From Bacteroidales bacterium (GTDB lineage Bacteria > Bacteroidota > Bacteroidia > Bacteroidales > BM520), in the NCBI GenBank assembly GCA_016285515.1, contig JAEEQW010000003.1, forward strand, positions 1-64,000: a stretch of DNA of 64,000 nucleotides, in the 5' to 3' direction. Below the pieces are notes generated by a model that saw nothing but the letters and a program-made list of their open reading frames with translations, searched no databases and was not told where the DNA came from. Shown in pieces: positions 1 through 64,000 of the stretch (its first letter is position 1; each line of letters begins with the position of its first letter). The translations under genes and the position numbers were made by a program.

Positions 1-249
1 AAAAGAGACGAAGCATATCAACGGAACTACAAAATATTTACTCCTACCGAAAAAACTCTCAAAAAATCATTGTCAATTCATAAGAATAGATAATGATATT
101 CGGATAAAACTCACACTGCAATTCTCAATAATCGGCAACTACACTGTTGATGTGTTTTTAATTTGCCTTGAACTTGCTTTGAAGACTATGACTTCGTAAG
201 GTTCGGAACGAAACCGGAAAAAAAAATGTCGGTTCTGCCAACAATTTAC
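1..249. other. Left-edge region without a convincing gene
   Basis: No recognisable gene. Frame 1 is open from the edge to a TAA at 91-93 (about 30 codons) and frame 2 is open to a TAA at 197-199. Either could be the tail of a gene entering from the left, but neither peptide resembles a family I know. The rest is AT-rich intergenic DNA leading to the promoter of the GH27 gene. Confidence 0.3.
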
Positions 250-257
250 TATATTTG
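250..257 (+). promoter_or_regulatory. Bacteroidota -7 box upstream of the GH27 gene
   Basis: TATATTTG matches the TAnnTTTG -7 consensus of the Bacteroidota primary sigma factor. It lies 66 bases before the GH27 start. The leader between them contains a 12-codon ATG ORF (279-317) that ends 6 bases before the GH27 ATG. Confidence 0.6.
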
Positions 258-323
258 CATCTTATCAATTGGCAAATCATGAAAACGAATTTGTTTGTGG
301 TTAATCAAAATAATTAAAGTTAT

Positions 324-1529
324 ATGAAGAAAAATTTACTATTACTGACAGTGCTGATATTTGTAGCCTGTGGCGTTTCAGCACAAAAATTCAGTAATCT
401 TGCACCGACTCCACCAATGGGGTGGAATTCCTGGAATAAATTCCAATGCAATGTAAGTGAGACACTTATAAAGGAAACTGCTGATGCTATGGTCAGTACA
501 GGCCTTGCTGAGGCCGGTTATCAGTATGTGGTGATTGATGACTGTTGGCATGGTGACCGTGACTCTCTCGGAATGATTCATGAAAATCCGGAGACTTTCC
601 CGTCAGGCATGAAGGCCCTTGCTGACTATATTCATTCCAAAAACTTGAAATTTGGCATCTATTCATGTGCCGGATACAAGACTTGTGCAGGCTATCCTGC
701 AGGTAGGGGACACGAATATCAGGATGCCATCCAGTATGCAAAATGGGAAGTTGACTACCTGAAATATGACTGGTGCAATTCGCGGGCTCTCAATGCTGAA
801 GGTTCATATATGACCATACGTGATGCGCTCTATGCTGCCGGTCGTCCTATTGTCCTGAGTATCTGTGAATGGGGCTCGAACAAGCCTTGGAAATGGGCGT
901 CAAAATACGGACAGCTTTGGAGAACCACTCCTGACATCGCACCATATTTCGACCAGTGGAAGAATTCGCACGGATATGATTGGGATGTCATGCATATCGT
1001 TGACAGGCAGATGAGTGACAGTGTTCGTTTCTATGCTGGTCCTAATGCATGGAATGACCCTGATATGCTTGAGGTCGGCAATGGCATGACGGTCAGCGAA
1101 GACCGCTCGCATTTTACGTTGTGGTGCATTCTTGCGGCTCCTCTTATGCTTGGCAACGACCTTCGGAATATCTCACAGGAAACCCTCAGCATCCTCACCA
1201 ACAAGGAGGTCATTGCCATAGACCAGGATCCGCTGGGATATGAAGGCTGGCGCATCAGTTCCGAAAACTATGTGGAAATTTGGGTCAAACCATTGAAAGA
1301 CAGTTCATGGGCTGTATGTTTCCTCAACAGAAGTAATCAGGAAAAAGTCTATACGATTGATTGGTCAAAGATTAATGTGAAAGATGACTTTACTATGAGT
1401 ATCCTCGACCCGTCATCGCATGTCTATAATGTCCGTGATGTATGGAATCACAAGGATTGCGGCACTACAGCCAAGTCCATGTCTGTCACGATACCCATAC
1501 ACGATGTGTTCTGTGTGGTGTTGAAATAG
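324..1529 (+). CDS. Secreted alpha-galactosidase, GH27
   Basis: A glycoside hydrolase family 27 enzyme that would release terminal alpha-linked galactose (or a related sugar) from glycans. The first ~20 residues are a Sec signal peptide ending near VSAQ, so the enzyme is periplasmic or surface-exposed. The family-defining start of the barrel, PPMGWNSWNKF, follows at once. LKYDWCN carries the expected nucleophile Asp and NDPDMLEVG the region of the acid/base Asp. A beta-sandwich tail ends the protein. The length of 401 residues is normal for the family. It is the first gene after its own promoter and converges on the methyltransferase gene. Substrate specificity cannot be fixed from sequence; GH27 also contains alpha-N-acetylgalactosaminidases and beta-L-arabinopyranosidases. 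Confidence 0.9.
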   Translation: MKKNLLLLTVLIFVACGVSAQKFSNLAPTPPMGWNSWNKFQCNVSETLIKETADAMVSTGLAEAGYQYVVIDDCWHGDRDSLGMIHENPETFPSGMKALADYIHSKNLKFGIYSCAGYKTCAGYPAGRGHEYQDAIQYAKWEVDYLKYDWCNSRALNAEGSYMTIRDALYAAGRPIVLSICEWGSNKPWKWASKYGQLWRTTPDIAPYFDQWKNSHGYDWDVMHIVDRQMSDSVRFYAGPNAWNDPDMLEVGNGMTVSEDRSHFTLWCILAAPLMLGNDLRNISQETLSILTNKEVIAIDQDPLGYEGWRISSENYVEIWVKPLKDSSWAVCFLNRSNQEKVYTIDWSKINVKDDFTMSILDPSSHVYNVRDVWNHKDCGTTAKSMSVTIPIHDVFCVVLK

Positions 1530-1556
1530 GCGCGCTTGACGGTTGTCAGTACAATA

Positions 1557-2327
1557 CTAGGATTTCTTCCGTCCTCCGTATATCAGCTCCTCGCCGGGAC
1601 GTGCCAGACGCATCGTCTGTGCTTTGTCACCCAACGTATAGTAAATGTCATCGGCAAATGGCGTGAAACCGGCTTTTGCTATGTAATCGGTATAGTCGCG
1701 TCCGAATTGGCGGACATGGTCATATTGTCCGTATAGTCTCTGCCGCTCTTTTGGGTCGGTGACACTCGGATCCTCATAGGTGTCAACATCCATCCTGATT
1801 GGAACCAGAAGAATAGCCCAACCGTCAGGCTTCAAAACTCTGAGAATTTCCTTCATGGCTACATTCGCATCCTTCACGTGTTCAAGCACATGGTTGCAGA
1901 TGACGACATCGTATGTGTTGTCTGGAATGTCCATCTTCATCACGTCAAGGTGTATGTCGGCGATAGGGGAGTCCAAGTCGGCCGTGGTGTAGTCAAGATT
2001 CTTGAGACTTTTGAAACGTTTGAGATAGGGCTGCTCCGGTGCCACGTGAAGCACCTTGAGGTTGGCAGTGAAAAAATCAGTTCTTTCCTTTAAATAAATC
2101 CATAGCAGTCTGTGCCTTTCCAATGATAGGCATTTCGGACACAGCCTATTGTCCTTCGCCTCGCCGTAGCCGTATGGAAGGAACTTTCTGAAATGACGTC
2201 CACAGATGGGACACTCCACACCCTTACCCCAGTAAAATGGTCTGACCAAGAAACCGAAGATGTAACTCATTCGTATCAAAGTCTGACGTGAAAGCTTGGA
2301 AGTTAATAACGAGATAATTTTCTTCAC
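1557..2327 (-). CDS. Zinc-finger plus SAM-dependent methyltransferase
   Basis: Class I SAM methyltransferase of a type common in Bacteroidota, probably acting near cell-surface polysaccharide synthesis; the substrate is unknown. The N-terminal part has two cysteine pairs (CPICGRHF and LCPKC) that look like a zinc ribbon. They are followed by LHVAPEQ (motif I region) and DVVICNHVLEHV (motif IV). The ORF track opens the frame at 2624, deep inside aspC. I prefer the GTG at 2327 because a TAnnTTTG box sits at 2359-2352 just upstream and the residues between GTG and the next ATG (2270) read like a normal N-terminus. That gives 256 residues. It is divergent from the aminotransferase gene. Confidence 0.7.
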   Translation of the reverse strand: MKKIISLLTSKLSRQTLIRMSYIFGFLVRPFYWGKGVECPICGRHFRKFLPYGYGEAKDNRLCPKCLSLERHRLLWIYLKERTDFFTANLKVLHVAPEQPYLKRFKSLKNLDYTTADLDSPIADIHLDVMKMDIPDNTYDVVICNHVLEHVKDANVAMKEILRVLKPDGWAILLVPIRMDVDTYEDPSVTDPKERQRLYGQYDHVRQFGRDYTDYIAKAGFTPFADDIYYTLGDKAQTMRLARPGEELIYGGRKKS

Positions 2328-2351
2328 GAAATATTTTATTTTTGTAAAATG

Positions 2352-2359
2352 CAAAAGTA
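2352..2359 (-). promoter_or_regulatory. -7 box for the methyltransferase gene
   Basis: TACTTTTG on the minus strand matches TAnnTTTG. It is about 25 bases before the GTG at 2327 and rules out the long upstream start in the ORF track. It lies back to back with the aspC promoter. Confidence 0.55.
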
Positions 2360-2372
2360 TAAAATAATTGGC

Positions 2373-2380
2373 TACATTTG
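2373..2380 (+). promoter_or_regulatory. -7 box for the aminotransferase operon
   Basis: TACATTTG matches TAnnTTTG. It lies 66 bases before the aminotransferase ATG, only 13 bases from the opposing methyltransferase -7 box. Confidence 0.55.
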
Positions 2381-2445
2381 CAATTCTTTTAGAAACTAAA
2401 ATTAGAAACCAAAATATAAATAACACAGAACTTAAAATTAAAAAT

Positions 2446-3642
2446 ATGTTATCACAAAGAGTATTAAACCTTGAAGAATCTGCTACTTTGGCGATGACCG
2501 CAAAGGGCAATGAGCTTAAACAAGCAGGAAAAGACGTTATCAGTCTCAGCATCGGAGAACCTGACTTCGACACACCGCGTTTCATCAAAGATGAAGGCAT
2601 TAAGGCTATTGAGGAAAATTTCACCCATTACACCGCTGCCCCTGGTATCATCGAACTCCGTAAGGCTATCTGCAAGAAATTGTTACGTGACAATGGTGTT
2701 GAATACACCCCCGACCAGATAGTTGTCTCAACAGGCGGCAAACAGGCTATTGCCAATGTTTTGCTTGCATTGCTCAACAAAGGTGATGAAGTGATCATAC
2801 CAGCTCCATACTGGGTGTCATATTCCGAACTGGTAAAACTTGGTGAAGGAACTCCTGTCATCATCAGAACCAGCATCGAAAATGATTTCAAGATTACTGC
2901 TGACCAGCTTGAGAAAGCCATCACTCCAAAGACTAAACTTTTTATGATAAACTCACCATGCAACCCTTCCGGTTCGGTTTATTCAAAGGATGAACTGTCT
3001 GCTCTTGCAGATGTGCTTAGAAGACATCCTCATGTATATATTCTTTCTGACGAAATCTACGAACACATAGTCTTTGAAGGCAAACATATTTGCTTTGCAG
3101 AGTTTGCTGACTTGAAGGACAGGACAATCGTAATGAACGGGGCTTCAAAGGGTTTTGCCATGACAGGATGGAGAATAGGTTTCTCTGCCTCATGTAAAGA
3201 AATAGCAAAGGCTTGTACAAAACTCCAGGGACAGATAACATCATCTACCAATTCCATAGCTCAGAAGGCTTCAGTGGTGGCTTTCGACTGTGACCCTAAG
3301 ACTATGCCTGAGATGTCTATGATGATATCCAAATTCAAGGAACGCAGAGACCTCTTGCTTTCCATGCTTAGGGAAATCCCAGGCTTTAAGGTAAATGTCC
3401 CTCACGGCGCTTTCTATGTGTTCCCGGACATTTCTTATTACTTCGGAAAGTCTGATGGTACAACCACCATTAAAAATGATATGGATTTATGTATGTATAT
3501 ACTTAATAATGCGTATGTTACATTGGTTCCAGGAACTGCTTTCGGAAATGAAAACTGCATACGCTTTTCATACGCCACATCCAATGAAAAACTTATTGAG
3601 GCAGTGAGGAGAATCAAACTCGCTCTTGCTAACTTAAAATAA
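2446..3642 (+). CDS. aspC: Class I aspartate/aromatic aminotransferase
   Basis: PLP-dependent fold-type I aminotransferase, most similar in motifs to bacterial aspartate aminotransferase subgroup Ib. It would interconvert aspartate and 2-oxoglutarate with oxaloacetate and glutamate in the cytosol. Diagnostic stretches are SIGEPDFDTP near the N-terminus, INSPCNPSG, LSDEIYEHIVF, and NGASKGFAMTGWRIG, which contains the Schiff-base lysine. The C-terminal Arg region is IRFSYATS. The ORF track starts at a TTG at 2368, upstream of the promoter box, so I use the ATG at 2446 (398 residues). It leads a run with the heptose kinase (14-base gap), the PorT-like barrel and an unknown gene. Amino-acid specificity (Asp, aromatic or prephenate) is not certain. 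Confidence 0.88.
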   Translation: MLSQRVLNLEESATLAMTAKGNELKQAGKDVISLSIGEPDFDTPRFIKDEGIKAIEENFTHYTAAPGIIELRKAICKKLLRDNGVEYTPDQIVVSTGGKQAIANVLLALLNKGDEVIIPAPYWVSYSELVKLGEGTPVIIRTSIENDFKITADQLEKAITPKTKLFMINSPCNPSGSVYSKDELSALADVLRRHPHVYILSDEIYEHIVFEGKHICFAEFADLKDRTIVMNGASKGFAMTGWRIGFSASCKEIAKACTKLQGQITSSTNSIAQKASVVAFDCDPKTMPEMSMMISKFKERRDLLLSMLREIPGFKVNVPHGAFYVFPDISYYFGKSDGTTTIKNDMDLCMYILNNAYVTLVPGTAFGNENCIRFSYATSNEKLIEAVRRIKLALANLK

Positions 3643-3656
3643 CAAATCAAATCTGT

Positions 3657-4631
3657 ATGACATCGGGAAAATCTGTCCTTGTGATTGGTGATGTCATGGT
3701 TGACGAATACTTCACCGGGATTGTCAGCAGAATTTCGCCGGAGGCTTCCGTGCCTATCCTTGACGTGAAATCCATCACTGACTTTCCCGGAGGGGCAGCC
3801 AATGTTGCCGTCAATGTCAATGCTGCCGGTTTCAAGCCTGTGGTCCTGTCGGTCATCGGTAATGACAGAGAAGGCAGGATATTGCTCGACTTATTCGATA
3901 AATATGGTATCGACAAAGACGGACTTATCATTTCAGAAACCCGTAAAACAACTGTAAAACAGCGTTTTATATCAAATAACAGACAGATTTTCCGAGCTGA
4001 CATTGAAGATGTCAGCAATATTAGTGCTGACGAGGAAAACAGAATAATTGAGAAAACGGCTTCATGGCTTGAAACCAAGGAAATTTCAATAGTCATTCTT
4101 CAGGACTACAACAAGGGAGTCTTGACTGCGAATGTCATAGAAAAAGTTATTAAACTCGTTAATTCAAAAGGTGTTCAAGTATGTGTTGATCCCAAGAAAC
4201 TCAATTTTGACAGATACGACAATGTGTTTCTTTTCAAGCCGAATCAAAGGGAGTTTTCGGATTATATAGGCAGGGAACTGTCAGATGATGAACTGGAAGT
4301 TGCTGTTAAAAATTTTCAGAATAAACATCATATTGAAAATGTGCTGCTTACGCGAGGTGCGAAAGGTGTTGTCATGTTTTCGGAATATGGAAATAAGGTG
4401 AAATACATCCCTTCCAACGAGCGTCAGGTGGCAGACGTGACCGGTGCCGGTGACACTGTTATAAGCATAATGTCGGTTTGTCTGATTTCGGGTATGAGTG
4501 TTGAAAACTCGGCTTCGATAGCCAATGCTGCAGGAGGTTTTGTATGCGGCAAACCTGGCGTGGCATTCATTAGCCGCGATGAATTATTACAATTTGCAAA
4601 AAAAGAATCAGGCTTCTGCAATATTTTTTAG
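3657..4631 (+). CDS. hldA: D-glycero-beta-D-manno-heptose-7-phosphate kinase (PfkB family)
   Basis: PfkB-family kinase matching the HldE/RfaE N-terminal domain. It phosphorylates heptose-7-phosphate at C1 in ADP-heptose synthesis for the LPS core. Seen in sequence: GDVMVDEYFTG and FPGGAANVAVN at the N-terminus, the Asn/Gly substrate motif, FKPNQREF, and DVTGAGDTV with the catalytic Asp near residue 265. At 324 residues it has only the kinase domain; the cytidylyl/adenylyltransferase half of E. coli HldE is absent, so that step must be encoded elsewhere. Other sugar kinases share the fold, but the ISPEASVPIL segment is typical of heptose kinases. It follows aspC after 14 bases and precedes the PorT-like gene by 21 bases. 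Confidence 0.85.
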   Translation: MTSGKSVLVIGDVMVDEYFTGIVSRISPEASVPILDVKSITDFPGGAANVAVNVNAAGFKPVVLSVIGNDREGRILLDLFDKYGIDKDGLIISETRKTTVKQRFISNNRQIFRADIEDVSNISADEENRIIEKTASWLETKEISIVILQDYNKGVLTANVIEKVIKLVNSKGVQVCVDPKKLNFDRYDNVFLFKPNQREFSDYIGRELSDDELEVAVKNFQNKHHIENVLLTRGAKGVVMFSEYGNKVKYIPSNERQVADVTGAGDTVISIMSVCLISGMSVENSASIANAAGGFVCGKPGVAFISRDELLQFAKKESGFCNIF

Positions 4632-4652
4632 TTTTCTGCGTTTGGCTTCTGT

Positions 4653-5489
4653 ATGAATAAGATAATAAAAAAATGTGTTTGTCTGGTGCTTCTGACAGTG
4701 TTTTCGATAACTGCCTTCTGTCAGTTCACACAGCGTGATTTGCCGCCTAATCTGGTTACATACGATGATGCACCTTATCATTTTGGTTTCACCTTGTCGG
4801 CTTGCAGCTGGAATTTCGCATTGACTCTGGAGGATTACTTTGATGATGAATGGTATTATAATAAAGAAGATGGACCGTATTATGTTATGGCTTTGAAGGA
4901 TAATAAATATTATAAAGTACGTGAAATCCAGACAAAATTCTTACATCCCGGTTTTGCGGTAGGCGTGGTAGGAAATCTTCGTCTTGGAGAGTATTTCGAT
5001 TTCAGAGTTGTCCCCGGACTTTCTTTTGGAGAACATACACTTTCATATAAGATAGAAGTGAGTGATAATCCTGATAATACTGCTAATTCAGCTACTTATA
5101 TTACAGAGGAAGATAAAAATTCCGACAAAGTGGAATGCGTTTTCGTTGATTTGCCTGTTCTTCTGAAATACAAGGGCAAGAGAATACATAACGTACGTCC
5201 TTATATTATCGGAGGTTTCGAAGGGAAGGCAAATTTATTGTCAGGAGTGGGATATGCCAAGCATACCAGAGATGAGCTCAGTTCACTGAAACTAAGAGTG
5301 TGGGATATAATGTACACTTTCGGTGGAGGTATGGATTTTTATATGTTCTGGTTCAAACTTGGAGTTGAATTAAGATATGGTTGTTCTTTCATTGATACTC
5401 GCGACAAACTTGATGGCAAGCATTTCTGCACCAACTCTATAAAGTCTGCTAAGGCAAACCAGTTTCAGGTAATATTTACGTTTGAATAA
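4653..5489 (+). CDS. porT: PorT-like outer-membrane beta-barrel (T9SS)
   Basis: Secreted beta-barrel protein of the PorT type, an outer-membrane component linked to type IX secretion in Porphyromonas. It has a signal peptide ending near TAFCQ, then alternating amphipathic strands, FDFRVVPGLSFGEHTL in the middle, a VDLPVLLKYKG strand, a glycine-rich FGGGMDFYMFWFKLGVELRYG strand, and a terminal aromatic residue pattern (FQVIFTFE) typical of barrel insertion signals. Length 278 is slightly longer than P. gingivalis PorT. Other T9SS and gliding proteins in this window (PorE-like, GldAFG, GldI-like) and two proteins with sorting domains support the role. The PorT name rests on general pattern; other porT-family barrels look similar. 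Confidence 0.6.
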   Translation: MNKIIKKCVCLVLLTVFSITAFCQFTQRDLPPNLVTYDDAPYHFGFTLSACSWNFALTLEDYFDDEWYYNKEDGPYYVMALKDNKYYKVREIQTKFLHPGFAVGVVGNLRLGEYFDFRVVPGLSFGEHTLSYKIEVSDNPDNTANSATYITEEDKNSDKVECVFVDLPVLLKYKGKRIHNVRPYIIGGFEGKANLLSGVGYAKHTRDELSSLKLRVWDIMYTFGGGMDFYMFWFKLGVELRYGCSFIDTRDKLDGKHFCTNSIKSAKANQFQVIFTFE

Positions 5490-5513
5490 ATTATTGATTT
5501 GCAATAAAATATA

Positions 5514-6161
5514 ATGACTATGGAACAATTATTCGATGAGATGATAAGAGTGAACATGCTGGAGCATGAGGTAATCTATCATACTATGAAATCATTCAAA
5601 ATGCTCCGTGATGCAGCGAAGAGGATAGAGGAGAAGTTTGAGAGCAAATATCCTGAAAACAATATGGGATTCGATGTGAGCAAGAGCAGCGAATATGTCT
5701 TTGAAGTTTCTTTTGGTAGTGATGTCCTGGCATTTATATGCCATCCTGATGTTTATTGTTTTCCTAAAAACCATGAAACAATGCGTTTGCCATACGTCAC
5801 TGAAAACAAATCCAATTCGTATTGCGGTGTGATTGAGATTTACAATTTTCTTTCAGAATCATTTCAATTAAACAAACTGGATGATAGCGGTGCTCTTATA
5901 GGTCGTGTATATGTGAATCGTGAGGGGCATTTCTATGTTGAAGGTGTAAGAGAACTTGCCGGTTTCCTCAGCAGATTCGGCTCGGAAGTCTTTTCCATCG
6001 CTGCAGCAGAAAAAATAATAGAATCTTCCATTGAAGTTGCCCTGCATTATGATATGTTTGTTCCCGAAATTTCCGAATTAACAAGAATTTCTATCGATTC
6101 TTTTATGGCTTATAGGGATAAAATGAAGTTGAGATCAGGCAAGAAAATCGGGTTCGAATAA
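5514..6161 (+). CDS. Conserved hypothetical cytosolic protein
   Basis: I do not recognise a named family. The 215-residue protein has no signal peptide or membrane helix. It starts with a helical, charged segment (MLEHEVIYHTMKSFKMLRDAAKRIEEKF), followed by a mixed alpha/beta core (YVFEVSFGSDVLAFICHPDVYCF) and an acidic helical C-terminal half. ATG at 5514 is the first start; a second ATG at 5520 is equally possible. It follows the PorT-like gene by 24 bases in the same direction and is probably co-transcribed with it. It is the last gene before the tRNA-Glu promoter. Confidence 0.6.
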   Translation: MTMEQLFDEMIRVNMLEHEVIYHTMKSFKMLRDAAKRIEEKFESKYPENNMGFDVSKSSEYVFEVSFGSDVLAFICHPDVYCFPKNHETMRLPYVTENKSNSYCGVIEIYNFLSESFQLNKLDDSGALIGRVYVNREGHFYVEGVRELAGFLSRFGSEVFSIAAAEKIIESSIEVALHYDMFVPEISELTRISIDSFMAYRDKMKLRSGKKIGFE

Positions 6162-6261
6162 TATGGTTGCTTTTTATCTTCTTGATTTATTGATTGTTGT
6201 GATGTTAACAATTGTTAGTAATTTTTTCTAAAAAAAACTACATCAATATCGAAATTTGTGA

Positions 6262-6269
6262 TAATTTTG
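6262..6269 (+). promoter_or_regulatory. -7 box for tRNA-Glu / rpsT
   Basis: TAATTTTG matches TAnnTTTG and lies 27 bases before the tRNA. With no other promoter box between the tRNA and rpsT, both are likely in one transcript. Confidence 0.6.
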
Positions 6270-6295
6270 CAGCCGACTTAAAGATAACCAAAAGA

Positions 6296-6367
6296 GGTCC
6301 CTTCGTCTAGCGGTTAGGACGTCAGGTTTTCATCCTGGAAACAGCAGTTCGATTCTGCTAGGGACTA
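6296..6367 (+). tRNA. tRNA-Glu (UUC)
   Basis: A complete cloverleaf can be drawn. The acceptor GGTCCCT pairs with AGGGACT (one G-U pair), the anticodon stem is CAGG/CCTG with loop TTTTCAT giving anticodon TTC, and the T arm is AGCAG-TTCGATT-CTGCT. The CCA end is not encoded. It lies 20 bases before rpsT. Confidence 0.93.
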
Positions 6368-6387
6368 CAAAAAATAACAGAAATAAT

Positions 6388-6639
6388 ATGGCAAATCATA
6401 AATCAGCAATTAAGCGAATCAGACAGAACGAAAGAAGAAGGATTCACAGAAGATATTACGCAAGAACAATGCGCAATGCTATAAGAAAGTTTAGAATGTT
6501 GACAGATAAAAATGAGGCTACCACTCAATTACCAAAAATTAGTTCCATGATTGACAAGATGGCTTCAAAGCGTATAATTCACAAAAACAAAGCTGCTAAC
6601 CTCAAATCAAAGTTGGCAATTAAAGTAAACAAGATGTAA
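6388..6639 (+). CDS. rpsT: 30S ribosomal protein S20
   Basis: Basic 83-residue protein beginning [18 protein letters not shown], the classic S20 start, and very rich in Lys and Arg. It binds 16S rRNA in the body of the 30S subunit. The length is normal for the family. It is preceded by tRNA-Glu in the same transcript and followed at once by a strong intrinsic terminator. Confidence 0.96.
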
Positions 6640-6645
6640 AAAAAA

Positions 6646-6670
6646 GCCGCTCATTGAGCGGCTTTTTTTT
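6646..6670 (+). terminator. Intrinsic terminator after rpsT
   Basis: Perfect 7-bp stem GCCGCTC/GAGCGGC with a 3-base loop, followed by eight T residues. An A-run before the stem makes it partly bidirectional, which suits the convergent DUF4340 gene ending at 6690. Confidence 0.9.
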
Positions 6671-6689
6671 GTTGCTTAATTGCGTTCTG

Positions 6690-7643
6690 TTAGAATTTTT
6701 CAATTCTTTGTCTGAGTATTCCCATTTTATCAAGGAATATTCCTTCAGGATTAAATGAACTGTTGACGACATATCCCACGCTGTCATACTGCCAGAAATT
6801 GACGATGATAGGTTCGGTTCTGTTGTCGCATTCGATTGTCAGCACTGCATCTGGTTTGCCTTTAGGCAGATCATACACGAAATCATTGCAAATCATGGTG
6901 CTTATCTTGCCTACGTAGTTTCTTGCTCTCAGTGAGTCAACCAGAATGCCGTCTCTTTCCCATCTTCCATTACCGACATTCACCATGTCGATTTCATGGC
7001 CGGCTGCTGTCTTGACGTTTGTATGAATCATGTTGTTGTAATTGACAGCATAGATTCTTTGGCTTCTCATCCAGTTGAAATTGTCGTTGAAAGTGAATCT
7101 CAGGTTGCCGTTCACGAGATAAACAACATCGCTGTTTGCCATTCTCATGAATGTTGCAGGGAATGATTTTCCAGGGTTTACAGTTAATTCATCAGGATTC
7201 TGATATCCTGTGTCAACCCAGTCGCTCTTGCCGAGGTAGAAATCACATACGACCTTGCCATTTGAAAAATATTTCACATGTGTTGCATGCTTGTTGTCAA
7301 CTTCATATACAGGCCACTGGTCTTTTTGGGTTGTTGCAACTCTAACAGGTTTGATGTTGAGGCTTTGGGCATACATAAGGTTTATTTTGACTGTATCCAC
7401 AGCTTCTTTTTTGCCGTCGGCTTTGACAATCCAATCTTCGCTATTGATTTTCTCAAGTACGATGTCGTATGAGTTTGCAGCTGCCTTATAGACTATCTTG
7501 TCGATTTCGTCTCTGTTGGCCTCGTTGAGAACTGTTGCAATGTTTGTGTCTTTGCTTTTGTGGTGGCATTGTGTGAATGCCATGGTGACAAATATGGCAA
7601 TTAAAACCATAAATGTACTGCTTAAATGTTTTTTACTGAACAT
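6690..7643 (-). CDS. DUF4340 lipoprotein, last gene of the gld ABC cluster
   Basis: A 317-residue protein with a lipoprotein signal (LIAIFVTMAFTQCHH, lipobox Cys near residue 26). The rest resembles DUF4340 domains: repeats of short beta-strands with motifs such as INSEDWIVKADGKKEAVD and FYLGKSDWVDTGYQNPDELTVN. DUF4340 proteins are usual partners of GldG-like ABC subunits, where they probably sit in the envelope beside the transporter; the biochemical role is unknown. Its ATG overlaps the end of gldG by 11 bases, which indicates coupled translation. It ends facing the rpsT terminator. Confidence 0.75.
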   Translation of the reverse strand: MFSKKHLSSTFMVLIAIFVTMAFTQCHHKSKDTNIATVLNEANRDEIDKIVYKAAANSYDIVLEKINSEDWIVKADGKKEAVDTVKINLMYAQSLNIKPVRVATTQKDQWPVYEVDNKHATHVKYFSNGKVVCDFYLGKSDWVDTGYQNPDELTVNPGKSFPATFMRMANSDVVYLVNGNLRFTFNDNFNWMRSQRIYAVNYNNMIHTNVKTAAGHEIDMVNVGNGRWERDGILVDSLRARNYVGKISTMICNDFVYDLPKGKPDAVLTIECDNRTEPIIVNFWQYDSVGYVVNSSFNPEGIFLDKMGILRQRIEKF

Positions 7644-9144
7644 AATTTTCCTCCGTTCTTTTATTTCTTTTTATTAATTTTTTTTGCCAATTGAATATTC
7701 CGTACAGGATAATCAGAACGATTGGGAGCAGGAAATTAACCCATTTGAGGGTGGCTTTCTTGCTGTCGCTGATTTCGTCTATAGGTCTGTAATTAATTCC
7801 TTTGGAGCGCAATTCTATCAACCCTGTGTCGTCTGACAGCCAGTCGATACAATTTGCCATCAGGTTCACGTTGTCAGCGTTGGTACGTTGTCCGCCCTGA
7901 CTTGCAGCATAATCTCCGTCAGCGACAACAACTATGTTTGTTATTGGTCCGTTGTTGAAGCTTCCGGTGAGTACACCTGCAACTGGAATGTTGTGCATCG
8001 GAAAGTCAGTGTCGCTCCACTTTCTGGTAATGTCAATATATGCAGGAAGCATTACATTTTCAGCCGCTTCCGAAGTAAACATGATAGGTGTGAACTGTAT
8101 CTCTTCATTCCCTGTAAACTGCAGCGATGAAGGAAACATCAGCGAGACACCCTTCAGGCTTTCAGTTATCGGGTGTTCGGCGAAATTGGTTATAATAGGT
8201 AAATATGGGAAAGAGAGCGGAACGGTCATATTGAACATTCCCTGCTGTTGCTTTACTCCGATGTTACTGCAGTGTTTGTCAATAACAACATCGTCTTCTA
8301 TAACAAGTCCCTTCTGGGTAAGCCATCCTTCAAGTCCTGTGGTAAGGCTTTTCAGCTCCATGGAACTCTGCAGGTCGGCGTTGACATGTTCAATGTTGAG
8401 AAACAGTTTGCCGCCGTTTGCCAGGAAGTTGTCGAGAAGAGCCAGTTCGTTTTCATTGAAGGGTTGCCTTGGTGCATTGATTACCAATGTCTTATATCTG
8501 AGAAGGTTTGTTGTGTCTGAGAGATAGACATTTTCTACGTTGTATAAAAAGCCTATTTCGTTGAGCAACTGTCCTAAATTCTGCATCGGTATTTCATTAT
8601 GGCCTTGTATGAAACCGAGATTTGGTTTATTGGTCAAACTGACTTTTTTGATGCTTGTTGTCAACGTGTATTCGAATGGGGTCTTGGGCTGGATAACAGG
8701 TATGGCTTCACTTTTATCTCCAGAGGATATCACAGCTCCGAGATATGCTTTCTGTTGTTCGTTTTTGTCTTTTTCCCTGACGCTGAGCAGAACTGGTCTG
8801 ACACCGTACTTCATGGCTTCCTGTTCGAGTTCGTTGTCGCCGAGCGGATCAACAAATTTGAAGGCTATGTTCCCTTTTGCAAGGGCTGCATATTCATTCA
8901 CCATGTCTTTGAATTCCTTTCTTACCTGAGCATATTCAGGAGGAAGGTCTTCAGAGAAATATGCTGTGATGTTTACAACATCATCAAGGTTTCTGAGGAT
9001 GTTTTTTGTGGCGTTGCTGAGGGTGTACTCCTTGTCTTCGGTGGCATCGAAACGGCCATGGAAGGTGACTGCCAGAATGTTGACTACTACGACGATGCCA
9101 ATGATAGCCAACAGTGTCAATGTTAATTGTCTTCTTGTTCTCAT
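7633..9144 (-). CDS. gldG: GldG-like ABC transporter auxiliary subunit
   Basis: A 503-residue protein with one N-terminal membrane helix (LTLLAIIGIVVVVNILAV), a large extracytoplasmic region of the GldG/IFT52-like fold starting FDATEDKEYTLSNATKNIL, and a C-terminal helix (VNFLLPIVLIILYGIFNW) with a basic tail. The N-terminal RFDxTxxKxYTLSxxT pattern is characteristic of GldG. In Flavobacterium, GldA/F/G form an ABC transporter needed for gliding; in non-gliding Bacteroidota the set is retained with unknown cargo. It lies 4 bases after gldF. Confidence 0.85.
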   Translation of the reverse strand: MRTRRQLTLTLLAIIGIVVVVNILAVTFHGRFDATEDKEYTLSNATKNILRNLDDVVNITAYFSEDLPPEYAQVRKEFKDMVNEYAALAKGNIAFKFVDPLGDNELEQEAMKYGVRPVLLSVREKDKNEQQKAYLGAVISSGDKSEAIPVIQPKTPFEYTLTTSIKKVSLTNKPNLGFIQGHNEIPMQNLGQLLNEIGFLYNVENVYLSDTTNLLRYKTLVINAPRQPFNENELALLDNFLANGGKLFLNIEHVNADLQSSMELKSLTTGLEGWLTQKGLVIEDDVVIDKHCSNIGVKQQQGMFNMTVPLSFPYLPIITNFAEHPITESLKGVSLMFPSSLQFTGNEEIQFTPIMFTSEAAENVMLPAYIDITRKWSDTDFPMHNIPVAGVLTGSFNNGPITNIVVVADGDYAASQGGQRTNADNVNLMANCIDWLSDDTGLIELRSKGINYRPIDEISDSKKATLKWVNFLLPIVLIILYGIFNWQKKLIKRNKRTEENYVQ

Positions 9145-9148
9145 GTCG

Positions 9149-9889
9149 TTAGTCCTTTAGTTTTCTTTGTGATAGGGCAGCAACTGCACCTGTCAGTCCG
9201 AGAAATGTTATTGATAAGAAATATATTACGTCAGCGGTGTCGATGATACCGCGTGCCATAGGTTCAAAATGAGTGGAGGAACTGAGATAATTGAAAATGT
9301 TGCCTAATGTGCCGCTCATGGTGTTTGCCAGTGTTCCACAGATAAGATGGAAGAAAACACAGAAGCAGAGTGCTAAAAGTACAGCAACAATCTGATTTTT
9401 AGTGATACTGCTTGCAAAGATTCCTATACCTGCGTATGCACTGCTAAGCAGCAGCAGTCCGAGATATCCCGACAGTGTTGCTCCGTGGTCAATGTTTCCT
9501 ATCCTTGCGATAGTGATGTAATAAGGTGATGTGAGTGCCAATGCTATGAAAATCATTATCATAGATGACAGGTATTTGCTTATTACGACCTGCCAGTCGG
9601 TGACAGGTTTTGTGAGCAGAAGTTCAATTGTACCCGAACGTTTCTCTTCTGCGAAGGTACGCATGGTGAGTAGTGGTACGAAGAAAAACAGCGACCAGAA
9701 ACATATCAGAAAGAATGAATCTAATGATGCCTGCTTGCGATAAAAGATGTCGGCCCCGGAAGGTAGCCATGTGAAAAATCCCGTAACGCCCAAAAACAGG
9801 ACGAGCAGGATATATGCTATCAACGAGTCGAAAAACGTCTTAAGTTCTTTTTTAGTTAAAGTACAAATCTTATTCATTTTCCAAATCAT
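9149..9889 (-). CDS. gldF: GldF-like ABC transporter permease
   Basis: ABC-2 type permease of about 242-246 residues with six predicted membrane helices, for example LIAYILLVLFLGVTGFFTW, FFLICFWSLFFFVPLLTM and IVAVLLALCFCVFFHLI, and the ABC-2 signature TFAEEKRSGTIELLLTKPVTDWQVVISK. The first ATG (9889) overlaps the gldA stop as TAATG, suggesting coupled translation. A second ATG at 9877 gives MNKICTLTKKELKTFF, which looks more like known GldF N-termini, so the exact start is open. It pairs with GldA and GldG. Confidence 0.87.
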   Translation of the reverse strand: MIWKMNKICTLTKKELKTFFDSLIAYILLVLFLGVTGFFTWLPSGADIFYRKQASLDSFFLICFWSLFFFVPLLTMRTFAEEKRSGTIELLLTKPVTDWQVVISKYLSSMIMIFIALALTSPYYITIARIGNIDHGATLSGYLGLLLLSSAYAGIGIFASSITKNQIVAVLLALCFCVFFHLICGTLANTMSGTLGNIFNYLSSSTHFEPMARGIIDTADVIYFLSITFLGLTGAVAALSQRKLKD

Positions 9890-10818
9890 TAATTAGTTGT
9901 CAGTTCACGGAATACATCTTCGAGTTTGGTTTCAACCGAAGTAAGCCCTGTCAATGTCCAACCTCTTGACACACAAAGGTTAAACACATCGCGTTTGGAA
10001 GTGGTCTGAGGTCTTGAATGAAATTCAAACTTGTTTTCACTATCCTTTATAATGTCAACCGAAGCGGCATTAGGCAGTTCTGCCAGTGCCTTGTAGATTT
10101 CATTGGTGTTACCGTCTTCGATTTCGATTTTCAGTATTTCATCGTTTGATGCCTGATGACGCAGGTCAGATGCCGTGCCGTTGGCGACTATTTTGCCTTT
10201 GTTGATGATGAGAATGCGGTCGCATGTGGCTTCTACTTCGGCAAGGATGTGAGAGCTGAGAATGACAGTCTTCTCTTTGCCTATTCGTTTGATGAGATCG
10301 CGTATTTCTACTATCTGGTTAGGGTCAAGGCCTGAAGTCGGTTCATCGAGAATCAGAGCCTCCGGGTCATGAATGAGAGCCTGTGCGAGACCGACTCTCT
10401 GTTTGTAGCCCTTCGACAGTTCATTGATGTTTTTATGCTTTTCATTCATAAGACCGCAGACAGTGAGAGTCTCCAAAAGTCTTTCGTCAAGCGCATTTTT
10501 CTTAACTCCTTGTAACAGGGCCACATACCTAAGATAATCTATGATAGCCATATCCTGATACAGCGGGTTGTTTTCAGGGAGATAACCGATTAGTGCCTTT
10601 ACCTTTTCAGGTTGGCGTGTGACGGAATAATTGCCTATGGTTATTTCTCCGGAACTTGGGGCAAAGTATGTTGTTATGGCTTTCATCGTTGTTGTCTTCC
10701 CAGCGCCGTTAGGACCGAGAAAGCCTAAAACCTCTCCGGTCTTAACTTTGAACGATATATTGTCCACAGCTTTGTATGAACCATACATCTTGGTAAAATT
10801 CCTAACTTCTATATCCAT
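9889..10818 (-). CDS. gldA: GldA-like ABC transporter ATPase
   Basis: A 309-residue ATPase with Walker A GPNGAGKTT, Q-loop region IGYLPENNPLY, signature LSKGYKQRVGLAQAL, Walker B ALILDEPTSGLD and the H-loop SSHILAE. The PENNPLY segment and the ~80-residue C-terminal extension are typical of GldA. It energises the GldF/GldG transporter. It is the first gene of the gldA-gldF-gldG-DUF4340 run; a TATTTTCG sequence at 10851-10844 on the minus strand is a near-match promoter. The neighbouring permease gene upstream belongs to a different transporter class. Confidence 0.9.
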   Translation of the reverse strand: MDIEVRNFTKMYGSYKAVDNISFKVKTGEVLGFLGPNGAGKTTTMKAITTYFAPSSGEITIGNYSVTRQPEKVKALIGYLPENNPLYQDMAIIDYLRYVALLQGVKKNALDERLLETLTVCGLMNEKHKNINELSKGYKQRVGLAQALIHDPEALILDEPTSGLDPNQIVEIRDLIKRIGKEKTVILSSHILAEVEATCDRILIINKGKIVANGTASDLRHQASNDEILKIEIEDGNTNEIYKALAELPNAASVDIIKDSENKFEFHSRPQTTSKRDVFNLCVSRGWTLTGLTSVETKLEDVFRELTTN

Positions 10819-10910
10819 AAAACGTCTGTTTTAAATCAAAACGCGAAAATACTGCTTTTTTGCCATATTCTCCATATAGGTTATAAATATTTAACAACAA
10901 ATAGCATATA

Positions 10911-11978
10911 TCAGTTTTTGACATCGAGAGCATCGCGTAATCCGTTGCCCAACAGCATGAAGGCAAGCACAAGCAACATGATTGCAATGCCAGGTATGAT
11001 TGACAGATACGGATATCCGAGAATGAGATAGGCATAGCTTTCCTTAATCATCATTCCCCATGATGGCATCGGCGGCTGTACTCCGATGCCTAAGAAACTC
11101 AGCCCTGCCTCAAGAAGGATGGATGTCGCAAAATTGCTTGCTGAAATGACCAGCAGCGGACTAATGATGTTCGGGAGAAGATGATGTATGATGATTCGTG
11201 TTGAACTATAACCCAGCGTCTTTGCGGCATCTATATATTCCTGCTCCTTTATTGAGATAACCTGCCCACGAACCATTCTTGCCACATCAACCCATAGTGT
11301 GAGCCCTATTGCGATGAATATCTGCCAGAATCCTCTTCCAAGTGCAAAACTTATTGCAATGACAAGCAATAACGACGGTATAGCCCATACAACATTGATG
11401 AGCCACATCAGAAATTTGTCAATGCCACCTCTGAAATATCCTGCTATTGAACCAATGAAAACGCCTATCAGCAGTGACAGGATTACCGCAACTGTTCCAA
11501 TGGACAGACTGACGCGCGTACCCAGGATAAGTCTGCTGAAGACATCGCGTCCATATCGGTCAGTACCGAATATGTATCGCTTGGAGACGACTTCAATATC
11601 AGACTCTTCAGAGTGCATGTCCATTTTGCCTTCAATCCCGTCGATGGTTTCGTATTCTATTGCTCCGCCTTCAATGGTATAGGATTTTATCGGGAGATAG
11701 GTGCTTATATCCGGAATTCCGGTAAAAAAGTTCTTTAACGACATTCTTTGCTGTTCGGAACTGCGCGGTGTTATCTTTAGCATGTCAACTTTGAAGCCTG
11801 GACGGCGGATTGCAATTTCAATCAGCTGATTGTTCGCATTGGGAGTTTTGTCGGGAATAATCTGATATGCGAAGACTGAAATTATTATACAGAAGACAAT
11901 GAACCATAATGAAATCATCGCCAACTTGTTTTTTTTCAGTTTTTTAATTACTTGCTGTGAGTTGTATGAGAGCTTCAC
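10911..11978 (-). CDS. OppC/DppC-type peptide transporter permease, orphan
   Basis: Binding-protein-dependent permease of the dipeptide/oligopeptide class. It has an N-terminal helix (AMISLWFIVFCIIISVFAY), a ~90-residue extracytoplasmic loop, FGTDRYGRDVFSRLILGTRVSL (the OppC signature) and the EAA-type loop EYIDAAKTLGYSSTRIIIHHLLPN. No OppB, ATPase or binding protein is adjacent, so partners must be encoded elsewhere. The ORF-track ATG at 12020 is upstream of, and includes, a TAACTTTG promoter box (12009-12002). The GTG at 11978, giving MKLSYNSQQVIKKLKKNK, is therefore the likely start (355 residues). Confidence 0.82.
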   Translation of the reverse strand: MKLSYNSQQVIKKLKKNKLAMISLWFIVFCIIISVFAYQIIPDKTPNANNQLIEIAIRRPGFKVDMLKITPRSSEQQRMSLKNFFTGIPDISTYLPIKSYTIEGGAIEYETIDGIEGKMDMHSEESDIEVVSKRYIFGTDRYGRDVFSRLILGTRVSLSIGTVAVILSLLIGVFIGSIAGYFRGGIDKFLMWLINVVWAIPSLLLVIAISFALGRGFWQIFIAIGLTLWVDVARMVRGQVISIKEQEYIDAAKTLGYSSTRIIIHHLLPNIISPLLVISASNFATSILLEAGLSFLGIGVQPPMPSWGMMIKESYAYLILGYPYLSIIPGIAIMLLVLAFMLLGNGLRDALDVKN

Positions 11979-12001
11979 CTTTGTTATTATTATTCCTTTT
12001 G

Positions 12002-12009
12002 CAAAGTTA
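12002..12009 (-). promoter_or_regulatory. -7 box for the OppC-type permease
   Basis: TAACTTTG on the minus strand matches TAnnTTTG, 24 bases before the GTG at 11978. It lies inside the longer ORF of the track, which argues for the shorter protein. Confidence 0.55.
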
Positions 12010-12031
12010 ATGCTTTTCACTTAAAAATGAT

Positions 12032-12039
12032 TATTTTTG
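12032..12039 (+). promoter_or_regulatory. -7 box for the MORN-repeat gene
   Basis: TATTTTTG followed by GC matches the consensus. It is 27 bases before the ATG at 12066 and 22 bases from the opposing permease box. Confidence 0.6.
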
Positions 12040-12065
12040 CAGTCAAGAAAAAATATATATCAAAT

Positions 12066-12815
12066 ATGAAAAGAATTTATTTGTTATTAGCTATTAGTCT
12101 GATACCTCTCGTATCATTCTGTCAGAACAATGGTAGTGTTAATCAGAACAATGATAATGCTGTTGTAAGAGAAAAGTCCGCCAACCGTGAGGAAAATGTC
12201 GGACGTTATGTCAATGGGAAAAAGGATGGCATTTGGACAAACTATAACGACAAGGGAATGCTCAGAGCCATAACCGAATATAAAGATGGTGAAAAGAATG
12301 GATTATATGTATCTTTTGACCACCAGGGCACTCTTGAGAAGGAAGAATATTATGTCAACGGCAAACTTGATGGCGAAAGCAAGAAATATCTCCATGGCAA
12401 TTATATCAATATTCTCGCTCATTATAAGAACGGTGAGCTGGATGGCGAATACAAGCAATATTATACCGACAAGCCAACACAGCTGATGGAGGAGTCGTTC
12501 TATGTTGATGGTGTGAAAGATGGGAAATCAACATATTTTGGGTCAAATGGTCATGCTATTGCGGAATACACCTATACAAAAGGATTGTTCAATGGTGTGT
12601 GCAAGACATTCTACGAGACTGGTTTGCTCAGAACAGTTGAAAATTACGTCAACGATGAACTGCAAGGCGAATATAAGGAGTATTATGAGGATGGCAAGAC
12701 TGTAAAGGTTTCCGGAAATTATAAAAAAGGCAAGAAAGATGGCCAGTGGATGGAATACAGCCCTAATGGTTCTGTCATAAACAAAACCACATTCGCCAAT
12801 GGCGTTGCCAAGTAA
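12066..12815 (+). CDS. Exported MORN-variant repeat protein (YwqK-like)
   Basis: A 249-residue protein with a signal peptide (MKRIYLLLAISLIPLVSFCQ, possibly a lipobox at VSFC) and about seven MORN-variant repeats of the form ...YxNGKxDGxWxxYxxxG... spread through the whole mature part, for example VNGKKDGIWTNY, KDGEKNGLYVSF and KKGKKDGQWMEY. Such repeats form an elongated beta-hairpin array. They are often mislabelled as YwqK antitoxin; no toxin gene lies nearby, so I do not infer a toxin-antitoxin role. The ATG at 12066 is chosen because it follows the promoter box and begins the signal peptide. Function unknown. Confidence 0.75.
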   Translation: MKRIYLLLAISLIPLVSFCQNNGSVNQNNDNAVVREKSANREENVGRYVNGKKDGIWTNYNDKGMLRAITEYKDGEKNGLYVSFDHQGTLEKEEYYVNGKLDGESKKYLHGNYINILAHYKNGELDGEYKQYYTDKPTQLMEESFYVDGVKDGKSTYFGSNGHAIAEYTYTKGLFNGVCKTFYETGLLRTVENYVNDELQGEYKEYYEDGKTVKVSGNYKKGKKDGQWMEYSPNGSVINKTTFANGVAK

Positions 12816-12827
12816 AGTTAGTGTTGG

Positions 12828-15092
12828 TTAGCGTGAGTTGAACTCCGTAAGGACTCCATTTTTCCAATAAATATCCACAGTTTTCCCTTTTTGGGTTCTT
12901 AATCCCTTAATATAACCGTTTTTCCATTCTTTTGGCAAAGCCGGTAAAGGTTGTTCCGTTACAGGATTCAGAAGCATTTCGGCAATTCCTGCAGTGGCAC
13001 CCATGTTACCGTCAAGTTGAAATGGGGGATGTGCGCAGAAAAGATTGTTGTATGTGCCGCCGCCCAAATTGTCATAACCACTGTTCCCGATAGGGTATAA
13101 AAGTCGGTGAAGCAGTTTGTATGCGTGTTCTCCGTCTTCAAGTCTTGCCCAGAAGTTGATTTTCCATGCAAGTGACCAGCCGGTGCCGTCATCGCCGCGG
13201 CTTTCAAGAGTTTTTCTCGCTGCAGCGGCTAATTCCGGAGTCGTTTTTACCGATATGTCATCATCTGGATATAATGCGTAAAGATGAGACACATGCCGGT
13301 GATGGTCGTCGCGTTTGTCAACGTCTTCTCTCCATTCCTGCAGTTGTCCCCAGCTTCCGATTTTGTTTGGGTAAATTTTTGGAAGCATCATCCTGATTGT
13401 ATCTGAAAATCCGGATTTTTTATCAAGTATTTCCGTGGCTTTAAGGTAGTTGTCGAATAAATCGCGTACTATTTGATGATCCATTGTCGCTCCCTGCGAT
13501 ATTCCACCGTGTTCGGGAGAATAGGAAGGATTGGACACGTAATAGCCATCATCGTCCAGTGTAAGATAATCGACCCAGAATCGGGCGGCTTCCTCTATTG
13601 ATGGATATGCCTTATATCGCAGGAAATCAATATCTTGTGAGTATAGATAGTGCTCCCACAGATGACGGCATAGCCATGCGCCTCCGGCTGGAAAGAATGC
13701 CCACGGCATGTCTTCCCCGACTGCAGTGAATCCGAACGGATTGTTGATGGTGTTGACAGTCCAGCCACGCGCATTAAAGAATTGTTGTGCTGTAATGCTG
13801 CCCGGAACTTTCAACGTTGGGATGTAATCCAATAATGGAATGGCACATTCGCTTAGATTGCAGATTTCGGCTGGCCAGTATAGCATCTGTTCGTTGATGT
13901 TGCAGTGGTAGTCACACGACCACGGCGGGGTGGTGCTGTTGTTCCAACGTCCCTGCAGATTCAGCGGCATTCCGCCTTTACGTGAACCGGAAATCATCAG
14001 ATACCTGCCGTACTGAAAATATAACTCTTCTAAGCCCGGATCGTTACCATAGTCGGCATAATCTATGAGCCTGAGATTGACCGGCAATTCGTTGCGACCG
14101 TCACCCAATTCTATTTCAACTCTGTTGAATAATTCCTGATAATCAGTAAGTTGGGTGTCGAGAACTTGCTGGTATGTCTTGGAACTGAGTTTCGACATGA
14201 TGTCTGCACAGATGTTCATCGGATTATTGCCTGTGTATGATGGAAACTCATTTTTATATGAAGTTGCGGCAGTGCTGTAAAAATCAATATACTTGGCATT
14301 TTCGATGATGATGGTGTTGTCTGCGCATGTAATCTGTCCGTCAGAGCCAACTTTCGACATCACATAGAATTTCATGTTGTTGTCCTGGATGTAACCCGAC
14401 TTGCTGATTATGTCGCCGTACATTTTGAAATCTGACGTGTAATGTGGAGAGATTAAGGAAATGCTATAGGACACAGGTTTCGATGATTCAAAATGATAGA
14501 CCATGATTCTGTCAGGGTAATCACCGAAATATGTTCTTTTGAAATCTATCTTGTCAGCGGTATATTCGACGAATCCATGTCCAGTGTTCAGGTCGATGCC
14601 GCGTTTGTAGTCCTTTATGCTGTCGTGGTTGCATCCGGTGATGTATATGATGTAACTGCCGAGGTTTTGCTGTGCGCCAAACTCTCCATAGAACTGGGAA
14701 GGGTAGGTGTATTGGATTTTACTGGTAAGCTTGTTTTGGGCGAGTTCATTGGCTTCATCGAATTTGCCCTCCTTCATGAGCATTCTCAATTGTGGAAGGT
14801 ATTTATAGGCGTCAGGATTGTTGTTCCCGAAATTATAATTTGGATTTGAACCGGGTCCACCAGTCCATAAAGTGCCTTCAGTAAACTGGATTTCCTCAGT
14901 AGGGACACCTCCGTAAAACATGCTTCCGATATATCCGTTTCCTATTGGCAATGCTTCTGTCATCCAGTCGGTTGCAGGGGTGTTGTACCATAGGATCAAA
15001 TCCTTGTTGCTTGCTTCTTCAGCAACATTCTGCCGTTTCTGGCATGATACAAGAAGCACGCACAGCAGCAAAAACAAGATGTATCTGTTCAT
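12828..15092 (-). CDS. GH95 alpha-L-fucosidase lipoprotein
   Basis: A 754-residue glycoside hydrolase family 95 enzyme, expected to remove alpha-1,2-linked L-fucose (some members take L-galactose) from host or plant glycans. A lipoprotein signal (LLLCVLLVSCQK) places it on a membrane, probably the outer membrane. The N-terminal domain begins LWYNTPATDWMTEALPIGNG. The (alpha/alpha)6 barrel contains HCNINEQ (the two catalytic Asn of the family), SPEHGG (acid Glu) and LDGNMGATAGIAEM (Asp). It is the last gene of a five-gene run, 23 bases after the GH97 gene; the pairing suggests joint breakdown of a fucosylated, galactosylated glycan. Confidence 0.9.
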   Translation of the reverse strand: MNRYILFLLLCVLLVSCQKRQNVAEEASNKDLILWYNTPATDWMTEALPIGNGYIGSMFYGGVPTEEIQFTEGTLWTGGPGSNPNYNFGNNNPDAYKYLPQLRMLMKEGKFDEANELAQNKLTSKIQYTYPSQFYGEFGAQQNLGSYIIYITGCNHDSIKDYKRGIDLNTGHGFVEYTADKIDFKRTYFGDYPDRIMVYHFESSKPVSYSISLISPHYTSDFKMYGDIISKSGYIQDNNMKFYVMSKVGSDGQITCADNTIIIENAKYIDFYSTAATSYKNEFPSYTGNNPMNICADIMSKLSSKTYQQVLDTQLTDYQELFNRVEIELGDGRNELPVNLRLIDYADYGNDPGLEELYFQYGRYLMISGSRKGGMPLNLQGRWNNSTTPPWSCDYHCNINEQMLYWPAEICNLSECAIPLLDYIPTLKVPGSITAQQFFNARGWTVNTINNPFGFTAVGEDMPWAFFPAGGAWLCRHLWEHYLYSQDIDFLRYKAYPSIEEAARFWVDYLTLDDDGYYVSNPSYSPEHGGISQGATMDHQIVRDLFDNYLKATEILDKKSGFSDTIRMMLPKIYPNKIGSWGQLQEWREDVDKRDDHHRHVSHLYALYPDDDISVKTTPELAAAARKTLESRGDDGTGWSLAWKINFWARLEDGEHAYKLLHRLLYPIGNSGYDNLGGGTYNNLFCAHPPFQLDGNMGATAGIAEMLLNPVTEQPLPALPKEWKNGYIKGLRTQKGKTVDIYWKNGVLTEFNSR

Positions 15093-15115
15093 TTCGGAGT
15101 ATATGGAACAAAAAG

Positions 15116-17122
15116 TTATTTGCTCAGTCTGATGGCAGTGCCGCCGCCCGGTGCGAGATGAACAGATATCTTGCCGTTGACGATTCTTTCAGTGGACTTT
15201 ACATAGTCGGAAGCTTTCTTGTCGGCATTGGCTCCGTCCTTAAAAATCTCACATTTCGTGAAATAGCCTAATACATTGGTGTTGATTTCGATATCCATCG
15301 GCGACCAGTTGTTGATGGCTCCGATATACCAGTCATTGCCTTTTCTGCGTGCAATGACAACGTATTCTCCTAATTTGCCATCCAAGGAGATGGTCTCATC
15401 CCATGTTGTCGGTATCTTTGCAATGAAATCAGTGCATTCCTGATTGTTCGTATAGTTTACAGGGTTGTCGCAAAGCATGTTGAAAGGTGATTCGAAAATC
15501 ACGTATTCAGCGAGTTGGCGGCATCTTGTGCCTTGGCTCATTGGTTCTGAATACACACCTCTGAAGTTGCTCTTTGTGGCATTTCTCATGGCACCTTGCG
15601 TGAAGTCGAAATATCCGGCAACCTGGCGGATGAAAGGAATCGTGACTTCGTAGTTTACAAGGTCATAGTTTTTAACTTCAGGTATCCATTTTGCCTGTTC
15701 TAGTCCCCACACTCCTTCACAATTGAGTACGTTTGGATATGTGCGGCACAGACCTGTCGGTTTGTAAGCACCGTGGAAGTCAATGAAAAGATGGTATTTT
15801 GCAGCTGTTTCAGCCATTCTGTAGTAGAAATCAACAATTTTCTGATCATCTCTGTCCATGAAATCCACCTTGAAACCTTTTATGCCCATCTCGGAATAAT
15901 GCTTGCAGACATGCTCCATGTCACGATCCATGGCATAATAACCTGCCCAGAGAACAATGCCCACGTTTTTGCTTTTGGCATAGTTTACAAGTTCCTGTAA
16001 ATTGATTTCAGGAACTATCTGGAACAGGTCGGCCTGCTTGTTGACAGCCCATCCTTCATCAAGGATAACGTATTCTATGCCGTTTTCACTTGCAAAGTCG
16101 ATGTAGAACTTGTAGGTGTCGTTGTTTATGCCTGATTTGAACGGTACTCCTGATATATTCCAGCAGTTCCACCAGTCCCAGGCAACTTTACCGGGTTTTA
16201 TCCAGCTGATATCCTCAACTCTTGATGGAGATGCGAGTTTGTAGACCATGTCGTTGTTGGTGAGTTCATAATCGTGGTCGGAAATAGTAATCAGACGCCA
16301 TGGGAATGAGCGTCTGCCGCTAGTTTTGGCGATGAATTCCTCTCTTTCTGTGACTATTTTCTGAAGCATGTTGTGACCGCCCTGAACTTCACTTTTCGGG
16401 TATGTCGCATAATGACCTTTTAATGAATTATTACGACGGTTGTTCTTAATCAGATACATTCCCGGATAGTCTTCGAGATCTGCTTCGGTGATGACAGCTT
16501 TTATGTCTTTGTCATATTTAATAAGTACAGGCAGAAACGCAATTCTGTCATCCGGAGTTTCAGACAATTTGGCTGTCGTGTATTGGGCCTCAAACGAACT
16601 CATGTATTGCTTCTCTATGACAGTGCCGAAATCCTGGTCGCGTGCATCAGGATAGGGCATCAGCGTAGTGTAATCCTTCATGAAATTGAATTCAGCGAGT
16701 TCATCTTCAACAATGATGTCTTTTTTGAAATCGGTTACAAAATGATATGCAACACCTTCATTGTAAGCTCTGAAAACAATCTGATAGTTTCCTTTGAAAT
16801 TGAGTACCAATTCATTGTAATTATCAATGATTTCACTCTTCTTGTAAAAAGGTGAGGATATGGTCTGATTTACTTTATTGATTTTTGATTTATTGCATGA
16901 CGGATTCACGCCGAGGGCAACACCACCATCAAGTTTCATGGCTATGGCGCAGTCCTGCAGGATTATAACATTACCGTGAGTTACTGAATAAGTCACGTTT
17001 TTAGGCGATATTTTCACTGTCACCTTGTTTACTCCGTTTGGAGAATCAAGGTTGTAGATTTTCTGTGCTGAAACTGTTGTTGCGATTGTCGCAAGTATGA
17101 CTAATAAAAGTAGTTTTTTCAT
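15116..17122 (-). CDS. GH97 glycosidase, retaining alpha-galactosidase type
   Basis: A 668-residue GH97 enzyme with a signal peptide ending in VSAQ, an N-terminal beta-super-sandwich, a catalytic barrel (VAWDWWNCWNISGVP, YVILDEGW) and a C-terminal beta domain. GH97 has inverting alpha-glucosidases and retaining alpha-galactosidases. Here KVDFMDRDDQ at about residue 420 and NCEGVWG at about 469 match the nucleophile Asp and acid/base Glu of the retaining group, so alpha-galactosidase is more likely. The ORF track extends to 17236 into the VanZ gene; I use the ATG at 17122, which starts the signal peptide and overlaps the VanZ stop by 4 bases (ATGA). Confidence 0.88.
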   Translation of the reverse strand: MKKLLLLVILATIATTVSAQKIYNLDSPNGVNKVTVKISPKNVTYSVTHGNVIILQDCAIAMKLDGGVALGVNPSCNKSKINKVNQTISSPFYKKSEIIDNYNELVLNFKGNYQIVFRAYNEGVAYHFVTDFKKDIIVEDELAEFNFMKDYTTLMPYPDARDQDFGTVIEKQYMSSFEAQYTTAKLSETPDDRIAFLPVLIKYDKDIKAVITEADLEDYPGMYLIKNNRRNNSLKGHYATYPKSEVQGGHNMLQKIVTEREEFIAKTSGRRSFPWRLITISDHDYELTNNDMVYKLASPSRVEDISWIKPGKVAWDWWNCWNISGVPFKSGINNDTYKFYIDFASENGIEYVILDEGWAVNKQADLFQIVPEINLQELVNYAKSKNVGIVLWAGYYAMDRDMEHVCKHYSEMGIKGFKVDFMDRDDQKIVDFYYRMAETAAKYHLFIDFHGAYKPTGLCRTYPNVLNCEGVWGLEQAKWIPEVKNYDLVNYEVTIPFIRQVAGYFDFTQGAMRNATKSNFRGVYSEPMSQGTRCRQLAEYVIFESPFNMLCDNPVNYTNNQECTDFIAKIPTTWDETISLDGKLGEYVVIARRKGNDWYIGAINNWSPMDIEINTNVLGYFTKCEIFKDGANADKKASDYVKSTERIVNGKISVHLAPGGGTAIRLSK

Positions 17123-17532
17123 ATTTGATTGTTTGACAGATAATATTCTATGGTTTTTTTCCATATATGGTAAATGATGACGGTAAGAATGAAGCCGAAT
17201 GTGATACCAGAGACGTCTGCTACAATGTCGAGCCATTCAAAACTTCTTCTTGGAAGAAAAAATTGCAGTATTTCAGTTGAGAAAGCTATTAAAACACTGA
17301 CACTTGCCGTTGTAACATACCTAATCCATTCCTTCTTTTGTTTGAAGGTACATATCCATAAAAAAAATGGCATAGGTGTAAACAAGCAGAAATGTATGCA
17401 TTTGTCTATCGGAATCTTAAACGGCCAATATTCTATGAACATAACAAACGATTTGCCCATCGGTTTTGTTAGCACATAGAAAATCAGTATCAGATAAATT
17501 GCAAGCAGTATAAATCTGTAACCTTGTTTCAT
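17119..17532 (-). CDS. VanZ-like membrane protein
   Basis: A 137-residue protein with four predicted helices, including FILLAIYLILIFYVLTKP, CIHFCLFTPMPFFLWIC and LDIVADVSGITFGFILTVIIY. The helix patterns DKCIHFCLF and EILQFFLPRRSFEWLDIVAD match the VanZ-like family (DK.xHf, E.xQ..., D...D..N/G). The function is unknown in most bacteria. The ORF track begins at 17607 inside purM; the ATG at 17532 fits the 11-base gap to purM and the start of the first helix. Its stop overlaps the GH97 start. Confidence 0.8.
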   Translation of the reverse strand: MKQGYRFILLAIYLILIFYVLTKPMGKSFVMFIEYWPFKIPIDKCIHFCLFTPMPFFLWICTFKQKKEWIRYVTTASVSVLIAFSTEILQFFLPRRSFEWLDIVADVSGITFGFILTVIIYHIWKKTIEYYLSNNQI

Positions 17533-17543
17533 TCTGATGTATG

Positions 17544-18713
17544 TTAATAATCGAAGGTTCCGTAAGGACTCTGTATTGTCAGCCTCTTGCAGTCGGCATG
17601 TTCGCAATATCCAATTATTTGTGCATCAATGTTGTATGATCTTGAGATATTAATGATTTGACTTGCGAATTGATGTGGGATGTATATTTCGAGTCTGTGT
17701 CCCATGTTGAAAGTTTTGTACATTTCCATCCAGTCTGTTCCGCTCTGACTTTGAATTATGCTGAACAGAGGCGGTGTCGGGAAGAGGTTGTCCTTTACGA
17801 CATGCAGATTATCAATGAAATGCAGAATTTTGGTCTGACCTCCGCCGGAGCAGTGAATCATTCCGTGAATTTCATTACGAAGTTCCTTCAGTATTGTGTT
17901 GACAACAGGGAGATAGGTCCTTGTCGGTGACAGCACGAGTTTTCCCATATCTCGGTCTATACCGTTGACCGGGTCTGTGAGCTTGCAGGACCCGGAGTAT
18001 ATCAGGTTGTAAGGAACATCATGGTCGTAGGTCTCAGGATATTTTTCGGCGTATTTTTTGCAGAACACATCGTGGCGTGCAGAAGTAAGTCCATTGCTGC
18101 CCATACCGCCGTTGTAGCTTTTTTCGTAAGAAGCCTGTCCGAATGATGCAAGTCCTACGATTACATCGCCGTCCTGGATTTTTTCGTTGGTGATTATTTC
18201 AGAACGTTTTACACGTGCGGTAACGGTAGTGTCAACAATGATGGTTCGTACGAGATCGCCAACATCAGCTGTTTCACCGCCTGTCGAAATGATGTTGACA
18301 CCGAGGTCGTGCATTTCCTGGATGAATTCCTCGTTTCCGTTGATGATGGCTGAAATCACCTCACCTGGGATGAGGTTCTTGTTACGTCCTATCGTTGATG
18401 ACATAAGAATGTTGTCGGTAATGCCGACGCACATCAGGTCATCGGTATTCATCACGATGGAATCCTGTGCTATTCCTTTCCAGACTGACATGTCGCCTGT
18501 TTCTTTCCAATACAGATAGGCGAGAGAGGACTTGGTACCGGCACCGTCGGCATGCATAACATTGCAGTAATCTTTGTCTTTTCCCATCACGTCTTCTATC
18601 ACTTTGCAGAAGGCGTTGGGGAATATGCCTTTGGATGAGTTCTTTATCGCATTGTGTACATCTTCCTTGGATGATGATACGCCGCGCTGTTCATATCTTG
18701 ATTTGTATTCCAT
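17544..18713 (-). CDS. purM: Phosphoribosylformylglycinamidine cyclo-ligase (AIR synthetase)
   Basis: A 389-residue PurM-type enzyme that closes the imidazole ring, converting FGAM plus ATP to AIR in purine synthesis. Recognisable parts are HADGAGTKSSLAYLYW (ATP-binding region), IAQDSIVMNTDDLMCVG, STGGETADVGDLVRTI, GMGSNGLTSARHDVF, MIHCSGGGQTKILHF and the C-terminal TFNMGHRLEIY. It is longer than E. coli PurM (345), as is usual in Bacteroidota. The ORF track begins at a TTG (18722); the ATG at 18713 follows the porE-like stop by a single base. Its place between envelope and glycosidase genes is odd for a purine gene. Confidence 0.9.
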   Translation of the reverse strand: MEYKSRYEQRGVSSSKEDVHNAIKNSSKGIFPNAFCKVIEDVMGKDKDYCNVMHADGAGTKSSLAYLYWKETGDMSVWKGIAQDSIVMNTDDLMCVGITDNILMSSTIGRNKNLIPGEVISAIINGNEEFIQEMHDLGVNIISTGGETADVGDLVRTIIVDTTVTARVKRSEIITNEKIQDGDVIVGLASFGQASYEKSYNGGMGSNGLTSARHDVFCKKYAEKYPETYDHDVPYNLIYSGSCKLTDPVNGIDRDMGKLVLSPTRTYLPVVNTILKELRNEIHGMIHCSGGGQTKILHFIDNLHVVKDNLFPTPPLFSIIQSQSGTDWMEMYKTFNMGHRLEIYIPHQFASQIINISRSYNIDAQIIGYCEHADCKRLTIQSPYGTFDY

Positions 18714-18714
18714 C

Positions 18715-21177
18715 TTATTCAAAAATTATCATGAAATTATCCTTGTCAAGGATTACCATGCCGACCTTATTGAGGACATTGTCGTTGAAAAGAAAATCGT
18801 ACGGCTGTCTGCTGTTTACTGTAACTGACACGTTCTCAATTTGTTTGTTTCCGAATCGTATAGTCTTCATATTGATTACAGCCTGTTCCGCGATGTTGCC
18901 ATCGGTGATAATCTTCGTTACGTCGCCTTCAAAGTCATCGATGTTGATAATACCTTTTTTCAGCCATTCGATGGCTTTTTTCTGTGAAATGCTTGCTTTG
19001 GAAGCGTTTGGACTATATTCAAAATCGACAGTGTAACCATCTACAATACAGCGAGATACCATTCTGTTGGATTTGTCCATGACGTAATTCACGTAGTTCT
19101 GGTTAGGATCAACTATAATATTGATAAATCCTTGCTGGGTAAGTTCGTCAATGGATTCGATTTTCGAGGATTCAGGAACGAAGTCTTTGCTTATGATTGA
19201 GAATTCGGTACGTCTGTTCAGCTGGTTTGCAAAGTCGATGAGGTCTTTGTTTCCAAGTCCGTTGATGAAGTCTTCGTCAAGAACGGTTCCTGCCTTGAAG
19301 GTGTAGCCTTTATATACATAGTCTTGCTGCAGTTTTCGTGGAACTCTTTCACCATAGCCTTTGGCTATTAATCGTTTCGAGTTGATACCACGGTCGATGA
19401 GGTATGCCACTACTGATTCGGCACGTTTCTGTGACAGTACATCGTTGCTTTCGATGCTGCCTATCATATCGGTGTGGGAAGCAAGTTCAATTATGAATGT
19501 TGGGTTTTCATCAAGTGTTTGAATAAGTCCCTGCAGTGAATCCTGATATTGCTCCTTGAGATCCCATTTTGCGAAATCGTACAGGATGTCAGGCAACACG
19601 ATAGGCTCCTGAGGAATTGGTGTCAGAGTAAAATTCACAATGAAATTGTGACTCAGTTCATGCCCCAATGTTGTTTCTTTGCCGTAACTGTTGAAGTAGT
19701 CGTCTTTTGAAACTGTTATATCGTATGTGGTTTCCTTGGCTATTTGGTTTTTTGTGAAATTGTATTCGCCGCGGTTGTTGGTTCTTGTTTGGATTGTTAC
19801 TCCATCGGTGCCGGTGAGTTCGACTGTTACGCCTTCGATTTTTTGCAGTGTCTTTTCATCGGTGACAATACCGCTGATGGTGAATTCAACAGGTGGTATC
19901 ACGAATTTGTATATGTCATCGCCGCCACGTCCGCCTTTTCTGTTGGAGCAGAAATAACCGCTGTCGGCATCCGGAACGAACAGTATTCCGAAATCGTCAT
20001 TGCTTGTGTTAAGCGGACTTCCCACGTTGTTTGGCAAGGATTGTGGAATGCCGTTTTTTAGGATGACATAGTATATGTCAAGTCCGCCAAGTCCCGGATG
20101 TCCGTCTGATGCGAAGAATAGGGTGGTGTCGTTTTTGAAGGAAGGGAACATTTCGTTGCCTTTCGTGTTGACTAAAGGGCCGAGATTGATAGCGGTTCCG
20201 AATTCTGACCCGCTTGATTTCCGGGTTGCATAGTACAAGTCCCTGCCACCCTGACCTCCTGCCCGTGACGATACGAAAACTATTGCCAGTTCGTCACTTG
20301 TGAGTGCAGGCTGTCCGAGGATTTCGGTTGAGTCTTTGGAAAGGACCACTTCTTTCGGGTCGTTCCAGTTCTGTCCGTCTCTTTTTGCGACATAAACCTT
20401 ACAACCGCAGAATAGTTCCTCCTTATCGGTGCAGAATGTATAGTACAGTCGGTTGGCGCGGAAATTGGTCGTTGCCGCCCCTTCATTGCCGGTAGTGTTC
20501 ACTATTCCGTCTTCGTCTATTGGAACGGGTTCGGTCCATTTGCCTTTGTTGTCACATTTGGTCATAAATAAGTCACTGAACTTCTGCCCCGTCCATTCAT
20601 CTTTGTTTTTTCCTTTTGCCGCATCGCGGGCGGAGGTGAAGATGATGGAATTATATGACTGGTCACTCCATGTGGGTGCGAAGTCGTCCTGTTTGGAGTT
20701 AATTGATTTCAAGGAAGTTATTTCAACGTTGTTGGGCAGTGCAAGCCATTGGGCAGCGAGTTCGCATGATTCCAAGCCTGCGATAGCAAGAGGGTGCCCT
20801 GGTGAAACTTCAAGAAAAGCCTTATATTGTTCTTTCGCTTCTTCATATTTGCCATTGAATCTCAAGGCGTTGCCATATTTGAGCAGTACCGTCGAGTCTC
20901 TTAGGGCATATTTCTGCTTGATGGCGTTTTTGTACTGTATTTCGGCTTTTTTAGTATTGTTGGTCATACAGTAGCAGTCACCTAAGCGCGCATATATCCT
21001 CGCTTTCTCGGCACGGTCCTTCTTGGTTCTCTTGGCTGCTTTCTTGTATTTTGTTATGGCCGTGGTATAATATTCTTTGTTGAATGCATTGTCGGCAGCG
21101 ACGCTGTAACGGTTCTGCCCGAATGCACTTATATTTGCGATGAGTACAGCAATCAGAAGTAATATTGACTTTTTCAT
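18715..21177 (-). CDS. PorE-like TPR / beta-propeller / OmpA-domain protein
   Basis: An 820-residue secreted protein with the architecture of PorE (P. gingivalis PG1058), a T9SS accessory protein that tethers to peptidoglycan. In order: signal peptide (ending SAFGQ), TPR helices (about 25-125), a PD40/WD40-type propeller (about 150-430, e.g. FAPTWSDQSYNSIIFTSAR and FFASDGHPGLGGLDIYY), a carboxypeptidase-regulatory-like fold (TISGIVTDEKTLQKIEGV), and an OmpA-C domain (IELASHTDMIGS, LSQKRAESVVAYL). About 170 residues beyond the OmpA core are extra. It heads the run porE-like - purM - VanZ - GH97 - GH95. Confidence 0.75.
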   Translation of the reverse strand: MKKSILLLIAVLIANISAFGQNRYSVAADNAFNKEYYTTAITKYKKAAKRTKKDRAEKARIYARLGDCYCMTNNTKKAEIQYKNAIKQKYALRDSTVLLKYGNALRFNGKYEEAKEQYKAFLEVSPGHPLAIAGLESCELAAQWLALPNNVEITSLKSINSKQDDFAPTWSDQSYNSIIFTSARDAAKGKNKDEWTGQKFSDLFMTKCDNKGKWTEPVPIDEDGIVNTTGNEGAATTNFRANRLYYTFCTDKEELFCGCKVYVAKRDGQNWNDPKEVVLSKDSTEILGQPALTSDELAIVFVSSRAGGQGGRDLYYATRKSSGSEFGTAINLGPLVNTKGNEMFPSFKNDTTLFFASDGHPGLGGLDIYYVILKNGIPQSLPNNVGSPLNTSNDDFGILFVPDADSGYFCSNRKGGRGGDDIYKFVIPPVEFTISGIVTDEKTLQKIEGVTVELTGTDGVTIQTRTNNRGEYNFTKNQIAKETTYDITVSKDDYFNSYGKETTLGHELSHNFIVNFTLTPIPQEPIVLPDILYDFAKWDLKEQYQDSLQGLIQTLDENPTFIIELASHTDMIGSIESNDVLSQKRAESVVAYLIDRGINSKRLIAKGYGERVPRKLQQDYVYKGYTFKAGTVLDEDFINGLGNKDLIDFANQLNRRTEFSIISKDFVPESSKIESIDELTQQGFINIIVDPNQNYVNYVMDKSNRMVSRCIVDGYTVDFEYSPNASKASISQKKAIEWLKKGIINIDDFEGDVTKIITDGNIAEQAVINMKTIRFGNKQIENVSVTVNSRQPYDFLFNDNVLNKVGMVILDKDNFMIIFE

Positions 21178-21206
21178 AAAGATTCTATAGTGACTTACTA
21201 AATTTA

Positions 21207-21214
21207 CAAAGATA
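21207..21214 (-). promoter_or_regulatory. -7 box for the porE-like operon
   Basis: TATCTTTG on the minus strand matches TAnnTTTG, 30 bases before the porE-like ATG. It may serve the five genes down to GH95. Confidence 0.55.
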
Positions 21215-21260
21215 ATCTATTTTTTCTTAATAACGTGAAAATACTTTGCACTATTGTATA

Positions 21261-21292
21261 AAAAAAGGGTCACCGTTGTTAGACGGTGACCC
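21261..21292 (-). terminator. Intrinsic terminator after secDF
   Basis: Perfect 10-bp stem (GGGTCACCGT with ACGGTGACCC) and a 6-base loop. On the minus strand it is followed by a run of T, so it ends secDF transcription before the porE-like promoter. Confidence 0.9.
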
Positions 21293-21327
21293 AAACCAAC
21301 TTAAAAGATATTATGAAAAAAACTATT

Positions 21328-24300
21328 CTATTCGACCTGCTTGTTGTTTGCCATAACAGCTTCTTTTTCCACTTTCTTGGCAAGTTTCTTTGCAACGTCT
21401 TCTTTGTCTCTAGTCAAGTCGTATGCGATATTGGAACTGATGCATACTGATGAGTAAGTACCAACTAAGATACCGATGAACAAAGCGAATGCCATTCCGG
21501 CGATACTTTCACCGCCAAGGAACAGTATGACGAGCAGAACTACCAAAGTGGTAAGAGATGACATGACGGAACGTGACAAAGTCGAGTTGATAGCCCCATT
21601 GATGTTTTCCTTCAAGGATTTCTTAGGATAGAGACCAAGATATTCACGAATACGGTCAAAGATGACCACTGATGCATTGATTGAGTAACCAATGATAGTC
21701 AGGATTGCTGCTATGAACGACTGGTCAACATCGAGTGAGAACGGAAGTATTCCGTAGAAGATTGAATAGCATGAAATTGCGATGAAGGCATCGTGAGCAA
21801 GAGCTGCAACGCCACCAAGACCGAACTGCCAACGACGGAAACGCAGTGCAATGTAGATGAAGATAAAGATCAATGACAAACCTACTGCCCAGTAAGCTCT
21901 AACTCTCATGTCGGTTGCAATTGTAGGACCAACTTTTGTTATGTTGAGGATACCGATGTATTTGTCTGAAGTTTCAGATGAGAAGTCTTCGTATGAAACA
22001 GGATCCTTGTAGTAAGAACTCAAGTTGTCGTATAACTTTCTTGTTATTTCATTTTCAACTTCTGCTGTTGCTTCTTCAACCTTATATGTTGTGGTTATCT
22101 TAACCTGTTTGTTAGGACCGAAAGTCTTTACTTCAGGTGCTGAACCGAAGGCATTGCTGAGTGATTCGGCGATAGCGGAAGTATTGACATCCTGGTCGAA
22201 ACGAACAACGTATGAACGACCACCGGCGAAATCGACGCCCATTGACAGACCCTTTGTAAGTAATGAAATAATACCTATAAGAATCAAGCATCCTGAAATG
22301 ATGTAGTATATGCGTCTTTTTCCAACGAAATCGAAATTGCAGTTGGTGAACCATTTTGCGTTGAATGCACGTTCAAACTTGATTGTGCGCTTGCGGTCAA
22401 CCATGCGAGTGTATATAAGTCTTGTTATGAAGATTGATGTGAATAATGAACACAGGATACCAATCATCAATGTTGTAGCAAAACCTTTGACAGGACCTGA
22501 ACCGAAAATGTAGAGGACAACTGCTGTGATTAATGTGGTGATGTTACCGTCTATGATAGCTGAATAAGCGCGTTTGTAACCTTCGTCAATTGCAAGTTTG
22601 ATGCCCTTGCCGTTTCTCAGCTCTTCCCTGATACGTTCATAAATAATGACGTTGGAGTCAACGGCCATACCTATCGTAAGTACAATACCGGCAATACCAG
22701 GAAGGGTAAGTACTGCACCGATTGATGCGAGAATACCTACGATAAAGAAGATATTGCAGAGAAGTGCGAGGTCTGCTACGAAACCGGAATTGTTGTAATA
22801 AACAAACATTATGATGAAGACGAGCAGGAATGCGATGAGGAATGAAAGCAAACCGCTGTTGATTGACTGCTGACCGAGAGACGGACCAACAACTTCTTCC
22901 TGAATGATTCTTGCAGGAGCAGGTAACTTACCGGCTTTAAGAATGTTGGCAATATCCTGTGCCTCTTCAACGGTCATGCCGCCACCGGATATTGATGAAC
23001 GGCCACCGGCGATTTCCTGACGAACATTCGGATAAGAATATACGTAGTTATCAAGTGTGATGGCTATTTGTCTGTCAATGTTCTGACCGGTGAGGTTCTT
23101 CCAAATACGAGCACCTTCTGCGTTCATTGTCATGGAGACTTCAACGCTGCCGTCCTGTGTGTAGTCCTGACGAGCATCTGTGATGACATCACCGCTCAAT
23201 GGAGCCTTGCCGTCACGGCTTGTAACCTTCAGGGCAACAAGTGACAGATAATCAGGGGCTCCTGACTCAGGCTTGCTGGTCCATGCAAAACGTGCATTTC
23301 TTGGAAATGATGAGCTTACTTCAGCCATATACTTGTTGACCATGGCAGTGTCTCTTATTTTTGCCATACCAACTGAAGCACCTTCTGACGGATATTGTCT
23401 TCCGTCATTGCCTGTGTAAAATGCCGGTATCAAATATCTGAATAAAGGATTCTTCTCTTCCCATTTTGCCAGATTAGCGTCGTCGGTCGAATCGTTTTCC
23501 ATAAGGTTGGAAAGTTCGTCTTCAGTGCTTTCCTCGTTTTCGGCATCGCTGACAGCAGCTTTGTCTGTTGTGCTTGGCGCATGGATTTCAGCCAGTCTTG
23601 AATTGGCTTCAAGGAATGTTGTGTATATCTCAGAGAATTTGTAGGTCTCCCAAAATTCGAGACTTGCAGTTCCCTGTAAAAGTTTTCTTACACGTTCAGG
23701 ATCCTTGACACCAGGAAGTTCGATGAGGATTCTTCCTGTACCGCTGATTCTCTGAATGTTAGGCTGGGCAACACCAAAACGGTCAATACGCTGACGGAGA
23801 ATTTCGTATGAACGGTCAATTGCACCGTCAACTTCTTTTCTCAGAACCTTCATGACCTCATCATTGGATGATGTGGTGGTTATTCCCTGGTTTTTGAATT
23901 CGTATGCAAAAATTCCTGCAAGCTGTGCAGAAGGATCAATTTCCTTGTATGATTCATAGAACAATGTCAGAAAATCAGACTGACTGTTTTTCTGCTTCTC
24001 TGTAGCCATTGCTATGGCCTGACGGAATGTGGGATCCTGTGAATCTCCTGATAACGCTTCGATGACATCAACAACTGCCACTTCCATCATGACGTTCATA
24101 CCACCCTTCAAGTCAAGACCAAGATTAAGCTCTCTCTCCTTACATTCTGCGTATGTGTACTTCTTTACCAACAAATTGTAAACGTTTTCATTGGATATGG
24201 AATCAAGGAAGTACTCATATTTGCGTGATTGTAACGAGTCAATAACCTTGTCATCATGCAACTTGTTATTGTTCAATAAATCCGTTGCCTGATTCATGAC

Positions 24301-24429
24301 ATAATCACTCTTCGAATAATTTGTTGCTTTCTTTTCAACTATTCTCGTAACTACTGAAAATGATAATTGAAACAAGCAAACTAATGCGAGTAATATCGCA
24401 AATAACCTGATTGTACCTTTAATTTGCAT
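21328..24429 (-). CDS. secDF: Fused protein translocase subunit SecDF
   Basis: A 1033-residue single-chain SecD-SecF, as found across Bacteroidota. It sits in the inner membrane and uses the proton gradient to pull exported proteins after SecYEG. Seen: an N-terminal helix, LGLDLKGGMNVMMEV (SecD P1 start), ALPGV-type segment RILIELPGVKDPERVRKLL, six SecD helices with IGMAVDSNVIIYERIREELRNG, then SecF starting GVDFAGGRSYVVRF and a second six-helix set with IGYSINASVVIFDRIREYL. A low-complexity insertion of about 60 acidic residues (STEDELSNLMENDSTDD) lies in the P1 domain. Monocistronic, with its own promoter and terminator. Confidence 0.95.
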   Translation of the reverse strand: MQIKGTIRLFAILLALVCLFQLSFSVVTRIVEKKATNYSKSDYVMNQATDLLNNNKLHDDKVIDSLQSRKYEYFLDSISNENVYNLLVKKYTYAECKERELNLGLDLKGGMNVMMEVAVVDVIEALSGDSQDPTFRQAIAMATEKQKNSQSDFLTLFYESYKEIDPSAQLAGIFAYEFKNQGITTTSSNDEVMKVLRKEVDGAIDRSYEILRQRIDRFGVAQPNIQRISGTGRILIELPGVKDPERVRKLLQGTASLEFWETYKFSEIYTTFLEANSRLAEIHAPSTTDKAAVSDAENEESTEDELSNLMENDSTDDANLAKWEEKNPLFRYLIPAFYTGNDGRQYPSEGASVGMAKIRDTAMVNKYMAEVSSSFPRNARFAWTSKPESGAPDYLSLVALKVTSRDGKAPLSGDVITDARQDYTQDGSVEVSMTMNAEGARIWKNLTGQNIDRQIAITLDNYVYSYPNVRQEIAGGRSSISGGGMTVEEAQDIANILKAGKLPAPARIIQEEVVGPSLGQQSINSGLLSFLIAFLLVFIIMFVYYNNSGFVADLALLCNIFFIVGILASIGAVLTLPGIAGIVLTIGMAVDSNVIIYERIREELRNGKGIKLAIDEGYKRAYSAIIDGNITTLITAVVLYIFGSGPVKGFATTLMIGILCSLFTSIFITRLIYTRMVDRKRTIKFERAFNAKWFTNCNFDFVGKRRIYYIISGCLILIGIISLLTKGLSMGVDFAGGRSYVVRFDQDVNTSAIAESLSNAFGSAPEVKTFGPNKQVKITTTYKVEEATAEVENEITRKLYDNLSSYYKDPVSYEDFSSETSDKYIGILNITKVGPTIATDMRVRAYWAVGLSLIFIFIYIALRFRRWQFGLGGVAALAHDAFIAISCYSIFYGILPFSLDVDQSFIAAILTIIGYSINASVVIFDRIREYLGLYPKKSLKENINGAINSTLSRSVMSSLTTLVVLLVILFLGGESIAGMAFALFIGILVGTYSSVCISSNIAYDLTRDKEDVAKKLAKKVEKEAVMANNKQVE

Positions 24430-24532
24430 CTTTTTTTTCTTATTTATTAATCTATTATTCTATCTAATGTTTTGTGTTTCAATGCTTTAAAAAAACATTC
24501 CGGTTTTTGACCAGTGGTTAGTTTTAAGCGTG

Positions 24533-24540
24533 CAAATATA
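24533..24540 (-). promoter_or_regulatory. -7 box for secDF
   Basis: TATATTTG on the minus strand matches the consensus. It implies a leader of about 95 bases before the secDF ATG. Confidence 0.5.
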
Positions 24541-24642
24541 CTACAACTTATTCGATTACACAAAATAATTTTTTGTTAGTTTTTATTCATACGATATATT
24601 TCTATTCACAAAAATTGATTTACTTTGAAAAAAATTTGTCAG

Positions 24643-26844
24643 ATGAAGTTTCTACCATATATTTTATCTGTGTTTTTGAGCACAACGGTTAGCTTTGCAA
24701 TATGTCAGAACATTACTTCCTTGTCATTCCAATACTCCGATTCTGTGCCGGTATTCAACTCCGACAATGCCAGATTCTTAATGCCCTGGACCGGCGGCAT
24801 TAATTCAGCCCAAATATGCAGAATTGATCTCAATTTGGATAAAATTGATGATATGATTGTTTTTGACAGAATCGGAAACAGAATAATGCCGTTTGTGTTC
24901 AGCGAAAATGACGCCATACAATTTGTCTATTCACCGCAATATATTGATTTACTGCCTTCTATATCAAACTGGATTATCACTGCCGACTATAACAACGATT
25001 CAAAATTCGATATCTTCACTTATACTGTCGGCGGAATTAAGGTCTATAAAAATGTTTCAGACGAACATAATCTTAGGTTTGAACAGGTGACTTTTCCGTA
25101 TCTGCGCTCGCATTATAATAATGTATATGCCAATATCCTTGCCACTGCGGTGGATTATCCGGGCCTCTGTGACATCGACTCCGACGGTGACCTTGACATA
25201 TTCGTCTTCGGTGCCCTCGGCGCATACGTGGAATTTCATCACAATTACGGAATGGAAAAATACAACTCTGCCGATTCCCTTATATTTTATAAGGAATCAG
25301 ACTGTTGGGGTAGTTTTGCCGAAAGCGAGGAGTCTAATGAAATCATCCTGAATACATGCCTCGGCGATAAAGTTATCGATTATTACTTGGATGAAAAACA
25401 TACTGGCTCAACGTTTCTTTTTCTTGATGCTGACAACAATGGGATATATGATCTTATTCTCGGTGATGTGGACTATTCAACACCGTGCCTCCTCTTCAAC
25501 AAAGATAATTCCGATGCTCATATTATAGATTATTCCTTTGTTTTCCCGAACTCTTATCCTATCACTTTAAACTCTTTTCCTGTTTTATTCAAGTCCGATT
25601 TGGATTATGACGGTTATGAGGAACTGGTCGTTTCAACTTTCGATCCTGATATTAATAAGTGTGACGGACTTAACTCGGTTTGGCTGTATAAGATTGTGGA
25701 TAATGATGGAGTTGTTGATTATCAGTTGATTACAAAATCATTTATTCAGGAGGATATGATTGATGTAGGCAACGGAGCTTTCCCTGTGCTGATAGATTAC
25801 GATAATGACAATCTTTTGGATTTGTTTGTAGGCAATGATGGGTATTGTGACAGTTGCTACCACCGGTATGGAGCTCTGAAATGTGACTATACATCAATGA
25901 TTGCCTATTACCGAAATTGTGGAACTGCGGATAATCCCCAATTTTGTCTTGTTACTGTTGATTTTGCGGATCTTTCATCATTGCATGTCAAGGGTATTTA
26001 TCCTGCCTTCCTCGATTATGACGGCGATGATGACTACGATTTGTTTGTAGGAACTGCCGATGGAGTTATTATTCGTTTTGAAAATAATGGCGGCCATTTT
26101 GTCATGATGGACAGTGATTGGCTTGGTTTAAGCTCATATTCCGAAAAATATCTTACTCCGTCTTTTTATGATTTCAATGGTGACGGAACGAAGGACTTGG
26201 TGGTGGGAAACAGTAGGGGAACGCTATGGTTTTTCGAGGGTAGAGCAGGCGATTCGGCTATTAGCTTTGAGCTGAAAACTACTGAATTCGGTGCTGTTGA
26301 CGTCCGTGATGCAGATATGTCATGGACGGGATACAGCGTTCCTTCGGCATTCAGTTACCATGACACCACGTTTTTATCCGTCGGGTCGGAGTCGGGTAGC
26401 ATATACCTATATATTATTTATGATGTTGACGAGCCTTTTGAGGTTGTGAGTGGTGTGGAATTTGGAAATCAAGGCTTCAGGGTGGCGCCGGCAGTTGGTT
26501 ACCTGAAAAAATATCCTGATATGCTTGTCGGAAATTTCTCTGGAGGTATCCAATATTTTAATGGTGTCAGCCGAAACGATGTGGGGATAGCCTCATTTAA
26601 TGATTTGCAGGCAGAAATTTATCCGAATCCTTTGTCGAAAGATATTGTGAGTGTCCGACTCCCTCATAATGTCTCTTGTGCTGTTATCAGATTGTTCTCC
26701 GTAACGGGTAGTCTGCTATTGGAATACTCTTTGACGGCAGGTACGAATGAGATAAATTTGACGGATTTTGATAACGGAATTTATTTTTATGAGATAAAAT
26801 CCGGTTTTTTGAACAAAAAAGGTAAGTTGTTGATTGTTAAATGA
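24643..26844 (+). CDS. Secreted FG-GAP/VCBS-repeat protein with T9SS sorting domain
   Basis: A 733-residue extracellular protein. After the signal peptide (ending AICQN) come repeated calcium-binding FG-GAP/VCBS units with DxDxDGxxD-like loops: DIDSDGDLDIFVFG, DYDNDNLLDLFVGN, DYDGDDDYDLFVGT and DFNGDGTKDLVVGN. Such units form a seven-bladed, integrin-like propeller. The last ~75 residues begin AEIYPNPLSKD and contain IYFYEIKSG and KGKLLIVK, a type A T9SS C-terminal sorting domain, so the protein should be exported by the PorT/PorE machinery and anchored or released at the surface. The ORF track starts at a TTG; the ATG at 24643 gives the signal peptide. Ligand unknown. Confidence 0.85.
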   Translation: MKFLPYILSVFLSTTVSFAICQNITSLSFQYSDSVPVFNSDNARFLMPWTGGINSAQICRIDLNLDKIDDMIVFDRIGNRIMPFVFSENDAIQFVYSPQYIDLLPSISNWIITADYNNDSKFDIFTYTVGGIKVYKNVSDEHNLRFEQVTFPYLRSHYNNVYANILATAVDYPGLCDIDSDGDLDIFVFGALGAYVEFHHNYGMEKYNSADSLIFYKESDCWGSFAESEESNEIILNTCLGDKVIDYYLDEKHTGSTFLFLDADNNGIYDLILGDVDYSTPCLLFNKDNSDAHIIDYSFVFPNSYPITLNSFPVLFKSDLDYDGYEELVVSTFDPDINKCDGLNSVWLYKIVDNDGVVDYQLITKSFIQEDMIDVGNGAFPVLIDYDNDNLLDLFVGNDGYCDSCYHRYGALKCDYTSMIAYYRNCGTADNPQFCLVTVDFADLSSLHVKGIYPAFLDYDGDDDYDLFVGTADGVIIRFENNGGHFVMMDSDWLGLSSYSEKYLTPSFYDFNGDGTKDLVVGNSRGTLWFFEGRAGDSAISFELKTTEFGAVDVRDADMSWTGYSVPSAFSYHDTTFLSVGSESGSIYLYIIYDVDEPFEVVSGVEFGNQGFRVAPAVGYLKKYPDMLVGNFSGGIQYFNGVSRNDVGIASFNDLQAEIYPNPLSKDIVSVRLPHNVSCAVIRLFSVTGSLLLEYSLTAGTNEINLTDFDNGIYFYEIKSGFLNKKGKLLIVK

Positions 26845-26851
26845 TTTGATA

Positions 26852-26880
26852 GTCCGACTTTTGTTTTCGGACGTCTTTTT
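26852..26880 (+). terminator. Probable terminator after the FG-GAP gene
   Basis: GTCCG/CGGAC stem followed by GTCTTTTT. A second overlapping copy of the motif (CGGACGTCC then TTTT) lies just downstream and could form an alternative hairpin. Confidence 0.5.
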
Positions 26881-26988
26881 AAAAATCCGGACGTCCTTTT
26901 CGTGCATCCTGTATCACTTTTTTTTATTTAGGGATTTCGTTAATTTTCGAATTGCGACTTTTGCAGCGATTTGAAAATTAAAACAGAA

Positions 26989-27702
26989 ATGAAAATAATA
27001 AGTGCTTTTGGTGATTCAATTATGAAGGGAGTCGTTTTTGACAGTAAAAGCAACTCCAAATATAAGGTAACTGATTCAAGTTTTGCTGACCTCTGTCAGA
27101 AAACTTTAAAACTTACTGTTTCCAATCATGCCAAATTCGGCAGCAGGATAAACCAGGTTTGGAACAATGTCAACAGATTTGAAAACGAGATAAGCAACGC
27201 CGACTATGTGATATTCGAGTGCGGTGGCAACGACTGCGACTTCAACTGGAGCGAAATTGCCGAGAGGCCGGATGAGGAACACAAACCAAATACAACCGTT
27301 GAGGATTTTACAAATACTTATTCAAATCTTATAGACAAGGTGCGGGAATACAAGTCGAAGCCTGTACTGCTGTCGTTGCCGGTCATAGATTCCCAGCGGT
27401 TTTTTAATACTGTTTCTGCGGGTTTGGCCAAGGAGAATATTCTCAAATGGCTGCATGGCAATGTTTATGCCATTTCCTACTGGCATGAGTCATACAATAT
27501 TCAGCTTTTTAAACTTGCGCAACAGAAACATGTGCCGATCATCGATATTACAACACCATTCATGTTGAAGTCAAATTATTGTGACTATCTTTGTAGTGAT
27601 GGCATGCACCCCAATGAGAAAGGGCATCTATTGATTGCCAATACAATACAGAATTTTGTGGTTAATTCAAAAAATGGAATAATACCGAGGGGTGAATGCT
27701 AA
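26989..27702 (+). CDS. SGNH/GDSL-family hydrolase
   Basis: A 237-residue cytosolic protein of the SGNH hydrolase fold, an esterase or lipase type. Block I is FGDSIMKG (catalytic Ser), block II Gly is in HAKFGSR, block III is ECGGNDCDF (Gly-x-Asn), and block V is SDGMHPNEKGH (Asp and His). No signal peptide is seen. The ORF track starts at a TTG at 26971; the ATG at 26989 is the natural start. A GACTTTTG sequence at 26956 is one base off the -7 consensus. Natural substrate unknown; family members act on acyl esters of sugars, lipids or peptides. Confidence 0.8.
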   Translation: MKIISAFGDSIMKGVVFDSKSNSKYKVTDSSFADLCQKTLKLTVSNHAKFGSRINQVWNNVNRFENEISNADYVIFECGGNDCDFNWSEIAERPDEEHKPNTTVEDFTNTYSNLIDKVREYKSKPVLLSLPVIDSQRFFNTVSAGLAKENILKWLHGNVYAISYWHESYNIQLFKLAQQKHVPIIDITTPFMLKSNYCDYLCSDGMHPNEKGHLLIANTIQNFVVNSKNGIIPRGEC

Positions 27703-27814
27703 TCATTGGAATTCTATTTGTTCGTAAATATTTAAAAATCTGCTTTTCCGATGTCAGAAAAAGCAGGATTAAGGCATAATTTTTGTAATTTCTTAATACA
27801 AAATTTTGTATTTT

Positions 27815-28648
27815 ATGAAATTCACAAGGTTCTGCTTAGTATCTGTTGCATTATTGTTGTCTATCGCCACGACTTCATTCTCGTGCCTGCGACCGAACAA
27901 CGACATTAATTCGTCAATCTATTCGTTTGAGGACCTTCATGAGCCATATCAACTGACTGATTCTCTGTTGCTTCAACGTGTCAAGTCGGAATTGACTCCA
28001 TCACAAATTTTGGTCAGAAAGGCTTATGTCTCCTCATACAACAAGGATACAAAATGTCCAAATTATGTTGCTTGGCATCTTACTGCCGAACATGCCAATG
28101 GCTCAATAAAAAGACCGAAAAATGCTTTCAGGGGCGACAAGGAAGTTCCCGAACCGCGTGTCGAATGGTATGATTACAAAAACACCGGAATGTCAAGAGG
28201 GCATCTTTGTCCCGCCGGTGACAACAAATGGGACATCACCGCAATGTATGAAACTTTTCTTATGACCAATATCGTTCCACAGGACAAAGCTCTCAACGAT
28301 GGTCATTGGAATGAACTTGAAATGAAATGCCGTTTTTGGGCAAAAAAATATGGCGACATTTACATCGTAAGCGGCCCGGTACCATGCAAAAAGCCTTGGA
28401 AAACGATAGGCGAGAAGAAAATATTCGTTCCCGATGACTTGTTCAAAGTGGTGCTTTGTCTTAACGGTTCACCAAAAGTAATCTGTTTTATCTGTCACAA
28501 TTCCGACAACAACAAGCCGATGAACCAGTCGGTGTGTTCGTTAAAGGAAATTGAGCAGCTTACGGGCATCGAATTTTTCCCCACTTTGCCCAAGTCGGTT
28601 AAACAGTCAATTGAGAATGAAGTTAATCTCTCTGCTTGGGGACTGTAA
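27815..28648 (+). CDS. Exported DNA/RNA non-specific endonuclease (NUC1)
   Basis: A 277-residue nuclease of the Serratia-type beta-beta-alpha-metal family, degrading DNA and RNA without sequence preference. An N-terminal signal ending in FSC suggests a lipoprotein or a periplasmic enzyme, so it probably works on extracellular nucleic acid for nutrition. The active-site signature is MSRGHLCPAGD (DRGH-type, with Ser for Asp), followed by TNIVPQDKALNDGHWNELE with the metal-binding Asn. The ATG at 27815 is used; the track start at 27806 is a TTG. Intergenic hairpin DNA (about 27736-27770) separates it from the SGNH gene. Confidence 0.88.
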   Translation: MKFTRFCLVSVALLLSIATTSFSCLRPNNDINSSIYSFEDLHEPYQLTDSLLLQRVKSELTPSQILVRKAYVSSYNKDTKCPNYVAWHLTAEHANGSIKRPKNAFRGDKEVPEPRVEWYDYKNTGMSRGHLCPAGDNKWDITAMYETFLMTNIVPQDKALNDGHWNELEMKCRFWAKKYGDIYIVSGPVPCKKPWKTIGEKKIFVPDDLFKVVLCLNGSPKVICFICHNSDNNKPMNQSVCSLKEIEQLTGIEFFPTLPKSVKQSIENEVNLSAWGL

Positions 28649-28663
28649 GTCATCATTTTTTTA

Positions 28664-28671
28664 TATATTTG
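28664..28671 (+). promoter_or_regulatory. -7 box for the LemA-like pair
   Basis: TATATTTG followed by CA matches TAnnTTTG, 37 bases before the LemA-like ATG. Confidence 0.55.
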
Positions 28672-28707
28672 CACTGAAAAAAATTAACCAATAAATCGTT
28701 ATAAATT

Positions 28708-29223
28708 ATGCCAGTTATCATTTTTTTAGCAATTGTGGCAGTGCTTGTTATAATGTATTTCGTGTATAACAACCGCGAAATTGCACTGCGAAATGAGGCG
28801 GAAGCTCAGCGCCAGAATATTACCAACATCTTCGACAAAATGTGGAAGGTGTTCAATCAACAGGGACAAGTCGCCGATAAATATTACAACGACTTCAAAT
28901 CAATCTATCCCGAACTAATCGCTGGTCGTTACATGAACAGAAGCGGTGAGGCATGGAAATTTATCCATGAGGATAATCCTCTGTATAATAATGAGTTGTA
29001 TAAAATGATGCAGGTGTCTATTGAAGCACTTCGTGCTGAGTTCGCCACCAATCAGACCAGAATGCTTGACATGATTCGTCAGCATAAGACACTGATAGAA
29101 CAGTATCCCGGTAAATGGTTTATAAAAAATAAACAGCCGATAGAATATGTGGTGATATCATCGTCAAAGACCGAAGATGTGATTAATTCGCGTAAGGAGG
29201 ATGATGTCAAGATATTCAGCTAA
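28708..29223 (+). CDS. LemA-like membrane-anchored protein
   Basis: A 171-residue protein with an N-terminal helix (VIIFLAIVAVLVIMYFVY) followed by a long antiparallel helical region with RNEAEAQRQNITNIFDKMWKVFNQQGQVADKY, which matches the LemA family pattern. LemA proteins are small helical membrane proteins of unclear function, often beside a membrane protease or an unknown membrane protein. It precedes a small membrane protein by 3 bases and probably works with it. Confidence 0.7.
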   Translation: MPVIIFLAIVAVLVIMYFVYNNREIALRNEAEAQRQNITNIFDKMWKVFNQQGQVADKYYNDFKSIYPELIAGRYMNRSGEAWKFIHEDNPLYNNELYKMMQVSIEALRAEFATNQTRMLDMIRQHKTLIEQYPGKWFIKNKQPIEYVVISSSKTEDVINSRKEDDVKIFS

Positions 29224-29226
29224 TTT

Positions 29227-29640
29227 ATGGTCATTGTAATCACAGGGCTGATAGCCATGGTCTTCGCACTGTGGATATTTTTCAGTGGAGGTGACCAATA
29301 TTTGTTCTGGAGTATCATAACTTTCCTTGTGCCGACATTATCGGCTCTTATTACTTTCTTTGCAATCCGTCGCCATAAAATGGTTTCAACGCAGTACCTT
29401 GGCGATTATGTTCTTGAAGTGGTTCACTATGAGCCGTGGGACGAGCTGGTGACATTTCATGACTATCTCATTGGTTCTTCCAGCCCGATAACAAAATATT
29501 GGGTTCCTAAGGATTTTCACGACTTCGACTATCTGAAGTTCGGTGTTTCACCAGGGGTAGTATTCGTATTGTTAGCTGTAACGGTTGTCTTCTGCATTAC
29601 GATGTTGATTGTCTCCGTGTATCTTGGGATTACAGTCTGA
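29227..29640 (+). CDS. Small membrane protein paired with the LemA-like protein
   Basis: A 137-residue protein with two N-terminal helices (VIVITGLIAMVFALWIFFSG and FWSIITFLVPTLSALITFFAI), a ~60-residue soluble loop with LEVVHYEPWDELVTFHDY, and a C-terminal helix (VFVLLAVTVVFCITMLIVSVYL). I do not recognise the family. Position and spacing suggest a partner of the LemA-like protein. It ends before a bidirectional terminator. Confidence 0.6.
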   Translation: MVIVITGLIAMVFALWIFFSGGDQYLFWSIITFLVPTLSALITFFAIRRHKMVSTQYLGDYVLEVVHYEPWDELVTFHDYLIGSSSPITKYWVPKDFHDFDYLKFGVSPGVVFVLLAVTVVFCITMLIVSVYLGITV

Positions 29641-29713
29641 TGGACAGATTTTAGTGTTCTGTCACCGATGAGCCGATGATGGGTGGTGAATGCGTGGGGT
29701 AAATAAATGGTAA

Positions 29714-29750
29714 AAAAAAGCATTGTCCCGATTCCGGAACAATGCTTTTT
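29714..29750. terminator. Bidirectional terminator
   Basis: GCATTGT and ACAATGC form a stem flanked by A-run and T-run on opposite sides, so it can stop transcription from both the LemA-like pair (plus) and iorB (minus). Confidence 0.8.
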
Positions 29751-29772
29751 GTATTGATAAGCTGCTTTCAGT

Positions 29773-30357
29773 TTATTTCAGATAATCTTTTGCAGCCTTG
29801 GCACCGGCACGTAAAACTTCAATGTTGAGGTTTACGACATCTTCACCTTTCCTGCCGAAAATAGCCTTGAGGGCATCTTCGAATGCTTCAAATGGCATAT
29901 CAATGAACTGGGCAGCGGCACCGAGAATAGCGATGTTGGCAGCCTTTGCGTTGCCATGTTCCTTTGCTATTGCATCACCGTCGATGATGATATGATTCTT
30001 GATCTTCTTGATTTCATTGTAGATATCATCAGCATTAGGATAGTTAGGAATGTTCTCGAAAGTTGCCTTGTTGGTTATCAGCCAGCCGTCTTTGTCGAGC
30101 ATGTCAGCATAGCGGAGGGCTTCCATCGGTTCCACTGAGATTATGAGGTCGGTTTTGCCTTTAGGGATAAGGTCGGAAGCAATAGGCTTGTCCGACAGGC
30201 GGAGGTGTGACTGAACGTCGCCGCCTCGCTGACTCATGCCGTGGACTTCGGCTTGTTTCAGATATAAGTTTTGTGCAACAGCAGCTGAACCTATTGTTGT
30301 GGCGATTGACAGGATACCTTGTCCGCCGACGCCTGCTAATATTATGTCTGTTTTCAT
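29773..30357 (-). CDS. iorB: Indolepyruvate oxidoreductase subunit beta
   Basis: A 194-residue gamma-type domain of 2-oxoacid:ferredoxin oxidoreductases. It begins DIILAGVGGQGILSIATTIGSAAV, contains EVHGMSQRGGDVQSHLRLS, and matches IorB. With IorA it oxidatively decarboxylates aryl pyruvates (indolepyruvate, phenylpyruvate) to aryl-acetyl-CoA using ferredoxin, in amino-acid fermentation or, run in reverse, in aromatic amino-acid synthesis. It is 18 bases after iorA and ends at a bidirectional terminator. Confidence 0.92.
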   Translation of the reverse strand: MKTDIILAGVGGQGILSIATTIGSAAVAQNLYLKQAEVHGMSQRGGDVQSHLRLSDKPIASDLIPKGKTDLIISVEPMEALRYADMLDKDGWLITNKATFENIPNYPNADDIYNEIKKIKNHIIIDGDAIAKEHGNAKAANIAILGAAAQFIDMPFEAFEDALKAIFGRKGEDVVNLNIEVLRAGAKAAKDYLK

Positions 30358-30375
30358 CTTTATATCTTTGTTAAA

Positions 30376-31962
30376 TTATTTTTTCTTTCTTTTTAATGTC
30401 TGTAAGCATTCACGTCTCGGGATAATGACGGATACACCCTTGTATTTTAACTCTTCCTTGATTATTGCGACGTTTTTCTCGTGTTCCTTAGGCAGAGGGA
30501 GGAGAACTTTTATGTGATCAGGATTAACACCTATGCCTTTGCAGATGTTCTCAATGCGGTGATATGCTGCGGAATCCTGACCGCCTGTCATTGCTGTGGT
30601 TTCGTTGTCAAGGATGAAGACTGTGATTGGTGAGTCAACGAGGACTGCGTCAAGAAGACCTGTCATGCCTGAATGTGTGAATGTGGAGTCGCCAATGATT
30701 GATATTGCAGGGAATATGCCTGAATCGGCAGCGCCTTTGGCCATTGTGATTGAAGCACCCATGTCAACACAGGAATTGATTGACTGGTAAGGTGGAAGAG
30801 CACCGAGAGTGTAACAGCCAATATCGCCGAATACTCTGCCCAAAGTGTATCCTTCAAGTGCGTCGTTGAGAGCCTTAAATGTGCTTTGGTGAGGACATCC
30901 GTCACACAACTTCGGAGGACGAGGTTTGACAACTTCAGGAATTGCATAATATTCCTTCTGCTCCATCTTGAGGGCGATACCAACAAGGTTAGGATTGAGC
31001 TCGCCGGCGCGAGGCAGTGTGCCGTCAAGACGTCCGTGAACTATCAGATTCGACTTGACAATACCCTTAATCTGTTTCTCTATGAATGGATAACCTTCCT
31101 CCATAACTATGAGCTCTTCGCATTCCTTGGCGAGCTTGTTAATCATGTTGACAGGAAGAGGGTATTGCGAAATCTTCAATACAGGATATGGAACTTGTCT
31201 GTCAGGATAGTTCTCCATCAGATAGTTGTAGGCTATACCTGAAGCGATGATTCCGTATTTTTTGTTGCTTCCTTCGGTGAGGAAATTCCAGCCATCATTT
31301 TCACCGTGCTTTATGAATTCGTCCTGCTTGGCGAGAAGACTGTTGTAGTTTTTCTTTGAAATTGCAGGAAGAAGGACGAACTGACGCAGGTTCTCAGGGA
31401 TGTGGATGTCATTCTGCTTTCTTGCAGGCTTGCATTCAACACCTGAACGTGAGTGTGAAAGACGAGTGGTCAGACGCATCAATACAGGAATTCTGAATTT
31501 CTCTGAAATGTCAAATGCGTACCGCACCATGTCGTAGCATTCCTGCTGGTTTGAAGGCTCAAGGGTAGGAAGCAGTGCAAAGTCACCATATACTCTCGAA
31601 TCCTGTTCGTTCTGAGACGAGTGCATTGAAGGGTCATCGGCTGATACGACGACAAGACCGCCGTTTGCCCCCACTATAGAGGCATTCATGAATGCATCGG
31701 CAGCCACGTTCATTCCTACATGTTTCATGCATACCAAAGCACGCTTGCCTGAATATGACATGCCAATAGCAGCTTCCATTGCTGTCTTTTCATTGGTGCA
31801 CCATTTCGAATGTACATTGCCCTCGGCTGCCTGCTTGGAACCTTGGATGTACTCTGTTATTTCTGTTGATGGAGTGCCTGGATAGGCATATACTCCGGAG
31901 AGACCCGCATCAAGCGCTCCTTGTGCTAATGCTTCATCTCCCAAAAATAATGTTTTTTGCAT
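30376..31962 (-). CDS. iorA: Indolepyruvate oxidoreductase subunit alpha
   Basis: A 528-residue TPP enzyme. The N-terminal pyrimidine-binding domain starts MQKTLFLGDEALAQGALDAG with YAYPGTPSTEITEY. The C-terminal TPP-binding domain has CDGCPHQSTFKAL, GDIGCYTLG and IIGDSTFTHSGMTGLLDAV followed by ILDNETTAMTGGQ. Many IorA proteins end with a two-cluster ferredoxin domain; here the chain stops at RRECLQTLKRKKK, so that domain is absent and an external ferredoxin would be needed. The track start (32016) lies over the promoter; the ATG at 31962 starts the conserved region. Confidence 0.93.
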   Translation of the reverse strand: MQKTLFLGDEALAQGALDAGLSGVYAYPGTPSTEITEYIQGSKQAAEGNVHSKWCTNEKTAMEAAIGMSYSGKRALVCMKHVGMNVAADAFMNASIVGANGGLVVVSADDPSMHSSQNEQDSRVYGDFALLPTLEPSNQQECYDMVRYAFDISEKFRIPVLMRLTTRLSHSRSGVECKPARKQNDIHIPENLRQFVLLPAISKKNYNSLLAKQDEFIKHGENDGWNFLTEGSNKKYGIIASGIAYNYLMENYPDRQVPYPVLKISQYPLPVNMINKLAKECEELIVMEEGYPFIEKQIKGIVKSNLIVHGRLDGTLPRAGELNPNLVGIALKMEQKEYYAIPEVVKPRPPKLCDGCPHQSTFKALNDALEGYTLGRVFGDIGCYTLGALPPYQSINSCVDMGASITMAKGAADSGIFPAISIIGDSTFTHSGMTGLLDAVLVDSPITVFILDNETTAMTGGQDSAAYHRIENICKGIGVNPDHIKVLLPLPKEHEKNVAIIKEELKYKGVSVIIPRRECLQTLKRKKK

Positions 31963-32013
31963 TTTGTTAAATGTTTGATATTTTGTGAATTGTTGAATTT
32001 CTTCCGATTTTTG

Positions 32014-32021
32014 CAAAGTTA
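32014..32021 (-). promoter_or_regulatory. -7 box for iorAB
   Basis: TAACTTTG on the minus strand, 52 bases before the iorA ATG at 31962. It excludes the longer start in the ORF track. Confidence 0.55.
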
Positions 32022-32182
32022 ATGCTTTTTTATTGATTTCCCCTATCCCGACCCGATTATTTTTTCGAATTTTTCTTTATTTTTCCTCTTGCCATTTTAG
32101 GCTCCAATTGTGACTGTAAGTCGGGAAATATCGGAAGATTTGGTCAGTGTGAAGCATAAAGTCTTCAACATGTGACATATCT

Positions 32183-32214
32183 TTTGTCAGTTTTTACAAA
32201 AATTTTTAATTTTG
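32183..32214 (+). promoter_or_regulatory. Full Bacteroidota promoter (-33 and -7) of the barrel gene
   Basis: TTTG at 32183-32186, 20 bases of spacer, then TAATTTTG at 32207-32214. This is the clearest complete -33/-7 promoter in the window, 27 bases before the ATG. Confidence 0.7.
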
Positions 32215-32241
32215 CAGAAATAAAGACATCTTGTTGGCAAA

Positions 32242-33033
32242 ATGAAAAGAATGATTTTGGCTGCGGCTATAACTTTCATGTTTTCAGTGGCTTATGGTCA
32301 AGGACTTACCGCTGATTTCCGCAATGGCGCACAGTCATTTTTATCTGCCAACATAGGGGTTTCCATTCCCGGAGGTCGTTTTGGAAGCAAGACCATATAT
32401 GAAAACTATAACAATCCATATAGCGAATCTGCCCTGAAACTTCCTTTGACCGGATCAGAAATATATAAGGTGATAGGATTCGCCGGTCCTGGATTGTCAG
32501 CTGGAGTCAATGGCGCCTGGTATTTCAACCAGTTCTGGGGAATTGGTGTGCGAGCCTCGTTTACGCAGTGCTCTCTTGCCAAGGCAAAGCTCAGTTCGGC
32601 ATACACTGCTGCGTATGGCGATAATTCGTCTTTTGAGTTCAATACCAACGACAATTATATCTCAGTGTGGATAATGCCAGGGGTTTATTTCGGTGTCGCA
32701 CTCAGCGATGACATTCAGGTTGGACTCGATGTGGGATTCGGCCCGCAATATCTCCATTCTCCTGAATATTCCTGCATTTACTCCATTAATGGTTCATCGA
32801 ATTCGGAAATTGTGGCTTCCAATGCCGACTGGGACTTTTCCTATTACGTCTCAATGGGCGTCAAATATAAGATAGACACACATCTTGCAGTTTCATTCGA
32901 TGTCAACTACAATGAGATTTACATGAAATTCGATTATTCTGTGAGAAGAGGTGTGAACACGTTTACTGAAACGCATGATGTGTTTTATAAATGTCCGACA
33001 CTGAATCTCGGATTAGTGTATCTTTTTAAGTGA
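32242..33033 (+). CDS. Outer-membrane beta-barrel protein
   Basis: A 263-residue protein with a signal peptide (MILAAAITFMFSVAYGQ) and a pattern of amphipathic beta-strands rich in Tyr, Phe, Gly and Asn, for example FWGIGVRASFTQCSLA, DDIQVGLDVGFGPQYL and FSYYVSMGVKYKIDTHLAVSFDVNY, ending LNLGLVYLFK. This is typical of small porin or OmpX-like barrels. No specific family or substrate can be assigned. A small lipoprotein gene follows 27 bases later. Confidence 0.7.
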   Translation: MKRMILAAAITFMFSVAYGQGLTADFRNGAQSFLSANIGVSIPGGRFGSKTIYENYNNPYSESALKLPLTGSEIYKVIGFAGPGLSAGVNGAWYFNQFWGIGVRASFTQCSLAKAKLSSAYTAAYGDNSSFEFNTNDNYISVWIMPGVYFGVALSDDIQVGLDVGFGPQYLHSPEYSCIYSINGSSNSEIVASNADWDFSYYVSMGVKYKIDTHLAVSFDVNYNEIYMKFDYSVRRGVNTFTETHDVFYKCPTLNLGLVYLFK

Positions 33034-33060
33034 TTGTTTAATATCTAATTTATATCCATT

Positions 33061-33558
33061 ATGAAAAAATTATTTGTTTTAGTTTTGGTGGTGCTTATGG
33101 CAAGTTGCTGCACATCAAAGGAACAGAAAAATGAAAGTCAACCCAGCGAGAAGCCTGGACCTCATGCAATCGTCTATAAGACTAAAGCTGATTATAGCAT
33201 GAATGTTCCGATAAGTCTCAATGAAGACGGGACATTAATGTCATATCCTGATCCTCGTGATTTGATGAGAGGTGATGAATTTACTCTTCCAACTCAACTT
33301 GAAAAAGGTTATCTGCTTGATAACAGGGGTATTGGCCCTAATGTCGCTTTTCTGAAATGGACATACGAGGAATATGCTGCAATGTCGAGGGCTCCGTTGT
33401 CCGATTCTATCATCGCGAATATTCTCGACAAAAAACCTTTGAAGGAAATGTACGACTGCGGACTTCTTGACAAGTTTGACGACCCGGTTGCAGAAATCAA
33501 CGAGGTAGTCTTGAAAGGTCGTAGGGCAATGAAGAAGACCTATAATAAGATATACTGA
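33061..33558 (+). CDS. Small lipoprotein of unknown function
   Basis: A 165-residue protein with a lipoprotein signal (LVLVVLMASCCTSK, lipobox at the first Cys). The mature part is soluble, with TKADYSMNVPISLNEDGTLMSYPDPRDL and ILDKKPLKEMYDCGLLDKFDDP. The YPDPRDLMRGD segment and the overall layout recall small conserved Bacteroidota lipoproteins, but I cannot name a family. It probably shares a transcript with the barrel gene. Its stop directly abuts the stop of the convergent radical SAM gene. Confidence 0.6.
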   Translation: MKKLFVLVLVVLMASCCTSKEQKNESQPSEKPGPHAIVYKTKADYSMNVPISLNEDGTLMSYPDPRDLMRGDEFTLPTQLEKGYLLDNRGIGPNVAFLKWTYEEYAAMSRAPLSDSIIANILDKKPLKEMYDCGLLDKFDDPVAEINEVVLKGRRAMKKTYNKIY

Positions 33559-34467
33559 TTATTTGAATACCTTTTCCTCGGTGAAATCCGGCTTGTAGCA
33601 CTCCGAACTTTCAGGTTCCTGTGTCCAGCCGTTGTCGAAACCGAGTGAGAACATGAAATGCGCGACTTCCGCGTATTCTTCGGATGTTATCTTGCGTGAC
33701 ATCTCCGGATACTTGTCGGCATGATATGTCGGGTAATATTGTGACATCAGGGAAATCGGTATGTCTGTTGATATTTCCGTGGCAAGGTTCAGCAATGCTG
33801 ACTTGGAGTTTTCAACCTGTCCGGGCAATACAAGATGACGTACAATGACGCCTGAGGTGGCGAGACCGTTTTCATCCAGTTTCAGGGCAGTGCCTTTTTG
33901 GCGCACCATTTCCTTTATTGCATCAAGTGCTGCGTCAGGATAATTTTCCGCTTTTGACAAATCTTTTGCTAATTCGTAGCTACCATATTTGTAATCAGGA
34001 AGATACACGTCAACGATGTCTTTCATGCTTCTTATCGTCTCAACACTGTCATAACCGTTTGTGTTATAGATGATAATCGGATGATAGCTGTTTTTGGCAA
34101 GCATTTCTGCCAGGTTTTCGATGATGTGAGCGTAAGGGGTGGGAGAGACGAACCCGAGCATGTTGCAGCCAGTGTCGAGTATTCTGGCGATTTGGATGTA
34201 ACATTCCTCCAACGACATCCTGTCTTTTCCCATGTCATACAGGTTGCAGCTGATTTGGTAGTTCTGGCAATATTCGCACTGGAGTGTGCAGTGGTCGAAA
34301 AACACATTGCATACCCCTTTTTCGCCAGTCAGCACAGGCTCTTCGCCTTTATGAATGCATATTGTTGAAATGTAAAGGTTGTCATCAATGCGGCAGAATC
34401 CTTTTTTCTGTGTCCTGTCAATGCCGCAGTGACGGGCACACATATTACAGTTGGTGATGTCGATCAT
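33559..34467 (-). CDS. Radical SAM protein, pyruvate formate-lyase activase-like
   Basis: A 302-residue radical SAM enzyme. The iron-sulfur/SAM motif is CTLQCEYCQNYQIS (CxxxCxxC) at about residue 60. An extra N-terminal cysteine cluster, CNMCARHCG and GFCRI, matches the PflX/YjjW-like group usually annotated as putative pyruvate formate-lyase activating enzyme. GFVSPTPYAHIIENL and VRHLVLPG are further conserved blocks. No glycyl-radical enzyme gene is adjacent, so the target is unknown. It is 3 bases after the symporter gene and co-transcribed with it. Confidence 0.85.
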   Translation of the reverse strand: MIDITNCNMCARHCGIDRTQKKGFCRIDDNLYISTICIHKGEEPVLTGEKGVCNVFFDHCTLQCEYCQNYQISCNLYDMGKDRMSLEECYIQIARILDTGCNMLGFVSPTPYAHIIENLAEMLAKNSYHPIIIYNTNGYDSVETIRSMKDIVDVYLPDYKYGSYELAKDLSKAENYPDAALDAIKEMVRQKGTALKLDENGLATSGVIVRHLVLPGQVENSKSALLNLATEISTDIPISLMSQYYPTYHADKYPEMSRKITSEEYAEVAHFMFSLGFDNGWTQEPESSECYKPDFTEEKVFK

Positions 34468-34470
34468 TGT

Positions 34471-36069
34471 TTACCAGAATATGATGTAAAGAACAGCTAC
34501 GAATGCGCTGATAACCAATGCCCATACGTTGAAGTCAGTGGAGGTGTGAAAAATTTCCTTACTTAGCTTAATGGCTTTGGAGTCATCATTTTTGCTGTTG
34601 TCAATATAACTTATAATTATTGCGATGAGGCATAAGACAACAAATACGAGGGCCATTCTCCACAGGAATGGGAGTCCCGGGAAAAGGAACTTGAATGTTG
34701 CCGAGAGAACGAAAGTCAGGATAGCACTCCATAGAGCCGCATTTGCCGACATCTTCTTCCAGAAAATGCCGAGGAGGAAGATTACGCACACACCAGGAGA
34801 AACGAAACCGGTGAATTCCTGAATGAACTGGAAGGCTTGGTCAAGGCCGCCGAGGAATGGGCGTGCGGTTAAAACTGCAATAATCAGTGCAACAAGAGAA
34901 GTGAGTCTGCCAATGTTGACGAGTCGCTTTTCTGACACTTCTTTCTTGGAATGTGTCTTATAGATGTCGAGAGTGAATATTGTGGATGTGCTGTTGAGCA
35001 TGGATGCGAGCGAGGACACTATGGCTGCTGTAAGCGCAGCAAATGCGATGCCTTTTACACCTATGGGAAGCAGAGAGACGAGAGCAGGGTAGGCATCATC
35101 AGGTTTTACTATATTAAGGTTGCCTATACCGTGACTATGCATGTAAAACGCTGCTATTCCAGGAATTACGACTATCAATGGAATTATAAGCTTAAGAAAT
35201 GCCGCGAAAATCATGCCTTTCTGTGCTTCGTTGATGCTCTTGGCAGCAAGCCCGCGTTGGATTATGTATTGGTTGAATCCCCAGTATGAAATGTTTGCTA
35301 TCCACAAACCGCCGATGAGAACGCCAATACCCGACAGGTCTTTCCATATTTCCGGATTCTCCTTACGTGAGATAATCATGTTGAACTTTTCGCCCGCTTC
35401 ATTGAAAAGTGTGGATAATCCCTGGAATGGACCATTACCGCCAGATACCATATTCAATGCAACGTAGGTGGTCACAAGTCCGCCACCGATAAGCAGAATG
35501 ACCTGCAGGATGTCGGTCCATGCAACGCTTTTCAGACCTCCGCGTATGGAATAGGCGGCTGCGAACACAGCCAGTCCGACTATTCCCCACATCATCGGTA
35601 TTCCCATGATGTTTTCAAGTGCAAGAGCACCAAGGTAAAGTATAGAGGTAAGGTTGACAAATACATAGACCAGCAGCCAGAAGACGGCCATCACGGTACG
35701 CACACGCTTGTCGTAACGCTGCTCAAGAAACTGAGGCATGGTGTATATGCCTTTTTTCAGGAAAATTGGCATGATGAATTTAGCCACGAGGATAAGCGTG
35801 ATTGCCGCCATCCATTCGTAGGATGCAATGCCGAGACCTATCTTGTAGCCCGAACCCGACATTCCGATAATCTGCTCAGCGGAGATGTTGGCGGCTATGA
35901 GCGATGCTCCAACTGCCCACCATGTCAACTTGTTGCTCGCAAGAAAATAATCGGAGGTGGTGTCTCTGTTTTGGTTTTTCTTGTTCCTTCCTATGAAAAT
36001 GCCCACTATGGCTATTTCCAAGATGTATGCTATGAAGATACATAAATCAATTGTGGAGAAATTTTGCAT
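34471..36069 (-). CDS. Sodium:solute symporter (SSS family)
   Basis: A 532-residue inner-membrane transporter with about 14 predicted helices. It matches the SGLT-like branch: DYFLASNKLTWWAVGASLIAANISAEQIIGMSGSGY near the N-terminus and GIAFAALTAAIVSSLASMLNSTSTIFTLDIYK in the middle, the latter with the conserved Na+-site serines. It likely imports a sugar or related solute with sodium. It precedes the PflA-like gene by 3 bases. No sugar-catabolism gene is adjacent to reveal the substrate. Confidence 0.88.
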   Translation of the reverse strand: MQNFSTIDLCIFIAYILEIAIVGIFIGRNKKNQNRDTTSDYFLASNKLTWWAVGASLIAANISAEQIIGMSGSGYKIGLGIASYEWMAAITLILVAKFIMPIFLKKGIYTMPQFLEQRYDKRVRTVMAVFWLLVYVFVNLTSILYLGALALENIMGIPMMWGIVGLAVFAAAYSIRGGLKSVAWTDILQVILLIGGGLVTTYVALNMVSGGNGPFQGLSTLFNEAGEKFNMIISRKENPEIWKDLSGIGVLIGGLWIANISYWGFNQYIIQRGLAAKSINEAQKGMIFAAFLKLIIPLIVVIPGIAAFYMHSHGIGNLNIVKPDDAYPALVSLLPIGVKGIAFAALTAAIVSSLASMLNSTSTIFTLDIYKTHSKKEVSEKRLVNIGRLTSLVALIIAVLTARPFLGGLDQAFQFIQEFTGFVSPGVCVIFLLGIFWKKMSANAALWSAILTFVLSATFKFLFPGLPFLWRMALVFVVLCLIAIIISYIDNSKNDDSKAIKLSKEIFHTSTDFNVWALVISAFVAVLYIIFW

Positions 36070-36089
36070 GCTTTGATAAAATTGTTTTG

Positions 36090-36097
36090 CAAAAATA
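36090..36097 (-). promoter_or_regulatory. -7 box for the symporter gene
   Basis: TATTTTTG then C on the minus strand, 21 bases before the ATG. Divergent from the M16 protease promoter. Confidence 0.55.
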
Positions 36098-36149
36098 ATA
36101 AAAGATTACCAAAAAAATTAAAGATTATCGTGGAATGAAGTAAAATAGT

Positions 36150-36157
36150 TATTTTTG
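36150..36157 (+). promoter_or_regulatory. -7 box for the M16 protease operon
   Basis: TATTTTTG followed by CAG matches the consensus, 48 bases before the ATG. Confidence 0.6.
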
Positions 36158-36204
36158 CAGTTTACATTTCATAATCTGATTATAAATAAAAAAATAAGAA
36201 AAAT

Positions 36205-39000
36205 ATGAAGAAGAAAATTTTATTGGTAGCTTTATTATCAGCTTTTTCAATGTACGGCTTTACTCAGCAGATGGCTCTCCCACAAGATGAAAAAGTAAGA
36301 GTCGGTAAACTTGATAATGGTTTGACATATTATATCAGACACAATGATAAGCCGGAACACAGGGCGGAATTTTACATTGCACAAAAGGTTGGCTCAGTTC
36401 TGGAAGAAGAACCGCAGCGCGGTCTCGCACATTTCCTTGAACACATGGCTTTCAACGGAACCAAGAACTTCCCGGGCAAGAATATGCTCGACTATCTTGA
36501 GAAAAACGGCATAAAATTCGGCACAAATATCAACGCGGGTACCGGCATCGACCAGACAGTCTATATGATAAAGGATGTTCCTACCGGCAACAAGGGACTT
36601 CTCGATTCATGTTTGCTTGTGCTTCACGACTGGTCAAGCTTCATTTTGCTTGAAGAAGATGAAATTGACAAGGAACGTGGTGTGATATTGGAAGAATTGC
36701 GTTCAAGGGATGGGGCAGACCAGCGCCTTATGCAAAAGACTCTGCCGATTATGTATCCAGACTGCAATTATGGCAACCGTCTTCCGGGAGGACTTCCTGA
36801 GGTTGTGGCAAATTTTGAATATCAAACACTTCGCGATTATTATCATAAATGGTATCGTCCTGATTTGCAGGGAATTATTGTTGTAGGTGACATAGATGTG
36901 GATGAAATAGAGGCTCGCATAAAGGAAATGTTCTCCGATATCAAGGCTCCGGTCAACCCTACGCCTCGTCCTTTCATCGAAGTTGCTGACAACACCGACC
37001 CAATTATTGCTGTTGCCACCGATCCTGAAGCGACAAACTATCAGATGATGCTGTTCTATAAACAAGACGTATGGCCTCAGTCGGAAAAGAACTCAATTGA
37101 GTATTTTATGGTGCAGTATATCTTTCAGATGATTTCCGACATGATGAACAACCGACTCAATGAACTGATACAGTCTGCAAATCCACCATTTACCTACGCT
37201 TATGCATATTATACAAATTATTACGTTGCTCCTACCAAAGACAGTTGGATGAATGTTATGATCCCTATGTCGGCATCAGGTATCAATAATGCGCTTACAG
37301 CCATGATTCACGAAAACAGCCGGATGGTCCAATATGGATTTACCGCTTCGGAATATGAAAGAGTCAAGGCTGATTTTATGAAACAGATTGAAAGCCAATA
37401 CAACGACCGTGACAATGAAAAGAATGAGAGTTACGTGAGTGACTGTCTGATGAATTTCCTTCAGAGTGAACCTATGCTCGGCATTGAAAACGAATATATG
37501 CTCTACAATCAGCTGGTGCCATATATTCCTTTGGAGGCAATTAACCAGGTTGCACAACAATTGGTGACACCTAATAATATGGTTTTGTGTGTCACAGGAC
37601 CTGACGTTGAACCTATGCCATCGGAGAAAGACCTTCTCGCTATAATGGAAAAGGCTGAAAATGATGCGGTTGAACCTTATCAGGAAACAGTATCAGATGA
37701 ACCTCTGCTTGCAAAAACACTTAAAGCGGGCTCAGTTAAGAAAGAAACTAAGAATAATGTGCTGGGCGCAACAGAATGGACTTTAAGCAACGGCGTGAAA
37801 GTTGTCTTCAAACCTACCGAATTCAAAAAGGATGAAATCCAGATGAACGCTTTCAGATTCGGAGGCACCTCAACGATGGACCTGAAAGATGCTGTGACTG
37901 TCAGAAATCTTGACCAGATTATTACCCTTGGCGGTGTGGGAAACTTCAGCGCAACTGAACTTCCTAAAGTCCTCGCCGGTAAAAAGGTGACTGTCACACC
38001 ATATATCAGAAATTATAGAGAAGGCATTTCCGGGTCAAGTACTCCTAAGGACCTTGAAACCATGTTGCAACTGGTTTATCTTTACTTTACCGATAACAGA
38101 TACGACCAGACTGCTTTCCAGTCATATATCACCCGTACAACACCTTTGCTTGAAAGCGTTGAGAACCAGCCGCTTACATCATTCAGTGATTCGGTCGTCT
38201 CAATCACATATAATAATCATCCTTTTGCTGTCCGCACCAAAGCTTCTCAAATGAAGGACATCAACTATGAGAAAGGAATGGAACTGTACAAACAGCATTT
38301 CTCAAATGCCATGGATTTCACTTTCACTTTCTCGGGCAACATTGACCCTGATACTTTCAAACCGCTTGTGGAACAGTACCTCGGCTCTCTGCCGACAGGC
38401 AAGAATGTCAGCAAAATCGGTAAGAATGTGATGTCATTTAGCAAAGGCTCCAAGAACTGCTCTTTCGAAAAGAATATGGAAAATCCTACCACCACGATAT
38501 ATATCGTTTATTCCGGTGATATGCAGTACAACTTGAAAAATGATATCTATATGACAGCATTCGGAAATATTATGGATATCGTTTATACCGCAACTGTCCG
38601 TGAGGAAGAGGGCGGAACATACGGCGTCTCCACTTATGGAACAACTGACAAGTATCCTTCTGAACATTATGGTTTTCAGATAGTCTTCCAAACCAACTCC
38701 GATGTCAAAGACAAATTGATGGGCATCGTAAAGGATGAACTGACAAGGATTTCTACCGAAGGTCCTGATCCGGTCAATCTTCAAAAGACAAAAGACTATA
38801 TGTTGAAACATCATGAGGAACTGAAACAGGAAAATTCCTATTGGAACAGTCTTATGGATGCATATTACTGTGAGGGTGAGGATTTCCTGACCGACTATGA
38901 GAAGATTGTCAACAGCATAACTGTTGAATCCATGAGAGATTTTGCAAAGAAGGTTATATCACAGGACGAAAAAGATATTATCCAAGTAGGGGTGAAGTAA
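36205..39000 (+). CDS. M16 family zinc metalloprotease
   Basis: A 931-residue exported insulinase-type protease, similar in layout to PqqL. A signal peptide (ending SMYGFTQQ) is followed by the first M16 domain with the inverted zinc motif HFLEHMAFNG (HxxEH) and the downstream ligand region DKERGVILEELRSRDG. Three further M16 domains follow; the second half lacks zinc ligands (WTLSNGVKVVFKPTEF starts it). It forms a clam-shell peptidase that cuts peptides in the periplasm. It leads a short run with an esterase lipoprotein (3-base gap) and a UDG-family gene. Confidence 0.92.
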   Translation: MKKKILLVALLSAFSMYGFTQQMALPQDEKVRVGKLDNGLTYYIRHNDKPEHRAEFYIAQKVGSVLEEEPQRGLAHFLEHMAFNGTKNFPGKNMLDYLEKNGIKFGTNINAGTGIDQTVYMIKDVPTGNKGLLDSCLLVLHDWSSFILLEEDEIDKERGVILEELRSRDGADQRLMQKTLPIMYPDCNYGNRLPGGLPEVVANFEYQTLRDYYHKWYRPDLQGIIVVGDIDVDEIEARIKEMFSDIKAPVNPTPRPFIEVADNTDPIIAVATDPEATNYQMMLFYKQDVWPQSEKNSIEYFMVQYIFQMISDMMNNRLNELIQSANPPFTYAYAYYTNYYVAPTKDSWMNVMIPMSASGINNALTAMIHENSRMVQYGFTASEYERVKADFMKQIESQYNDRDNEKNESYVSDCLMNFLQSEPMLGIENEYMLYNQLVPYIPLEAINQVAQQLVTPNNMVLCVTGPDVEPMPSEKDLLAIMEKAENDAVEPYQETVSDEPLLAKTLKAGSVKKETKNNVLGATEWTLSNGVKVVFKPTEFKKDEIQMNAFRFGGTSTMDLKDAVTVRNLDQIITLGGVGNFSATELPKVLAGKKVTVTPYIRNYREGISGSSTPKDLETMLQLVYLYFTDNRYDQTAFQSYITRTTPLLESVENQPLTSFSDSVVSITYNNHPFAVRTKASQMKDINYEKGMELYKQHFSNAMDFTFTFSGNIDPDTFKPLVEQYLGSLPTGKNVSKIGKNVMSFSKGSKNCSFEKNMENPTTTIYIVYSGDMQYNLKNDIYMTAFGNIMDIVYTATVREEEGGTYGVSTYGTTDKYPSEHYGFQIVFQTNSDVKDKLMGIVKDELTRISTEGPDPVNLQKTKDYMLKHHEELKQENSYWNSLMDAYYCEGEDFLTDYEKIVNSITVESMRDFAKKVISQDEKDIIQVGVK

Positions 39001-39003
39001 GAT

Positions 39004-40626
39004 ATGAAGAATAATAAATCCTTAATTATAGGATTGCTGTCATTAATGACGGTGACATTGTTTTCATGTGCTCATATTGACATCAGTCGCATCAATACTT
39101 CCGAATATTACAAGGGAACAATAAATGATTCGCTGTATGTTGTCAAATTTGAGAATATAAGCAAAGCATCTGCTAAAGAGATTGATGGTGTGTTCTATAA
39201 GGTTGACACTTCAATCTATGCCGATCCTGTGACTTTCAATTCAAAACTCAAGGGCAAGAAAGTTATTCTCAGAACCAATGATGGCGAAAAAGAAATGATA
39301 TGCTCATTGGATAAGGTCTCAGAGGATGTGATATATGGGAAATACAAGTCGGCCAATGGCAATAATGACTTCACTTTCAGTATAATAGGGGAACCGGAAT
39401 TTAAGTCTTTCAATCCGCAATATACTGACGAAATCTATGATGTGACAGTTGACAACGATGTTGTCTATGGCAAGGTCAAAGGCAATTGGACAAGTCTGCC
39501 GGAGACGGAGGAACCGTTTACTAAGGTTTTTGCCAACAAACTTGATGATTTGGCCTATTATAATGTACATCCCAAAAACCTAGACCTGACGATGGACATA
39601 TATCAGCCTGTTGACGACGGCACAAAGTTGCGTCCGCTGTTTATGATTATCCACGGTGGGGCTTTCTTCAACGAGGACAAGCAGTCGAAACCAATCATTC
39701 TTATGGCAAATCATTTTGCCTCAATGGGTTACGTGGTGGTTTCCATCAACTACAGGATGGGTTATTTGCCGAGCAAGAATCAGATTGACAGGATAGGGTA
39801 TAAAGCCACGCAGGATGCAAATGCAGCCATGCGCTATCTCGTCGCAAATGCCTACAGATACAGGATTGACAAGAATCTGCTGTTTGTCGGCGGCATGAGT
39901 GCAGGCGGCATAACCGCTCTCAATATGACTTTCATGCGCAGTCAGAACATCCCGAAGTCGGCGAAAAAATCGGGACTTTTTAAAGATGATTTGGGTCCGA
40001 TTAACGCAGTAAGTCCTGAATATACCGAGTCTTATCACATCAAGGCGGTGGCCAATATGTGGGGAGCCGTTCATGATATTTCAATGCTCGACAACAGCGT
40101 CACTTCAATCATTTCATTTCATGGCGACGCCGACAATATAGTTCCCTACGATGAGGGTTATCCGTTTCAACTGCTTGTGGAGAAAGTTCCCAAATTGAAG
40201 ATTAACGAACTGGTGGTCAATAAGATGTATGGTTCAAAAGTGATACATCAGTATGCCAACAAAATCGGATTGCGCAACAAACTCTACACTAAGCATAATG
40301 CAAAGCATGGTCTGCACAAAGGAGAAGTGTTGGGTACGGTTTCGCCATATTTCTATTTCATAGAGGATTCCATCACTGCTTTTTTCTATCCTGAGATAGT
40401 TGAAAGTCCGGTTTGGTTTGTACAGGACTGGTTTGACCATACCATGTTTTCCGCTGTCAGCGAGGATGTGGATGAGTTATACTGGAAGGTTGTCGGAGGA
40501 GTTATCCTTGAAAGTGATGACCGGTCGGCCAAAGTGCTGATGCTCCGCGACAAGCCAGATCATTCACTGACCATTTCAGGCAAGTATAAGGATGGCGTGG
40601 AATTCAGGGAAACGAAAACATTTTAG
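39004..40626 (+). CDS. Alpha/beta-hydrolase (carboxylesterase-like) lipoprotein
   Basis: A 540-residue lipoprotein (signal LLSLMTVTLFSCAH). Residues ~30-165 form an extra beta-rich domain. The hydrolase domain follows, with the oxyanion-hole motif IHGGAFF, the INYRMGY segment and the nucleophile elbow GGMSAGG (GxSxG). FHGDADNIVPYDEG carries the catalytic Asp and AKHGLH the likely His. It would cleave carboxyl esters in the periplasm or at the surface; the substrate is unknown. The C-terminal ~80 residues look like a T9SS-unrelated tail with beta-strands. It follows the M16 gene by 3 bases. Confidence 0.78.
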   Translation: MKNNKSLIIGLLSLMTVTLFSCAHIDISRINTSEYYKGTINDSLYVVKFENISKASAKEIDGVFYKVDTSIYADPVTFNSKLKGKKVILRTNDGEKEMICSLDKVSEDVIYGKYKSANGNNDFTFSIIGEPEFKSFNPQYTDEIYDVTVDNDVVYGKVKGNWTSLPETEEPFTKVFANKLDDLAYYNVHPKNLDLTMDIYQPVDDGTKLRPLFMIIHGGAFFNEDKQSKPIILMANHFASMGYVVVSINYRMGYLPSKNQIDRIGYKATQDANAAMRYLVANAYRYRIDKNLLFVGGMSAGGITALNMTFMRSQNIPKSAKKSGLFKDDLGPINAVSPEYTESYHIKAVANMWGAVHDISMLDNSVTSIISFHGDADNIVPYDEGYPFQLLVEKVPKLKINELVVNKMYGSKVIHQYANKIGLRNKLYTKHNAKHGLHKGEVLGTVSPYFYFIEDSITAFFYPEIVESPVWFVQDWFDHTMFSAVSEDVDELYWKVVGGVILESDDRSAKVLMLRDKPDHSLTISGKYKDGVEFRETKTF

Positions 40627-40642
40627 GGCTGAAATACAAGTC

Positions 40643-41260
40643 ATGGCGGCAAAACTTCCTTCATCCGACATGTCGGATAGTATTGAAACTCATCCGTTTG
40701 AGCCGTTTTTCCCTGCAAATGCGCGTGTCCTGATGCTCGGTACATTTCCGCCGGCACCAAAGAGATGGTGCATGAGATTCTATTATCCGAATTTCATGAA
40801 TGATATGTGGCGGATGATGGGTTATATTTTCTTCTGTGATAAGTCGCATTTCGTTGATGCCGCGGGTAAGACTTTCAAACTTGAGGAGCTGAAAGCGTTT
40901 CTGAAAGAGAAAGGGTTGGCCTTCTATGATACGGCATATCGTGTCAGGCGCACCAAAAACACAGCTTCCGACAAAGATTTGGAGGTTGTTGAACCTACGG
41001 ATTTGGACTCGATGTTGCATCAGCTGACTGAATGTCGTGCTGTAGTTACTGCAGGTCAGCTTGCCACACAGTTGTTTGCCGGACATTTCCACATTGGCAT
41101 GCCTGAAATGGGGGAGTGTGTTGAATTTCTGTTTGAAGGACGTTCGGTTCGACTTTATCGTATGCCGAGCACTTCCCGTGCATATCCCATGTCTCTCGAA
41201 CGCAAAGCAGCCTACTACAGCAGGATGCTGCAAAATGAAGCGGTCTTAAGCAAAAAATAG
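40643..41260 (+). CDS. Uracil-DNA glycosylase superfamily protein
   Basis: A ~205-residue cytosolic protein of the uracil-DNA glycosylase fold. It starts with FFPANARVLMLGTFPPAPKRWCMRFYYPNFMNDMWRMMGYIF, the motif-I-like segment (LGTFPxP) found in the UDG-F-like family of Bacteroidota, and ends with RLYRMPSTSRAYPM, a motif-II-like region with Ser/Thr in place of the canonical His. It probably acts in DNA repair or nucleic-acid metabolism, but the changed motifs make classic uracil excision uncertain. ATG at 40643 is chosen over the track start inside the esterase; 40670 is another possible ATG. Confidence 0.7.
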   Translation: MAAKLPSSDMSDSIETHPFEPFFPANARVLMLGTFPPAPKRWCMRFYYPNFMNDMWRMMGYIFFCDKSHFVDAAGKTFKLEELKAFLKEKGLAFYDTAYRVRRTKNTASDKDLEVVEPTDLDSMLHQLTECRAVVTAGQLATQLFAGHFHIGMPEMGECVEFLFEGRSVRLYRMPSTSRAYPMSLERKAAYYSRMLQNEAVLSKK

Positions 41261-41278
41261 TGGGGGCGTCCGCAAAGT

Positions 41279-41340
41279 GGACACACGCGGTGTGTCCCTA
41301 CGGCACTTCGACAGGCTTAGCGACTCTCAGGCTCAGGAAT
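41279..41340. repeat. REP-like palindromic intergenic segment
   Basis: An 8-bp inverted repeat GGACACAC/GTGTGTCC (3-base loop) at 41279-41297, followed by CTTCGACAGGCTTAGCGACT and CAGGCTCAGGAAT. The same word family (GGACAC... and TGAGCCAGTCGAAGG) recurs in repeat copy B at 52993-53035. These look like short interspersed palindromes at the left edge of the island. Confidence 0.45.
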
Positions 41341-41396
41341 CTTTCTTCTAGGGTGCAGGCTTCTTGGCGGGGATGGTGCGGTTTCTTCAAATAATC

Positions 41397-41418
41397 GGCA
41401 ATATTTTAGAATATTGCC
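41397..41418. promoter_or_regulatory. Palindromic operator at the AbiE promoter
   Basis: Perfect 9-bp arms GGCAATATT and AATATTGCC with a 4-base spacer, ending 9 bases before the -7 box, so it covers the -33 region. AbiEi antitoxins are known to repress their own promoters by binding inverted repeats, so this is the likely AbiEi site. Confidence 0.65.
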
Positions 41419-41427
41419 AAAAATTTG

Positions 41428-41435
41428 TATTTTTG
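41428..41435 (+). promoter_or_regulatory. -7 box for the AbiE operon
   Basis: TATTTTTG followed by CAG matches TAnnTTTG, 18 bases before the AbiEi ATG. Confidence 0.65.
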
Positions 41436-41452
41436 CAGTCGAATAAAACAGC

Positions 41453-42187
41453 ATGGACAAAATGACGCAAAACGAAGAAATCATTAACTATTTCAGGCCT
41501 ATAGGGTTATTTAAGACTGCTGACATTGCCGCTTGGTTTCGCAAATCGGAACCTGACTTGAAGGACTCCACCATCAATTGGCGCGTGTATGAGTTGGTGA
41601 AAGACGGCGTGATAACCCGCATATCGAAAGGGGTTTTCATGATTGGGGAGAAACATTCGTATAGGCCTACCGTGGATGCAAGGATTCAAAAACTGGCCAA
41701 GGCTATCAGCAAACAGTTCTCGTTTGCTGAGTTCTGTCTATGGGATTCAGCTATGATTAACAATTTCTCCCAGCATCTGACTGCTCAAAGTTTTTATGTG
41801 GTTTCCGTTGAAAAAGATGCTGCCGAATCGGTATTTCATTTCCTGTTAGAGAAGAATAAAAACACATACTACAATCCAACTGATGATGTGATTGACAATT
41901 ACTTGTATCAGAAAGGCACCAAACCTGTTGTGGTGAAAAACATGGTTTCGGAGGCTCCGACCGAAACTATTGACGGGGTGACAGTCCCTTCGCTTGAGAT
42001 GATTTTGGTGGATCTTTTCTGTGACAAGCGTCTTTTCAAAGCCTACCAAGGTAACGAGTTGGTACACATTTACAAAAATGTCTTCAGCCAATACTCCATT
42101 AATATGACAAAGCTGGTGAGATATGCGGCAAGACGTGGCAAAAAACCTGAAATTGAGGAATTTATAGAAAAGCTAAATCATGATTGA
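41453..42187 (+). CDS. AbiEi-like antitoxin (type IV toxin-antitoxin)
   Basis: A 244-residue protein with an N-terminal winged-helix domain (NEEIINYFRPIGLFKTADIAAWF ... YELVKDGVITRISKGVFMIG) and a C-terminal domain with EAPTETIDGVTVPSLEMILVDLFCDKRLF, as in AbiEi/DUF6577 antitoxins. It should bind the upstream palindrome to repress the operon and counteract the nucleotidyltransferase toxin. It overlaps the toxin gene by 8 bases, the usual arrangement. A second ATG lies at codon 4. Start of the accessory island. Confidence 0.8.
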   Translation: MDKMTQNEEIINYFRPIGLFKTADIAAWFRKSEPDLKDSTINWRVYELVKDGVITRISKGVFMIGEKHSYRPTVDARIQKLAKAISKQFSFAEFCLWDSAMINNFSQHLTAQSFYVVSVEKDAAESVFHFLLEKNKNTYYNPTDDVIDNYLYQKGTKPVVVKNMVSEAPTETIDGVTVPSLEMILVDLFCDKRLFKAYQGNELVHIYKNVFSQYSINMTKLVRYAARRGKKPEIEEFIEKLNHD

Positions 42188-43241
42188 CTATACTGCAATT
42201 GACATTAACTGGATAGAGAACGTATCCAAGGCAAACCGCAACACGGACAAGACTTTGGTTGAGAAAACCATTAGGGCATTCGTTTTGCTTGAAGGGCTGG
42301 CCTCGACAGGATTGCCATTTGTATTCAAAGGCGGCACTTCACTCATGTTGCTGACAAAATCAAGCAAGAGAATGTCCATCGACATTGACATCATCATGCC
42401 GGATGTTCCCTCTCATCTGACGGAAATGTTGGAGGCAGTTGTCCAGAAGCAAGGTTTCCTTCGGGTAGAGCGGCAAGAGCGTCATAGTGAGACCAAGGTG
42501 CCTAAGATACATTACAAGTTTTATTACAAGCCCATACACCGCACAGCGAATGATGAGGATTTTGTATTATTGGATATTCTCACGGAGCAGGTGCCGTATG
42601 CTGACGTCAGGCAGGTGGAGCTCACATCGAGATTTCTGCCGATGGGAGAACCATCGACCATGGTAATGTTGCCCAGTGCCAATGACCTGCTGGGTGACAA
42701 ACTGACTGCCTTTGCCCCAAATACTACAGGCATCCCTTACTTAAAGAAAGGCAACGGTATGGGTATGGAAATCAACAAACAGCTTTATGACGTGGCTTGC
42801 CTGTTTGATTTGTTCGACGACTTGAAAGTCGTTACAAATACTTTTGAGAAGATTGCGGATAATGAATTGCACTATAGAGATGGCAACAACCTTACAAAAA
42901 TGGATGTCTTAGAGGATATTTTCCAGACCGCACTGTGTGTCAGCACTCGTGGCATGCAAGGCAAAGGCGAGTTTGACGAACTGATGGCGGGTATCAAAAG
43001 AGTGAACGGTTTCATTTTCTCGGAGTCGTATCAGATTGACAAAGCAATTGTTTGTGCCTCAAAAGCCGCATATCTTTCGGCGTTAATCAAGAAAGGAGAC
43101 GTGGAGTTTGAGCGTTATTCCAACCCATTGCAAATCAAGGAATGGCAGATTGAACAGACGGAATACAGCAAACTGAACAAGCTGAAAAAATCAAGTGCGG
43201 AGGCGTTCTTCTATTGGTATAAGGCGTGTGCGATGAGATAG
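42180..43241 (+). CDS. AbiEii-like nucleotidyltransferase toxin
   Basis: A 353-residue AbiEii/AbiGii toxin family protein. The nucleotidyltransferase motifs are FVFKGGTSLMLLTKSSKRMSIDIDIIM (GG-TS...DxD) and LPSANDLLGDKLTAFAP, with the K-lysine motif. Family members transfer nucleotides to tRNA acceptor ends or other targets and cause growth arrest, which gives phage abortive infection. It is the last gene of the operon; 16 bases beyond it lies repeat copy A. Confidence 0.85.
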   Translation: MIDYTAIDINWIENVSKANRNTDKTLVEKTIRAFVLLEGLASTGLPFVFKGGTSLMLLTKSSKRMSIDIDIIMPDVPSHLTEMLEAVVQKQGFLRVERQERHSETKVPKIHYKFYYKPIHRTANDEDFVLLDILTEQVPYADVRQVELTSRFLPMGEPSTMVMLPSANDLLGDKLTAFAPNTTGIPYLKKGNGMGMEINKQLYDVACLFDLFDDLKVVTNTFEKIADNELHYRDGNNLTKMDVLEDIFQTALCVSTRGMQGKGEFDELMAGIKRVNGFIFSESYQIDKAIVCASKAAYLSALIKKGDVEFERYSNPLQIKEWQIEQTEYSKLNKLKKSSAEAFFYWYKACAMR

Positions 43242-43256
43242 AAATTATTCTTGTGA

Positions 43257-43350
43257 GTCTTACCCTGAAAATAGATGACACTCATGTTATTGTTCCCTGC
43301 AAAACTAACTACTTTTTCGCCTTAACTCCTGCTCTCAATTTTGGGGTACA
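43257..43350 (+). repeat. Island repeat, copy A (internally deleted)
   Basis: Starts GTCTTACCCTGAAAA and ends TTTTGGGGTAC. It matches both ends of copy B (52866-53101), including TGTTCCCTGCAAAACTA and CTTAACTCCTGCT, but lacks the middle ~140 bases. The ends resemble each other in inverted orientation (TTACCCTGAAAA and TGTACCCAAAAA), as expected for a small IS-derived element. Confidence 0.6.
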
Positions 43351-43546
43351 TTATAGTTAGAAGAAAAAAGCATCCGGCATCCATAGTCAACCGGTCGGTA
43401 GTGCGCCGTGCGGCCTAAGCCGTGCATTCGAATGACAACGTGCTGAGCCTGCGCCGTGCGGTTCATAGTGAACGGGTGTTGTCGGCTCCGGGCAACGGTC
43501 AGAAGTGGGGGTTCGGTTCGCCCTACGGATGCGGATGCATATAGGT
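43351..43546. other. GC-rich intergenic stretch
   Basis: No gene seen. GC-rich, with two copies of GCGCCGTGCGG (near 43401 and 43452) and an abrupt base-composition change from the AT-rich repeat copy A. It belongs with the GC-rich DIP1984 gene and looks like transferred DNA. Confidence 0.5.
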
Positions 43547-44002
43547 TCAGACCAGCTCGGTCTGGAAGTTCAGCGATTGTATCTCCATGTCGAGTTTGCG
43601 CAGCTCAGCAGAGCATTCGTCTGCCTGCTTGCCGATGGTTTTCACGTTAACCACGGTCACCGTCTTGATTTCAGAGCGTGAATAGCGGTCCTGTCCCGCC
43701 GAGGCGGTCTCGAAGATGCTGCGCAGGTTGTTGACGCGCATGGTCAGCACGTCCTTGCGTGCCATGAGTTGCGTGAGGGTGACTCCCTCGGCGTTTTGGG
43801 TCTTCATGTTGGTGGCGTTGATGCGCCAGATGAGGTCTTCCAGTTGTGTCAGGCAGGCGTCGAGTTCCTTCATCAGCTCCATGGGTTCTTCCGAAGGCGA
43901 ATCGCCCTCCTGCACTTTCACGTTGTTCTGTATGCGCTGACCCAGCTGTTGGATGCGCTTTTGCAGGTCTTTCCTGATGCTTAATGCTTCTGCGAGTTTC
44001 AT
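43547..44002 (-). CDS. DIP1984 (septicolysin-like) family protein
   Basis: A 151-residue, mostly helical cytosolic protein that begins MKLAEALSIRKDLQKRIQQLG, the typical start of DIP1984-family proteins. Later blocks are LMKELDACLTQLEDLIWRINATN and RKDVLTMRVNNLRSIFETA. The family was once called septicolysin; its role is unknown. The track start (44125) is too early; the ATG at 44002 begins the conserved region. Its GC content is clearly higher than that of the neighbours, so it probably came from another genome. It is the only minus-strand gene in the first part of the island. Confidence 0.75.
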   Translation of the reverse strand: MKLAEALSIRKDLQKRIQQLGQRIQNNVKVQEGDSPSEEPMELMKELDACLTQLEDLIWRINATNMKTQNAEGVTLTQLMARKDVLTMRVNNLRSIFETASAGQDRYSRSEIKTVTVVNVKTIGKQADECSAELRKLDMEIQSLNFQTELV

Positions 44003-44147
44003 GGTGGATGGTATTTTGGCGCAAAGATAGTAAAAAATGAGGGATGGTGAGCGTTTGAATGGGAATAAGCTTGATTTCTTTGGTGTGTTTGAAAGGATTA
44101 TGGGGAACTTTTTGAGCAAGGCCAATAGTATGAAATCGAAAAGTTAT

Positions 44148-44155
44148 TATATTTG
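44148..44155 (+). promoter_or_regulatory. -7 box of the DUF4007 stub and the genes after it
   Basis: TATATTTG followed by CAG. It stands 25 bases before the stub ATG at 44180 and is the only clear promoter seen before the Fic-HNH-Ham genes, so it may drive them all. Confidence 0.55.
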
Positions 44156-44179
44156 CAGATTCTAAATGCTAACAATGCA

Positions 44180-44266
44180 ATGAGTTATTCAAAATATGTT
44201 TTTTCTGGGCATGAATCTTTTACTTGCAAGACCTTATGGCTGAAGAAAGGGTACGGACTGTGTTAA
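44180..44266 (+). pseudogene. N-terminal stub of a DUF4007-like gene
   Basis: Too short for the ORF track. ATG at 44180 opens 28 codons ending in TAA: SYSKYVFSGHESFTCKTLW continuing LKKGYGLC. The FSGHESF...CK.LWLKKG pattern is the start of DUF4007 proteins, which are typical members of DndC/phosphorothioation-type defence loci. The coding sequence breaks off after about 28 residues and Fic follows. The promoter is intact, so this is a truncation with the upstream region retained. Confidence 0.6.
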
Positions 44267-44285
44267 ACAAAAAAATGATGGAGTA

Positions 44286-45083
44286 ATGAAACAAGAGCAA
44301 CTTAATAGGTTCCTTGAAGTGCTCAATGAATACCATGTAGATATGCTCAAAACGCTGTCGGCATTGGTGATGAAGAATACAGGCTCGCAATATAACACAC
44401 CACACGGCTCGTTTGACGCTTCGAAAGGCGACCTCCGTTTGTTAGGTGTAACGGCTGGAACAGGTGGCCGGTCTTACATGAACTTCCAGAAAGTGCCAGG
44501 GAAGTTGGCAGAGTTCTGCCAGTTGACGAATGAGCGTCGTCATCAGTTGATGGATACCGATGATATGATAGATAAGTATCTGTTGTGTTTCGATGCCCAC
44601 TGCCAGTTGGTGACTATCCATCCTTGGGCAGATGGCAACGGACGCATGTCGCGTCTTGTGATGAACCATCTGCAATACGAGTTCGGACTGGTGCCGGTGA
44701 AGATTGTCAAGGAAGACAAGGCGGAATACATTCAGGCACTTGTTGAAGCTCGGAAACAAGAATCGCTTGAACCATTCCGTGAATTCATGATGGAAGAGCA
44801 CATTCGGAACCTCAGCAAAGAGATTGGGGAATTTAAACAATCACAACAAAATGACCCGATAAGCATTACCCCTGACCCGATAAACACATTCTCTGACCCG
44901 ATAAAACAACAATTGTATCAGGCTGTTTTACGGGATGGTTCGTTGAATTACGCTGGATATGCCGCATTGATAGGTGTTTCTGAAGCCACTATCAAGCGTC
45001 GGCTCAACGAACTGAAAAAGGAAGGAGCCATTGTCCGTATAGGCAGCAACAAGACTGGACATTGGGAAATAAAAAAACAATGA
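44286..45083 (+). CDS. Fic family protein, N-terminally shortened
   Basis: A 265-residue Fic-domain protein with the catalytic loop HPWADGNGRMSRLVMN (HPFxxGNGR type). Fic enzymes transfer AMP or other phosphate groups to target proteins. In this subfamily the conserved core is preceded by an inhibitory helix (S/TxxxEG/N), and I do not see it here, so the N-terminus seems lost or the domain is unregulated. The C-terminal ~80 residues form a winged helix (YAALIGVSEATIKRRLNELKKEGAIVRIG). Between them is a DPI-repeat linker (NDPISITPDPINTFSDPIKQ). It lies 19 bases after the DUF4007 stub and 6 before the HNH gene. Confidence 0.8.
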   Translation: MKQEQLNRFLEVLNEYHVDMLKTLSALVMKNTGSQYNTPHGSFDASKGDLRLLGVTAGTGGRSYMNFQKVPGKLAEFCQLTNERRHQLMDTDDMIDKYLLCFDAHCQLVTIHPWADGNGRMSRLVMNHLQYEFGLVPVKIVKEDKAEYIQALVEARKQESLEPFREFMMEEHIRNLSKEIGEFKQSQQNDPISITPDPINTFSDPIKQQLYQAVLRDGSLNYAGYAALIGVSEATIKRRLNELKKEGAIVRIGSNKTGHWEIKKQ

Positions 45084-45089
45084 CAGATT

Positions 45090-46148
45090 ATGATATTGCC
45101 ACAAAATAACAAACTCCCTATTACTCGTTTTGCTGGGGTTTTCAATAACACAACAGCTACTTACAAATTCTATTGGTTTGTGTCGTTGCTTGATATTGTT
45201 GTGAAAGAACGGAAGACCAAAATCTCTTTTTGGGAAATCATAGCTGGAATGGTGGCGGAGTCATGGTACCCGATTCACTATTTCAAACTTTCATTTGGCA
45301 AATCCGATTCACTTTACGACCAGTCATTGGCACTACAACAAGAGTTGAACATTACGATAGACGCTGACAAAGAAAGAATAAAAAGGTCTTTACTTGATAG
45401 CATTGAAAATGGTCGGGTAAGAAGTTTGTTGCGAGTTTTCACGCTTAATGTTCCGTATCGTTTTTTGTCACCATGGATAACGTATACAACAGATAGAGAG
45501 GTAATAGCTAGTTCACAGCGATATGAAAACAATTGTTTGTACGCGCTCAATGGTGAAACGATTGAACTTAATCCAATATGGAATGATTATTTGATGGAAC
45601 ATTACGGCATTTTACGTGATTTTTCGTTTTGGAATCTGGCCATTTTCCTTCAGAAACGCAATCCAAATGTTCCAGATGTGCCGTCAAAACTCATCAAGCC
45701 GATTCAGCGAGATTCGCTTACCAAACAACGTAAGTTTTGGGATTCATATATCGAAACAGTTGGTTCAATCCGTTGCATATATACAAACAATGTGTTGGTT
45801 GTCAGAGGTTACGATTTGGACCATTTTATTCCATGGAGTTTCGTATCACACAACTTATTATGGAATCTGTTACCAGCTGACTCAAGTATCAATTCATCGA
45901 AAAGCAACAACCTGCCGCCTTTGGATATTTATTTGAAACCATACGCAAAATTGCATCACGAGGCATTAAAAACGCTTTATCCAATGAAACCTAATAACAA
46001 TCTTTTCGAAGATTATCTTACTGTGTATGATTCCGTTCCAGAATTGATTCGACTGTCTGATAATGATTTTTGCAATGTTTTTCAAAAGACTTTTTCACCA
46101 ATGGCGCAGATAGCTGAAAATATGGGGTTTAAATATTGGATACGATGA
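45090..46148 (+). CDS. HNH endonuclease-domain protein
   Basis: A 352-residue protein. The N-terminal ~200 residues are helical and of unknown function (TRFAGVFNNTTATYKFYWFVSLLDIV). The HNH domain is in the C-terminal part: VVRGYDLDHFIPWSFVSHNLLWNLLPADSSINSSKSNNLP has the D-H, the N of WNL and the N/K of a beta-beta-alpha metal finger. It should be a DNA-cutting component of the island. Its stop overlaps the methyltransferase-HIT start as ATGA, so translation is coupled. This protein is not part of canonical two-gene Hachiman. Confidence 0.78.
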   Translation: MILPQNNKLPITRFAGVFNNTTATYKFYWFVSLLDIVVKERKTKISFWEIIAGMVAESWYPIHYFKLSFGKSDSLYDQSLALQQELNITIDADKERIKRSLLDSIENGRVRSLLRVFTLNVPYRFLSPWITYTTDREVIASSQRYENNCLYALNGETIELNPIWNDYLMEHYGILRDFSFWNLAIFLQKRNPNVPDVPSKLIKPIQRDSLTKQRKFWDSYIETVGSIRCIYTNNVLVVRGYDLDHFIPWSFVSHNLLWNLLPADSSINSSKSNNLPPLDIYLKPYAKLHHEALKTLYPMKPNNNLFEDYLTVYDSVPELIRLSDNDFCNVFQKTFSPMAQIAENMGFKYWIR

Positions 46149-47017
46149 AAAGAGTAAAAAACAATCCGCACTTGACAGCAAAGGAGCGCACATCTGTTTC
46201 GTTCCCAACCCGATGGTTCAAACAAAACAATCTTCTGCAAGGTGAGATTTTGGATTTTGGATGCGGCTTTGGCTTTGACACTGACCAGCTAAAAAAAGAA
46301 GGTTTCAATATTGTCGGTTACGACAATTATTATCGCCCTGAATATCCCAAAAAACGCTTTGACACGATTATTTGCAACTATGTCCTAAATGTTTTGGAGC
46401 CCGAGGAACAAGCCGAAGTGCTCATGTCGGTTTCGGAATTGCTAAAACCTACGGGTACGGCATATTTCACAGTCCGCCGTAATTTGAAATATGAAGGATT
46501 TCGCACGCATTTTGTGCATAAAATGCCTACATATCAATGCAATGTTTTGTTACCATACAAAAGCGTGTTTTCAAACGAAAATTGCGAGATTTATGAGTAC
46601 AAACATTACAACCAGTCCGATTTCAAAAGGAACTATAAAATTGTAAAAAATTGTCCATTCTGCAATTTGAATTCAAAAGTAGAGTTGTTGTGCGAAACGG
46701 CAACTGCCGTCGCGTTTTTAGACGGCTATCCTGTGAGCGAAGGACACACTCTAATTATCCCCAAACGCCACGTGGCCAGTTATTTCGACCTTACAACACA
46801 CGAACAACGTGCGTTATGGTTAATGGTAAACCATTGCAAAAAGATATTGGAAAGCCGTTTCCATCCCGATGGTTTCAATATCGGAATCAATGTGAACGAA
46901 GCCGCAGGGCAGAGCGTGTTTCATGTTCATATACACTTGATTCCAAGATATAAAGGAGACGTTGAGAATCCCAAAGGTGGGGTGAGAGGAGTGATTCCGA
47001 TTAAACAAAAGTATTAA
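46145..47017 (+). CDS. SAM methyltransferase fused to a HIT domain
   Basis: A 290-residue two-domain protein. Residues ~30-160: class I methyltransferase with ILDFGCGFGFDTDQLKKEGFNIVGYD (motif I and II) and IICNYVLNVLEPEEQ (motif IV region). Residues ~165-290: HIT domain with the zinc-type CPFC, LDGYPVSEGHTLIIPKRHV and the catalytic histidine triad HVHIHLIPRY. HIT proteins hydrolyse nucleotidyl-phosphoramidates or dinucleoside polyphosphates. The fusion is unusual; it could modify DNA or a nucleotide signal, or protect host DNA from the HNH enzyme. The ORF-track start is a TTG; the ATG at 46145 overlaps the HNH stop. Confidence 0.8.
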   Translation: MKRVKNNPHLTAKERTSVSFPTRWFKQNNLLQGEILDFGCGFGFDTDQLKKEGFNIVGYDNYYRPEYPKKRFDTIICNYVLNVLEPEEQAEVLMSVSELLKPTGTAYFTVRRNLKYEGFRTHFVHKMPTYQCNVLLPYKSVFSNENCEIYEYKHYNQSDFKRNYKIVKNCPFCNLNSKVELLCETATAVAFLDGYPVSEGHTLIIPKRHVASYFDLTTHEQRALWLMVNHCKKILESRFHPDGFNIGINVNEAAGQSVFHVHIHLIPRYKGDVENPKGGVRGVIPIKQKY

Positions 47018-47038
47018 ACTAAATTTGATGAGACTATT

Positions 47039-47935
47039 ATGTTGTTACGTCAAGATATAAATGATGATTTTCTCAATCTTTTCACAAAGATTGTGGAAAA
47101 CGAGCCATTAGATAATGATAACAAATTAAATTTGTTTGTTCTTAAGATTTCTAATAATAGTTTCAATTTAGGCGATTTAACTGAAGAATTGGAGAATGCA
47201 TTGCTGACATATGCACTTTCTCGCCATACATATAATGAATTAGTTGATCAGAAGAAGTTGGGTAACTTGGCTTCAAAAGCAAGGGAAAAGCTTAGAAATG
47301 CCAAAAGTAATGAAGGTGAATTAGGTGAGCTTTTATTGTATTGCCTTTTGGAGTCACACCTTCATGCGCCAAAATTACTAACCAAACTCGAATTAAAAAC
47401 AGCATCAAATGATTATGTAAAGGGGGCTGATGGTGTTCATTTGTTACAAATTGACAAATCGTCATATCAGATAGTTTTTGGCGAATCCAAGTTAAATTCA
47501 GATTTACACAAGGGGATAAAAGACGCATTTGATTCTATAAAAACTATGATGGATAATGATTTGCGAAAAATGCGATATGAGATAAGTCTTGTAAATAGTA
47601 ATATCTTAAAAGAAGTTGTAACTGAAGAATCGGCTGAAATATTGAAAAAACTGTTGATACCAACGGAAAATGACGATAATTTAAACATAGACAATTCCTT
47701 TGGGGTTTTTCTTGGTTTTGATATAGAGATTTCAGATGACGAACGCAAAATGAATCATTCTCAATTCAGAGAGCATATAAATGATAGAGTAAAAACTGCT
47801 GTGAATAACCAAATCCCGACTATCAATAAATTCCTTAATGAGTCAAACTTTTTAGGGTATGATTTTTATTTTTATATAATACCATTTTCAGAGTTGGAGA
47901 GAGTTAGGAAAGATATAATATCACAATTAAAGTAA
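47039..47935 (+). CDS. hamA: HamA-like (DUF1837) Hachiman nuclease subunit
   Basis: A 298-residue protein matching DUF1837/HamA, the effector of the Hachiman anti-phage system. The core block is SNEGELGELLLYCLLESHLHAP followed by KLELKTASNDYVKGADGVHLL and YQIVFGESKLN: a PD-(D/E)xK-like arrangement with E, D and ExK. HamA pairs with HamB and becomes a DNA-degrading nuclease on damage or infection. It follows the methyltransferase-HIT gene by 21 bases and precedes hamB by 6. The DNA here is much more AT-rich than the core genome. Confidence 0.78.
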   Translation: MLLRQDINDDFLNLFTKIVENEPLDNDNKLNLFVLKISNNSFNLGDLTEELENALLTYALSRHTYNELVDQKKLGNLASKAREKLRNAKSNEGELGELLLYCLLESHLHAPKLLTKLELKTASNDYVKGADGVHLLQIDKSSYQIVFGESKLNSDLHKGIKDAFDSIKTMMDNDLRKMRYEISLVNSNILKEVVTEESAEILKKLLIPTENDDNLNIDNSFGVFLGFDIEISDDERKMNHSQFREHINDRVKTAVNNQIPTINKFLNESNFLGYDFYFYIIPFSELERVRKDIISQLK

Positions 47936-47941
47936 CACGAT

Positions 47942-50509
47942 ATGGTTCTTGCTGATGAAATAGCAAAAGAAATAATGAATAATCCATATTTCCACAAGCT
48001 ATATATTAAGTGTATGGAGTATTCTTACAATGAAATGCTTGGAAGTGATAATGGTATTACTTATACGGAAAAAGAATACAAGGATTTGTTAAGGTTTGCG
48101 GAACTTTTGTCAAATTCTTCGGGTTCTCAATCGAGAGGATATGCCTACAGAATAATAACTTATCTTAATTCTACATACAAAGAAGAACCTTATTATCGTA
48201 CAGTTTCTAAGTCCGTGTATTATAATCTTGGTAATTTTCCGGCAGCATATTATTTGATTAATAATGATGGAAATGAATCGGAACTACCATTTGACCGAAT
48301 GATGCAAGTTGAAGCAAAAAAGATCATACAAGAAGTTCCTGATGCGGATGGGGTTTATTTTACAGATACTCAATATCATTTATTCTCAGGATTGAGCGGG
48401 GCGCGTGAATTTAGCTTTTCAGGACCGACATCAATGGGAAAGTCTTTTATTATTAAGGCATTTTTACGTAGAATAATTAATAATAAGCCACCAGAAAACT
48501 TGGTAATAATGGTCCCAACAAGAGCTTTGATTAATCAATTTGCAATCGAAATAAAGCAAGAGTTAGGGAAGCAATTAGACAGAGCAAATTATAAAATTGT
48601 CACAAATTCCAATGTGTCGGAACTTATTCTTGAAAGAAATGTTAGTTTGGTTTTAGTGCTCACTCCCGAGCGTTTAATTAGTTATTTGTCTCAAAATGAA
48701 AACCCATCGATTGGTTTTTTATTTGTGGATGAAGCACATAAAATCGCTCAGGATGATACTCGAAGCGTTACCACTTATGTTTCAATTGAAAAAACATTAA
48801 AGAAGTATCCTACCACTAAACTATATTTTTCTTCTCCTAGTATTTCAAATCCCGAAGTGTTTTTAAAGCTTTTTCGAAAACCAGAACAAAATGTTTTTAA
48901 AACCGCAGAGACCACTGTCGCTCAAAACTTGTTTTTTGCAGATTTGGAAACTAGGGAACTGTCTTATTATTATGAGAATAAGTTCAATAATGTAACAACA
49001 CAAATTCCACAGTGTGTAAACACAGTGAATGACTTTCTTCTCACGTATGGGAGAAATAGTAATCTGATATACTGCAATACGGTTGCTAAAACAATTGAAT
49101 ATGCTACCAACTTCGCGGATTCAATTGACTTAGTTAATAACGAAGAATTGAAAAACAACAAGGCTTTAAGAAAGGCTTCTAGAATAATAAAAGATTACAT
49201 CCACCAAGATTATTATTTGACCGAAATAATAAAGAAAGGAGTTGCATATCATTTTGGTAATATGCCTCAATTAATTCGGAATTTAATAGAAGATTTGTAT
49301 AAGAGAGGGGATATTAAATATATGTTTTGCACTTCTACATTGTTGGAGGGGGTTAATATGCCCACACAAAATTTGTTTATTCTTGACAATAGGAAGTCAA
49401 AAAAGAATTTGAAACCTATAGATTTCTGGAATTTGGCAGGAAGAGCTGGTCGTATGACAAAAGAATTGCAAGGTAATGTTTTTTGCATCAAGCATTCTGA
49501 TTGTGATTGGGCTAATGTTTCGTTTTTTAATACCAAAGAAGTAGAACTTATTCCAACGGTGTTTGATCGGATAAACCATAATTTAAAGAAAATAGAAAAT
49601 CAAATAAAAAACAATGAGATAAAAAGTGGTACGGAAGAAGAAAAGAATATCTTGCGCTATATTGCTAATATTATAAGTATTGATACTATGGAACCTAAAA
49701 CGGGTTACCAAAGTCCTATAATACAGGAATTGATAAGCAATAATAAAGATGAAATTATATCAATAGCACAGAATAAAATCAAGGAGAAAGGCATTAAGAC
49801 CCCTTATACTTTATTGGACTCAAATGAATCTATTGGTATAGACGTTCAAAACAAGGTTTATTCGCAACTAAAAGTAGAACATAAAAACGGGAAAAATATC
49901 AAATTGCATAATGTTGTTGATTACGAATCATGTTTGGCTATACTTGAAAGATTTTATTGTTTATATGATTGGGAAAAGACCAATAAAGAATTGTCTAATA
50001 AGAATAGCATGAAGTATTATGCTTTGTTGATGAATCAATGGATTAATGGAGAAAGCTTAAACCAAATCATTACAGGATCAATTAATCATTATTCATCGAA
50101 ATCGAAGATGATACGATTGTCATATGGGAATGATGAACTTTTTGATAGTAGTAATAAAAAGCATATCAACACGTTGATTAGTAATATAATAAGTGATATA
50201 GAAAGAATATTACGCTTTCAGTTTGAGAAATATTTCAACCATTATTATATGATGTTGAAGTATATAATAGGAGAAGAGAACACTGGAGAGAATTGGGCAA
50301 CTTTGTTGGAATATGGTACGCAAAATAGAATTATTATTGCATTACAAAATTTAGGATTGTCAAGGCATACCGCAAATGTAGTATTCAAAAACTATCGTTA
50401 TGCAATAAGCATCGAGAATGGTAAATTAAAAGAGGTTAATAAGTTACAATTATTAAAACATCTTTCACCAGACACACTAGAATATGAAGAAATACAAGAA
50501 CTATTGTAG
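47942..50509 (+). CDS. hamB: HamB-like DEAD/DEAH helicase (Hachiman)
   Basis: An 855-residue superfamily 2 helicase, Ski2-like. Seen in order: a ~150-residue N-terminal helical region, Walker A SGPTSMGKSF, motif Ia MVPTRALINQF, DEAH box FVDEAHKI, YFSSPSI (motif III place), motif V FCTSTLLEGVNMPTQNLF, motif VI NLAGRAGRM, and a ~350-residue C-terminal extension. HamB senses DNA and controls HamA. Length fits Hachiman helicases. The codon use is strongly AT-biased, like hamA, and marks the cassette as recent. A 193-base gap follows. Confidence 0.8.
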   Translation: MVLADEIAKEIMNNPYFHKLYIKCMEYSYNEMLGSDNGITYTEKEYKDLLRFAELLSNSSGSQSRGYAYRIITYLNSTYKEEPYYRTVSKSVYYNLGNFPAAYYLINNDGNESELPFDRMMQVEAKKIIQEVPDADGVYFTDTQYHLFSGLSGAREFSFSGPTSMGKSFIIKAFLRRIINNKPPENLVIMVPTRALINQFAIEIKQELGKQLDRANYKIVTNSNVSELILERNVSLVLVLTPERLISYLSQNENPSIGFLFVDEAHKIAQDDTRSVTTYVSIEKTLKKYPTTKLYFSSPSISNPEVFLKLFRKPEQNVFKTAETTVAQNLFFADLETRELSYYYENKFNNVTTQIPQCVNTVNDFLLTYGRNSNLIYCNTVAKTIEYATNFADSIDLVNNEELKNNKALRKASRIIKDYIHQDYYLTEIIKKGVAYHFGNMPQLIRNLIEDLYKRGDIKYMFCTSTLLEGVNMPTQNLFILDNRKSKKNLKPIDFWNLAGRAGRMTKELQGNVFCIKHSDCDWANVSFFNTKEVELIPTVFDRINHNLKKIENQIKNNEIKSGTEEEKNILRYIANIISIDTMEPKTGYQSPIIQELISNNKDEIISIAQNKIKEKGIKTPYTLLDSNESIGIDVQNKVYSQLKVEHKNGKNIKLHNVVDYESCLAILERFYCLYDWEKTNKELSNKNSMKYYALLMNQWINGESLNQIITGSINHYSSKSKMIRLSYGNDELFDSSNKKHINTLISNIISDIERILRFQFEKYFNHYYMMLKYIIGEENTGENWATLLEYGTQNRIIIALQNLGLSRHTANVVFKNYRYAISIENGKLKEVNKLQLLKHLSPDTLEYEEIQELL

Positions 50510-50702
50510 TTGTTTCCTTCAACTTTCCCCTGTTCGAGAAAACAAAGTATAGTCCAAAAGAACAATAACTTTTCGAAATCTAGCAGAGGGTGTTATAACT
50601 TCGATGAAATCAACAAACATTTGTTGAGAGTGAAATGGGTAATAGTGATTAAAAGATATAATATAATGTAAATCAGAATATTATAATATTAAGAATCATA
50701 CT
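50510..50702. other. Intergenic DNA with palindromes
   Basis: No gene. It holds a 7-bp perfect inverted repeat CAACAAA/TTTGTTG (50611-50626) and a 14-base palindrome AATATTATAATATT (near 50677-50690) 13 bases before the next ATG. These could be a terminator or an operator for the small membrane protein gene. Confidence 0.45.
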
Positions 50703-51221
50703 ATGAGTTTAGAAGGTTGGCTAGGGATAATAGCCACAATTGTTGTGGCAGTCTTATTCTACTTTTTACAGAAGTTGGATAATAAGAAGAGTAATAATGG
50801 TGATAAAATGGTGGAGGAGAAAAAGTATAATGGGATGAGTCTGAAGGATATAAACTTTGTCGTTCCAACAAAGAGGACGCAATCTACAGGAAAGCCCTGG
50901 AGAAACGCTTTGGTTTTTGAGATACGGGAAGTTTATCATGGATATATGACCACAATAAAATATACCAATGTTGGGAGTTGTGAAGTGAGGAAAGTAAGTG
51001 TAAGTGTGGAGCAAGATACAGATGAAATGGTTTCACTTACTTTAATAAAGAATGAGCACATTTTTCCGATAGAAATGCTTAATGTTGGTGATGGTTTTGA
51101 AATAGAAGTGGAATGTTATTATCCAAAAACGAATAGATATTTTACTATAGAATGGGAAGATAAAGCGGGAAAGCATAGCCAACGAAACTATATTCTACTT
51201 TCAAAAAACTACATTGTATGA
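50703..51221 (+). CDS. Small single-helix membrane protein of the island
   Basis: A 172-residue protein with one N-terminal membrane helix (WLGIIATIVVAVLFYFLQKL) and a soluble, beta-rich remainder (HGYMTTIKYTNVGSCEVRKVSVSVEQDTDEMVSLT). I do not know the family. It is AT-rich like hamAB and lies on the same strand. It could be an accessory part of the Hachiman-type cassette, or cargo caught with it. Its stop overlaps the start of the DndD-like remnant by 8 bases in another frame. Confidence 0.6.
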   Translation: MSLEGWLGIIATIVVAVLFYFLQKLDNKKSNNGDKMVEEKKYNGMSLKDINFVVPTKRTQSTGKPWRNALVFEIREVYHGYMTTIKYTNVGSCEVRKVSVSVEQDTDEMVSLTLIKNEHIFPIEMLNVGDGFEIEVECYYPKTNRYFTIEWEDKAGKHSQRNYILLSKNYIV

Positions 51222-51867
51222 AAAAAAGCCCCTGATGGGCAATTCTTTGGAAGACTATCGCACACAATTCTCAAAGATATCGGAAGACTCTTCTGCTGCA
51301 ATGTATAGCAGAACAAGCCAAGCCATCAGGAAAATACTTGATTCGTTTGTTTTGGCAAAGAAGAAGAACAAAAGAGAGTTTTTGGACCAACTCGAGGAAG
51401 TTACCAATGACTATCTTGCACTCTTGAACAAAGGCGATTTTAGGGGCTATGCGCAAATCATAGAAAAGCCGAATTCAAGTGCTGAAATTATTTTGATAGA
51501 TACGGACGGTTCTCGCATATATAATGCCAATACGGCCTTGAAGACCACTATGTACATGTCGTTGTTGTTCGCGGTCGCCAAATTGACCACCGTCAAGCAC
51601 GAAAACGATTATCCTCTTATCTTCGATGCGCCTACGTCATCGTTTACTGCTGCAAAGGAAAGCGACTTTTTCGGTGTGATTGCTGGAATCAACAAACAAA
51701 CCATCATTGTCACGAAGAGTTTCCTGGTTGAAGACGCCGAAGGAAATTCCACTTTGGACGCTAAGCGCCTAGGTGAGATTGACGCAAAAAAATACCGCAT
51801 CGAAAAAGTTTGTCCTTTTGATGAAAAAGACCTGTCCACCATCCAAACTTATGTTGAACCCATCTAA
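51214..51867 (+). pseudogene. C-terminal remnant of a DndD/SMC-like ATPase
   Basis: A 217-codon frame whose second half, NTALKTTMYMSLLFAVAKLTTVKHENDYPLIFDAPTSSF and QTIIVTKSFL, is the Walker B and D-loop end of a DndD/SMC/RecN-like ATPase. The Walker A half is absent; full proteins of this kind have roughly 600-700 residues. Upstream, the frame is closed by a TAG at 51148 and has only a TTG (51214) or ATG (51235) start. I read it as a truncated gene, cut where the AT-rich cassette ends. It may still be expressed from the ATG. Confidence 0.6.
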
Positions 51868-51877
51868 ATCCAAAACT

Positions 51878-52477
51878 ATGCCAATTACTAGCAACAACAA
51901 ATATCGTGAAGACATTTTTGATGTGTGGGGAAGAAAAACGCCGTCATACGAAAAGCATTATGAAACCGAGGTGATTAAGCCGCTTGCGGATTTTGGCATC
52001 GGAACTAATGCTGTTTCAGATGCAAAGGGCAAAATACTGGGTGCTGCCTACGAGGTGCTTATCATGGCCTATTTCATCGGCTTGTATTCAAAAAGACAAA
52101 AGCCGTTGGGAGAATATGCTGACATAAAGGATTGTGGACAGCCCATACAGTATTGGGGTAATGTTGACTCAAAGAAAGGAAGAAAAGCATACCCCAAACT
52201 TAGGGAATACATGTTTATTTCATTAGTAGCCCGCACTCCCGATATAGATTGGATTGCCCTCGACAAAGGCCAACGGACGGTAAATGAGACCGTGAGTATG
52301 CTGATGATTACGATGGAAGAGTATATCAATTATGGCCTATCGGTATTAGCTGAAAAGATAAAAGAGGATGAGGGCTATTTCTACAACAAGAACTCATTCT
52401 TGGACATCTTCAAAGATTTTACTCGTCCAGAAAAAGAAATGGTAGTGGAAGAAGATGTCCCTGAATCGTTAGATTAG
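51878..52477 (+). CDS. Putative dnd-type locus protein of unknown function
   Basis: A 199-residue soluble protein starting MPITSNNKYREDIFDVWGRKTPSYEKHYETEVIKPLADFG. It contains AAYEVLIMAYFIGLYSKRQKPLGEYADIKDCGQPIQYWG and VARTPDIDWIALDKGQRTVNETVSMLMITMEEYINYGL. I have seen this pattern next to DndD-like ATPases and DUF4007 proteins, sometimes mislabelled as a glycoside hydrolase, but that is recollection and not checked. Here it follows the ATPase remnant after 10 bases. The ATG at 51878 is used; the track start overlaps the remnant. It seems intact. Confidence 0.5.
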   Translation: MPITSNNKYREDIFDVWGRKTPSYEKHYETEVIKPLADFGIGTNAVSDAKGKILGAAYEVLIMAYFIGLYSKRQKPLGEYADIKDCGQPIQYWGNVDSKKGRKAYPKLREYMFISLVARTPDIDWIALDKGQRTVNETVSMLMITMEEYINYGLSVLAEKIKEDEGYFYNKNSFLDIFKDFTRPEKEMVVEEDVPESLD

Positions 52478-52500
52478 TACGAGATAGAATTGTTTCCATA

Positions 52501-52608
52501 TTAAGCCACCATCATCCAGGATGTAAATGACGAGAGCCCTTCAGACAGCCGTCGGAACCAACGGCCATAGGTGTGTTTGTGATCCACGATGTATTCACGT
52601 AACTTCAT
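52501..52608 (-). CDS. Short ORF after the gene fragment (doubtful)
   Basis: A 35-residue frame, MKLREYIVDHKHTYGRW followed by FRRLSEGLSSF and a short tail, on the minus strand. It starts 3 bases after the stop of the 52612 fragment. It is shorter than the ORF-track limit. It could be a remnant of a gene or a leftover downstream frame; I would not count it as a gene without homologs. Confidence 0.25.
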   Translation of the reverse strand: MKLREYIVDHKHTYGRWFRRLSEGLSSFTSWMMVA

Positions 52609-52611
52609 GCG

Positions 52612-52965
52612 CTATTCCTTGCTTTGAAGCAATACCCATAGATTGTCGTCGAAACAGGCATACCTGACGTTTCCATTCAACCAAGCCCTTGAAAGCGAAA
52701 CGCCCTTCTCCGTTTCTATCTTCAACTGTAGATGCCAAAAGCCGTCAGTAGCCGGATGCCCAAAGGGATTGGAGATATATGCAGGTTTGTCGAACTGCGA
52801 GCGTTTGGTGTATTCGTGCATCAGCGTTAGGTAATGTTCTTCAAGCCATTCGTTCAAAGTAAAGTGTCTTACCCTGAAAAAAAGTTGACACTTTTGGGAG
52901 CAATACCGAATGTGGAATGAAACCAAGGGCACGGCAATTGTACAATGAAAAACTCTGATGCGCAC
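52612..52965 (-). pseudogene. Gene fragment truncated by repeat copy B
   Basis: A 117-codon frame. Its first ~34 codons are repeat copy B read backwards; the rest, TLNEWLEEHYLTLMHEYTKRSQFDKPAYISNPFGHPATDGFWHL and beyond, looks like a real protein tail with strand and helix pattern. So an older gene was cut by insertion of the repeat, and the fusion is not original. The family is not recognised. Confidence 0.45.
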
Positions 52966-53101
52966 AAGCCTTCTGTCACCCTCTCACAGAGTGATGGACA
53001 CGGTTCCTGAGCCAGTCGAAGGAACCGTGTCCATCGTGTTTTTGTTCCCTGCAAAACTACTACTTTTTCGTCTTAACTCCTGCTTTCAATTTTTGGGTAC
53101 A
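52866..53101 (+). repeat. Island repeat, copy B (most complete)
   Basis: About 236 bases. The left end is GTCTTACCCTGAAAAAAAG and the right end TTTTTGGGTAC; as an inverted pair, TTACCC..AAAAA resembles the reverse complement of the right end. A 15-bp perfect inverted repeat GATGGACACGGTTCC/GGAACCGTGTCCATC with a 13-base loop lies inside (52993-53035). Copy C repeats its first ~95 bases and copy A its two ends. No transposase gene is present. Confidence 0.65.
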
Positions 53102-53109
53102 TAATAATG

Positions 53110-53172
53110 TTTCTTTGAGTAAGTATGCGGTTGAAGCGAAGGCGGCTTGGTCGGAATAAATTCGATGATGGG
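53110..53172. other. Short leftover between repeat B and the ATPase gene
   Basis: The plus strand carries a frame NNVSLSKYAVEAKAAWSE followed by TAA (stop 53157-53159), with no convincing start. It could be the tail of a gene lost when repeat B was inserted. Nothing else is seen. Confidence 0.25.
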
Positions 53173-54549
53173 CTACAACTTGATGGTGCTTATGGCATAG
53201 AGTGGGAGGATGCTGACGTGGCGGATGGCGTTTTTGTTCTTTTCGTCTTTTTCGTCAATGTAGTCGAACTCGCCGAAGTTTTCAAGAGAGCAACGAATGG
53301 CCTGATACAGTCCCTTCTCTCGCATGAAATCCCATAGGCTTTTCATGCCGCCTTGAACGCCCGCCTTCACTTCGAGCGGTAAGATTTGCATGTTGTATGG
53401 CAGGATGTAATCCACCTCTGCCGTGGCATTCTTGGCTTGACGGGTCCAATAGAACAACTCGTAAGCCAAGTGTGGCGAACGGTAATGCAAGATTTCAAGG
53501 CCAGCAATCATTTCTGCCATTGGGCCCTTGTTGACTAGATCCGCAGCAGTGGCGGTGAGAATTTGTGTTGTGATTCCTGTGATGTCGCCCATGGCCATGT
53601 TCAGCAGTCTCAGCATCAATCCCGTGTCAAGTAAGAGCATCTTGCGGTAGCTGTCATCGCGCTCATCGCCCAATGGCAAGCCGTTGGAATTGGTGTGTGT
53701 GACTGGGATGATGATGTAGGCCTTTATGAGTAATTCAAGCGCTTTTTTTATCTCGGCGATTTTATATCCGCCAGGCACCTGTGAATACACGAACTTCTTT
53801 GTCGCTTGACGGGCGGCACTCCTCATGGTCAGCCTCAACATCTGCGGGTCAACCTTTTTTTTATATTTTGGAAAGTCAGCTTCATACCCGGTGATGATGT
53901 CGTCCTGCACTTCCTGACATTGCAGATAATCGTGGGTCTCTACCCATTTGGCAACCGATTCAGGCATTCCGCCTACCAGCATGAAGGTACGAATCAGACT
54001 TGTGAGTTTATCGTGCAGTGGCATTGGTAGTGGCGATGTCGTCGATGCCTGATTTCTAGCTTCTAATAGAAGCATTTCGTCGTTGGCTTCGAGAAACTCA
54101 TCGAAGGTCATTGGATACATATACATCGAATGAATCCTGCCGACGCCGTAGGTGGGGATGTCTTCCAACATGAATTCTAGCAGCGAACCAGCAGCGACGA
54201 CGTGCAGCTCAGGCATATCCTCCTTGAAGTAGCGCAAGGCCATAATGGCTTCGGCGCATTCCTGAATCTCATCGATAAAGAGCAACGTCTGGCCAGCAAT
54301 GATAGGCGTGCCATACATGGCAGCTATCTCTGGCACTATGCGCTTCACATCGAGATTGGGCTTAAACAATGCTTTGTAGTCGGGTTGTTTTTCAAGGTTG
54401 ATTTCCACGAAATATTTGAACTGCTCACCCAAATGCCTGACTGCCGTAGACTTTCCGACCTGACGTGCGCCACGGAGCAACACGGGCTTATGGATAGGGC
54501 GTGCTGCCCACTCACTTAGATATCGGTCTATGATTCTTTTGTAATACAT
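53173..54549 (-). CDS. AAA ATPase with DUF4143 C-terminal domain
   Basis: A 459-residue ATPase. Walker A LLRGARQVGKSTAV, Walker B TLLFIDEIQECAEAI, sensor VVAAGSLLEFML, and a C-terminal DUF4143 region ending AEVDYILPYNMQILPLEVKAG, which carries a PD-(D/E)xK-like D...E.K set. The family is abundant in gut Bacteroidota, often in variable regions, and has no settled role. The track start is a TTG; the ATG at 54549 follows a TAnnTTTG box. It lies between two direct copies of the island repeat (B and C). Confidence 0.85.
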   Translation of the reverse strand: MYYKRIIDRYLSEWAARPIHKPVLLRGARQVGKSTAVRHLGEQFKYFVEINLEKQPDYKALFKPNLDVKRIVPEIAAMYGTPIIAGQTLLFIDEIQECAEAIMALRYFKEDMPELHVVAAGSLLEFMLEDIPTYGVGRIHSMYMYPMTFDEFLEANDEMLLLEARNQASTTSPLPMPLHDKLTSLIRTFMLVGGMPESVAKWVETHDYLQCQEVQDDIITGYEADFPKYKKKVDPQMLRLTMRSAARQATKKFVYSQVPGGYKIAEIKKALELLIKAYIIIPVTHTNSNGLPLGDERDDSYRKMLLLDTGLMLRLLNMAMGDITGITTQILTATAADLVNKGPMAEMIAGLEILHYRSPHLAYELFYWTRQAKNATAEVDYILPYNMQILPLEVKAGVQGGMKSLWDFMREKGLYQAIRCSLENFGEFDYIDEKDEKNKNAIRHVSILPLYAISTIKL

Positions 54550-54570
54550 ATCTCCTTTGTTTTTGGCCTG

Positions 54571-54578
54571 CAAAGATA
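54571..54578 (-). promoter_or_regulatory. -7 box of the DUF4143 ATPase gene
   Basis: TATCTTTG followed by CAGG on the minus strand, 22 bases before the ATG at 54549. The 33-bp tandem repeats lie just upstream of it. Confidence 0.65.
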
Positions 54579-54583
54579 TAGAA

Positions 54584-54682
54584 AATGAAATAATCCAAAC
54601 AAATAATTTGGTGGAAAATAAAAAAATCCAAGGAAATAATTTGTTTCAAATCGAAAAAATCCAAGGTAATAATCGGCTTCAC
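54584..54682. repeat. 33-bp tandem repeats upstream of the DUF4143 ATPase promoter
   Basis: Three degenerate units with ATCCAA at 54593, 54626 and 54659, exactly 33 bases apart. Each unit holds AATCCAA followed by AAATAATTTG-like sequence. The exact period across the promoter-upstream region suggests binding sites on the same face of the helix or a slippage-prone array. Confidence 0.7.
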
Positions 54683-54727
54683 ATTGTACGGGTTTGTACT
54701 GCTTGCAAAAAGTAGACTGTAAAACCT

Positions 54728-54822
54728 GTCTTACCCTGAAAAAATATGACACTTTTGGGGACAATACCGAAAGTGGAAATGAAACCAAGGACACGGCAAG
54801 TGTACAATGAAGAACTCTGATG
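54728..54822 (+). repeat. Island repeat, copy C (left end only)
   Basis: About 95 bases matching the left end of copy B from GTCTTACCCTGAAAAAA to AACTCTGATG, with roughly ten differences. The right part is missing. With copy B it flanks the DUF4143 ATPase gene as direct repeats. Confidence 0.6.
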
Positions 54823-54869
54823 TAAAAAAATAATACATCATTCTTTCTTTGGTATTAGGAAAAATAGTG

Positions 54870-54877
54870 TACTTTTG
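54870..54877 (+). promoter_or_regulatory. -7 box of the DUF234-type ATPase gene
   Basis: TACTTTTG followed by CAT matches TAnnTTTG, 68 bases before the ATG, with the 15-bp tandem palindromes in between. Confidence 0.6.
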
Positions 54878-54880
54878 CAT

Positions 54881-54930
54881 CCGAAATGGTCATTTCGGAA
54901 ATGGCTGTTTCGGAAGTAATGATTTCTGAC
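54881..54930. repeat. Three 15-bp tandem near-palindromes in the ATPase leader
   Basis: Units begin GAAAT/GAAGT at 54883, 54898 and 54913, exactly 15 bases apart, each reading GAAATGGTCATTTCG or a variant. The first forms an 18-base perfect palindrome CCGAAATGGTCATTTCGG. They lie in the transcribed leader, a likely operator or RNA hairpin array. Confidence 0.7.
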
Positions 54931-54945
54931 ATAAAAAGATAAGAT

Positions 54946-56265
54946 ATGAGATTCTACGACAGAAAAGAAGAAATTGCCCTCCTGAAGGATACTCGGGAGC
55001 AGGCAGAGAAGGTGGCCCGCTTTACGGTGCTGACCGGACGGAGGCGTGTTGGCAAGACTACGTTGATACGCGAGGCGTACAAGGACAAGCCTTTCGTCTA
55101 TTTCTTCGTGGCAAGGAAGGCGGAGAGCGACCTGTGTGAGGCTTATCTGGAGGAGATTAGCGAGAAGTTGGGCATCCCCACGCTGGGCAGCAGCAGGCAT
55201 TTCAAGGACATCTTCCGCTACCTGATGCAGCTGTCGGTATCAAAGAGCTTCACGCTGGTGATAGACGAATTCCAGGATTTCTTCAGGGTGAACAAGTCGG
55301 TTTTCAGCGATATTCAGGATGTATGGGACGAGTTTGAGAAGAGTTCGCATATCAACCTGATTGTGTGCGGTAGCATTTACTCGCTGATGCAGAAGATTTT
55401 TAAGGACAAGAAGGAACCTCTGTACGGACGAAATACGGCAGAGCTGAGGCTGAAACCTTTCCGACCTTCGGTATTGAAGCAGATTATGGCAGATGCCAAG
55501 CCCGGCTATAGCAGTGAGGACCTGCTGGCGATGTTCACCTTTACGGGTGGGGTGGCTAAGTACGTGAACCAACTGGTGGATGCAGGGGCGCTGGACAAGG
55601 ATGCGATAATCAGGCATATCATCAGCCCCAACTCGACTTTTCTGAACGAGGGCAAGAACAACCTGATTGAGGAGTTCGGCAAGGATTACGGGATATATTT
55701 CTCCATCCTGTCGTGCATTGCCAGAGGGAAGAACACCCGCAGCGAGATTGAGGAAGTGATAGGCAAGGAGGTGGGTGGTTACATGACCAATCTGGAGAAC
55801 GAATATGAACTGATTGCCAAGCGGCAGCCCCTGCTGGAGAAGAGCACCACGAAGAACGTGCGGTATGAGCTGGGGGATGTGTTTTACAGTTTTTGGTTCA
55901 GATTCATTTTTAAATACAGCTATATCATTGAGATTGAGAACTATGCCAAACTTCGGGAGATTGTTGAACGCGACTACAACACGTTCAGTGGATTGATGCT
56001 GGAGCGGTATTTCCACCGTGTGGCGATGGAGAGTGGCCAATTCACAAGGATTGGACGCTGGTGGGACCGCAAGGGGGAGAATGAGATTGATATGATATGC
56101 GAGGACGAGTTGGAGGACAAGGCTGTGTTCTATGAAATCAAGCGTCAGAAGGATAAGATTAGCATCGGCCTGCTGAAGCAGAAGGCGGAGGTGATGCTCC
56201 GAACATCGGACGAGTTCAAGGATTACGAGATAGGGTACAAAGGACTGGGCATGGAGGATATGTAA
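54946..56265 (+). CDS. Archaeal-type AAA ATPase with DUF234 C-terminal domain
   Basis: A 439-residue ATPase starting MRFYDRKEEIALLKDTREQ (the FYxRExEl motif of this family). Walker A TGRRRVGKTTLI, Walker B TLVIDEFQDFF, sensor LIVCGSIYSLM, a winged-helix middle region, and a C-terminal DUF234 part with RWWDRKGENEIDMICED and AVFYEIKRQ, a PD-(D/E)xK-like nuclease core. The role is unknown. GC content is higher than in hamAB. It ends the island; the malic enzyme gene converges on it. Confidence 0.85.
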   Translation: MRFYDRKEEIALLKDTREQAEKVARFTVLTGRRRVGKTTLIREAYKDKPFVYFFVARKAESDLCEAYLEEISEKLGIPTLGSSRHFKDIFRYLMQLSVSKSFTLVIDEFQDFFRVNKSVFSDIQDVWDEFEKSSHINLIVCGSIYSLMQKIFKDKKEPLYGRNTAELRLKPFRPSVLKQIMADAKPGYSSEDLLAMFTFTGGVAKYVNQLVDAGALDKDAIIRHIISPNSTFLNEGKNNLIEEFGKDYGIYFSILSCIARGKNTRSEIEEVIGKEVGGYMTNLENEYELIAKRQPLLEKSTTKNVRYELGDVFYSFWFRFIFKYSYIIEIENYAKLREIVERDYNTFSGLMLERYFHRVAMESGQFTRIGRWWDRKGENEIDMICEDELEDKAVFYEIKRQKDKISIGLLKQKAEVMLRTSDEFKDYEIGYKGLGMEDM

Positions 56266-56291
56266 TAGCGAGAGAGTAGCACAGTCATGAG

Positions 56292-57512
56292 CTACATCAT
56301 GCGACTCACGCCTGAATCCACTGCGGCTTTCGATACGGCAGACGCCACATATTCCTTGAGCCTCGGGTCGAATGGGGTAGGAATGATATAATCCCTGCCG
56401 AAATGTAATTCGGTCTTGTTGTATGCCTTAAGCACCTCTTCAGGTACCGGCTGCTTTGCCAAGAGCGCCAGCGCTTTGGTGGCGGCGACTTTCATCTCTT
56501 CGTTGATGGCCCTCGCCCTTACATCAAGAGCTCCGCGGAAGATGAACGGGAACCCCAATATGTTGTTGACTTGGTTAGGGTAGTCGGAACGACCTGTGGC
56601 CATGATTATGTCCTGTCTCACCTTGAAGGCTTCCTCAGGAAGTATCTCCGGAACAGGATTTGCCAATGCAAATATGATAGGCGTGTCACCCATTTTTTTC
56701 AGCAGTTCCGGCTTCAGCGCACCAGCCTTTGAAAGCCCTAAAAACATATCTGCACCGTCAATGGCTTCATCCAAAGTGGTTATCTCTCTGTCGGTGGCGA
56801 AAAGCGCCTTGTATTTGTTGATGTCGGTTCTCTTTTTGGTGATGACACCCTTGCTGTCGAGCATGACGATGTTCTCACGTCTGATTCCCAGATTGATGTA
56901 CATTTTTGCACAGGCAATGGCTGCGGCACCGGCACCGCTTATGACAACTTTTATGTCGGAAATGTTCTTGCCTGCTATCTCTGCGGCATTGAGAAGGGCG
57001 GCTCCAGTGATAATAGCCGTGCCGTGCTGGTCGTCGTGCATGACCGGAATGTCAAGCGCGGCTTTCAGTTTGTCTTCTATCTCAAAACATTCGGGAGCTT
57101 TTATGTCTTCGAGATTTATCCCACCGAATGTGCCGGCTATTGATTTTACAATCTCCACTATCTTGTCCGGGTCTTGTTCGTCAATCTCAATATCCATGGC
57201 ATCAACGTCAGCAAACACCTTGAACAGCAGGCTTTTCCCTTCCATCACAGGCTTCCCGGCTGCAGCACCTATGTCGCCAAGCCCGAGAACTGCCGTTCCG
57301 TTGGATATGACTGCAACGAGATTGCCTTTTGCAGTGTATTTATAGACATCTTCCGGATGTTTCTGTATTTCGAGACAAGGTGCGGCCACTCCTGGAGTGT
57401 AGGCGAGTGTGAGATCCATCTGTGTGGAACTCGGTTTTGTCGGTATTATCTCCAATTTGCCCGGACGACCTTTTGAATGATATTCAAGTGCTAATTTGTT
57501 TATGTCTTGCAT
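56292..57512 (-). CDS. maeB: Malic enzyme (NAD(P)-dependent)
   Basis: A 406-residue enzyme converting malate to pyruvate, CO2 and NAD(P)H in the cytosol. Seen: [12 protein letters not shown], the Rossmann region [21 protein letters not shown], metal-binding [33 protein letters not shown] and [10 protein letters not shown]. Bacteroides MaeB proteins usually carry a C-terminal phosphotransacetylase-like domain of ~330 residues; here the chain ends after the malic domain, so this is the short form. It is the last gene of prfA-pyrF-maeB, 22 bases after pyrF. Confidence 0.9.
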
Positions 57513-57534
57513 TTTGCTGATAGTTAATGATTTG

Positions 57535-58353
57535 TTAGGCGTTGATGTATGATTTCATCTCGTCTCTGAGTTCCCTTGCCTTTATTCCTGCGACTTCATC
57601 AAAGTTGTCATCTTTCGATGCGAAAATGATGCCTCTTGACGAATTGACTATCAGTCCGCAGTCTTTGTTAAGCCCGTATTTGCAGACTTCAGCGAGACTG
57701 CCTCCCTGTGCTCCGACACCGGGAACCAGCAGGAAGCTGTCGGGTATTATCTGCCTGATGCCTGAAAGCATCTCAGCTTTGGTCGCACCGACCACATACA
57801 TCATATTGTCGGTGTTTCCTCCCCATTTCTCGGATGTTTTTATCACTGTCTCATAGAGATGTTCGTTGTCATGTTCGATAAACTGAAAGTCGTATGCTCC
57901 CTCGTTGGATGTCAGTGCAAGCAGAATAACCCATTTTCCCTCAAACTGGAGAAAAGGGGAGACCGAGTCTTTGCCCATATATGGGGCAACCGTGACAGCA
58001 TCGAAATCCATGGTCTCGAAAAACGCCTTTGCATATTGTTTTGAGGTGTTTCCAATATCTCCCCGTTTTGCATCAGCAATGATGAAAATACTCGGGTCAA
58101 CCTGACGAATATAGTTCACCGTTTTTTCGAGGGCTTGCCATCCTTTGCTGCCGAGACTTTCATAAAATGCCACGTTTGGTTTGTAAGCGATGGCATATTT
58201 GTATGTGCTGTCAATGATTCTCTTGTTGAATTCCCATATGGGTTCATCATATTTGAGAACGCACTGCGGCAGTTTTGACATGTCGCTGTCAAGACCTACA
58301 CAAAGAAATGATTTCTTGTTATTGATATTCTGTATAAGTTGCTGTCTTGTCAT
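57535..58353 (-). CDS. pyrF: Orotidine 5'-phosphate decarboxylase
   Basis: A 272-residue type 2 OMP decarboxylase making UMP from OMP in pyrimidine synthesis. The catalytic motif is [15 protein letters not shown] (DxKxxD), with [12 protein letters not shown] at the N-terminus and [10 protein letters not shown] near the C-terminus for phosphate binding. Size and motifs fit the longer family found in Bacteroidota and actinobacteria. It is 22 bases after prfA and 22 before the malic enzyme gene. Confidence 0.94.
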
Positions 58354-58375
58354 TGTTTACGGCTGTTACTTTAAG

Positions 58376-59467
58376 TTATTGTTGATTGTCTTCTTCGAGA
58401 GATGCTTTAAGTCTTTCGGCATTTTCTGCAATCTGCAGAGCATCTATGAATTCTTGTATATTGCCGTCCATAATACTTGGAAGATTGAAGGCGGAATAGT
58501 TTATTCTGTGGTCGGTGACACGTCCTTGAGGATAATTGTAGGTCCTGATTTTTGCCGAACGGTCGCCGGTTGAAACCATGGTCTTTCTTTTGCTTGATAT
58601 TTCATCAAGGTATTTCTTGTATTCGATTTCGTAAAGACGTGTACGAAGGACCTCCAAAGCTTTTTCGAAGTTTTTTATCTGTGATTTCTGGTCCTGGCAT
58701 GTGACGATGATGCCGGTAGGGATGTGAGTGAGTCGGATTGCCGAATATGTAGTGTTTACTGACTGTCCGCCAGGTCCTGAGGAGCAGTAGGTATCCTTTC
58801 TTATATCCGACATTTTCAGTTCGAGGTCGAATTCGTCAGCTTCCGGCAAGACCACCACTGATGCTGCCGAGGTATGGACACGGCCCTGGGTTTCGGTCTG
58901 TGGCACACGCTGCACGCGATGGACACCGCTTTCATACTTCAGTTGCCCATACACATCTTCTCCCTTGACATTGAATATGACTTCCTTGTATCCGCCTACA
59001 GTTCCGTATGTCGCACTTACAGGTTCTATCTGCCAACCGCGTGTCTCACAGTATTTTATGTACATGCGATGCAAGTCTCCAGCGAATATGCTGGCTTCGT
59101 CACCGCCTGTTCCTGCCCTGATTTCAATAATGGCATTCTTATGGTCGGTAGGGTCGTTAGGAAGAAGCAGAATCTGAAATTCATCTTCCATTTTCGCCTT
59201 CTTCTCGGTCAGCTCGGCTATCTCTTCCTTCGCCATAGTCCTCATTTCCTCATCCTTTTCTGTCAGAAGAAGTTCTTTGGCTGAATCTATGTTGGCGATT
59301 ACGTTCGAATATTCTTTGTACGCAGTCATAACCGGCTCAAGTTCCTTCACGTCTTTGTTGAGCTTAATCAATTTCTTGATGTCGGAAGTTACTTCCGGAT
59401 CATTGAGCTGCGCCTGTAACTCATTGTATTTGTTTGATAAAGATTCTAATTTGTCTAATAATAACAT
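58376..59467 (-). CDS. prfA: Peptide chain release factor 1
   Basis: A 363-residue class I release factor for UAA and UAG stop codons. The tripeptide motif region is GRVHTSAASV with GPGGQSVNTTYSAIRLTHIPTG (GGQ) and the codon-recognition motif is in the PxT-type loop. The ORF track begins at 59593 inside folA's promoter region; the ATG at 59467 gives MLLLDKLESLSNKYNELQAQL, the normal RF1 start. It heads the prfA-pyrF-maeB run and is divergent from folA. Confidence 0.96.
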   Translation of the reverse strand: MLLLDKLESLSNKYNELQAQLNDPEVTSDIKKLIKLNKDVKELEPVMTAYKEYSNVIANIDSAKELLLTEKDEEMRTMAKEEIAELTEKKAKMEDEFQILLLPNDPTDHKNAIIEIRAGTGGDEASIFAGDLHRMYIKYCETRGWQIEPVSATYGTVGGYKEVIFNVKGEDVYGQLKYESGVHRVQRVPQTETQGRVHTSAASVVVLPEADEFDLELKMSDIRKDTYCSSGPGGQSVNTTYSAIRLTHIPTGIIVTCQDQKSQIKNFEKALEVLRTRLYEIEYKKYLDEISSKRKTMVSTGDRSAKIRTYNYPQGRVTDHRINYSAFNLPSIMDGNIQEFIDALQIAENAERLKASLEEDNQQ

Positions 59468-59486
59468 ATCTCTTTTTTTGCGTTTG

Positions 59487-59494
59487 CAAAGGTA
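59487..59494 (-). promoter_or_regulatory. -7 box for prfA
   Basis: TACCTTTG on the minus strand, 20 bases before the prfA ATG. Divergent from folA. Confidence 0.6.
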
Positions 59495-59517
59495 GTTTTT
59501 TTCAGCAAAAATTATTG

Positions 59518-59525
59518 TATCTTTG
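59518..59525 (+). promoter_or_regulatory. -7 box for folA
   Basis: TATCTTTG followed by CGG, 16 bases before the folA ATG. Confidence 0.65.
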
Positions 59526-59540
59526 CGGAAAAATTGAAAG

Positions 59541-60032
59541 ATGTCAATTTCCATAGTAGTTGCAATAGGTCGTAATAACCAGTTAGGATACAATAATCAC
59601 CTGCTTTGGTCGCTTCCTAACGACATGAAACGTTTTAAGACACTGACCACGGGACATACTGTGATTATGGGGCGTAATACATATTTGTCACTTCCCAAGG
59701 GCTCATTGCCAAATAGAAGAAATGTTGTGATCTCTGATGACAAAAATGACAATTTTCCCGGCTGTGAGATGGTGTCGTCAATAAAAGATGCGTTAAAGCT
59801 GACTGAAAATGACGGTGAAGTGTTCATTATGGGCGGAGCTTCCATCTATCGTCAGTTTCTGCAGTATGCCGACCGCCTGTATCTTACCATAGTTGACGAT
59901 TCTCCGGAGGCTGATGTGTTTTTCCCGCTGATAAGCAGTGACGATTGGGTTTTGGTTGAACGTGAGGACTTTACGGCTGATGAACGACACTGCGCCGATT
60001 ATTCTTTCCGTACACTTGAAAGAAAAAAATAG
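59541..60032 (+). CDS. folA: Dihydrofolate reductase
   Basis: A 163-residue DHFR that reduces dihydrofolate with NADPH. Seen: ISIVVAIGRNNQLGYNNHLLWSLPNDMKRFK (active-site region with the catalytic Asp), VIMGRNTYLSLP, and VFIMGGASIYRQFL. Length is normal. Trimethoprim sensitivity cannot be inferred. It stands alone between its own promoter and the tRNA-His gene. Confidence 0.95.
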   Translation: MSISIVVAIGRNNQLGYNNHLLWSLPNDMKRFKTLTTGHTVIMGRNTYLSLPKGSLPNRRNVVISDDKNDNFPGCEMVSSIKDALKLTENDGEVFIMGGASIYRQFLQYADRLYLTIVDDSPEADVFFPLISSDDWVLVEREDFTADERHCADYSFRTLERKK

Positions 60033-60085
60033 GGGAGAGATAAAATTTTTTTTAGGTAAAAGCGTTTAACCTTGAAAAAAATATA

Positions 60086-60093
60086 TATTTTTG
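60086..60093 (+). promoter_or_regulatory. -7 box for tRNA-His
   Basis: TATTTTTG followed by CAG, 15 bases before the tRNA. Confidence 0.55.
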
Positions 60094-60108
60094 CAGTCGC
60101 AAAAACAT

Positions 60109-60183
60109 GGTGGGTGTAGCTCAGTTGGTTAGAGTATCGGATTGTGGATCCGTGGGCCGAGGGTTCGAGTCCCTTCTCCCACC
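60109..60183 (+). tRNA. tRNA-His (GUG)
   Basis: The extra 5' G of tRNA-His is present (G-1 pairs with C73). Acceptor GTGGGTG pairs with CTCCCAC apart from one T-T mismatch. The anticodon loop TTGTGGA gives GTG. D arm GCTCAGTTGGTTAGAG and T arm GAGGGTTCGAGTCCCTT are standard. The CCA end is not fully encoded. Confidence 0.93.
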
Positions 60184-60198
60184 CAAAAAAATGACTCC

Positions 60199-60231
60199 AA
60201 AGATGAATATATTTTATGTTCATCTTTTTTT
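60199..60231 (+). terminator. Terminator after tRNA-His
   Basis: AAAGATGAA and TTCATCTTT form a 9-bp stem with an 11-base loop, followed by a T-run. Confidence 0.75.
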
Positions 60232-60254
60232 ATGCCCTTTAGTGTACAGAAAGT

Positions 60255-61841
60255 ATGAAGATTAGACGTTTTTTGCTTGCAGGTCTTTTTATAGTGTCGT
60301 CATTCGGCAGTTTTTCCCAGAAAAACAGCTATGTGCTGTATTTCAAGGATAAACCGAATATCTCTAAAGTCCAGCTTGAAGATTGTATCTCCAATGCCGC
60401 CATGTATAGGCGCATGAAAAACAATGTATCCTTTGATACTTTCGATTTGCCGGTAAATAGGGCATATATAGATGCCGTACGAAATCATGGCGCTGAAATA
60501 CTGCTGGTTTCCAAATGGCTGAACTGTGTGGTAATACAATGCGATTCGTTACCTGATTTTACTGATTGTCAGTTTGTTTCGAGAATTATTGAAATAACTG
60601 CTACAGGATCTTCTATAAGCACTGATGAGGATGTGTCATTTACTCCGGCTCTTTCCGGTAATTCTTACATTGACCAGCTTTCTATCGTTAACGGACTGCC
60701 TCTTCACGAGAATGGTTTTTACGGGAAGGGAGTTGTCATTGCCATTATGGATGACGGATTTCTTAGAGCAAACGAAATCAGCGGATTACAGCATTTATTT
60801 AAAGAAAGTAGAGTAGTGGCTGCAAAGAATTTCCTCGATAATGCGAGCATATATAACACAGGAAGCGGTCACGGCTCAAGTGTATTGTCGATTATTGCTG
60901 GAAAGACGAACGCTTTCTCAGGTTCTGCTCCCAATGCACAGTTTATGCTGTTTCGTACCGAGGATGTCAATCATGAGAGCCTTCTTGAGGAATATGCCTG
61001 GGTTGTGGCTGCGGAATATGCTGACAGCGTTGGGGTTGACATCATCTCCTCTTCTTTGAATTATTCGGTAATGGATGACAGTTCGCAGTCACATTCCTAT
61101 TCAGATATGGACGGCAAGACATGTCCCATTTCCATCGGAGCCCAAATAGCTGCGTCCAAGGGCATTTTGGTTGTCAGTTCTGCCGGCAACGACGGCGCTT
61201 CTGAATGGAAGTATGTCTCTGCACCTGCTGATGCTCAGGATGTTATAACTGTCGGTGGGGTGACGATGGAAGGAAACCGTTGGTATGGAAGTTCAGTCGG
61301 ACCTACAGCCGATGGCAGGATTAAGCCCGATATCTGCGCTCTTTCGGCTGATGTTGTCATGATTAACCCTGTCAACGACAATCTGCTCACTATGTCAGGG
61401 ACATCGTTTGCTGCGCCTGTAATCGCAGGTTTTTTTGCCTGTATGGTTGAAGCATTTCCCAATTCTCCATCTTCTTATCTGAAACACGTGGTTTATAATA
61501 CATCATCCGATGCGGAGACTCCCAATAATGAAATAGGGTATGGCATTCCGGATTTCGAACAGGCATATTGTATTGTCGGTATAGTTGACCCTGAAGCCCA
61601 GTTTGTGAATTACCGTGTTTATCCCAATCCTTTCAGCAGTTCTGTGTCGATTAGCTGTACCAGACCTATTTGTTCTGTTTGCGTTTTTTCGGTGGATGGT
61701 CAACAACTGCCTTTTTCTGAAGAAATAATAGATGATACAAATGTGAAGTTGTCGCTTTTGTCGTCTTACAAGGGGTATGTCATCATACAGATCGTGCTCT
61801 CGAACAATTACTACAAAACTTTTGTGACATACAGATATTAA
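60255..61841 (+). CDS. Subtilisin-like (S8) protease with T9SS sorting domain
   Basis: A 528-residue secreted serine protease. A signal peptide (ending SFGSFSQ) and a ~100-residue propeptide precede the catalytic domain. Catalytic residues are in VIAIMDDGF (Asp), NTGSGHGSSVLSIIAG (His) and LTMSGTSFAAPVIAG (Ser); VVSSAGNDG holds the oxyanion Asn. The last ~75 residues begin NYRVYPNPFSSSVSIS, a T9SS type A sorting domain, so the enzyme goes through the T9SS to the surface. It probably degrades proteins outside the cell. It has no neighbouring protease inhibitor gene. Confidence 0.92.
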   Translation: MKIRRFLLAGLFIVSSFGSFSQKNSYVLYFKDKPNISKVQLEDCISNAAMYRRMKNNVSFDTFDLPVNRAYIDAVRNHGAEILLVSKWLNCVVIQCDSLPDFTDCQFVSRIIEITATGSSISTDEDVSFTPALSGNSYIDQLSIVNGLPLHENGFYGKGVVIAIMDDGFLRANEISGLQHLFKESRVVAAKNFLDNASIYNTGSGHGSSVLSIIAGKTNAFSGSAPNAQFMLFRTEDVNHESLLEEYAWVVAAEYADSVGVDIISSSLNYSVMDDSSQSHSYSDMDGKTCPISIGAQIAASKGILVVSSAGNDGASEWKYVSAPADAQDVITVGGVTMEGNRWYGSSVGPTADGRIKPDICALSADVVMINPVNDNLLTMSGTSFAAPVIAGFFACMVEAFPNSPSSYLKHVVYNTSSDAETPNNEIGYGIPDFEQAYCIVGIVDPEAQFVNYRVYPNPFSSSVSISCTRPICSVCVFSVDGQQLPFSEEIIDDTNVKLSLLSSYKGYVIIQIVLSNNYYKTFVTYRY

Positions 61842-61848
61842 AGTGGTT

Positions 61849-61876
61849 GTTTACATTTGTGAATACAATTGTAAAC
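61849..61876. promoter_or_regulatory. Palindrome between the subtilase and XRE genes
   Basis: GTTTACA and TGTAAAC arms, then TTGT and ACAA around a 4-base centre, with one symmetrical T-T mismatch. It follows the subtilase stop by 7 bases. The GTTTAC/GTAAAC half-sites match those upstream of the XRE gene, so it may be a terminator, an extra regulator site, or both. Confidence 0.5.
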
Positions 61877-61879
61877 AGG

Positions 61880-62317
61880 TTATTTCATTATCTGATAAGT
61901 CCCATCGCTGAACAAGACAATTATGGAGTCTATTCCGTTTTTGGGTGTGGTGTTTGTGTTTGCCGGTGCAGATGTATGTTGTTTTGTTTCCTTGGGCGGT
62001 GTCACCGGTTTTTCCTCCACAGCAATAACTACAGGGGACTCTTCTTTTACCTTTTCCTTTGCCGGTGCTTTAGGTTTGGATTGGGTGGTGTCTGGTTTTT
62101 CATTGCTTGTTTTGTACATATCGCCGACACCTCTCGCAAGCCAGTCGAGATTTATGTCCGGGAACGTTTCCACTACTTTGATAATGAAGTCAAGACTCGG
62201 ATTGTTTCGTCCCGACAATATGTGTGACAACGTTGAACGCTGTATGTTTATGGCAGCTGCAAATTGAGTCGGGCTGAGCTTTTTCGCCTCCATAACCTTG
62301 TTTATTCTTGTAATCAT
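61880..62317 (-). CDS. XRE-family transcriptional regulator
   Basis: A 145-residue protein. An N-terminal helix-turn-helix of the Cro/C1 type (LSPTQFAAAINIQRSTLSHILSGRNNPSLDFIIKVVETFP) binds DNA. The middle is a Pro/Lys/Glu-rich linker (KPKAPAKEKVKEESPVV) and the tail ends IVLFSDGTYQIMK. It probably represses its own gene, since three related palindromes overlap its promoter region. It converges on the subtilase gene. Confidence 0.85.
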   Translation of the reverse strand: MITRINKVMEAKKLSPTQFAAAINIQRSTLSHILSGRNNPSLDFIIKVVETFPDINLDWLARGVGDMYKTSNEKPDTTQSKPKAPAKEKVKEESPVVIAVEEKPVTPPKETKQHTSAPANTNTTPKNGIDSIIVLFSDGTYQIMK

Positions 62318-62347
62318 GATGCTATGTGGATTGACGTTTTTGTTTTG

Positions 62348-62451
62348 GTTACAAAAGTAAAAAATATATTTGATATGACGTTACATTTTTGCAATTAATT
62401 TATGTTACAAGAGTAAACAACACAAGAATGGATTTTGTTTACAAAAGTAAC
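62348..62451. promoter_or_regulatory. Three GTTAC...GTAAC operator-like sites upstream of the XRE gene
   Basis: Sites at 62348-62361 (GTTACAAAAGTAAA), 62404-62418 (GTTACAAGAGTAAAC) and 62437-62451 (GTTTACAAAAGTAAC) share an inverted GTTAC/GTAAC half-site with a 4-base centre. In the minus orientation the first and third contain TACTTTTG, a -7 box; the first is 35 bases before the XRE ATG. Binding would block the promoter. Confidence 0.65.
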
Positions 62452-62516
62452 AGAATGCATATTGGAATTGCTTGATAAAAATTTCAAATTATTTTTTTAT
62501 AATTAATTTTTTCAGA

Positions 62517-62524
62517 TAATTTTG
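62517..62524 (+). promoter_or_regulatory. -7 box for nrnA
   Basis: TAATTTTG followed by CGCC, 20 bases before the ATG. It may serve the downstream GldI-like gene also. Confidence 0.65.
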
Positions 62525-62543
62525 CGCCAAATTTCAGCAAAAA

Positions 62544-63572
62544 ATGAATCAGGATTTGGCAAACAAATTTGAGAATTATATTTTATGTGCGCGTTCGATA
62601 GTGGTGTGTGTGCATAAGTCACCTGACCCTGATGCTGTTGGTTCACTTGTCGCTATGCAGAGATTCTACGACAACCATTTCGCTAAAAAACATGATGCTG
62701 AAATCCATTATATCATACCGGATGAACTGCCTGACCATCTTCAATGGATGATTGAAGGAGAACGTGACAAGTATTTGATTGATGACGACTTCCAAAAAGG
62801 CGGCGAAAGGATTTTCAACGACGCCGAACTTATTGTCTGCATGGATTTGGCTGATTCCGCTCGCATCGCTATGTACGGTCCCCTGTTTGATAAGTCGGAT
62901 GCAGTAAAAGTCAATATAGACCATCATCCTCAAATATGCGATGATTTCGATTTTGTTGTGCGTGACATGTCGGTTTCTTCAACTTCAGAACTACTGTTTA
63001 CCTTGCTGTCGCTCATCAGTGTTGATTCAATTGACTCGTGTATTGCAAATGCGTTATATGCTGGTATTCTTGGCGATACAGGCTCTTTCAGCTATAGTTG
63101 CGACAAACCTTCCACATATTATGTGGTGGCTGAATTGTTGACCCTCGGCGCTGAAGTCGAAAAAATTCACGAACTGCTTTTCAACAACTATCCATACGCG
63201 CGGACACAACTGCTTGGATATGTCCTTGACAAGAAGCTGAAACTGGTTAAAGTGAATAATGAAATGGTTTCATATTATACATTGAGTGTCAGTGAGTTGG
63301 AGGAATATCATTATAAGCCCGGATATCTTGAAAATGTCATAAATTATGCTCTTAATATTAAGGGAGTGAAAGTCGCTGCTTCTTTTGTCCAAAGAAATAA
63401 TAATTTAATCAGAATTTCGTTACGTTCTAAAGGAAAGATTAGAATCAATGAGTTTGCAAGCAATTATTTCAACGGTGGCGGCCATCCTAACGCTTCCGGC
63501 GCTACTGTTTACGACAAGTCCCTTGAAGAATGTGTAGATATTTATTTGAAAAACATTCAGGAAGTATTCTGA
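62544..63572 (+). CDS. nrnA: DHH-family oligoribonuclease / PAP phosphatase
   Basis: A 342-residue DHH-DHHA1 phosphoesterase of the NrnA type. It degrades short RNA (nanoRNA) and pAp in the cytosol. Motifs: KSPDPDAVGSLVAM (DxD), VCMDLADSARI, NIDHHPQ (DHH), YAGILGDTGSFSYS and the DHHA1 signature FNGGGHPNASGA. The length is normal. Its 3' end overlaps the start of the GldI-like lipoprotein gene, a linkage seen in gliding bacteria to my memory. Confidence 0.93.
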   Translation: MNQDLANKFENYILCARSIVVCVHKSPDPDAVGSLVAMQRFYDNHFAKKHDAEIHYIIPDELPDHLQWMIEGERDKYLIDDDFQKGGERIFNDAELIVCMDLADSARIAMYGPLFDKSDAVKVNIDHHPQICDDFDFVVRDMSVSSTSELLFTLLSLISVDSIDSCIANALYAGILGDTGSFSYSCDKPSTYYVVAELLTLGAEVEKIHELLFNNYPYARTQLLGYVLDKKLKLVKVNNEMVSYYTLSVSELEEYHYKPGYLENVINYALNIKGVKVAASFVQRNNNLIRISLRSKGKIRINEFASNYFNGGGHPNASGATVYDKSLEECVDIYLKNIQEVF

Positions 63573-64000
63573 ACGTCACGTTGATCATTTTCGCATTATT
63601 GCTTTTCCCCTCATGCCATAATCGTAACGGAGAACAAGCTGAAACCGATGTCGCGGAACAATACCACACCATTGATTCCGAAATCCTCTATGATGCTCAC
63701 AAAGAGGCTATGAGGAAGGAAAAAATCCAGATTAACGATTTCATCGAACGGTATCATTGGGATATGCTCGAATCACCTACAGGGCTCAGATACATGATTT
63801 ATAAACATGGAAATGGCAGACAGGTCGAAAAAAACGATATAGTCGTACTTGATTATACCGTGAAATTTCTCAATGGGCAACTTGTATATTCTTCCGAAAA
63901 TGACGGGATGAAGATATTTCAGCTGTCGCATTCCGATGAAACCTCCGGTCTGGAAGAGGGGATTCTTATGCTTCATGTTGGGGATAAGGCGAGGTTTATC
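63530..64000 (+). CDS. GldI-like FKBP-type peptidyl-prolyl isomerase lipoprotein (partial)
   Basis: Not in the ORF track because it runs off the window. An ATG at 63530, in a different frame and inside the end of nrnA, opens a frame through the last base (157 codons). After a positively charged start comes a lipoprotein signal (TLIIFALLLFPSCHN). The mature part has helices then TGLRYMIYKHGNGRQVEKNDIVVLDYTVKFLNGQLVYSSE and LEEGILMLHVGDKARF, the FKBP pattern. GldI is a periplasmic lipoprotein isomerase needed for gliding in Flavobacterium; here it may fold T9SS parts. The start is uncertain; a TTG at 63581 is an alternative. Confidence 0.75.
   Translation, partial: MCRYLFEKHSGSILNVTLIIFALLLFPSCHNRNGEQAETDVAEQYHTIDSEILYDAHKEAMRKEKIQINDFIERYHWDMLESPTGLRYMIYKHGNGRQVEKNDIVVLDYTVKFLNGQLVYSSENDGMKIFQLSHSDETSGLEEGILMLHVGDKARFI

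Follow-up and report, generated by a model that had tools for sequence, protein, structure and literature searches.

The ATPase families PDC-S27 and PDC-S01 have been described as widespread single-gene candidates for phage defence, in which an ATPase is fused to a PD-(D/E)XK domain (PMC12988326). The DUF4143 ATPases (PDC-S01) are ranked fourth by frequency among the defence-like systems of prokaryotes (PMC12988326) and, in rumen genomes, PDC-S01 is the single defence locus found most often (PMC13356809), the antiviral role of both families having the standing of an unvalidated candidate in these sources (PMC12988326, PMC13356809). In their passages describing the families, neither paper mentions operators or DNA addresses, and we found no description of promoter operators of DUF234 or DUF4143 genes in the open-licence literature. 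A relevant regulator is IniR of mycobacteria, a STAND-type transcription factor with an SSO1545-like AAA+ domain and demonstrated promoter binding, which uses a C-terminal DNA-binding domain to activate an operon other than its own and whose description, in the relevant part of the paper, mentions neither a nuclease domain nor autoregulation (PMC5760070).

Here we analysed a window of 64,000 nucleotides from a Bacteroidales bacterium, by which we mean the whole stretch of DNA, and in particular an ATPase gene preceded by a short tandem array. Among solved structures, the closest folds to its product are the archaeal ATPases SSO1545 (2FNA) and PABY2304 (2QEN), followed in the Foldseek search by archaeal Cdc6/Orc1 initiators, all of which share with it the combination of AAA+ and winged helix. 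The matched chains of SSO1545 and PABY2304 (350-357 residues) are shorter than the 439-residue window protein, and we know of no cognate DNA site for either. Cdc6/Orc1 proteins recognise inverted repeats that often lie close to the initiator's own gene, but they have no PD-(D/E)XK domain and use another repeat layout, and the window shows no sign of a replication origin. In plasmid Rep-iteron autoregulation, a winged-helix protein reads private, exactly spaced repeats at its own promoter, whereas the present case is chromosomal, involves a 15-bp inverted dyad instead of direct iterons and shows no role in replication. Model matches assign the window protein to PDC-S27 and its neighbour to PDC-S01, and the two have a similar architecture of ATPase plus PD-(D/E)XK (PMC12988326, as far as the families are described there). 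By profile, the protein thus belongs to the unvalidated defence candidate PDC-S27 and, as judged from its sequence and that of its promoter, it appears to work like a self-regulated DNA-binding ATPase.

Results

The ATPase gene (54946..56265, + strand) encodes an AAA+ ATPase-winged helix-DUF234 protein of 439 amino acids. Both PF01637 (8.8e-17, 62.1 bits against a curated cut-off of 33.2) and PF03008 (1.2e-12, 48.5 bits against 22.5) exceed their cut-offs in this one protein, as in the ATPase_2-DUF234 family, and the PADLOC model PDC-S27 matches the whole protein (residues 2-429, 2e-46). The AlphaFold2 model (mean pLDDT 90) comprises the AAA+ domain, a lid, a winged helix and a C-terminal domain. 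The winged helix, delimited by the secondary structure of the model at residues about 247-310 (55684..55875, +), is the proposed operator-binding domain; its predicted recognition helix, GGYMTNLENE (residues 277-286; 55774..55803, +), contains Tyr279 (codon 55780-55782, +) and Thr281 (codon 55786-55788, +). The DUF234 domain (55894..56262, +) is PD-(D/E)XK-like according to Pfam, to its conserved residues and to the published architecture (PMC12988326), and D382 and E397-x-K399 are invariant in 20 homologues, giving the D...ExK motif of a putative PD-(D/E)XK nuclease.

Upstream of the gene, a -7 box, TACTTTTG (54870..54877, +), matches the TAnnTTTG of the Bacteroides promoter consensus, in which TTTG is found at -33 (PMC7366714); a possible -33 element TTTG (54848..54851, +) was placed by inspection. 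The array occupies 54883-54926, directly downstream of the box and before the ATG at 54946, in agreement with its preliminary description as lying between promoter and start codon. Since it begins 5 nt past TACTTTTG, which fits the Bacteroides -7 consensus, the transcription start is expected to lie within the array.

The sequence of 54881-54928 is CCGAAATGGTCATTTCGGAAATGGCTGTTTCGGAAGTAATGATTTCTG. Three units of 14 bases, each with an even centre, are spaced by exactly 15 bp, as had been described, and Tandem Repeats Finder (TRF) recovers a period of 15 (score 45). Unit 1 is GAAATGGTCATTTCG (from 54883), unit 2 is GAAATGGCTGTTTCG (from 54898) and unit 3 starts at 54913 as GAAGTAATGATTTCT. The units had been called near-palindromes; the third is degenerate (GAAGTAATGATTTC, 54913..54926) and, together with unit 2, gives the family pattern with one mismatch. 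The first unit is not part of an 18-base perfect palindrome, for in CCGAAATGGTCATTTCGG (54881-54898) the central GT is mismatched and only the 8-bp arms pair. A better description is a 29-bp operator dyad, GAAAT-GGTC-ATTTC-G-GAAAT-GGCT-GTTTC (54883..54911, without strand), made of four 5-bp half-sites in a 5-4-5-1-5-4-5 layout centred on the single base 54897. Its half-site score is 27/30, and when the 126 bases were shuffled 300 times with dinucleotides preserved, none of the shuffles reached this value; the family-wide site and the dyad statistics given below delimit the same feature.

This layout is shared by most DUF234 ATPase genes that we collected. The second DUF234 gene of the window's genome (C37) carries, in an equivalent position and with the same period, CGAAACGGAGAGTTC-CGAACTGATGAGTTC, and in 41 upstream regions (those of the window gene, of C37 and of homologues within the order) lag 15 alone exceeded the shuffles (z = 12.8). 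With 80 further loci, giving 119 usable upstream regions of DUF234 ATPases of Bacteroidota, a two-unit site was present in 106, against 0.35 expected in shuffles, and 13 were without a site at the threshold used. The condition named earlier as refuting, that such arrays be missing from other copies of the gene, was thus not borne out; the site is a conserved feature of the gene's own promoter, at a fixed position, starting in homologues mostly 7, 5 or -1 nt after TAnnTTTG. A minority of arrays (L069, L077, L170, L414 and L416) lies upstream of the -7 box.

At the position that varies most, the inner half-sites pair in 99% of cases (mutual information 1.0), consistent with a symmetric assembly of the protein, and the outer half-sites may differ from the inner ones, in which case they tend to do so together (GCAAC-GTAAC-GTAAC-GCAAC), while the spacers are free to vary. 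In distant homologues from other families of the phylum the 5-4-5-1-5-4-5 layout is kept with unrelated letters: ATACT half-sites score 30/30 in L194 and 24/30 in L195, and TTCCA half-sites 27/30 in L198, with 0/300 shuffles reaching the score in each case. No site of this layout was seen in the distant homologues L190-L192, L196 and L197. As judged from these comparisons, the unit under selection is the composite dyad around the single inter-unit base, not the repeat copy. Six loci (L075, L078, L410, L418, L419 and L423) show a variant with a 16-bp period, TAAAT-n4-ATTTA-TA-TAAAT; in this subgroup the recognition helix begins with GV or GT, not GG.

Phase-like change in copy number, which the preliminary description had offered as an example, would require unit number to switch the gene. 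Tandem units of one length are what such a repeat would look like, and three units occur in 15 of the 106 arrays; moreover, in L145 promoter and array are apparently duplicated in tandem, leaving two identical arrays ~72 bp apart. However, 90 of the 106 arrays have exactly two units and only one has four, these two units form one dyad, the spacers diverge between units, and outer and inner half-sites differ together in dyad order. A variable number of near-identical units was therefore not what the comparison between homologues revealed, and we regard a phase-variable repeat as extremely improbable.

A second alternative places the function in RNA, with hairpins of the leader acting as an attenuator or in translational control. 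As RNA, the window array does fold into a hairpin of 15 bp (-17.3 kcal/mol, z = -3.2). Across homologues, however, the half-sites pair in 76-100%, and pairing of the spacers (0.48-0.63) equals or only slightly exceeds that in shuffles (0.46-0.63), hence selection does not maintain an unbroken stem; some homologues, moreover, have the array upstream of the -7 box and so outside the transcript. A stem kept by compensatory changes inside the transcript was not found, making leader RNA a very unlikely explanation of the array.

The letters of the sites follow two positions in the recognition helix of the ATPase. Residue 279 is aromatic where the third base of the half-site is A, and Gln goes with T. 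Half-sites departing from third-base A accompanied 12/12 proteins with a non-aromatic residue 279 and 0/94 aromatic ones (Fisher 4.5e-16); the 12 carry Gln, His or Leu at this position. Of all 439 columns, that of residue 279 shares the most mutual information with the class of the third base, and 3/3 independent changes were concordant on a tree from which the winged-helix columns had been left out. Residue 281, within aromatic-279 proteins only, is T or S with GAAA inner half-sites and another residue with GTAA (54 + 37 agreements, 3 disagreements in the first set).

Among 32 further genes fetched as a held-out set, 24 had a recognisable 15-bp site. Here the 281 rule made no error (16/16), and the 279 rule was right for aromatic (16/16) and Gln proteins (6/6) but wrong for His (0/2), although His279 had agreed in 4/4 cases of the first set. 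In the His279 proteins L382 and L395 the half-sites mostly keep third-base A, contrary to the rule. The held-out result supports rather than proves a code, because these genes share ancestry with the first set, and it has the weakness that arrays were chosen by eye with the predictions printed alongside. With only 3-4 independent changes per letter on the tree, a formal sign test cannot reach 0.05, and the phylogenetic sign test of the 281 rule over all columns (4 changes) was underpowered. Within these limits of few independent changes and of the His279 exceptions, the operator letters follow the DNA-reading helix.

It could still be proposed that a different, unlinked transcription factor binds the operator and that the ATPase gene merely carries the site. 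Operator letters follow clades, so that shared ancestry alone gives some correlation (4 tree changes). Against this, the best of 439 columns for the third-base class falls in the ATPase's own recognition helix, the 281 rule succeeded in 16/16 held-out genes, the geometry is kept while the letters change completely, and the locus has no recurrent neighbour. We therefore judge this alternative unlikely and favour recognition by the ATPase itself: because the half-site letters covary with recognition-helix residues, the promoter is very probably bound by the product of its own gene.

The genomic context of the site is equally restricted. By pattern searches of the window's genome, on which all our genome-wide statements rest, the full array is present only at the window (22-base pattern with <=3 mismatches; 29-base pattern with <=1 mismatch), which argues against a multi-gene regulon. 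Within the 3-kb flanks of 79 loci, no neighbour family recurred in >5 loci, the commonest neighbour being a DUF4143-type ATPase. A separate regulator is thus not encoded nearby, and a linked regulator or toxin-antitoxin partner was rejected. A single array in the genome and the lack of a recurrent neighbour together favour autoregulation by the ATPase over an external regulator.

Arrays away from DUF234 genes are present in a few genomes. In G190, four solo intergenic arrays (L232-L234) were found, none beside a TAnnTTTG box. Other DUF234 genes have arrays on both sides (L070/L236 in G087, L132, L161 and L178), the second array being 41-77 bp past the stop codon in L070, L132, L161 and L178. 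These flanked genes and solo arrays, with the intact D..ExK motif, are what would be seen if the ATPase-nuclease mobilised an element of which the arrays are the ends or target sites, in the manner of REP/RAYT pairs or transposon ends, with self-regulation as a secondary role. Only 4/110 loci nevertheless carry an array in the first 100 bp downstream, the window's genome holds no second copy, and the arrays are positioned relative to the -7 box, leaving this reading highly improbable.

In viral contigs (L249-L328), the GTAA-type 29-bp array was found in 113 virus stretches against 15 for the reversed pattern. These arrays are often intergenic, and among related phages the half-sites are kept while the spacers vary; at least some of the matches are E. 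coli prophage sequence (L261). No DUF234 gene was found in 41 array-bearing virus records, an empty answer that proves little.

The divergent neighbour of the window gene (53173..54546, - strand) is an AAA_14-DUF4143 ATPase (PF13173 1.4e-25, PF13635 6e-19) and a PADLOC candidate PDC-S01 (1.3e-133). The two genes had been presented as unrelated ATPases that both carry promoter arrays. They do belong to separate families, although both are AAA+ proteins and their C-terminal domains, PF03008 and PF13635, are described among PD-(D/E)XK fusions (PMC12988326, in its account of these families). Both arrays are present, that of the neighbour (54583..54673, -) being of TTGGATTTTTT type in its promoter region with a TRF period of 33 (2.8 copies, score 108; 15/16 matches at lag 33, L047).

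The 2.58-Mb genome of the window encodes 29 DUF4143 and 2 DUF234 ATPases (L032-L061). A 16-base self-match of >=14/16 was found in 17/30 ATPase upstream regions against 0.30 expected, and in 2/47 control genes of the window against 0.78 expected. The lag was mostly 32-33 bp, and 23 bp in one subfamily, which agrees with the earlier suggestion of gene-specific arrays with different unit lengths. By sequence, most DUF4143 ATPases of this genome thus have apparently private promoter arrays with other periods than the DUF234 site. Their letters are unrelated, for example TTGGAAAAACGGACAAA x3 and GCCAACTTTGGAAGT x3. Among 26 DUF4143 genes from other genera, 10 reached a 14/16 self-match against 0.33 expected, and several high-scoring subfamilies in this sample had no arrays.

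Discussion

Altogether, our results make it likely that the array in front of the DUF234 gene is an operator, a 29-bp dyad of four half-sites, which would be bound by the downstream ATPase through its winged helix and which most likely serves repression. We propose a model in which the winged helix of the ATPase docks on its own dyad, presumably as four protomers per site. Docking over the transcription start would repress the gene in a negative autoregulation, and the ATP/ADP state or a trigger would likely release or redirect the protein. We infer repression rather than activation because the site overlaps the transcription start and appears to serve a single promoter. A common control principle for these ATPases, for example self-regulation, had been suggested in the preliminary description and is now well supported by the fixed layout of the DUF234 site at the start, by its covariation with the recognition helix and by the DUF4143 arrays.

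This circuit may be connected with phage defence or with the nuclease domain, and a wider hypothesis, which we consider rather doubtful, could be that PDC-S27 and PDC-S01 are both self-addressed ATPase-nucleases. Each protein would have a private promoter address with a period set by its subfamily (15, 23 or 32-33 bp) and with free letters, and occupancy of the address would act as the sensor. If so, up to about 30 copies could be kept in one genome without cross talk, and look-alike phage arrays or a phage factor could pull the protein off its promoter, switching the gene on and allowing the nuclease to act.

With a cognate DNA site and a residue-to-base rule, our study offers a concrete hypothesis about the substrate of the DUF234 family, which can thereby be assayed immediately using purified protein and reporters. 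DUF234 ATPases (PDC-S27) are also described as widespread (PMC12988326). Private sites of this kind would, moreover, account for the coexistence of many paralogues in one genome.
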